A stretch of DNA of 28,133 nt from positions 1 to 28,133 of the IMG/VR virus record IMGVR_UViG_3300038954_000663; one strand, given 5' to 3'. The DNA is from a virus. Numbering within the stretch: position 1 is the stretch's first letter; each line of letters begins with the position of its first letter. Below are positions 1-28,133 of this stretch, piece after piece. Made by a program: the position numbers and the translations under genes. The notes under the pieces were generated by a model that saw only the letters and a program-made list of their open reading frames with translations, ran no database searches and was not told where the DNA came from.

Positions 1-480
1 TTCCAGAAAGACTTCTTGACTCGGTGACTGCTCAACTGTCCGCCCGTAACTGGCAGATCTATAAGCGGTTATAAGTAGATAACAAGTCCACTTATCTTTG
101 TGCCATGCACGTTTGAGAGCTTTTTGAGTTTCCTTACCAAAAAACTTATCGAGCTCAACCTCAAAACCGAGTGCAATACTAGTACGTTGTGCTACTTCCG
201 CAGCATCATCATGTCCCTTGTTTACAGCAAAATCACATAACAAGTATTGTAATGCAATAGGCATACCCTTGTAATGTTTCCAAAAACGATGATAATAAAA
301 GTTTTGTAAAAATTCTAATCGATCTTCTTCTGGTAGATTTGTGACGGTTTCATATTCTTCAGGCCAGTAATTTTTACTTATACCGGCAAAAGTTTCACCA
401 CCAACATCGTCAGGGTGATTAGAATAACCGCCCTCCGCTTCTATAATTAGATTAATATATTTACGTTCATTATTTGTCAA
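1..480 (-). CDS. GH108-type endolysin (N-acetylmuramidase), C-terminus cut by window edge
   Basis: This is the first 160 codons of a peptidoglycan hydrolase that would lyse the host at the end of infection. Residues 14-19 read EAEGGY and are followed by SNHPDDVGGETFAGIS, which matches the catalytic-Glu motif of glycosyl hydrolase family 108 (EGGY..hp.DpGG.T..GI). The downstream QYLLCDFAVNKG segment fits the same fold. The start is TTG at 480, chosen because GGAGG sits five bases upstream (486-490) and no in-frame ATG is available. It overlaps the end of the zinc-ribbon gene by 11 bases. No signal peptide is visible, so release would need a holin-type partner; the XhlA-like gene at 1269 is the candidate. 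The stop codon lies outside the window, so any C-terminal peptidoglycan-binding domain cannot be judged. Confidence 0.85.
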   Translation of the reverse strand, partial: MTNNERKYINLIIEAEGGYSNHPDDVGGETFAGISKNYWPEEYETVTNLPEEDRLEFLQNFYYHRFWKHYKGMPIALQYLLCDFAVNKGHDDAAEVAQRTSIALGFEVELDKFFGKETQKALKRAWHKDKWTCYLLITAYRSASYGRTVEQSPSQEVFLE

Positions 481-616
481 CGCAACCTCCAATAATCATA
501 TCGTTAGGATATTTTACTTCATTACCACAATCACAATATATTATCTTATTATGGTTTATTACAGGATGTCCTTCTATTTTATATACCATATTACATTTCT
601 TACATTTTATTTTCAT
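470..616 (-). CDS. Small zinc-ribbon-like protein (48 aa)
   Basis: This is a 48-residue protein with two cysteine knuckles, CKKC at residues 5-8 and CDC at 28-30, the spacing of a mini zinc ribbon. ATG at 616 is preceded by GAGG four to five bases upstream. The gene overlaps the C-terminal codons of the 81-residue gene and runs into the start of the lysin gene. Its function is unknown. Similar tiny zinc ribbons are common in phage genomes and may bind nucleic acid or protein. Support comes from the good ribosome site, the overlapping arrangement and the cysteine pattern. Confidence 0.6.
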   Translation of the reverse strand: MKIKCKKCNMVYKIEGHPVINHNKIIYCDCGNEVKYPNDMIIGGCVDK

Positions 617-845
617 TTAAACCTCGAATCATTACATCACCATCTTCGTATAACTCAAAGATAGTATTGTTTGAAAGTTCATAATTATTATAGTAATATC
701 TTATTTTATTACCATATAATCGTATGTCAATTTTTTCATTACCAAGCCAATTGTTAAGTTTATCGATAACATAACGATTCGGCTTAAATCTCTGAAAATC
801 GACTCGATCTTTTGTAGTAGATATACGTTGTAGGAATTTTAACAT
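600..845 (-). CDS. Hypothetical protein (81 aa), paralogue of its upstream neighbour
   Basis: I do not recognise the family. The protein is soluble and has no membrane segment. Its C-terminal half (IDKLNNWLG, then GNKIRYYYNNYELS, then EDGDVMIRG) lines up with the neighbouring 114-residue protein (IKELYKFLG, then GDKIRIILGYDD, then HENDILIRN), so the two probably arose by tandem duplication. The start ATG overlaps the stop of the upstream gene (ATGTTAA). Both belong to the lysis-proximal transcript that starts at the promoter near 1216-1244. Confidence 0.6.
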   Translation of the reverse strand: MLKFLQRISTTKDRVDFQRFKPNRYVIDKLNNWLGNEKIDIRLYGNKIRYYYNNYELSNNTIFELYEDGDVMIRGLNENKM

Positions 846-1183
846 GTTTTTGAATGATATAATGGGTTAAAGTTACTGAAATCAAATTTACTCAATACAT
901 CATCAGTATTTCTAATTAGAATATCATTCTCATGTACATCTACATGCCTTATATTGTCATCATATCCTAATATAATACGTATTTTATCACCTACCCGAAA
1001 AACTTCTCTAACATTAGCGAAACCAAGAAATTTATACAACTCTTTAATATTATTACGTTTCACTTTTTTGAAGTCTTTCGCTTCTGAAAAAGCCACATCA
1101 CACCGACAATTAGTGCCACCTGAACCAGTGATCTCTGGACAATCACTGACATCCCAACTACTATAAGTCACTAAGTTTTCCAT
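839..1183 (-). CDS. Hypothetical protein (114 aa), first gene after the left promoter
   Basis: The family is not recognised. ATG at 1183 has an ideal AAAGGAG site five bases upstream and is the first gene after the promoter at 1216-1244. The N-terminus holds a small Cys cluster (DCPEITGSGGTNCRC, about residues 14-28) that could bind a metal. The remainder contains the helix plus beta module (KELYKFLGF..., GDKIRIILGYDD..., ENDILIRN) shared with the 81-residue gene downstream. Co-transcription with an endolysin suggests a role late in infection, but nothing in the sequence fixes its function. Confidence 0.65.
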   Translation of the reverse strand: MENLVTYSSWDVSDCPEITGSGGTNCRCDVAFSEAKDFKKVKRNNIKELYKFLGFANVREVFRVGDKIRIILGYDDNIRHVDVHENDILIRNTDDVLSKFDFSNFNPLYHSKTC

Positions 1184-1215
1184 TTTTTCTCCTTTGGTTT
1201 AAAGTTTCATAAACC

Positions 1216-1244
1216 AGTATAAGGATAAAATATAAAAAAGTCAA
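1216..1244 (-). promoter_or_regulatory. Sigma70-type promoter for the 1183-to-1 gene cluster
   Basis: On the minus strand TTGACT (1244-1239) is followed after exactly 17 bases by TATACT (1221-1216), a near-consensus housekeeping promoter. Transcription should begin near 1209 and give a leader of about 25 bases carrying AAAGGAG. A 6-bp inverted repeat (TGGTTT at 1195-1200, AAACCA at 1211-1216) surrounds the expected start, and a perfect 14-bp palindrome lies directly upstream of the -35 box. Confidence 0.6.
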
Positions 1245-1245
1245 G

Positions 1246-1259
1246 ATATTTATAAATAT
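1246..1259. promoter_or_regulatory. Perfect 14-bp palindrome upstream of the -35 box
   Basis: ATATTTATAAATAT is its own reverse complement and ends two bases before the TTGACT box. It could be an operator for a dimeric regulator or an AT-rich UP element. The sequence is AT-only, so chance occurrence in this AT-rich genome cannot be excluded. Confidence 0.3.
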
Positions 1260-1268
1260 ACTGTGACT

Positions 1269-1499
1269 CTAAAAAACAATTGTAATGACTATATTAGCAA
1301 TAGCACTACTGGCCATAAAAAATGCAATGTATTTTATTGTGTTAACAGATCCAGTGGTTTTGTCAATAAAAGACTGTTGTTTTTCGGCTATTTTTTTCAA
1401 TTCTTTCATGTTTTTTTCTATTTTTTCAATATTGTTTTTATTATTGGCGACTTCTTTTACTAGACCGCCAATTGTATAATCAGGATTCCCGTTTGCCAT
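1269..1499 (-). CDS. XhlA-like holin-associated membrane protein
   Basis: The protein has about 76 residues: a charged helical coiled-coil region (NNKNNIEKIEKNMKELKKIAEKQ) followed by one C-terminal membrane helix (IKYIAFFMASSAIANIVITIVF). That is the architecture of the XhlA/hemolysin family found next to phage lysins. I place the start at ATG 1499 because AAGGAG lies ten bases upstream; the TTG at 1508 sits too close to that site. It overlaps the end of the secreted 105-residue gene. With the lysin about 800 bases downstream it is the only visible holin-type candidate, although XhlA normally works with a second small membrane protein that I do not see. Confidence 0.6.
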   Translation of the reverse strand: MANGNPDYTIGGLVKEVANNKNNIEKIEKNMKELKKIAEKQQSFIDKTTGSVNTIKYIAFFMASSAIANIVITIVF

Positions 1500-1797
1500 C
1501 CCAGACAATCTCCTTAAATGTTTTATCGCTATAGTAATTGTCTTCTACTTTTATAATTACTAAATCGTCTTTATAGATATGGCGTTTTCCATTTACAACT
1601 GTATCTAAATCACAATATATACCTACAACATTATCACCATACTTTTCTATTGGATCGACATCACGCCTTATCGAATTAATATATTTTATGTAATCTCGAT
1701 CTTTTTCTTTTTCAAAACCATAATCTTTTTCTATATCTTCACTTGTCACGCCCAAAAGTAGCGTTACAATTATCAAAGATAGTATTATTTTATTCAT
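1480..1797 (-). CDS. Small exported protein (105 aa) with Sec signal peptide
   Basis: The family is not recognised. The N-terminus (MNKIILSLIIVTLLLGVTSE) is a clear signal peptide, with cleavage probable around residues 17-19, leaving a mature acidic protein of about 86 residues. The segment YINSIRRDVDPIEK (residues about 39-52) closely matches YYNSIRLDIDAIEQ in the neighbouring 137-residue exported protein, so the pair is related. ATG at 1797 has a strong AAGGAGG site. It lies between the fibre-like gene and the XhlA-like gene, so it may act in the envelope during lysis or be a virion or surface component; neither is shown. Confidence 0.65.
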   Translation of the reverse strand: MNKIILSLIIVTLLLGVTSEDIEKDYGFEKEKDRDYIKYINSIRRDVDPIEKYGDNVVGIYCDLDTVVNGKRHIYKDDLVIIKVEDNYYSDKTFKEIVWDGKRES

Positions 1798-1807
1798 TCA
1801 AACCTCC

Positions 1808-2221
1808 TTAAGGTCTACAACTATAACTGTTATCTATTATTGGTATAAAGTAATAATTAACCGAGTCAGTATTTGTATAAGTATCGTTATAATAATACCT
1901 TATACCACCACAGACAGTATCTATAATATTGCCGTTAGAATTTGTTAATTTTATTTCTATTACTGAAAAAGTAATATAGTAACTCGTATCTGAAAAATAA
2001 GTCCAGGTAGAATCGGATATATTATAATGGTATTCGCTACTATCTTGAACGAACGTATCTTGCTCTATAGCGTCAATATCCAGTCTAATACTGTTATAGT
2101 ATTCCCATTTACAATCGCAACTATCAGCGCAAAGCTGCAACTTAAAATCAGTGCTACAAGACTCAAAAGTTTGACAGAATATTATACCAACAAATAATAA
2201 TAATAATATAAGTTTTCTCAT
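1808..2221 (-). CDS. Cys-containing exported protein (137 aa)
   Basis: The family is not recognised. The signal peptide MRKLILLLLFVGIIFCQ is followed by a mature chain with several cysteines (FESCSTDF, CADSCDCKW, VCGG, YSCRP) that could form disulfides after export. FCQ could also be read as a weak lipobox, but the -1 position is Phe, so ordinary Sec cleavage before Gln is likelier. The motif YYNSIRLDIDAIEQ is shared with the 105-residue exported protein downstream. The rest is Tyr/Asp/Ser/Thr-rich and predicted beta. ATG has GAGG upstream, and the gene follows the fibre-like gene directly. Confidence 0.65.
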   Translation of the reverse strand: MRKLILLLLFVGIIFCQTFESCSTDFKLQLCADSCDCKWEYYNSIRLDIDAIEQDTFVQDSSEYHYNISDSTWTYFSDTSYYITFSVIEIKLTNSNGNIIDTVCGGIRYYYNDTYTNTDSVNYYFIPIIDNSYSCRP

Positions 2222-3442
2222 TTAATCCTCCACGAATTTCATTGTATCCGAACCGTTTATAATGAACAGACTGTCACCAGCGAAATAGAAGCCATTGATA
2301 AAATCGCCGTTTGTTCCGATTTTAAGCGAATCTTCCAGAAAAACCCCGCCGTTTACCTGTAATGCTATATCAGCGTCTAAGGTATCTGAATCATCGCAAT
2401 TTATAGAAAAATGTCCCGGGTTGACACTATCGTAAAAAGCTGTTGTATAAGCTCCTGTAATATCGACATTATTCCCAAAAACGAAATTCCAGCCACCAGA
2501 GCAAGAATTTTGTGAACCGCCCAAAATTGCTGAATAGTCTCCTGTAATTGTATTTTGTTCTCCTGCACCTATAATTGATTTGTAGCTATTTATTGTGTTA
2601 TCATATCCACCTGCAATTGTCGAAAATGTATATGAACCAGATATAGTATTATCTTTGCCACCGCAAATCGTATGATAGCCATCCGCATTAATAGTATTGT
2701 TCCGCCCACCGCCAATTGTGCAGTGGTCAGATTTTCTTTTAATAAGATTACTCTGCCCCCCTGCAATAGTTGAGTAATAGCAGGCATTATTGTTTGCATC
2801 GTTTATAATTCTATTATAAAATCCACCTCCAATAGTCGAATAATCAGCATTGTCAGCATCGTCATAACCTGAAATTTCGTTATAATATCCGCCTGAAATA
2901 ACTGAATAATCAGCAAATGCGTTTGTTATGCTGTTATTATCGCCTAATACTATACAATCCGGCGCATTAGCTGTTTGCCCGTTTGAAAACGTCCCGTTTT
3001 CCGAATAGCCCAATAGTGTAGTACCGCCGCCGCCACCAAGAGAATCCGCAAGGGTATAGCCGATATTTCCTGAACCGTCGATTGTTAGAATTGAATCGCC
3101 GTAATTGGCAATTATAGAATCGATAGTTAATATACCTGTATTATAAAAATTCCAGCTTGCAACATCTATCGAATCGGTATAATCTAAATCAGTTGTAAGA
3201 GTATACGCACTTAAAGAGTCTCTTAAAGCGTTTGTTACTGTAGTATCTGAATATGAATTAAGTGAATCAGCTACTATGAAACTGTCAATAGTCCAAATCG
3301 TACCGTCCCAAATAAGCCCCTGTCCTGTTTTCGCTTGTCTTACATCAGTATCGTCTAAATCATCCAGCACGTTAATACCAGGATAACCGCCAACTTGTGC
3401 AAAAACATAAGCACATAATAGAAAAATAATTATTTTTTTCAT
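2222..3442 (-). CDS. Tail-fibre/adhesin-like beta-roll protein with an N-terminal signal peptide
   Basis: This 406-residue protein combines three parts. Residues 1-16 (MKKIIIFLLCAYVFAQ) form a Sec signal peptide with an A-Q junction. Residues about 23-52 (INVLDDLDDTDVRQ, then TGQGLIWDGTIWTI) match the 'LDDLxDV...GqvLvwdg.W' element common near the N-termini of phage tail fibres. Residues about 163-330 hold roughly nine copies of an (S/T)IxGGxxNxI repeat, a trimeric beta-roll like the YadA head. The C-terminal part (LQVNGGVFLEDSLKIG) resembles the region before a chaperone/S74 domain, but no S74 domain follows. ATG has GGAG upstream. The position after the tail-tip genes supports a receptor-binding role; the signal peptide is unexpected for a virion protein assembled in the cytoplasm. 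Confidence 0.7.
   Translation of the reverse strand: MKKIIIFLLCAYVFAQVGGYPGINVLDDLDDTDVRQAKTGQGLIWDGTIWTIDSFIVADSLNSYSDTTVTNALRDSLSAYTLTTDLDYTDSIDVASWNFYNTGILTIDSIIANYGDSILTIDGSGNIGYTLADSLGGGGGTTLLGYSENGTFSNGQTANAPDCIVLGDNNSITNAFADYSVISGGYYNEISGYDDADNADYSTIGGGFYNRIINDANNNACYYSTIAGGQSNLIKRKSDHCTIGGGRNNTINADGYHTICGGKDNTISGSYTFSTIAGGYDNTINSYKSIIGAGEQNTITGDYSAILGGSQNSCSGGWNFVFGNNVDITGAYTTAFYDSVNPGHFSINCDDSDTLDADIALQVNGGVFLEDSLKIGTNGDFINGFYFAGDSLFIINGSDTMKFVED
2453..2956 (-). repeat. About nine degenerate coding repeats of the (S/T)IxGGxxNxI type
   Basis: The tandem protein repeat spans residues about 163-330 of the fibre-like protein. Units include SVISGGYYNEISG, STIGGGFYNRII, STIAGGQSNLIKR, CTIGGGRNNTINA, HTICGGKDNTISG, STIAGGYDNTINS and SIIGAGEQNTITG. 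Spacing varies from about 15 to 24 residues. DNA identity between units is limited, so this is an old repeat. Each unit should give one turn of a left-handed trimeric beta-roll. Confidence 0.7.
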
Positions 3443-3449
3443 TGCTCTC

Positions 3450-3869
3450 CTATTGTTGTATTAAACCCTTTGTTTTCTGAATATAAATTAAAACTCCAGC
3501 CGGATTTTTGTTAGTTGAATTTTCCCAATCCTGAACCGTGTCACTATCTTTAACATATACCTTTTCTCCAACATTAGATTGTGTTAAATTCTCAACATTT
3601 AGTTCTACTATACTTTGTAAAATAACATTACAATATAAATCTCCGTTAGCACCTCCACTGTTGTCAACCTCTTCGCCGGCAACACCTAATACACGTTTAT
3701 TATTTGAATCTGAAGCATCTTCTAAATAACCACTAGAATCTATTTGCACTAAACTACCTGAATAAATATGAACCCCCGCCGCTACAGGAAAACCAGGTAT
3801 TCTCTTACCAGCTAAAACTAATTCTTTTAATGTGAACCCCTTTCTAGTAAAAGTCCTCTTATTACTCAT
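3450..3869 (-). CDS. Small decoration/cement-like protein (139 aa)
   Basis: After a basic N-terminus the protein has a compact all-beta pattern: FPVAAGVHIYSGSLVQID, RVLGVAGEEVDNSGGANGD, VGEKVYVKDSDTV and NPAGVLIYI. This resembles phage capsid-cement (DUF2190/gp53-like) proteins with the 'G.lV.id..G....a....rvlGva...vdn' layout. I place the start at ATG 3869, seven bases after GAGG; the GTG six bases earlier is less well placed. It overlaps the stop of the tail-tip gene (ATGAGTAA). The position between tail tip and fibre is unusual for a head decoration protein, so it may instead be a tail-tip or fibre cap. Confidence 0.5.
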   Translation of the reverse strand: MSNKRTFTRKGFTLKELVLAGKRIPGFPVAAGVHIYSGSLVQIDSSGYLEDASDSNNKRVLGVAGEEVDNSGGANGDLYCNVILQSIVELNVENLTQSNVGEKVYVKDSDTVQDWENSTNKNPAGVLIYIQKTKGLIQQ

Positions 3870-6777
3870 AACCACACCTCGTTACCATACAGGTCTCAAA
3901 AGCCTCTAAATAATCTGCAATAGTTTCATCACCTTCTATTCCAAAATATAAATATTCATATATTATATTAAGTAGTTCTACTTTTGCAAAATCATCTTCC
4001 CGAACCCAAATTGCATCATCAGGAAGCCATAATTCATATGTATTTAATACTTGTACTATCGCATCAAGTAAGGTTTGATATTGCGATTGACAAGAGCCAC
4101 AATAACATTCACTATCTACCGGACTGTCAGAATAAAACCACCCTGAACCGCCGCCCTGTGTGTATAATTCACCGATAATGCATTGCAATAATTCGTTATT
4201 AATATTGGGGTTTGATAAATTTACAGCTTTCAAATCTGTAACTAAACGCTTATCATAATCTGAATTTAATTCTAGAATACAATATGATCTATCAAATAAT
4301 CGAACAAAATCTTCAGGGAGTGTATAAAAAGCCGTTGTAGGGGCGTGTAGCAACTCCCGCCGTTTACCTAACACTCGAAGTAGCTTTGCAGCTATACGCC
4401 GCCCCAAATCCTCGTGATAGACTTCTGAAGGGATATTATAAGTATAAGAATTTACTGTTTTATCAACACCAGCAGTTGCCATAATACCGAAACTAGATTT
4501 TACAATAATCTTATCGGCGTAATTATCCCAAACACCACGAGTTAGTTTTCTATTAGGTTCACGTTTTGTATCTTCTGTACTGCCTTTATAAGAATGAGAT
4601 GTTAAGTGTATCTTACCTCTATCAATACCGGCATAACGTGGTCTAAAAAATAGTTGGTCTTTATTGTTAGCTCGTGCTATGAACCATGCTGAAAAACCCC
4701 AGCGGGCAAGATTAGTTAGAATATCACTACAACTTGTTTCATCAGACGCTATATTAACTTCAGGATAGTATAATTGCGTAATAGGTTGGTGACGTGCAAA
4801 AACTAATTGATTATCATAGGTTATTGCTATAATAATACTACCATTTTTATCACGCCCCAAAGCTACACGCTCGAAATCAACACCAAAACCATAAGCATAT
4901 TTTAATTCCATTTTCCAATTATAACATTTCAACGCTAATTCATCACTACTATAATACCATATTTCTAATTCGTTTCTACTATTATATCGAAATATAGGCT
5001 TCACAGGCATATCACTTGGTATTTCTTCAACCTGTACTGCACGATAAAAGTCCAATCCTAAACTAGTATAAGGATCATCTACTTCGATTCCAGAACCACC
5101 AACATCTGTAGCGGAAAGTATCACCTTGTTTTGTCCGGTAGGATGTTCGTACCACACAGGATATTTCCGATAGTGCGTTTCAGTTGATTCACCAGGTGCA
5201 TCAATAGGATAGTCGTCACCGTCCTTAAGATGAGGCCCTATTAATCTTATTTTATCAACTCTTTCCATGAATGCCGGTCTACTTCCTTCATAAAAGTCTA
5301 TATCAAAATACATACTTGAAACAGAACCATATGAACCCGTTTCGGGACTTGTAAAAGAATATAAATGCCTTCTATCACCCATAAGTAATAGCACTCTATT
5401 ATAACCTTTTTTGTAAATAAATTCCATTTTTTCATCACCATTATAAAGTGATTCCGATATTGTTAATTCTGCTTCTGAATTATAGTTATCAGTTGTAGTA
5501 TCATCCCAAGGAACAAACCATAATTTATCGGACGAATCTTCATCAGCATAATAATGTATTATAGAAAAAGGTTCATTTATTCCAAATGTTTCTAAAGTAT
5601 AGCGATCATGATTAATAGCATCAGCTTCTGGTATAAAAACTGCACTATAATTATCGTAACTGCCGTAAGGTAAATCCATAAACCAAGGCATTTTATTTGT
5701 ATCATATATTGTTGTATCAGTATCACCAGGAGCTTCAGTAGCCATAATATCAGCTAAGTTAACCTGTATTTCTGGATAAGAAGCATACGTTGATGAAAAA
5801 ACCGATTCACCTAAAGCATTGCTATGTATGAATTTAGAGGGTGTTGATGAAAACCGTTCTGAAGTAGCACTATCATCATCTAATGTAATTTTATACCAAT
5901 AACTCGGTGTAGTTCGTTGTCCAACCTTAAAATAAAATTCCTGTACACCTTCATTATTAAAAGACCATGTTATTATTTTGGCATTCTCCACACTTGACCT
6001 ATGAAAATGATCGAATTTTGTTAAATGACTTGGAATTAAAGGAATATCAAAATAACCTCCACCTTCTACTAATGGTACAACCCAATTAATCAGACCAAGT
6101 TCTAATTCATCAATAGAAGATCCATCTATAAAAGGAAATTTATCAACTATTTGTAATATCATTTCTCTAAGAGAAATCAATGGATACAAATCTAAATGTG
6201 ATACTAACATACTATTCAATAAACTATCAAGGGCTAATAGTTGTACTGTTGTTCTATTATCATAAATATCTTCTGTAAAAAGCTTCATTTCCATATGACC
6301 AACAAATACAGCAACATTTTTAGTATCTTCTTCTATTAACTCTATAAAATCAACATAACTACTAACCTCACCCGTTATAAAACTATCATCTAATCCTAGA
6401 TTTTCACGTAAGTTATTTAAACCGTGTTCAGCAAAAATCCATACCTTAGCAACAATAATAGATCCATGTTCAGTTTCAAAAAATGGTGTAAAAATACCAA
6501 AACGGCGTTCAATAGCCGCCTCTTCAACCTCTCCCAATATTAGCGGTGCGATAATATCAACGTCTAAGCTCTGCGAACTGTCATTTGCCAATGTTAATTG
6601 TACATTTGACATAGTAAATTTATTGTTATTATCTTCTACTTTTATAGAGAAATTTGATATCGAATTAAAACCATTCCCTACTAAATTATAATCGTGTTCG
6701 CTTGCAGTATAATAATTCTCCACTAAATTTGTAGCAGGATTCCATTTTTTTACTTTAACAAATATATAATTTATCAA
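3862..6777 (-). CDS. Large tail-tip / baseplate hub-like protein (971 aa)
   Basis: This is the largest gene after terminase. It lies directly downstream of the tape measure and distal tail genes, the position of the siphovirus tail-tip hub. The N-terminal 250 residues (for example SISNFSIKVEDNNNKFTMSN and VNVDI-type strands) resemble hub domains that load the tail tip. The middle is beta-rich with WYY and WYK motifs. The C-terminal 100 residues contain a Cys cluster (SECYCGSCQSQY) and end in a helical acidic tail (MVTRCGYE). The start is TTG at 6777, with AAGGA seven bases upstream and a TTGA overlap with the previous stop. No peptidase or lysozyme motif is recognisable. Assignment rests mainly on position and size. 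Confidence 0.6.
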   Translation of the reverse strand: MINYIFVKVKKWNPATNLVENYYTASEHDYNLVGNGFNSISNFSIKVEDNNNKFTMSNVQLTLANDSSQSLDVDIIAPLILGEVEEAAIERRFGIFTPFFETEHGSIIVAKVWIFAEHGLNNLRENLGLDDSFITGEVSSYVDFIELIEEDTKNVAVFVGHMEMKLFTEDIYDNRTTVQLLALDSLLNSMLVSHLDLYPLISLREMILQIVDKFPFIDGSSIDELELGLINWVVPLVEGGGYFDIPLIPSHLTKFDHFHRSSVENAKIITWSFNNEGVQEFYFKVGQRTTPSYWYKITLDDDSATSERFSSTPSKFIHSNALGESVFSSTYASYPEIQVNLADIMATEAPGDTDTTIYDTNKMPWFMDLPYGSYDNYSAVFIPEADAINHDRYTLETFGINEPFSIIHYYADEDSSDKLWFVPWDDTTTDNYNSEAELTISESLYNGDEKMEFIYKKGYNRVLLLMGDRRHLYSFTSPETGSYGSVSSMYFDIDFYEGSRPAFMERVDKIRLIGPHLKDGDDYPIDAPGESTETHYRKYPVWYEHPTGQNKVILSATDVGGSGIEVDDPYTSLGLDFYRAVQVEEIPSDMPVKPIFRYNSRNELEIWYYSSDELALKCYNWKMELKYAYGFGVDFERVALGRDKNGSIIIAITYDNQLVFARHQPITQLYYPEVNIASDETSCSDILTNLARWGFSAWFIARANNKDQLFFRPRYAGIDRGKIHLTSHSYKGSTEDTKREPNRKLTRGVWDNYADKIIVKSSFGIMATAGVDKTVNSYTYNIPSEVYHEDLGRRIAAKLLRVLGKRRELLHAPTTAFYTLPEDFVRLFDRSYCILELNSDYDKRLVTDLKAVNLSNPNINNELLQCIIGELYTQGGGSGWFYSDSPVDSECYCGSCQSQYQTLLDAIVQVLNTYELWLPDDAIWVREDDFAKVELLNIIYEYLYFGIEGDETIADYLEAFETCMVTRCGYE

Positions 6778-7337
6778 CTTCTATTCCTTGTTAAAAAGTA
6801 TGGTATTTCAATATAATTAGTTGTCTCAAATATAATAGTACCAGTACAAGATTCATTCGCAACGTGCTCCAAGGATATTGTACCAATAGGTGCAACCTCA
6901 AAACTCTTTTCTTGACCCACAGCATCCCAATCCATACTAGAATCGTAATTTAGAATAAGCTCCATTTTAGAACTTAATCTACCAGCAGCTGAAAATAACT
7001 TTTTGTGTTTTTCTAAATATAATAACATTTCTGTATCACCAATACTCTCTAAAACGCCGCCTGTTACAGTACCTACAGTCAAAACCTGAAAATCTAAAGC
7101 AAATCTAAAAATATACTGAGAATCATTTTGTATTAATGTGCCTTTACTATTTTCACGATGCGCAATTCCACGTTGATCTTGAAAACTATAATTAAAAATA
7201 GCAGGATAATCAAATTCGTGAATATAATTGTCACGGGCTAAAAAAGTCACCCCCCCATCTGGTGAATCTTCTGGTATATCGTACAATTTTATTGCAGGAG
7301 TATATTGAGTACCTCTTCTATGATAAGTTCCTAACAT
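6774..7337 (-). CDS. Distal tail-like protein (187 aa)
   Basis: This is a beta-rich soluble protein between the tape measure and the large tail-tip gene, the usual site of the distal tail protein that caps the tube and anchors the tip. Segments such as LAFDFQVL-like strands and GTISLEHVANESCTGTIIFETTNYIEIP fit the layered beta fold of that class, but no signature motif is diagnostic. ATG is preceded by AGGAAGGA. It touches the tape-measure stop by one base and overlaps the hub gene by 4 bases. Confidence 0.5.
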   Translation of the reverse strand: MLGTYHRRGTQYTPAIKLYDIPEDSPDGGVTFLARDNYIHEFDYPAIFNYSFQDQRGIAHRENSKGTLIQNDSQYIFRFALDFQVLTVGTVTGGVLESIGDTEMLLYLEKHKKLFSAAGRLSSKMELILNYDSSMDWDAVGQEKSFEVAPIGTISLEHVANESCTGTIIFETTNYIEIPYFLTRNRS

Positions 7338-9406
7338 TATTCCTTCCTAAATAAACTATAATCTTGTTCTACCTGGTTAAAAATCCTATCTTGTAATTGT
7401 AGTGCAGTATGCCTGTCCGATACTATAGGGCCGTTCAAGTTATTTTCTATCGTTATACCAGAACCGCCCCTAACATCATTAGGTTTCCTAACATTCATTT
7501 CTAATGCTTCACCACTAGATAAACCTATATTACCAATCTTGAAACTATCATTAGGAAAACCTGGAGGTACTACAAACTCAGTACCGCCGGCAAATCCTGT
7601 TATAGAACCACCGCCAGAAAAACCTAAAATTGAGGGCAAAAGCCCACTAAGGGAAGTCGCTGCACCGCCACTCACCACTGAAATTAAAAGTTGCAATCCT
7701 GTATTAAGAGCAAGTTTTAATAACTTTTTATCTAAGTTATCTAACATATCATTCAGGTTATCAGTACCGTCCACTAAATCATCAATAGCAGTACCTACTA
7801 AATTATCGGCTAAACTACCTAATTGAGTAAAGGTTTCTGTACCAATTTCTTTTATTTTTTCCAAATTTTCAGGCGTTTCACCTACATCAATTTCCATATC
7901 TACCGTTTCAGGTTCTTCTGTGACAGGCAGATCTATTCCATCAGCATCATCACGTTCCATCAATGAGATTCTAACAGACTTTTCTAGTATATCATTCACC
8001 CTTTTTTTGAAGCCCTTTCCAAAATTATCTCCAGTTTTTTCTCCAGCTTTTTTCACTGGTTCGGCCACATCAGTCACAATATTAGCGATCTCGTCTATAC
8101 CTTCGGCGAACGGTTTTATATAAGCGTCTTTTAATCCTTTTCCGAATTGCTTTGCTGTATCAGCAACATATTTTTTGTTTCTATCAAAAACTTTTTTCAT
8201 TCGGTCACCAACACCAGAAAAACCTTCTTTTAAGTTAGATGTCATATCAGTAAAAGCCTGTTTTACTTTTCCAAATTGCCCTGTAGCAATATAATAGAAT
8301 ATCTTCCCAAAGTCAACAGCTGATTGTATTATAGTATCGAACACCTTTTTTATAATAGTACCTAATTCTTGAAACGTTTTTGTAAGTACTAACGAACCTT
8401 CACCTACATTTTTTGCCAAATCAGACCAACTCTTAATTGTTTGCTTAAAATATCCTACTACAAATTTGACAAAAGTCCCAATTACTGTTCCTATAACTTT
8501 AATCACTTTTGTTATTGTATCTCTGTTCTTTTCTATAAAATCAATTGTATTTATAAGTATAGGTTGTAATTGGTCTATAAAGACTTCGGCCAAAACCTTT
8601 ATAAAATCTCCGAAATCTTCTTTTAAGTCACCTACTAAGTTACTAAACTGTTGCAGTTTACCAGCTCCCGCCTCCGTTTCTGCCTGTGCAATCTTGAACC
8701 CCTCTGCAGATTTTCTCTGTAATATCGCCATAGCTTCAGTTTCATTTTTCGCTGTCCTAAGTTCAGGAATATAACGTTTTAACGTATTAAAATCGCCCTG
8801 TCGAGCGTTCATAATTCCTTTAATGGCTTGCTTTTGTTGTAATCCAGCTCCTTCATATGCTTTACTAAGACCAATTATCATTTCTGTAGTATCATTAATA
8901 GAACCCCGTTCTTCTCCCATACCAGCAAGCGTTTTCTGTATTTGCAATACCTGCTCATCACCTAACGTCGTTACACGTTGAATCTGAGAAGCATATTCTT
9001 TATATTCTTGAATATTATCATCTAATCCCCTTGCACGTAAAGCAGCAGTCAGATTATTTTCGGCTTTTTCCTGTTCGTTCGATAAAGAAACCCACTCACT
9101 CGTCACATTAATTGCTGCTTGTATCCCTTGTACAGCAGCACCAATAGCCAAAGTGTAACCACCGAGAGCAGCACCGACTCCACTAACTCCCTTTTTCTGT
9201 TTGCCCATCGAAGAACCCATTTTTTTCTGGGCGGACGTTGTCTGTTTGATTTCCTTTTCAAGGTGATCCATATCGCTAGAAAGGGCTTTCAGGTCTTGAC
9301 CGCCAGACTTTTCCGCTTTATCTATTATTGAAATGAGCTTCTTTAATTGTCTATTAGCGTCACCCAATTCTACATTAACCTTCAGTTTTACACTACCAGC
9401 AGCCAT
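7337..9406 (-). CDS. Tail tape-measure protein (689 aa)
   Basis: This is a long helical protein that sets tail length and helps DNA entry. Residues 1-70 are coiled coil (ANRQLKKLISIIDKAEKS, HLEKEIKQTTSAQKKM). A Gly/Ala-rich hydrophobic stretch follows (GVGAALGGYTLAIGAAVQGIQ, about 76-96), and more hydrophobic helices lie near residues 300-320 and 565-600. The C-terminus is Gly-rich with GFSGGGSITGFAGG. It sits just after the chaperone pair and before the distal tail genes, as in lambda-like tails. At about 1.5 angstrom per residue the length would predict a tail near 100 nm. The start ATG overlaps the previous stop (TAATG). Confidence 0.88.
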   Translation of the reverse strand: MAAGSVKLKVNVELGDANRQLKKLISIIDKAEKSGGQDLKALSSDMDHLEKEIKQTTSAQKKMGSSMGKQKKGVSGVGAALGGYTLAIGAAVQGIQAAINVTSEWVSLSNEQEKAENNLTAALRARGLDDNIQEYKEYASQIQRVTTLGDEQVLQIQKTLAGMGEERGSINDTTEMIIGLSKAYEGAGLQQKQAIKGIMNARQGDFNTLKRYIPELRTAKNETEAMAILQRKSAEGFKIAQAETEAGAGKLQQFSNLVGDLKEDFGDFIKVLAEVFIDQLQPILINTIDFIEKNRDTITKVIKVIGTVIGTFVKFVVGYFKQTIKSWSDLAKNVGEGSLVLTKTFQELGTIIKKVFDTIIQSAVDFGKIFYYIATGQFGKVKQAFTDMTSNLKEGFSGVGDRMKKVFDRNKKYVADTAKQFGKGLKDAYIKPFAEGIDEIANIVTDVAEPVKKAGEKTGDNFGKGFKKRVNDILEKSVRISLMERDDADGIDLPVTEEPETVDMEIDVGETPENLEKIKEIGTETFTQLGSLADNLVGTAIDDLVDGTDNLNDMLDNLDKKLLKLALNTGLQLLISVVSGGAATSLSGLLPSILGFSGGGSITGFAGGTEFVVPPGFPNDSFKIGNIGLSSGEALEMNVRKPNDVRGGSGITIENNLNGPIVSDRHTALQLQDRIFNQVEQDYSLFRKE

Positions 9407-9636
9407 TATAATAACCCTTTCCTTTTTAGGCGTTCTTTTCTGCGTTGTTCTGCTAAATGCCTTGAAACATTATACTTATAATTAGGATTAAGTTTTTTAA
9501 TTTGTGTTAGAATGTTTTTTCTGTCTTGCTTTTCCATATAAGGAATGCTCGGTGAATACAATTTTATTAAATCCTTCCTTAATCCAAATTTTATTGCTTT
9601 AAGAACGTTATACCAATGATATGAACCGCTATACAA
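9406..9636 (-). CDS. Downstream tail-chaperone ORF (gpT-like), probably made by -1 frameshift
   Basis: This highly basic ORF (SYHWYNVLKAIKFGLRK ... RHLAEQRRKERLKRK) lies between the chaperone and tape-measure genes, the place of the lambda T segment. Its only listed start is TTG at 9636, without a convincing ribosome site. The same frame is open back to about 9870, well inside the 157-residue gene, with no ATG in that stretch, which suggests expression as a fusion by -1 frameshifting. Read through from the candidate slip at 9831-9837, the extension would be about 141 residues and the fusion about 247. Helical, charged character fits a T domain that contacts the tape measure. Confidence 0.5.
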   Translation of the reverse strand: MYSGSYHWYNVLKAIKFGLRKDLIKLYSPSIPYMEKQDRKNILTQIKKLNPNYKYNVSRHLAEQRRKERLKRKGLL

Positions 9637-9674
9637 CTTATCCGCAGCAATCCAATCACCGTCAGTCGCCCAAA

Positions 9675-10148
9675 TTATTTGTTCTGAGAATCTAAATTGA
9701 GATTTTTCATGATTTTGTCTAAGTCTTTTGATAAGATTTTCTCTATCGCCTTGTTCTGAATCATGCTCAGAGCCCTGTCCTGAGTAGCCCGCAATAGAGG
9801 CGAATACCCGACCCAGCTCTGATTCTTTTTGAAAAAATCCGCCACCACCTCTTCCAAAACATCTGGTTTCGGTAGTTTCTTAGACCAAAATTCTTTTAAT
9901 TCATTCATAGCCTCAGCTGAAAAGTGATCTTGCTCTACAGGAACTAAGATAACAGAAAGAAATTCTACCAATTCATCACCAGAATTAAAAGATAACATCA
10001 CACTATTAACTTTATCTTCTACCATACTAGAATATTGTTTTGCAAATTGCACTAACGCATTTCGAGCAAAATCAAAGTGCTGGGGGGTTATTAACTCCCC
10101 CAGTACCTCAAACTCTCTTCCATTTATTTTATATACCTTGTTTTCCAT
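9675..10148 (-). CDS. Tail assembly chaperone (gpG-like, 157 aa)
   Basis: This soluble acidic helical protein sits between the tail tube and tape-measure genes, where siphoviruses encode the chaperone that keeps the tape measure folded. Sequence features are generic: a short beta N-terminus (YKINGREFEVLGELITPQHF) followed by helices (FARNALVQFAKQY, AMNELKEFWSKKLPKPDVLEEVVADFFKKNQ). The zero frame contains T TTT TTC at codons 104-106, and the -1 frame stays open to the end of the next ORF, so a G/GT pair is likely. ATG at 10148 follows GAGTGA and lies immediately after the exported-protein gene. Confidence 0.6.
   Translation of the reverse strand: MENKVYKINGREFEVLGELITPQHFDFARNALVQFAKQYSSMVEDKVNSVMLSFNSGDELVEFLSVILVPVEQDHFSAEAMNELKEFWSKKLPKPDVLEEVVADFFKKNQSWVGYSPLLRATQDRALSMIQNKAIEKILSKDLDKIMKNLNLDSQNK
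9831..9837 (-). promoter_or_regulatory. Candidate -1 ribosomal frameshift site T TTT TTC
   Basis: The heptamer is in the correct phase (gaT TTT TTC, codon 106 being TTC at 9833-9831) and is followed by AAAAAG. The -1 frame is open from just upstream of it (about 9870) to 9406. The site lies 52 codons before the zero-frame stop, further than in lambda. A weaker second candidate, G AAA AAT, occurs near codons 147-148. No pseudoknot was assessed. Confidence 0.35.
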
Positions 10149-10823
10149 TTAATCACTCGGTGAATATTCTAAGTTGCCTAGCGTCATATTGCTGTCAGCA
10201 ACAAATGTTTTCGGGGTTAACAACTGGTCGCCTATCATGATATAATTGTCATTGCCTTTTAGTGTTGTTATTTCTACAACACCACTTGAGTTTGACGTGT
10301 AAGTTGTTAAATAGAACGGGTCACTAGCATTTGTTCCTGCAAATATAGACCCACCTGTTCCCTCAAACATCGTACTAGAATAATGTTTCACTGTTTGACC
10401 GTCATTGGGCTGTCCATTTGCGTTGACAAGTGTGAAAGTTATTGTTACTGTAGAGTCGCTCGGTGAGGTGGTCATACGTCCACTAATAGCTAATGTATCG
10501 GATGTACTATCAAAATTAGCAGTACTAAAACGTATCCACCCATTGTCACCGACGTTATAACCTGATTTCACAAAATAAACCCGCTCATAACTATCACCAC
10601 GAAAAGCATCACTTGCTTCTACTCTACCTTCGGTATCAGTATAAAGCGAGTCTACTACAGTCGTACCATCATCGTCATATCTAATAACGAGCACGCTTTC
10701 AACATTAGCATAGGTATATTCCCACGGATTAGCCGACTTGTCAAGTTCATAAACGTTAAACTGATATATTCCTTGAGTAAAGGCTAAACCAGTCAAGAGT
10801 AGTATTAATATAATTTTCTTCAT
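10149..10823 (-). CDS. Exported beta-rich protein (224 aa) inside the tail operon
   Basis: The family is not recognised. Residues 1-17 (MKKIILILLLTGLAFTQ) are a Sec signal peptide with a T-Q junction. The mature part looks like two Ig-like or carboxypeptidase-regulatory-like beta domains: VESVLVIRYDDDGTTVVDSLYTDTEGRV and later TVTITFTLVNANGQPNDGQTV ... NSSGVVEITTLKG. The second has the 'V.N.nG.P..g..V...t...G.v...' pattern of bacterial Ig-like domains. ATG has GGAG upstream. It lies 11 bases after the tail-tube gene and directly before the chaperone, so it is in the morphogenesis transcript; a role as tube decoration or as an envelope moron is possible. Confidence 0.6.
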   Translation of the reverse strand: MKKIILILLLTGLAFTQGIYQFNVYELDKSANPWEYTYANVESVLVIRYDDDGTTVVDSLYTDTEGRVEASDAFRGDSYERVYFVKSGYNVGDNGWIRFSTANFDSTSDTLAISGRMTTSPSDSTVTITFTLVNANGQPNDGQTVKHYSSTMFEGTGGSIFAGTNASDPFYLTTYTSNSSGVVEITTLKGNDNYIMIGDQLLTPKTFVADSNMTLGNLEYSPSD

Positions 10824-10834
10824 TTTATCTCCTA

Positions 10835-11470
10835 TTATGCTATTATTGAACTCATATCAACGTATTCTTCTGTGACGTCAATACCAGAAGCATTGTCAGG
10901 ACTTATATCACGGATTGAACTACCACTAGTATCACGCCCTAAGTGTATCTCGAAAGGATATGTTAGTGTACCGCCGTCCTCTGCAAAAGAACGAGTGCCA
11001 CTACCAACAACCTTGACAGATTTCCAATATTCACCGCCGTTATGCGCCAAACTTGCAACCTCATCCCAAGATTCATCTTCATCTAAAAACAAGAATATTG
11101 CTTCAGCTTCAAAACCTTTTTCATCGTCAGGAATATCAGTTGTTGCACTTCCCAAATAATCTGCGATATACCCCTTCTGACAGGATTTCACAACGTTTGT
11201 ACCAATGAGTGCGTTTACTGTCATGCTGTTATCCTCACCCTGCACAAACGTCTTTATTGGAATCTTACTATTGTTTGCGTTTCTTTTTGTTATTGTGGCT
11301 TCCTTGTTTATGTCAGCAGTGGATATTAGGCCAACTTTTGCGAAATTGTCGCTTGAACCGCCTGCCAATTCTCCCAAAGACGTTGTGTCGTTGCTTGCCT
11401 TTAAGAAAAGTGCAATATTCGCACCGTTTGAATCCGAACCAGTCATCGAGCTGGTAGGTGTTACTAACAT
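10835..11470 (-). CDS. Major tail tube protein (211 aa)
   Basis: This is a beta-rich protein of the right length between the tail-terminator-like gene and the chaperones, which is the standard place of the tube subunit. It starts MLVTPTSSMTGSDSNGANIALFL and contains strand-loop segments such as KVGLISTADINKEATITKR, FEAEAIFLFLDEDESWDEV and GGTLTYPFEIHLG, in keeping with a tube fold. ATG is preceded by GGAGG. There is no sheath gene in the window, so the tail should be non-contractile. The assignment is positional with supporting fold character. Confidence 0.65.
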   Translation of the reverse strand: MLVTPTSSMTGSDSNGANIALFLKASNDTTSLGELAGGSSDNFAKVGLISTADINKEATITKRNANNSKIPIKTFVQGEDNSMTVNALIGTNVVKSCQKGYIADYLGSATTDIPDDEKGFEAEAIFLFLDEDESWDEVASLAHNGGEYWKSVKVVGSGTRSFAEDGGTLTYPFEIHLGRDTSGSSIRDISPDNASGIDVTEEYVDMSSIIA

Positions 11471-11471
11471 A

Positions 11472-11960
11472 TTATGCCTCCTCTATTATACTAGAGTTTA
11501 ATTTTACTGTACCTTCTAATATAAATTCTAACCCCCAAAACTGACCTTGACCAGTGCCATCGTAAATTGTTAGAGGTGTTATATTAGAATTTTGTTGTAT
11601 TGTTATCTTTCCAAAATTAGTTGTTATTGCACCATTCAAATACTGCATTAACCTTGTAAGTATTTTAAGTGCATATTTTCTATTAGCTGCTTCCTTGTTA
11701 TAAATAGCAGAAAATATCTGTATAGATAATCTAGGTTTGAATTCTAGATTATACTTACTATTATTTGCTATATAACTAATCGGTGATTGTCCAAAATCAA
11801 TGAAGACAATTCTACCTTTATTACTGTAAGACTGTAACAGAAACTCAAGTGTACTCTCAGTGCTAATATCGATAGTATCAGTAATCTCAGTTATAGCTTC
11901 CAAACCTCGCAGATATTCTCTAAGTTCAATTAGTCCTTCATTTATAAATTCATCTGTCAA
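11472..11960 (-). CDS. Mu gp37-like tail terminator/completion protein (162 aa)
   Basis: The mixed alpha/beta protein begins with helices (EFINEGLIELREYLRGLEAI), then a strand (KGRIVFIDFG), then FKPRLSIQIFSAIYNKEAANRKYALKILTRL and a final beta part (FWGLEFILEGTVKLN). This fits the DUF1834/gp37 family of Mu-like phages, which acts at tail completion, and it follows the gpG-like gene. I choose TTG at 11960: GAGGTGG lies five bases upstream and it makes a TTGA overlap with the previous stop. The GTG at 11969 is part of that ribosome site. Confidence 0.6.
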   Translation of the reverse strand: MTDEFINEGLIELREYLRGLEAITEITDTIDISTESTLEFLLQSYSNKGRIVFIDFGQSPISYIANNSKYNLEFKPRLSIQIFSAIYNKEAANRKYALKILTRLMQYLNGAITTNFGKITIQQNSNITPLTIYDGTGQGQFWGLEFILEGTVKLNSSIIEEA

Positions 11961-12490
11961 TCTATCCACCTCACTCTGTCACGCATTATTTGTTGTACCT
12001 TTGTATCAAAATTATCAGGTAATATCATAAATTCACGTTTTGGTATTCTAATAGTATGCGGTTTTGTAAACTTAACCTGAGGCGGATAACTACCATCCTT
12101 TTTCAACCATCGCACTTCACGTCCACCTTGAGACCCTACTACAATATAAGGAGTTCCGCCTGGATGATTAATTGTACCGCCGTAGTTGTGAATAGCTGCA
12201 TACTCAATATTATTAACAAGCTCTATACCATCGGATGTACGATTAAAATCGGTAGCATCTCGTAAAGTACCATCATCTTGTAATGTTTTACCATAACGTC
12301 CTTTCTTTTTACCTTGACCTTTTGCACGCTTCGATTTTTTCCACTTATTGGGGCGCCCCCCAGCCCTAAAATTCTTGCGAATCTCGGAAACTGCACTTTG
12401 TCCTATAGCATCTTTTACATCGTTGTCAAGTAGATTAAATATTCGAAACTCTTTATTGAGTTGAATGTCAATATCAAAGTTTAGGGGCAC
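11957..12490 (-). CDS. Mu gpG-like virion morphogenesis / tail completion protein
   Basis: This protein of about 177 residues carries the family signature: IRKNFRAGGRPNKWKKSKRA, GKTLQDDGTLRDATDFNRTSDGIELVNNIEYAAIHNYGG, then PHTIRIPKREFMILP. The 'F..gG.P.W', 'L..tG.L' and 'YAaiHn.Gg' elements identify the phage virion morphogenesis family (PF05069 type), needed for joining head and tail. The start is GTG at 12490, five bases after GGAGG; the GTG at 12502 overlaps that site. It overlaps both neighbours, gp36-like upstream and gp37-like downstream, the same order as in Mu-like phages. Confidence 0.82.
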   Translation of the reverse strand: MPLNFDIDIQLNKEFRIFNLLDNDVKDAIGQSAVSEIRKNFRAGGRPNKWKKSKRAKGQGKKKGRYGKTLQDDGTLRDATDFNRTSDGIELVNNIEYAAIHNYGGTINHPGGTPYIVVGSQGGREVRWLKKDGSYPPQVKFTKPHTIRIPKREFMILPDNFDTKVQQIMRDRVRWID

Positions 12491-12851
12491 TATAGCCTCC
12501 ACTTACAGATATAATAGTATTTTGTTTCTTTAATAGCTGGCTCTTAAGTCTATCTATAGCTTGATTTACAACGTCTAACCTTGTCGGGTCAAAATTATTG
12601 ACCTCAATAATTGACCGCAAAACCATATAACATTGCAATTGTTTTAGTGTAGTCTTAATCCAACTATCATCTGGCAAACTCTCAATATCTGTATCATCTT
12701 CGTACCAATTACGCAACTTGTAAAGCTCTGTTTCTAACATACTATTAGCATCAGATGTTGTAATAGTATTGTAGTCATCATCTCCAATACTGAACTTCAT
12801 TCCAGAAGCTTGCAAGTAAAGCTGTAATTCTGTTACAGTTGCTAAACTCAT
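12474..12851 (-). CDS. Mu gp36-like head-tail connector protein (125 aa)
   Basis: This mainly helical protein starts MSLATVTELQLYLQASG and includes DANSMLETELYKLRNWYEDD and LKQLQCYMVLRSIIEV, in keeping with the DUF1320/gp36 class of connector proteins at the head-tail joint. It sits between an exported protein and the gpG-like protein. ATG at 12851 is preceded by GAGG at five bases and forms an ATGA overlap with the stop of the upstream gene. Confidence 0.6.
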   Translation of the reverse strand: MSLATVTELQLYLQASGMKFSIGDDDYNTITTSDANSMLETELYKLRNWYEDDTDIESLPDDSWIKTTLKQLQCYMVLRSIIEVNNFDPTRLDVVNQAIDRLKSQLLKKQNTIISVSGGYSAPKL

Positions 12852-13285
12852 CGAGACCTCACTAATTGTAAGTCTATACGCACCCAGCCTGTATTACTCC
12901 GTGTTATAAAACGAATCTTAGAGTAGGAAAAGTTTTCAATATACTTAATCCACGTACCCCAATCTTCGTTTTTATCCCACTGAACAATATGCCAATAAAA
13001 GCCGTTACTATAACCATATACATCTATTATAGCAGTATTAGAAGGGCTCTCTTGGTATGTATATCCACTATCAAGAGTAGAATCACTTATACAAGCTGCT
13101 ACATATATTCTAGAGGGTCTTATACCAGTATCTTCTAACAAGTTAGTACTATAATCTGTAGTATCTACGCTTGTTGCTGTATCGATATCTACTATATTAA
13201 CTAAACTGTCACTATAGTAAGCTATATCTTGCTGTGCAAATATACAAGCCGATAGTACTAATATTATTATAGTTAATCGTTTCAT
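12848..13285 (-). CDS. Exported protein (145 aa) within the head/connector genes
   Basis: The family is not recognised. The signal peptide MKRLTIIILVLSACIFAQ ends in an A-Q junction; Cys14 is not placed as in a normal lipobox. The mature part is beta-rich (DSLVNIVDIDTATSVDTTDYSTN, RIYVAACISDSTLDSGYTYQE, GFYWHIVQWDKNEDWGTWIKYIENFSYSKIRFITRSNTGWVRIDLQLV) and looks like a single jelly-roll or carbohydrate-binding-like domain. ATG has GAGG upstream. It lies one base after another exported-protein gene and overlaps the connector gene by 4 bases, so it is translated as part of the morphogenesis operon. Confidence 0.6.
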   Translation of the reverse strand: MKRLTIIILVLSACIFAQQDIAYYSDSLVNIVDIDTATSVDTTDYSTNLLEDTGIRPSRIYVAACISDSTLDSGYTYQESPSNTAIIDVYGYSNGFYWHIVQWDKNEDWGTWIKYIENFSYSKIRFITRSNTGWVRIDLQLVRSR

Positions 13286-13286
13286 T

Positions 13287-13874
13287 TTACCTCACATCTA
13301 CCAGTGTCTCCGGCGTTGCGTATTTCCAGAGTATTAAAATAGAATCATTTGCTGCTGTTGAAAAAGAATCAGCATATGATTGCCATATATCTATTCTAGA
13401 ATCATACCAAACTAAAGAATCTGAAATAACGTTCGCTGAACCAGTAATATAAGACAACTCAATTATAGAATCGACTTCTAAATATTCTATTTTTAGTGAA
13501 TCGAAGTCCACACTCATTGAATATGCCTTACAATCACTACCATAATTAACAAGCGAATCGGCTATAACGTCTGCTGTACCAGTAATATAGGATAAACCCG
13601 TTATAGAGTCGATTGCAACCTTTCCGAATGAGCCATTAGTGATATCTGCGTATGTAATATAACTAGAATCTACAATAGACTTCGCTATATCGATTGAATC
13701 AGCTTCTAAATTCGTAATATCATATATTCTCGGTGCACGCAAACCGTTAGGAACATAGAGACTGTCTATTTCAGAGTAAGTCTCTACCTTCCAATATTCC
13801 TGATAGTTATACCAATTCTGACTATAACTTACAATCGCAAGAAATAGTAAGAATATTATTATAAATTTTCTCAT
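13287..13874 (-). CDS. Exported, repeat-containing protein (195 aa) next to the capsid genes
   Basis: The family is not recognised. Residues 1-18 (MRKFIIIFLLFLAIVSYS) form a signal peptide with an S-Q junction. The mature chain is rich in Asp-Ser-Ile/Leu motifs and holds a 46-residue repeat: DSITGLSYITGTADVIADSLV at residues 89-109 and DSIIELSYITGSANVISDSLV at 135-155. This style, regular DSI/DSL turns between short strands, resembles a fibrous beta-helical stalk and is also present in the N-terminal part of the fibre-like protein at 2222. ATG has GGAG upstream and overlaps the end of the 97-residue gene. Confidence 0.6.
   Translation of the reverse strand: MRKFIIIFLLFLAIVSYSQNWYNYQEYWKVETYSEIDSLYVPNGLRAPRIYDITNLEADSIDIAKSIVDSSYITYADITNGSFGKVAIDSITGLSYITGTADVIADSLVNYGSDCKAYSMSVDFDSLKIEYLEVDSIIELSYITGSANVISDSLVWYDSRIDIWQSYADSFSTAANDSILILWKYATPETLVDVR
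13417..13614 (-). repeat. Two direct repeats of about 60 bp, period 138 bp
   Basis: Segments 13417-13476 and 13555-13614 are near-copies, for instance sharing ACCAGTAATATA (plus-strand reading) and flanking bases with scattered differences. The offset of 138 bp is exactly 46 codons, so the repeat preserves the reading frame and reflects an internal protein duplication. Confidence 0.6.
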
Positions 13875-14164
13875 TTATTTATCTCCTGTAATATCGTTTC
13901 ATATCTGTCTTTCCATAAATGGTCTTCTGGAATATCTATAGAGTGTTCTTCACAAAAGTCTATCATAGAATCTCGGTCATCATTTATGATAGACTCTAAT
14001 TTCTCTTTTGTAAATAAATCACAACTACAGTATTCACATATTAACTGACCTTCATGAACCGTTTTGTTATCAGCCCAGTGTTGCCACGTCGAATACTGGG
14101 CGTCGGTGGGGGAAATCACATCCCCCACTTTTCGCCTTAAATGTGGATACAAAACCCGAATCAC
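13871..14164 (-). CDS. Small protein after the capsid gene (97 aa)
   Basis: The family is not recognised. The start is GTG at 14164, giving a GTGA overlap with the capsid stop. The basic N-terminus (MIRVLYPHLRRKVGDVI) is followed by CEYCSCD (about residues 44-50), a possible metal-binding cluster, and an acidic helical C-terminal half (LESIINDDRDSMIDFCEEHSIDIP). Proteins here in Mu-like phages are often small head-completion or chaperone proteins; the sequence does not prove it. Confidence 0.55.
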   Translation of the reverse strand: MIRVLYPHLRRKVGDVISPTDAQYSTWQHWADNKTVHEGQLICEYCSCDLFTKEKLESIINDDRDSMIDFCEEHSIDIPEDHLWKDRYETILQEINK

Positions 14165-15480
14165 GACAATACCTTTAATGTAACGTGATTTGGTTTATAA
14201 GTTGAAAGGATACCCTCATATCCTACCATAGTATAAACCTCTGGCCTACGTCTATCAGGATTCTTATCTGTGAATGCATAATAACCATAACCAGGGGCTT
14301 CTTCTGAACCAGCCCAAACGTTGCGAGTTGCGAGCCACTGGGTATACTTGTCACTCAATTCTACAACCACTTTATCATAATCAATTAGTGGTTTCGAAGT
14401 GACTACTCTTGCACCCTTATTTACTGTACCTGAGCCATTGATATCTGCTGTAATGGTATTACTAGAAACATTTGTTATCTGACCATCATATTCTTCTCTT
14501 GTAGTCGGATTTTCAACCGTAAAATAGTCTCCAACTGCAAAAGAACTGGCATCGTTGACATCAAAAGTTCCAGAACTACCAAGTGTTATCGAGCTGGTAG
14601 TTTCTGCAGTCAAATAATAGTGTGTTCTTGCAGGTAATATAGGAATATCTATTCCAGGAATACCTTCCATAATATTTTCCTTAGTAATAGTACGATAACC
14701 GTGTTGATTGAATATGGCTTTAATTTCGGCGTCTCCTGCAAGAGCTTTCAAAACCAATTCAGGCACGTAAATTGCCGTAATATTTCTATGTAATCTATTC
14801 TTAATATAGAATACTAGAGACCTAAGATTAGATACAATTTTAGCATTAGCTTCATCCCAATAATAATCGCTTGCATCTACATCAAATGCAAAATCACCCG
14901 TCAGAGTACTGGCATCGGTGAACGTACCCGAAGCACCGCTCTCTAAAGACAGGTAATACCTACTATCTGTAGCAGAACCCCAAATACCCGACTCGCTAAT
15001 ATAGGTGCCGTTCGAGTCAATACTGAGTGAATTATTATTTATTAACTGTCTTACGATATCAGCTCTACGGAACTCCAAATCTTGCTTGCCTTGCTGAATA
15101 CTAGCAGCAATCCAATCAGCATAACTCTTGTCCTGTAACGGCGCTCTCATATCTGCCAAGCGTTCCAGGTCCTTTTTCGTGAACAAAAACTGCTCTGCAA
15201 AACTTAGTTCCCTACCATAACGTATCAGGTCATAACCGTGTAGCGTTCCTGTAACGACATCTCCGCCATTATATGCTGCCATGAGACCACCACTCGATTT
15301 CATAACTAGCTGGGCGTTTCCTCCGCCTTCACTAGGTATTGAGTAGGGCAGGAATTTATCCGAAAAACTCATCAAATTATTGAGTGTCTTCAGCGGTTTA
15401 TCCTGCAAAATCTCACTCATTACCTTCGTACTAAAGGCATCCGATTCTAGTAATCTATTTATAAAACCAAAAGCTTCCAT
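14161..15480 (-). CDS. Major capsid protein (439 aa)
   Basis: This is the head shell subunit by position (terminase, portal, protease/scaffold, decoration, then this gene) and by features. An N-terminal helical arm (GFINRLLESDAFSTKVMSEIL) is followed by the HK97-type mix of segments: RYGRELSFAEQFLFTKKDLERLADM, LRSLVFYIKNRLHRNITAIYVPELVLKAL, and DYDKVVVELSDKYTQWLATRNVWAGS near the C-terminus. A beta insertion at about residues 290-350 (SSITLGSSGTFDVNDASSF, GQITNVSSNTITADINGSG) looks like an added surface domain. ATG has an AGGAG site. No clear proteolytic site was identified. Confidence 0.72.
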   Translation of the reverse strand: MEAFGFINRLLESDAFSTKVMSEILQDKPLKTLNNLMSFSDKFLPYSIPSEGGGNAQLVMKSSGGLMAAYNGGDVVTGTLHGYDLIRYGRELSFAEQFLFTKKDLERLADMRAPLQDKSYADWIAASIQQGKQDLEFRRADIVRQLINNNSLSIDSNGTYISESGIWGSATDSRYYLSLESGASGTFTDASTLTGDFAFDVDASDYYWDEANAKIVSNLRSLVFYIKNRLHRNITAIYVPELVLKALAGDAEIKAIFNQHGYRTITKENIMEGIPGIDIPILPARTHYYLTAETTSSITLGSSGTFDVNDASSFAVGDYFTVENPTTREEYDGQITNVSSNTITADINGSGTVNKGARVVTSKPLIDYDKVVVELSDKYTQWLATRNVWAGSEEAPGYGYYAFTDKNPDRRRPEVYTMVGYEGILSTYKPNHVTLKVLS

Positions 15481-15491
15481 TATTTTTCTCC

Positions 15492-16184
15492 TTATCTATC
15501 CAAATCAATCTGGATGTTCTTAGTACCGTATGTTGGAATAACACTCCAGTCATACAGCTGTTTTAGTTCACTTGGCATGTTATCATAACTTATTACTGTA
15601 CCAAGACCATAAGCTTCAACTGTAAAATCATTCTGCTTATTTTCACACTCTTCGGTGGTGATTTCTCTTGTCAATAGTACAGCTTCCTGCCAAATATTAG
15701 CACCATCGATACCGCCTGGAAGTATAATATCCTCGTCAGCAGGGTCATCACTGAAGGCCCCGCTAAGTGTGATATCAGTTCCTGAAACACTTGACACGGC
15801 CTTCGATTCACTGTAAACTTTTCCAGTAGTGTAGGGTGATTCATCTGTTCCACTCTTATCAAAATAACAAATCTTCTGTGAACCGCTATTACTAGAAAGC
15901 CATCTTTCATTTAGTGGGTCTGAATCTGTATCGGATGTGGGATCTACTCGTGTAGCCTGTGCTGCACTGTCCAAAGTGACAGTAGTACCAGAACCACCAG
16001 AATCAACCTTACCGATTTCAATTAGTGGAATATACCTTCCATTAGAGTCCGGTACTGCAATACTATACGCTGGTACATTTCTTATAATTGCTTTATGGTT
16101 AATTTGTGCACCAACTTTACGCCCACGCTCCAAAACGGGGTTGGATAGTGGGGCTGCCTTATCCTGTCTTCTCATTAGAGCCAT
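15492..16184 (-). CDS. Capsid decoration-like protein (230 aa)
   Basis: This is a beta-rich protein between protease/scaffold and major capsid genes, the usual location of the capsid decoration protein. A basic N-terminus precedes strands (IPLIEIGKVDSGGSGTTVTLDSAAQATR, SKAVSSVSGTDITLSGAFSDDP, NIWQEAVLLTREIT). The TVTLDSAA and DITLSGAF hairpins resemble those inserted in the neighbouring capsid protein. ATG has AAAGGAG upstream, and the gene meets the scaffold stop at one base. Confidence 0.5.
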   Translation of the reverse strand: MALMRRQDKAAPLSNPVLERGRKVGAQINHKAIIRNVPAYSIAVPDSNGRYIPLIEIGKVDSGGSGTTVTLDSAAQATRVDPTSDTDSDPLNERWLSSNSGSQKICYFDKSGTDESPYTTGKVYSESKAVSSVSGTDITLSGAFSDDPADEDIILPGGIDGANIWQEAVLLTREITTEECENKQNDFTVEAYGLGTVISYDNMPSELKQLYDWSVIPTYGTKNIQIDLDR

Positions 16185-16558
16185 TATTTATCTCCTTTTA
16201 TTCCTGACTGTTTCTTCATATAAGATACCATATCGTTTTTGTTATTTCCTTGAATTGATTTATCTAAATCAGCTATTGGAATATTACTTATAGAATTCAA
16301 TACTGACATAGCTTTATCGAATTCAAGCTCTTTCATTGCGCTCTTCATACTGTCCGATTCATCAGGCACAATCTGACCGTTTTTCACAAGCTCATCAATC
16401 TTGCTTGTGATCTTTTCAAATTCAAGTTCTTTTTCTTTCTTCTCATAATCCTCTAGCTTTTTCTCAAGCTCTGTAGTTGTCTCTTTAGCTTCTTCAAGCT
16501 TTTTTTCCAAGTCCGCAATTTTAGTATCACGTTCCTGAATAACTTTTTCAAAATCCAT
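16184..16558 (-). CDS. Nested in-frame scaffold protein (124 aa)
   Basis: Inside the protease gene, ATG at 16558 (MDFEKVIQERD) is preceded by AAGGAAGAGG, a strong ribosome site, exactly where the protease domain ends and the coiled coil begins. This copies the arrangement of Mu genes I and Z and lambda C and Nu3, where the scaffold is made separately in excess from an internal start. The product would be a long helical coiled coil with an acidic, Lys-rich C-terminus. Confidence 0.55.
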   Translation of the reverse strand: MDFEKVIQERDTKIADLEKKLEEAKETTTELEKKLEDYEKKEKELEFEKITSKIDELVKNGQIVPDESDSMKSAMKELEFDKAMSVLNSISNIPIADLDKSIQGNNKNDMVSYMKKQSGIKGDK

Positions 16559-17173
16559 ATTTTCCTCTTCCTTAAAATTGTGTTTTTGTAATGGTATTAC
16601 ACTATTTTCTGCATAATGCAATGGTGCAATAGCATTCAAAACCGTTTTTACTATATTATTAAATTTGTTATTGTTCAACTCCATAACGTGCGAATCAAGC
16701 CAACTCAAATGTGGCTCGTTTGTTAATGTCACGTGGTTAATATAAAGTCCACTCACTTTTTCACCTGTAGCAGGAATTTCATAATCTGTCAACTCGTACA
16801 ATCCTGCACTTATACCGTCTATCTCTTTCGTTTGCAGCCTATTAGCAATTTCTTTATTACGGACTTCCAGCTTCATCCACAAACCAGGTGAAACTTTTTC
16901 ATGCTGGAAGACAATCCTGCTATCAATTACAAATCCCACGCCTTTTTTAGTTTTGACCTCATTATCACCACTATGAATTCCAACTAATATAGTTGGTTTA
17001 TCGCCATAAGATGCTAGTTTCTTATACATCTTGTCAATATTGTTAAGGTCTTCTAGTTTTAGATCTATCTTCCTGCCCTTAAAATAAAACTCACCTAAAG
17101 GCAATACATGAAACCACGCTACAAAAGGTTCAAAACCTACAGTTTCATCTATTTCAAAAATCATTCGTTCCAT
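16184..17173 (-). CDS. Prohead protease with C-terminal scaffold (Mu gpI-like, 329 aa)
   Basis: The N-terminal 170 residues look like the Mu gpI-type capsid assembly protease: FVAWFHVLPLGEFYFKGRKI, then TILVGIHSG, then EIDGISAGLYELTDYEIP...VSGLYINHVTLTNEPHLSW, where His(147-ish) in the NHVTLTNEP motif and Ser in GISAG are the likely catalytic residues. Residues about 206-329 are a charged coiled coil (ERDTKIADLEKKLEEAKETT...) typical of scaffold. An internal start at 16558 would give the scaffold alone. ATG at 17173 has TAGGAG upstream. Confidence 0.75.
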   Translation of the reverse strand: MERMIFEIDETVGFEPFVAWFHVLPLGEFYFKGRKIDLKLEDLNNIDKMYKKLASYGDKPTILVGIHSGDNEVKTKKGVGFVIDSRIVFQHEKVSPGLWMKLEVRNKEIANRLQTKEIDGISAGLYELTDYEIPATGEKVSGLYINHVTLTNEPHLSWLDSHVMELNNNKFNNIVKTVLNAIAPLHYAENSVIPLQKHNFKEEENMDFEKVIQERDTKIADLEKKLEEAKETTTELEKKLEDYEKKEKELEFEKITSKIDELVKNGQIVPDESDSMKSAMKELEFDKAMSVLNSISNIPIADLDKSIQGNNKNDMVSYMKKQSGIKGDK

Positions 17174-17180
17174 ATATCTC

Positions 17181-17384
17181 CTAAAATATTAATGCACCTA
17201 AAAGAAAGCTGATTGTCATACTAGAAAACAATACTATAATACCAGTTCTCTTAAGCTTTTTTTGCTCTTCCTGTTGCTCGTGTATCTGAGCCATTTCATA
17301 GAATTCCATTATTGTCATCGGCTCGGCAATACTAACCTCCTGTTTTGGTTTTTTCTTATATTTCGGTTTATGTGAATTAAACAT
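17181..17384 (-). CDS. Small single-pass membrane protein (67 aa)
   Basis: The family is not recognised. The N-terminal 45 residues are charged and basic (KPKYKKKPKQEVS ... HEQQEEQKKLKR) and one C-terminal membrane helix follows (TGIIVLFSSMTISFLLGALIF). The start overlaps the portal stop and the ribosome site is weak. Its position between portal and protease is unusual for a membrane protein; it could be a holin-like or membrane-anchoring accessory, but this is open. Confidence 0.5.
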   Translation of the reverse strand: MFNSHKPKYKKKPKQEVSIAEPMTIMEFYEMAQIHEQQEEQKKLKRTGIIVLFSSMTISFLLGALIF

Positions 17385-19626
17385 TATTTTCTATCACTTT
17401 ACTAAGTTCAAGATATTCTACAATATACTTATCTTTTATTTCCTGCATTGGAATACTAGTCATTTCTTCTATCCATTGTTTGCCAACATTACCGCTAAAT
17501 CCCTTGTCAGGCGGCAGTTGCTGCTTCGGGGGGTTCTCTCCAATATCCTTATAATCATTAGCTGTAACATCAATAGTGTAACAACGGCAATTGAAACCAT
17601 TAGGTGGATACCAGTTATTCCAATAATCATGTTTCACTGGATAAATAGTACCGTCTTGCGCAAAATGGCTTGGTCTAGTCCTATCGTCTCCGACTGCACA
17701 ATATTGCAAAGCCGGCAAAACCTTATTGACAAAATCAGATTGACGTGCAGCCCAATTACCAGAATTATAAGCATTTGCTATATTAGTACGATATACTGTA
17801 TTAAGGTAATGGTCTTTTTGTGTATTCATGCCTAGGCTTGGAATAAGTTCATTCTTAACCGACTCTCTCCAAGCTTTTTTGGACATTCCCTTATCTATTG
17901 CTGTAGTAAGACTTCGCTTAAATCTATTAGCAACAGTCTTGCTATTCGCAATAGCTAAACTAAAAGCTCTGGTCTCTGTATATTCTAAAAGCTCATTATA
18001 TAATTCGTATTCAAGACCTATCTGACTTCTGAATATATCAATAACCTGTTCCGGTTTTTTATTATACCATTTATCTATCTCTACTTTAGCTAAATTAATC
18101 TTCTCGAGATTTGTTTCGCTTGCTCTTACAGCATGTTCTTGTACATCTCGAAGCCCTGAAAGGAAAACAACTAATAGAATAGTATTCCACTGGTCGGCGA
18201 TTGTTGCCTGAATGCTCCTTGGTATCTCTAACTCGGCATTCTGTGGATTATTCTTATATTTACTGTAATATTTTCCTGAATTATCATTCAACCAATCCTC
18301 AAGGGGGCTATACGCTTTCCTGACAAGCCCCGCCTTGTTTTTCTTGAAAATATCTTCTAGTTTCTCATCTCGGAGAGTTGCCCTTCTTTGGTTCACTCGC
18401 TGTATGTTTGTCAACTTCTCTTTTTTAGAAGATAATTCTATTTTAGTAAACTCAGAATTACCTACAATAGGTATATCAAGCTTTTCTAAAATATCGTTCG
18501 GATCTATTGGAACATTATAAGTTGGACTCTGTATTAGCTTATCTAAAATCTGCTTATAAAGAATATCTGACTTGTCACCAAAACTTGAATGGCTTATCTG
18601 TATCGGCCTTGCACTCTTACCAAAGTTAATTAAACTAAGACTCCACAAAATTCCATAAGTAGTATTCGTTATTTCTCTGAAAAACTCATTCGCTATCCCA
18701 TCTAAAAATTGAGAGCGTATATTATTTTGTGTTTGTGAAAGTGCAAAACTACCACCTTTGGAGTCGCCAGCACTCATAAGTGAATCAGGCATCAATAAAG
18801 CCTTCTGAATCATGCGATCTAAAATGTTAATCGGCTCTAAGAACGTCGCTCCTCTATCCTGTTGTATTACTTCATTAAATTCCCATGATAGCTCTTCATC
18901 ACGAGTAGCTGGAGTGATAACATATTTTTCCGTGTGAATATTATCAGCAATTTCTCTTGCACTTTCAAGATTCGCATCCTTACGCTCTGACTCATTATCT
19001 GTATCATAAACCTTTGGGTTAGGTGGATACTCTATATGCATAAGTGGGGTACCACGCTGTTCATAAAATTGTGCCATTGACGTTATTAGAATGTTTTTAT
19101 AGAACCACGCTCTATGTGCACCTCGAAGTAACGAATCACCCCTTGGGTTCTGGTAACTTGCCTTATATGCACTCCAAAATGATTTATAAAGTGGAATTTC
19201 AGCCTGGTCAACCCTAAAACCAACTAACTCACCATTATAATAAAGCGGTTTTACTTGATTAAGATTGCGAACATCTCGAAACTCACTAAAACCCCAATAT
19301 TTATCCTTATCGTAAATCACTTCTCTAAAATTATAACCGTATATTAAACAATCAATATAAAGATTAACTAAATCACTGTAATAGTATGATAATTGACTTT
19401 CAATAAAATCCTTCTGCCGTGCATTGTCACAATCGATTGTTATATTAGCACTCTGCAAGGCAAGGCGAATAGAGTTAATCGCCGTTTGAATAGAATCGTC
19501 TTCTAACATTCTATTAACCTCGGATATGCTTAACCGTTTGCCTAAATTAGTATATTTTTCTATTAATGTCTTTTTAAGAGCGTCCAAACGAATTTTATTT
19601 AAGTCTTTTTTTGATGTCATTGCCAT
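17377..19626 (-). CDS. Portal protein fused to a Mu gpF/SPP1 gp7-like head morphogenesis domain (749 aa)
   Basis: The N-terminal ~450 residues form a DUF935/Mu gp29-type portal: SISEVNRMLEDDSIQTAINSI, LIYGYNFREVIYDKDKYWGF, NPRGDSLLRGAHRAWFYKN and AQFYEQRGTPLMHIEYPP. The C-terminal ~250 residues are a gpF/gp7 (PF04233-type) domain ending in DDRTRPSHFAQDGTIYPV...WNNWYPPNGFNCRCYTI, the family signature. These are usually two genes. I use ATG at 19626, with AAGG seven bases upstream, rather than TTG at 19644. A gap of about 100 bp separates it from terL. Confidence 0.85.
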   Translation of the reverse strand: MAMTSKKDLNKIRLDALKKTLIEKYTNLGKRLSISEVNRMLEDDSIQTAINSIRLALQSANITIDCDNARQKDFIESQLSYYYSDLVNLYIDCLIYGYNFREVIYDKDKYWGFSEFRDVRNLNQVKPLYYNGELVGFRVDQAEIPLYKSFWSAYKASYQNPRGDSLLRGAHRAWFYKNILITSMAQFYEQRGTPLMHIEYPPNPKVYDTDNESERKDANLESAREIADNIHTEKYVITPATRDEELSWEFNEVIQQDRGATFLEPINILDRMIQKALLMPDSLMSAGDSKGGSFALSQTQNNIRSQFLDGIANEFFREITNTTYGILWSLSLINFGKSARPIQISHSSFGDKSDILYKQILDKLIQSPTYNVPIDPNDILEKLDIPIVGNSEFTKIELSSKKEKLTNIQRVNQRRATLRDEKLEDIFKKNKAGLVRKAYSPLEDWLNDNSGKYYSKYKNNPQNAELEIPRSIQATIADQWNTILLVVFLSGLRDVQEHAVRASETNLEKINLAKVEIDKWYNKKPEQVIDIFRSQIGLEYELYNELLEYTETRAFSLAIANSKTVANRFKRSLTTAIDKGMSKKAWRESVKNELIPSLGMNTQKDHYLNTVYRTNIANAYNSGNWAARQSDFVNKVLPALQYCAVGDDRTRPSHFAQDGTIYPVKHDYWNNWYPPNGFNCRCYTIDVTANDYKDIGENPPKQQLPPDKGFSGNVGKQWIEEMTSIPMQEIKDKYIVEYLELSKVIENNV

Positions 19627-19725
19627 AAAATACCTTTTTGTCAAGTTGCAAAAATTCTGTGTATGTCTTTATTATAATTAGTTTTATGAAAAATTTGACC
19701 TTTTATGCTTACCGTAGGTATCATA

Positions 19726-21030
19726 TCAGTAAAATACTCCGTTGTCAACCGTGCTTCGATACTTGCGATTGCGTTTTCCTGTGATAATCTTATTACTCAC
19801 AGGTTTATGATTATTTAAGTGTTTATATGCTATACTAATCGAATCTAAAATATCGTCATGAATCCATTTCTTATAATCATAACCTAAACCAGCCAATTCA
19901 TTTATAACTTCATTACGATTGTTGAAAGGCTTTATTATAAAATTATGTGAGTTAACAAGAGCCTGTATAGGTGCAGAAAATTCAAGTTTATTACCCGTTC
20001 TCTTGCGCTTTTCAGGATATACCCTATATTTAGGTAGCCTTTCTTTTATAGATTGATATATCGGTAATCCAACGCCTACAGCTTCGATTACTATGTCAGT
20101 ATTATAGCCATCTTCTCTTGCTGTATTCATGATAATCTGTTCCAATTTAGGAGCTTCCCAGCGTCCACGAATCATATCAAGCATTATTAGTTTATCATTC
20201 TTTTTACCAAATAAACCGCCGGTAGAGTAATCTGATGTCGGATTTTCGGTCGAGGCTACATCCCAAGAACGAATTTTTCGACCGCTATAATTATAACTAT
20301 TTCCCAACTTAGCACATTCATATAAGTCGCTACTCTTGAAAAGCTGCCCCTCAAAATTCCTAAAATCAGCTTCATATTCCTGAGCGAACATATCAGGGTT
20401 CATAATTTTTCGTGCTTTGTCAATCTCTTCTTTGCTAACAAACGGGCTATTGACTGCCTTAAATAGATAGCCTTCCCAATCTTTTCCTAACTTGCCATCC
20501 AGTACATCGTAAAAAATTTTTTCTAAATGATTGCGACCTTTCGGCGATCCAATTATCAGACCACTGCCGCCCGTATCACCTGTAGCTGGATACAACGTAC
20601 CAAGAGGCGTACCGTCGGCAAAATAATTACCTTGTGGATGTTTCATAGTAGCAAATTCATCTAATACAAAACTATTAACAGGACGACCTCGTAATGAATC
20701 TATCTTGTCAGCCCCCTTTATCGCTATACTGTGGTTATTACAAAGATCAATTTCTAATCTACTAGCATTGGTTTTTGATATAACATTTTTGTATAGCTTT
20801 AACATCAATTGCCATGCTATATCTCGGCCCTCCTTATAAGTTGGAGCGACATACCAATTTTTCCATTCTGGTTTACCACTACAGAGAGCACGTTCCAATA
20901 ACCATATTAAACCATTGAGAGTCTTACCTATTCGGCGAGCTGCTACTACTACACTGAATCTATTACTAGAATCTACTACCTGTTTCATCTGGCCTTTCGG
21001 TTCTGGTATTTTATAATAACTGTGTTTCAT
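19726..21030 (-). CDS. terL: Terminase large subunit
   Basis: This 434-residue packaging motor and nuclease carries a Walker A-like motif AARRIGKT at residues 30-37 and Walker B FVLDEF at 121-126, with the coupling motif region around LIIGSPKGRNHLE. The nuclease part contains the expected acidic residues in RSWDVASTENPTSDYSTGGLFG, IVIEAVGVG and DDILDSISIAY. The ATG overlaps the small-terminase stop (ATGA). All key ATPase and nuclease residues appear to be present, so it should be functional. Confidence 0.93.
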   Translation of the reverse strand: MKHSYYKIPEPKGQMKQVVDSSNRFSVVVAARRIGKTLNGLIWLLERALCSGKPEWKNWYVAPTYKEGRDIAWQLMLKLYKNVISKTNASRLEIDLCNNHSIAIKGADKIDSLRGRPVNSFVLDEFATMKHPQGNYFADGTPLGTLYPATGDTGGSGLIIGSPKGRNHLEKIFYDVLDGKLGKDWEGYLFKAVNSPFVSKEEIDKARKIMNPDMFAQEYEADFRNFEGQLFKSSDLYECAKLGNSYNYSGRKIRSWDVASTENPTSDYSTGGLFGKKNDKLIMLDMIRGRWEAPKLEQIIMNTAREDGYNTDIVIEAVGVGLPIYQSIKERLPKYRVYPEKRKRTGNKLEFSAPIQALVNSHNFIIKPFNNRNEVINELAGLGYDYKKWIHDDILDSISIAYKHLNNHKPVSNKIITGKRNRKYRSTVDNGVFY

Positions 21031-21413
21031 AAATCTTCTATATCAGTCCTCACGACCTTAATTTCGCCTGAATGCTGATTGCGATTTATATTTTCCTGCC
21101 TCTCAATATATCCTCTGTGCTTAGCACGGCACTTTAAGAAAAACATAATACAAGATTTATCAGGTGGACGTAAATATATATCATTATCCCCTTTTTGTAT
21201 TTTTATACCATCTATTAACTCAAATAGCTTATCTTCTACATAATCAATTGTAGTTTCATTTATCCGCTCGACCTCAGCCTTGAAATTCTTATCTTTTTTC
21301 TTGTAGTTGTAAAAAGTCTGAGTAGAGCAACCGATAGCCCTACAAGCTTTGGTAACGTTCCCGTGATAAACTTCTAAAGCTTCTAATAATTTTTTCTTAC
21401 TTATTCTTCCCAT
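21027..21413 (-). CDS. terS: Terminase small subunit (128 aa)
   Basis: The N-terminal helix-turn-helix (KKKLLEALEVYHGNVTKACRAIGCSTQTFYNYKKKD) is the DNA-recognition domain typical of small terminase subunits. It is followed by a helical oligomerisation region (ERINETTIDYVEDKLFELIDGI) and the RPPDKSCIMFFLKCRAKHRGY element seen in many such proteins. It overlaps terL by 4 bases. No strong ribosome site precedes ATG 21413. Confidence 0.85.
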   Translation of the reverse strand: MGRISKKKLLEALEVYHGNVTKACRAIGCSTQTFYNYKKKDKNFKAEVERINETTIDYVEDKLFELIDGIKIQKGDNDIYLRPPDKSCIMFFLKCRAKHRGYIERQENINRNQHSGEIKVVRTDIEDL

Positions 21414-21465
21414 TTTTTAATATATCAAAAGTGTAAAATTATATTTAAGTTTTATATCGTCAATA

Positions 21466-21705
21466 TGCATTACTTAAACTCCAATAAATCATATAATTGT
21501 AAGTTCGCTTGAATCTGGATTGGTTTTGCCTTTGATATGCAATTCAGTTGTATCAACTGTAAGGTCCCCAGGCTGCTGAGCTTCAAGGTTCAAATCAGTT
21601 AAATTATTTATATCTTTTTCATTGTACTCTTCGATGTATTTTATAAATTCATCTGAAAAGCCTATAGATTTCAGTAGTTGACTTTTGTGCATTACTCAAA
21701 CTCCA
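21466..21705 (-). repeat. Duplicated 18-bp ribosome-site/start segment flanking a small gene
   Basis: TGGAGTTTGAGTAATGCA at 21705-21688 starts the 67-residue gene, and TGGAGTTTAAGTAATGCA at 21483-21466 follows its stop, with one difference. The second copy would start only a 17-codon ORF (MHIDDIKLKYNF...) before terS. It may be the remnant of a tandem duplication or a recombination scar. Confidence 0.5.
21489..21692 (-). CDS. Hypothetical protein (67 aa)
   Basis: The family is not recognised. A helical N-terminus (HKSQLLKSIGFSDEFIKYIEEYNEKDI) is followed by a Thr/Ser-rich polar tail (DLTVDTTELHIKGK). ATG at 21692 has GGAG about nine bases upstream in an 18-bp segment that recurs after the gene. 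It precedes terS, so a packaging or regulatory role is possible but not shown. Confidence 0.5.
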   Translation of the reverse strand: MHKSQLLKSIGFSDEFIKYIEEYNEKDINNLTDLNLEAQQPGDLTVDTTELHIKGKTNPDSSELTII

Positions 21706-21764
21706 TTCTACGATTTAAGATTAGATCTATTATATGATTTTTCATATCATTCTTAATTTCATCG

Positions 21765-22943
21765 TCAAAATAAATTTAACTTATTATTTTCTTTATCTAT
21801 TCTTTTTTTTGCTATATTATAATAGTCTTCATTTACTTCAATTCCAATAAAATTGCGCCCTAATTCCATGCATGCTTTTCCTGTTGTTCCCGAACCCATG
21901 AAAGGATCTAAGACCGTGTGTTTTTCTCTTGAAATCATTGTTACTAAGTGTTTCATTAGAGCTAAGGGTTTTACTGTTGGATGAATATTTTTTGCTTTTT
22001 TAATTTTATTCAATCCTATATTATCTTGCAAATATTCGGTTTTATTGTTTTTAATAGCTCTTTGTGCGCCGCCTGATTGACCATATAGTCTTGTCGGCAT
22101 TTCCTCAAGCCCTTGATTGCGCTCTTTTTTGCTTGCTTTCGCACAATAGAAGTATCTGGAAGCGCTATATCTATTGTCTGTTTTTTTTGTTTTTCTTGCT
22201 TTTGAAGTCTCCGGAAAAATCTCCTTAACACAATCACTACCATCGTGGATTAGATTGGCGGGGTAGCGCCCGCACTCATTTGCCTTTTCTGTTGCTTTTT
22301 TAATTTTATCCGCATGATAGTTTTTGTCTTTCATCCATGGCCCTGTCCAGCCTTCATGCGTACTTATCGCTGAATTTTTTATACTTTTTGCATAACCATT
22401 AGACATTTTTTCACCATTCAACGGCACCCTACATCCATCAACATTAATCGCTCCAACGCCCCATTTCAAACAATTGCGGGCTATAGTTTTTTCACTTATC
22501 GGTTTCCGTGCCATGCATATAGGCTCGTGGGCGGGTTTTAGGTTTGTATTCCAGCCTTCCCATTCTGATTTACCTTTACCTACTTTCCCATCATTCCCAA
22601 GTATCTTATCGGCTGCCTTGCCTATATTCCGCCCTTTCGGGAAGCCTGAGCCATAAAGCCACAATACTTGGTCTCTTATCTCAAAGCCAGCATCTTCAAT
22701 TGCACATGCCAACCTGTGATATGTTCTCGCCCCGCCAAAAGCCAATAAATAGCCACCTGGTTTTAGCACTCTTAAACAGTCCTTCCATAAATCGACATTA
22801 TAGGCAATTCCTGTCGAGTCCCAAGACTTACCCATAAATCCTAATTCATACGGTGGATCGGTTATAACAGCGTCAACCGAATTATCTTCTATGGTTTCCA
22901 TAATATCTAAACAATCTGCATTATGAAGATTAAAATCACTCAA
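21765..22943 (-). CDS. DNA N6-adenine/N4-cytosine methyltransferase, beta class (392 aa)
   Basis: This S-adenosylmethionine-dependent methylase has catalytic DPPY at residues 29-32 in ITDPPYELGF and the SAM-binding motif DPFMGSGTTG at 346-355. Motif IV before motif I defines the beta class. LKPGGYLLAFGG and VKPLALMKHLV are further conserved blocks. The central region contains a target-recognition part with FYCAKASKKERN. Length is at the upper end for phage orphan methylases. The start is TTG at 22943 with an AGGA site eight bases upstream. No restriction partner is obvious except the HNH nuclease upstream, so it probably protects phage DNA. DPPY does not settle A versus C as target. Confidence 0.9.
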   Translation of the reverse strand: MSDFNLHNADCLDIMETIEDNSVDAVITDPPYELGFMGKSWDSTGIAYNVDLWKDCLRVLKPGGYLLAFGGARTYHRLACAIEDAGFEIRDQVLWLYGSGFPKGRNIGKAADKILGNDGKVGKGKSEWEGWNTNLKPAHEPICMARKPISEKTIARNCLKWGVGAINVDGCRVPLNGEKMSNGYAKSIKNSAISTHEGWTGPWMKDKNYHADKIKKATEKANECGRYPANLIHDGSDCVKEIFPETSKARKTKKTDNRYSASRYFYCAKASKKERNQGLEEMPTRLYGQSGGAQRAIKNNKTEYLQDNIGLNKIKKAKNIHPTVKPLALMKHLVTMISREKHTVLDPFMGSGTTGKACMELGRNFIGIEVNEDYYNIAKKRIDKENNKLNLF

Positions 22944-22966
22944 AATAAAATCCTGTAATCTTTTTT

Positions 22967-23110
22967 TTATTTTATTGCTTTACTATCTTCCCAGTACTTA
23001 GCACAAATAGCGATAGCTTGTTCTTGAGAACGGTTCTCTTTACTGACAAGATATTCTATACATCTATTCATAAAATCCGACTTTGTTTCTTTACTGTAAG
23101 GTCTAGGCAT
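22967..23110 (-). CDS. Small phage protein (47 aa) with an 'F..RC ... QAIAIC..YW' motif
   Basis: This is a 47-residue ORF beginning MPRPYSKETKSDF, with MNRCIEYLV and then SQEQAIAICAKYWED. The pattern 'F..RCm...............Q..AIC..W' is that of small conserved phage proteins near head genes. ATG at 23110 has GGTGG upstream and overlaps the HNH stop by eight bases. Its exact function is not known. Confidence 0.65.
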   Translation of the reverse strand: MPRPYSKETKSDFMNRCIEYLVSKENRSQEQAIAICAKYWEDSKAIK

Positions 23111-23462
23111 TATTCCACCACGATTGATAGTCTGCCCAGTCTAAACTGCCTTTATAAACCTGTAATAGCTTATTATAAACTTCTTTTTTATCTAAATACT
23201 TTATTACCTTTTTTGACTGTCTTCTTAATTCTGCATACTTATTATAAGTTAATATTTCGTTTTTTACCCAGTCAAACGGTTTCGCATGTATCTTGGTATG
23301 GCATTCATGGCATAACTCTATACCGTTGTCAAGATTCCACCTCATGCTAAGCGATTGTCTCGAAAATAGGTGGTGTCCGACCGTGTTGGACTGACCACAC
23401 AACTCACAACGGCCTTTCCGAGTGACTATTTTTTGCCATAAGGTATCATTTTTTTTATTCAT
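23103..23462 (-). CDS. HNH endonuclease (119 aa)
   Basis: The metal-binding and catalytic set is complete: CELC at residues 19-22, GHHLFSR at 29-35, N43 in RWNLDNGIELC, CHECH at 51-55 and H59. This is the HNH nuclease fold with a zinc knuckle. Phage HNH proteins next to terminase are often needed for packaging cleavage with TerL, which fits this location upstream of terS/terL, although the methylase gene lies between them. ATG makes an ATGA overlap with the previous gene. Confidence 0.85.
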   Translation of the reverse strand: MNKKNDTLWQKIVTRKGRCELCGQSNTVGHHLFSRQSLSMRWNLDNGIELCHECHTKIHAKPFDWVKNEILTYNKYAELRRQSKKVIKYLDKKEVYNKLLQVYKGSLDWADYQSWWNNA

Positions 23463-23767
23463 TCGTAAATATCCTCTGGCGTTACTATTTCATCTAAAAG
23501 CTCTCTTGTCAATTCTCTTATTTGACGTGCTTTTTTTAAAGAAGTTTCCCAGTCTTGCCTATCATGTGATTCTCTTAATTCTCTTATTAACCGCTCTAAT
23601 TCACTACTCCGAATAGGTGTATCTTCTATTTCGCTCAAATTAAAATCTGCAAGCTCATGTCGGTATACAGAACAATTATCTAAATAGTCTTCTATGTTAG
23701 TATTTATATCCTGTATATCAAATGCAATATAATGTGATTCTGGTATTATTATATGTTCAAATATCAT
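23459..23767 (-). CDS. Hypothetical helical protein (about 102 aa)
   Basis: The family is not recognised. The N-terminus (MIFEHIIIPESHYIAFDI) is a strand-like segment and the C-terminal half is a charged helix (SELERLIRELRESHDRQDWETSLKKARQIRELTRELLDEI). I prefer ATG at 23767 because GAGG lies nine bases upstream; an ATG at 23782 would overlap the previous gene more deeply without a site. It is translationally coupled to the HNH gene. Confidence 0.5.
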   Translation of the reverse strand: MIFEHIIIPESHYIAFDIQDINTNIEDYLDNCSVYRHELADFNLSEIEDTPIRSSELERLIRELRESHDRQDWETSLKKARQIRELTRELLDEIVTPEDIYE

Positions 23768-24092
23768 TTTTGCAATCCTCATAGTTATTTTGCAATTCTA
23801 ACCAATATTTTGACTCAATTTCAAATATTTTTTCTAATTCTTGGGATCTATCAATATTTATAGAACTTCCTTTTAGTATATCTGTTATAACATCTCTTTT
23901 CAATAACGATATATCTCCGAGACTGCGTGAATATAAGTGACATTCCATTATAAAATCACTTATTTTTTCTAATAATACCTTTTTGGGTGTTTTACAATCA
24001 CTTTTTGCTGTTCGGAATAATTTCTGTTCCAAAAAACCGGAAACAGTACTAAAACCAATTTTTAGTAAAATATTTAATAATAATCTTTTCAT
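23757..24092 (-). CDS. Hypothetical protein, first gene after the packaging-region promoter (about 111 aa)
   Basis: The family is not recognised. The internal ATG at 24092 (MKRLLLNILLKIGFSTV) fits better than the TTG at 24203, which would lie inside the terminator of the operon upstream. The N-terminus is hydrophobic and may be a short amphipathic or membrane-associated helix. The rest is helical (LLEKISDFIMECHLYSRSL, SQELEKIFEIESKYWLELQNNYED). No ribosome site is visible, and a promoter ends only about 10 bases upstream, so the transcript may be nearly leaderless. Confidence 0.45.
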   Translation of the reverse strand: MKRLLLNILLKIGFSTVSGFLEQKLFRTAKSDCKTPKKVLLEKISDFIMECHLYSRSLGDISLLKRDVITDILKGSSINIDRSQELEKIFEIESKYWLELQNNYEDCKNDI

Positions 24093-24102
24093 AACATTAT
24101 AT

Positions 24103-24130
24103 AATATAATAATATTTTTCTTTTTGTCAA
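24103..24130 (-). promoter_or_regulatory. Sigma70-type promoter for the HNH-methylase-terminase operon
   Basis: TTGACA at 24130-24125 is a perfect -35 box. TATATT at 16-bp spacing (24108-24103) or TATTAT at 18 bp supplies the -10. It begins just after the T-run of the terminator at 24163, the expected layout for separating two operons. Confidence 0.5.
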
Positions 24131-24162
24131 GCCAAAACCAGAGGGTTAGAAATGAACCGTAT

Positions 24163-24228
24163 AAAAAACCACCGATAGAAGAAGGAAAAACTACCGGTGG
24201 CAAGGATTCTTACTGATTAACGTAAGAA
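24163..24228 (-). terminator. Two tandem hairpins plus U-run ending the csf-like operon
   Basis: On the minus strand a 7-bp hairpin (arms 24228-24222 and 24213-24207) is followed by a 10-bp hairpin (CCACCGGTAG at 24200-24191 and CTATCGGTGG at 24178-24169, with one G-U pair and a 12-base loop), then six T residues (24168-24163). The second hairpin and T-run are a textbook intrinsic terminator 42 bases after the csf3-like stop. Confidence 0.8.
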
Positions 24229-24241
24229 AAATTTTATAATG

Positions 24242-24880
24242 TTAAATATTATAGTTTTCTAAAATTTCACAACTATTACAACGTTCTATTATGTTCCAAT
24301 AAGGCGGGCGCATTCTAACTCGTCTTATACCGGATTTTTTCGGTAAATAACGCATTGCTTTTCCATTTTTTACCAAAGAATAATCTTCATTTATTTCTTC
24401 TACTTCTATATCTCTTATTTTGCCAAAACCATATGCACGCTTTTTCCCTAAATACCTAATATGCTTTTTCAGTAATTTCCTTACTTCGGTTCCAGAACCA
24501 TTAGCATATGCTATCATTTTGTTACATAACTGCAATGTAATTGGTATATTGTGCTCTCTATATTTGCCTTGTTTTTTGTTAGGACTCCCTTTGCAATTGT
24601 CGATATATTTTTCACGTAATTTTTTCCTAATATATCGTATATCTTCATAAACCTTGCCTTCTGGGAATAAAGCCGAAGCTTTCCAGCCCCACTCACCACC
24701 TATGTGCCACTTTTTTAACGGTAATGGTATTTCAGTTGGTTCTTCATCCCTTGTTGGAGGTTCACATTTACAATAATAAAACGCTAACGCATATGCTAGA
24801 AGCGAATCTAAGTGTATAGGTTCTCTTTTATCATAGATTAATCCTTCACCATCTAAGTGAAATGTTACTTTCATTTTCAT
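24242..24880 (-). CDS. csf3: Csf3/Cas5-like RAMP protein of a type IV-like CRISPR module (212 aa)
   Basis: This resembles the type IV Cas5 (Csf3) family, which caps the 5' side of the guide RNA in the complex. Residues 3-29 read KVTFHLDGEGLIYD then PIHLDSLLAYAL; the PIHLDxLLA block is a hallmark of Csf3. IPLPLKKW (51-58) and GWKASAL (65-71) follow, then LGKKRAYGFGKI (144-155), the Gly-rich RAMP loop, and RPPYWN near the C-terminus (191-196). I choose ATG 24880, five bases after AGGTGG and with an ATGA overlap to the radical SAM stop; the GTG at 24889 is part of that site. It is the last gene of its operon, just before the tandem terminator. Confidence 0.72.
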   Translation of the reverse strand: MKMKVTFHLDGEGLIYDKREPIHLDSLLAYALAFYYCKCEPPTRDEEPTEIPLPLKKWHIGGEWGWKASALFPEGKVYEDIRYIRKKLREKYIDNCKGSPNKKQGKYREHNIPITLQLCNKMIAYANGSGTEVRKLLKKHIRYLGKKRAYGFGKIRDIEVEEINEDYSLVKNGKAMRYLPKKSGIRRVRMRPPYWNIIERCNSCEILENYNI

Positions 24881-26157
24881 TTTTTCCACCTTTCATTAAT
24901 GTATCCTGTTGCTTTCGAAAATAAATAATTTTCATTCGCATGTGCTAAATCCATGCTTTCTTGAAAAGATTTTTTCCCTGACAAACCATATAAATATAAC
25001 CCCTTTCTATAAAACCTTTTATGCCATTTTTTTATTATGTTATATAATTCATTATTAAACTTTATCTTTTTTCCACCAATCGGTGTACAAGGTAATGGTA
25101 CAAAATGAGTCCACTTTATTTCTATATATATCTTACCAATATAACGTTCTATTAAATTGGCAAAATCTAAAAAATCGTCGCGGGTATCCCAAGGATAACC
25201 ATATATCAGGAATAATCTAACATTTTTATATCCTTCTTTTATTAAATATTCAAAAAAGTTTTTTATTTGTTTTTTATTGAGCTTTTTATTTATTTTACAT
25301 CTAGTTTTATCGGTTAAACCGTCTATACCAACACGAATTAATTGATCCTTGCCAATTTCCAGTCCTTTTCGCAATATTTGGCTGATTCTATAACTACCTG
25401 TTGCCTGATTATAACTATTATTGTTACAATACTCCATTATCTCATTGTAATATTTATATGAAGCTTCATCAGGCGCAAATAAATGAATGCGATTACTTTT
25501 ACTCTTATCTGCTCTCATTATCGTTTTTAATACTGTTTTTTTATTCTTGTAACGATAAGGTACTGTGTTACCTAATTCACAAAAAGCACACCTATAGGGA
25601 CAACCTCTGGCAAGCTCAATATACCAACGGGAATTATTTGTATTAGGATGATTCAAATATGGAGGGTTTTCTGGAATAGGGTCTTCAATATTAAGTTTGG
25701 GAATTGATCCATTATAATTACTACAATTTATTGTTCCAGGAAGATTACTAAAATCATAATCTTTGTTTTTTATAAAACCCTTTACTGCATTATATATCCA
25801 CGTTTCACCGTCTCCTACACAAATATAATCAGCGAATGGGATTAGTGGTTTGGGGTTACAGTATGTTACGTGCCCCCCAATTATACGTATTCTTGCACGT
25901 TTAGGCATCTGAATCAATTTCCAATAATCTCTATAATAATGCACGCTAACTAATTCTAAATCATATCCCGTTTTCGCAGAATCATATGTTATAATATCAA
26001 CTTCAGCGCCCGCTTCTTCAGCCCAATGTTTAATATAATATGCACCTATACTTCCAATATTATCATAAGATGTGGGTTCAACTAAACACGCAGTTATCTT
26101 TTTATTGTTATCTTTTTTTTGTAATAGTTCTTTTACTATTTCTAATTGTAAACTCAA
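24877..26157 (-). CDS. Radical SAM enzyme with N-terminal B12-binding-like domain
   Basis: The motif ELARGCPYRCAFCELG contains CxxxCxxC, which binds the [4Fe-4S] cluster of radical SAM enzymes. Upstream is a Rossmann-like part with IIGGHVTYCNPKPLI and YICVGDGETW, matching the 'iGGph...D.vv.GEGE' pattern of cobalamin-binding radical SAM proteins, although the DxHxxG cobalt ligand motif is missing. Downstream IYGYPWDTRDDF and HFVPLPCTPIG are typical of the family. Members do methylations, methylthiolations and similar chemistry; the substrate here is unknown. I favour TTG 26157, which makes a TTGA overlap with the csf1-like stop (426 aa); a GTG at 26229 would add 24 basic residues without a ribosome site. 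It sits between csf1- and csf3-like genes. Confidence 0.85.
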   Translation of the reverse strand: MSLQLEIVKELLQKKDNNKKITACLVEPTSYDNIGSIGAYYIKHWAEEAGAEVDIITYDSAKTGYDLELVSVHYYRDYWKLIQMPKRARIRIIGGHVTYCNPKPLIPFADYICVGDGETWIYNAVKGFIKNKDYDFSNLPGTINCSNYNGSIPKLNIEDPIPENPPYLNHPNTNNSRWYIELARGCPYRCAFCELGNTVPYRYKNKKTVLKTIMRADKSKSNRIHLFAPDEASYKYYNEIMEYCNNNSYNQATGSYRISQILRKGLEIGKDQLIRVGIDGLTDKTRCKINKKLNKKQIKNFFEYLIKEGYKNVRLFLIYGYPWDTRDDFLDFANLIERYIGKIYIEIKWTHFVPLPCTPIGGKKIKFNNELYNIIKKWHKRFYRKGLYLYGLSGKKSFQESMDLAHANENYLFSKATGYINERWKK

Positions 26158-26831
26158 AAAAGTTCCATTTCTCTCTTTTTTGCTTTTTCTTCGGCTTTTA
26201 ATTCTTTTTGGCTTGGAAGCAAATAACACATAAATTGATACAATGGCGTGTTACAAATTGTTTTAGCCCAAGTTTTGAAATCGATCCATTTCTTCCAACC
26301 ATATTTTTTCATTATACTAATAGGACAATCTAATGTTTCTAAAATCGATCGACCAAGCCCCGCTCTAATTTCTTTGTTAAGTCTTTTCCAAATTGTCAAC
26401 ATTTTTTTGCGATTACTACAATCCACATCTAGCATTTCAAAGCGCCAAATTACAGAATCAGTATTAACATGAGATACTAAACTGCCATGTTTTTTATAAG
26501 TTGTAGTGGCATATCCAGACCAAATATCCGGATAATTTCCATCAATTACTATATCTCTAAGTTCTTGTCTTGTCAACTTTCTAAAACCATCTCTATCACA
26601 ATACCAACTGCTTTTTGTTTTTCGGTTCTTCAAGCAATGCCAGGCGTTTACACCAACTCGGTCGCTTGTTGGCGCTTGCATAAGATTTTCATTTGTAAAT
26701 GAACTTTTTACTAGTTTTTTACGGTTTACAGTTTCTGTCAACCGCCCCGTGAAGGCACAAATGCCTTCACGAGGTTTTTCTGGAAGCTCTGTCTTTTCGA
26801 TATGTGGTGCAATAAAATCAATTGGATGCAT
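26154..26831 (-). CDS. csf1: Csf1-like (type IV Cas8-like) protein (225 aa)
   Basis: The N-terminus contains GICAFTGRLTE (23-33), a CxxTG knuckle like the zinc-finger start of Csf1, with further Cys at 66 and 78. Later come YKKHGSLVSHVN (112-123), a KKH...vN block, and RAGLGRSILETL and PLYQFMCYLLPSQKE near the C-terminus, which resemble the type IV large-subunit family as I know it. Confidence depends partly on its location between csf2-like and csf3-like genes. In type IV complexes Csf1 binds the end of the filament near the guide 5' handle. ATG has GGAGG upstream and overlaps the csf2-like stop by 14 bases. The first 30 codons encode a 12-bp hairpin. Confidence 0.6.
   Translation of the reverse strand: MHPIDFIAPHIEKTELPEKPREGICAFTGRLTETVNRKKLVKSSFTNENLMQAPTSDRVGVNAWHCLKNRKTKSSWYCDRDGFRKLTRQELRDIVIDGNYPDIWSGYATTTYKKHGSLVSHVNTDSVIWRFEMLDVDCSNRKKMLTIWKRLNKEIRAGLGRSILETLDCPISIMKKYGWKKWIDFKTWAKTICNTPLYQFMCYLLPSQKELKAEEKAKKREMELF
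26745..26774. repeat. 12-bp inverted repeat with 6-base loop inside the csf1-like gene
   Basis: CCCCGTGAAGGC (26745-26756) and GCCTTCACGAGG (26763-26774) form a stem with nine perfect central pairs and one mismatch or wobble. On the minus-strand RNA it spans the codons for PREGICAFTGR. On the plus strand it is followed by GTTTTTC-like T residues, so it could act as an antisense intrinsic terminator. It is GC-rich compared with its surroundings. Confidence 0.45.
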
Positions 26832-28047
26832 CTAAACCTCCAATTTCTATCAAATAGTTACGAATTTTTTCTTTATTTTTTTCCAAGTAGTCTATATATA
26901 ACTTAGTACTTGGTAAATTGTTAAACTCAACTTGTACTTTACCAAAGCCACGTCTGTTAGATGCTCCGATATAGCCTTTCTTAGAAAGCTGTTTCAAAGC
27001 ATAACCCAAACATGATTTTTCTAAATCTGTAATATGTTCATCACAATCTATACCGCCTGTCAACTGTACACCTTCCTTTAAGCATTCTGTATTCGCAATC
27101 ATAGCATGGTTCTCACCGTCGCAATGTCCTTCATAATCATCTCGGCGTGTCAAGTATTGCCATTCTATTAATTCAGCTATTGACTTATTACCGTTATTCC
27201 ATTCTAGGCAATGTGGTTTATAATCTCCGAATTCAAGACGCCCTGGAATAACACGATTTCCCAAAGCCGTCCCAAGTAGCGATACCATAGGAATCATATT
27301 ACGCAATTCTACCATACCTTTCCCTTTTGTTGCACCGTTATTGCCGAGTTTTTTCCCGATTCCTTTAGCAGCTTTGCTATTATCTTCTAGAGCACCACCA
27401 CTATAAAGGGCATAATGTAACCATAATTCAACTTCTGGTTCTACTTTTCCGCTATCTATACCGAGCCTATCCAAATAATCAGTTGCCAAAATATCTCTTA
27501 TTTGCCCTCGCAATGCATTTCCAGCATAGAAAGGCAATTCAAGAACGTTGTTTTTATCTGTCAACACCGATTTTCTTCGAAAAAGTGTTGCGTTGCCGGC
27601 CTTTTGGTCGCTCCCGTGCGATAAGGGAGATAGGCAAGTGAATGTTATGCCAATATCGTATTCAGTTGGCTTAGGTGCTCTACCTAAATCGATATTATTT
27701 TCTGGTAATTCAATTTCAATTTCTCTCAATAAACCCAAAAATTCGGCTTTTTTTAGTGTGGCAAACATTGCACAAGCCTTAGGGTTCTGCCTAATCCACA
27801 ACAAAACCGAATGAGATTCTTCTTTAGATTGATGTTTCATGAAATCAATCCAATTTGTATCTTTTATTTCTGTTATATCTACATCCAATAATTTCATTAA
27901 AGTTTCAATAAATTTTGCGATATTTGGCTGGGAACTTGCCTGGATTATTCGATCCGAGTAGAAATCGGCAAATCCACGTTTGACCTTAATTTGTGATGCT
28001 TTTGCAATGTTAAATAACAATTGCATTACAACCTTAAAAGTTTTCAT
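26818..28047 (-). CDS. csf2: Csf2/Cas7-like RAMP backbone protein (409 aa)
   Basis: The RAMP part carries the three family blocks: CLSPLSHGS (138-146), LPFYAGNALRGQIRD (171-185) and GASNRRGFGKV (361-371, Gly-rich loop). This matches the Cas7 group of type III/IV complexes, and the neighbouring Csf3-like gene points to type IV. Such proteins polymerise along the guide RNA. About 120 residues at the N-terminus precede the RAMP part and are mostly helical, longer than usual Csf2 (roughly 330-350 aa). ATG 28047 has GGAG five bases upstream; an in-frame ATG at 28086 lies before that site. It overlaps the upstream ORF (ATGA) and the csf1-like gene. Confidence 0.75.
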   Translation of the reverse strand: MKTFKVVMQLLFNIAKASQIKVKRGFADFYSDRIIQASSQPNIAKFIETLMKLLDVDITEIKDTNWIDFMKHQSKEESHSVLLWIRQNPKACAMFATLKKAEFLGLLREIEIELPENNIDLGRAPKPTEYDIGITFTCLSPLSHGSDQKAGNATLFRRKSVLTDKNNVLELPFYAGNALRGQIRDILATDYLDRLGIDSGKVEPEVELWLHYALYSGGALEDNSKAAKGIGKKLGNNGATKGKGMVELRNMIPMVSLLGTALGNRVIPGRLEFGDYKPHCLEWNNGNKSIAELIEWQYLTRRDDYEGHCDGENHAMIANTECLKEGVQLTGGIDCDEHITDLEKSCLGYALKQLSKKGYIGASNRRGFGKVQVEFNNLPSTKLYIDYLEKNKEKIRNYLIEIGGLDASN

Positions 28048-28133
28048 TTTTTCTCCTTTCGTAGCCTGCAACGCCTTATTTTGCAAGCTGTTTTTGTTCT
28101 ATCTTTTGGTATTTTATATTGCAATACCATTTT
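28044..28133 (-). CDS. Partial upstream ORF coupled to the csf2-like gene
   Basis: A frame open from the window edge ends in TGA at 28046-28044, forming an ATGA overlap with the csf2-like start. The visible end is short and very basic (PKDRTKTACKIRRCRLRKEKK). The last codons carry the csf2 ribosome site. It may be the C-terminus of a preceding operon gene, or a short leader peptide if the ATG at 28130 is its start. No family can be assigned. Confidence 0.4.
   Translation of the reverse strand, partial: KMVLQYKIPKDRTKTACKIRRCRLRKEKK

Follow-up and report, generated by a model that had tools for sequence, protein, structure and literature searches.

A tailed-phage variant of the type IV-B csf operon with a B12-type radical SAM enzyme in the CysH position

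The window analyzed here (the whole stretch of DNA, 28,133 bases) is the entire IMG/VR record IMGVR_UViG_3300038954_000663, classed as linear. It represents a tailed-phage contig. Genes for the terminase subunits, a scaffold protein, a glycosyl hydrolase 108 endolysin and a Mu-type portal carrying a fused gpF-like domain all lie on its minus strand. At its upstream edge, also on the minus strand, lies an operon of four csf-associated genes (28047–24242), with only 86 bases separating csf2 from the contig end. The following features were assigned:

26818..28047, minus strand: cas11-csf2 fusion gene (409 aa), encoding a Cas11-like helical domain, a linker and a Cas7/Csf2 domain; start at ATG 28047, preceded by a strong ribosome-binding site, GAAAGGAG
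27727..28047, minus strand: Cas11-like small-subunit domain, residues 1–107 of the fusion
26154..26831, minus strand: csf1 (225 aa), matching PADLOC typeIV_Cas8
24877..26229, minus strand: gene of the B12-type radical SAM enzyme, located between csf1 and csf3 in the CysH slot, matching Pfam Radical_SAM
25579..25602, minus strand: CxxxCxxC motif for the [4Fe-4S] cluster (C210, C214 and C217 in the 450-aa reading)
24242..24889, minus strand: csf3, longest open reading frame from GTG 24889, matching PADLOC typeIV_Cas5

The gene order is thus csf2 (fused to Cas11)–csf1–radical SAM–csf3. The genes csf2 and csf1 overlap by 14 bases, and the other two junctions become stop–start overlaps when nearer starts are used. 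The longest radical SAM frame begins with GTG at 26229 (450 aa), but translation more likely begins at a TTG at 26160 that overlaps the csf1 stop (427 aa); csf3 likely begins with ATG at 24880, in an ATGA overlap with the radical SAM stop. As adjoining genes share a few bases at each junction, translation is probably coupled, in agreement with a preliminary description of this DNA, which saw one coupled operon. The same description placed the operon directly upstream of the packaging genes, which is not the case: three small open reading frames and a DNA methyltransferase gene intervene (24203–21765). The latter encodes a stand-alone N6/N4 DNA methyltransferase (21765–22943), and the interval separating the csf operon from the terminase genes also contains an HNH endonuclease gene (23103–23462).

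All three Csf proteins named in the preliminary description were recovered at the positions claimed. PADLOC type IV profiles matched Csf2 (typeIV_Cas7, E 1.7e-43), Csf1 (typeIV_Cas8, E 2.1e-7) and Csf3 (typeIV_Cas5, E 1.3e-39), while the NCBIfam matches stayed below their cut-offs both for Csf2 (cas7_csf2, E 9.3e-9, 34.9 bits against an equivalog cut-off of 130) and for Csf3 (cas5_csf3, E 1e-22, 80.9 bits against 140). The Csf1 profile was matched by 15 of 15 homologs, with a best E-value of 2.8e-13, and hhalign, comparing profile with profile, matched the Csf1 set to canonical Csf1 with a probability of 99.4 and an E-value of 5e-21. In the AlphaFold model of the fusion protein (pLDDT 83), helices spanning residues 2–107 precede a Cas7 fold, and type IV Cas7 chains are the top Foldseek matches of the Csf2 model.

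The helical N-terminus of this protein had been overlooked. It matches PADLOC typeIV_Cas11 with an E-value of 2.4e-5, as do 9 of 14 homologs, and aligns with separate Cas11 proteins in hhalign (E 4.1e-5, probability 70). In the aligned plasmid and phage relatives lacking the fusion, cas11 is a gene of its own directly upstream of csf2. The Cas11 small subunit is therefore present as the N-terminal domain of Csf2; the sequence match is significant but weak, and position and fold support the assignment as well. Fused loci form a single clade on the tree (support 100/100).

Also overlooked was the fourth protein of the operon. It contains a Pfam Radical_SAM domain (E 9.6e-13), and its catalytic motifs are intact: the CxxxCxxC cysteines are invariant in 15 of 15 homologs, and GG...D...GE positions resembling those of a B12 domain are invariant among the homologs aligned. 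Between the relatives from loci L010 and L014, dN is 0.11 and dS 1.42, indicating purifying selection. The AlphaFold model (pLDDT 90) finds by far its best fold match in MgmA (PDB 9CCB), a B12-dependent radical SAM enzyme that methylates methyl-coenzyme M reductase (Z 29.0 over 363 residues, rmsd 3.2), followed by AprD4, RNA-bound MiaB, CysS and TsrM (Z 22–23). A sequence search of the PDB with this single protein returned MgmA alone (E 9e-5). The two enzymes share the fold and the CxxxCxxC motif, and the window protein appears to repeat the succession of a B12-type N-terminal domain and a radical SAM barrel; however, they are only 17% identical, and MgmA acts on protein and has no link to CRISPR. 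The model also aligns across the B12 domain of MgmA, CysS and TsrM. The Pfam B12-binding profile reached only 0.096 and the classical DxHxxG motif is absent. Judged by its model, the protein is an enzyme of the B12-type radical SAM kind, with cobalamin binding as a prediction. Its scores lie below the curated cut-offs of TIGR04014 (39.6 vs. 360 bits), TIGR04013 (68.9 vs. 251) and TIGR03960 (59.8 vs. 462).

A CysH-like protein is a usual component of type IV-B systems. No CysH match was found anywhere in the whole window record, whereas 14 sister records do match. In this genome a cysH gene could possibly lie upstream of csf2, past the contig end; 14 other radical SAM records are without CysH. 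The locus belongs to type IV-B by its subunits but lacks the hallmark CysH, and we thus file it as a variant rather than a standard member. The preliminary description, which had taken it for a plain type IV-B ribonucleoprotein, was right as to the subunits; the fusion of Cas11 to Csf2 and the radical SAM enzyme replacing CysH set the locus apart. We are highly confident in identifying the operon as a type IV-B variant with a radical SAM enzyme in the CysH slot.

Repeat scans of the window and of about 398 kb of related records detected no CRISPR array, mini-array or guide RNA. What they did return was limited to a recurring tRNA-like motif, low-complexity repeats and isolated short pairs, and an implanted test array was recovered. 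Pfam and PHROGs searches of the open reading frames around the operon gave no match to DinG, Cas6 or Cas10, and the operon contains no nuclease gene.

The locus resembles the type IV-B complex of Mycobacterium sp. JS623 (7JHY) and the archaeal Fuxivirus locus in its Csf1, Cas11, Csf2 and Csf3 subunits, in being carried by a mobile element and in showing no array in the window, no nuclease and no adaptation genes. It differs in gene order, which is csf1–cas11–csf2–csf3–cysH in type IV-B and csf2–csf1–enzyme–csf3 here, in the fusion of Cas11 to Csf2, and in having a B12-type radical SAM enzyme instead of CysH. The mini-array of Fuxivirus (PMC10848311) has no counterpart here. Among class 1 fusions, Cas7-11 of types III-E and III-I likewise unites Cas7 and Cas11 units in one chain; however, according to the 2025 CRISPR-Cas classification several Cas7 units are fused there (PMC12669027), whereas here one Cas11 stands ahead of one type IV Cas7. 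No radical SAM variant appears in passages and term counts of the same classification. The open-access papers searched contained no report pairing radical SAM enzymes with type IV csf genes; one may exist in a subscription journal. The radical SAM module reported in Thermus phages (PMC11437467) was considered as a precedent and rejected, its partner being DUF483 rather than csf genes.

The association of the enzyme with csf genes recurs across viral records. IMG/VR scanned for the radical SAM protein alone yielded 17 viral records, and csf genes adjoin it in all of them; two of these records (L039 and L041) are seemingly near-copies, and the contig of another (L065) begins inside csf3. Since the scan patterns were built from csf-linked radical SAM proteins, the search is biased to that family, and on the sequences recovered the csf linkage appears to be a property of this family, not of radical SAM genes at large. 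Csf2 relatives were found at 19 IMG/VR loci with alignments built stepwise. Matches in IMG/VR required sister-locus alignments: single-protein scans with the window radical SAM protein or the window Csf2, and one early Csf2 alignment, gave none, and alignments in which distant plasmid Csf2 or Csf3 proteins were added to those of the window were too diverse for scanning. These many further viral records, together with profiles and fold, bear out both the type IV Csf assignment and the conservation of gene order in other phages that the preliminary description had expected.

All radical SAM loci are metagenomic. One of them, L010, lies on a contig of a metagenome-assembled genome labelled Anaerolinea and has the same order of fusion, csf1 and radical SAM. 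Among 301 genomes from the phylum of G021, a full match to the radical SAM protein was obtained only in G021 itself (683 bits; next 107), the carrier of L010. No match at 1e-40 was obtained among 398 genomes from the G020 phylum; this search had no internal positive control, though a query with the same alignment did recover its target in the G021-phylum search. Annotated collections of 50,697 phage and 72,556 plasmid records contained no close relative of the enzyme, their distant matches being at most 24% identical.

Sister loci with the same Cas11–Csf2 fusion carry a CysH-like PP-loop protein in place of the radical SAM enzyme. The SxGKDS loop is retained in all 12 CysH-like proteins aligned, each of which also matches Pfam PAPS_reduct. 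Across 20 whole records, completeness of the viral ones not being given, the radical SAM enzyme was found in 6 and a CysH-like protein in 14, with none carrying both and none carrying neither; a further nine radical SAM records are likewise without CysH. In most fused loci an enzyme of either kind sits between csf1 and csf3, the exceptions being L021, L026 and L027, with CysH after csf3, and L025, with a rearranged order. In non-fused loci of canonical order the radical SAM gene follows csf3, which is the position of CysH in plasmid loci such as L004 and L005.

On the combined Csf2, Csf1 and Csf3 tree, grouping the radical SAM loci under one origin was rejected (AU p 1.3e-7). A larger Csf2 tree requires 6 enzyme changes, and well-supported branches make at least 3 of these unavoidable. 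L016, with a radical SAM enzyme, and L018, with the start of a CysH gene at the contig end, are sisters (support 100/97). Replacement is also visible within one enzyme kind: L014 and L030 have Csf2, Csf1 and Csf3 proteins that are 92%, 89% and 90% identical, while their radical SAM proteins share 48%, and the DNA similarity drops at the start codon of the radical SAM gene and resumes at its stop. The enzyme slot behaves as an exchangeable cassette that has been swapped more than once.

Additional genes were observed at or near this slot. The non-fused loci L036 (6514–7992) and L058 (4604–6004) encode a second, different B12-binding radical SAM protein (Pfam B12-binding about 1e-8), placed between csf3 and the csf-linked radical SAM gene. 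In L032 (9891–12454), DUF3440-like proteins, relatives of PAPS reductase, and ParB-domain proteins accompany CysH inside the csf1–csf3 slot; a DUF3440-like/ParB-domain protein is encoded immediately after csf3 in L015 (11516–12229), and such proteins also lie downstream of the csf genes in the haloarchaeal plasmids L002, L003 and L011. A gene upstream of the type IV-B genes in the Natrinema plasmid L002 (844–1632) is annotated as phage Gp37/Gp68 family, which we take to be radical SAM-like as well. In the rearranged locus L025 (9224–12230; L028 is near-identical), two csf3 copies flank CysH and csf1.

The recurrent exchange of CysH for a B12-type radical SAM enzyme in uncultivated viruses offers a concrete clue to the role of type IV-B systems. 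Reviews point to CysH as the likely key to their function (PMC7937560, PMC8175902). As an unrelated second enzyme repeatedly replaces CysH and never stands alongside it, the complex seems to need an enzyme role rather than CysH as such, and that role is narrowed to whatever the chemistries of CysH and radical SAM enzymes can share. The swap argues for a catalytic step, which was absent from the roles listed in the preliminary description (action against other mobile elements or host defence, or RNA binding in general), and it turns the role of the type IV-B enzyme into a testable question.

Type IV-B complexes are filaments of Csf2 and Cas11 that hold RNA of regular length able to pair (PMC7937560). 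We hypothesize that the Cas11–Csf2 fusion would build such an RNA-holding filament, supplying backbone and belly in one chain, that Csf3 and Csf1 would complete it, and that the complex would carry a short RNA. It may then present bound nucleic acid, be it the RNA or DNA of a target or the RNA of the complex itself, to the radical SAM enzyme, which would modify it, probably through methylation or a different radical-based change. The target would be marked or disabled rather than cut, to the advantage of the phage against host defence or rival elements. MiaB is one of the radical SAM enzymes that modify tRNA, while the substrates methylated by B12 radical SAM enzymes are of many kinds. With two unrelated enzymes using one slot, a shared substrate presented by the complex is most plausible, which favours modification of nucleic acid; the PP-loop enzyme DndC has DNA as its substrate (PMC8175902, PMC10853773). 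However, the nearest structural relative, MgmA, acts on protein, so nucleic-acid modification is a lean and not a result, and CysH and the radical SAM enzyme may have different substrates. The lack of any guide RNA or array in the scans also weighs against guided action. We give this proposal, modification of complex-presented nucleic acid by the slot enzyme, somewhat under an even chance.

An extended form of the proposal, which we regard as possible but doubtful, treats the Csf ribonucleoprotein as a viral RNA-programmed platform with exchangeable nucleic-acid-modifying enzymes (B12 radical SAM, PP-loop CysH, DUF3440/ParB). If true, it would represent a CRISPR-derived system that chemically alters its target, neither cutting nor blocking it, and would also answer the long-standing question of what CysH does in type IV-B.

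Alternatively, target binding could activate the radical SAM or CysH enzyme to produce an altered nucleotide or small molecule that halts growth of the host or of a rival phage, in the manner of type III cyclic oligoadenylates or the chain-terminating nucleotides of viperins. Type IV is descended from type III-like systems, cofactors of the nucleotide type serve both PP-loop and radical SAM enzymes, viperin-like enzymes appear among the weaker fold matches, and swappable enzymes would fit swappable products. However, the B12 methylase is far ahead of viperins as a fold match (Z 29 vs. 12), and an effector sensing such a product was not identified in the operon; we consider this explanation unlikely, if worth weighing.

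About as unlikely in our judgement is that the enzyme tailors host tRNA or the short RNA that the complex carries, while the complex acts by binding alone, either by keeping rival elements from being transcribed, as type IV-A does, or by sequestering host crRNAs. RNA-bound MiaB ranks with the top fold matches (Z 22.7), type IV-A blocks without cutting (PMC12669027), and the missing nuclease gene would fit. Against this, DinG helicase, Cas6 and an array, looked for in the window, are all absent, and MiaB does not have the B12-type domain pattern of the window enzyme.

The original view of an ordinary type IV-B ribonucleoprotein whose middle gene is incidental agrees with the presence of Csf1, Csf2 and Csf3 and with carriage on a mobile element, but is very improbable given that 17 other viral records have the radical SAM gene in this operon, in place of CysH. 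That the enzyme is an unrelated auxiliary metabolic gene brought beside csf by chance or shared mobility is hardly credible: some viruses of anoxic habitats do carry many radical SAM genes (PMC9723712), but csf adjacency in 17 of 17 records rules out chance, no close relative turned up in the phage and plasmid collections, and the one full match among the G021-phylum genomes was the csf-bearing G021 itself.

Among the phage genes of the related records, terminase matches in those of L022, L021, L030 and L012 cross one or two in-frame TAG or TGA codons, for which recoding, a split gene and sequence error are all possible explanations.
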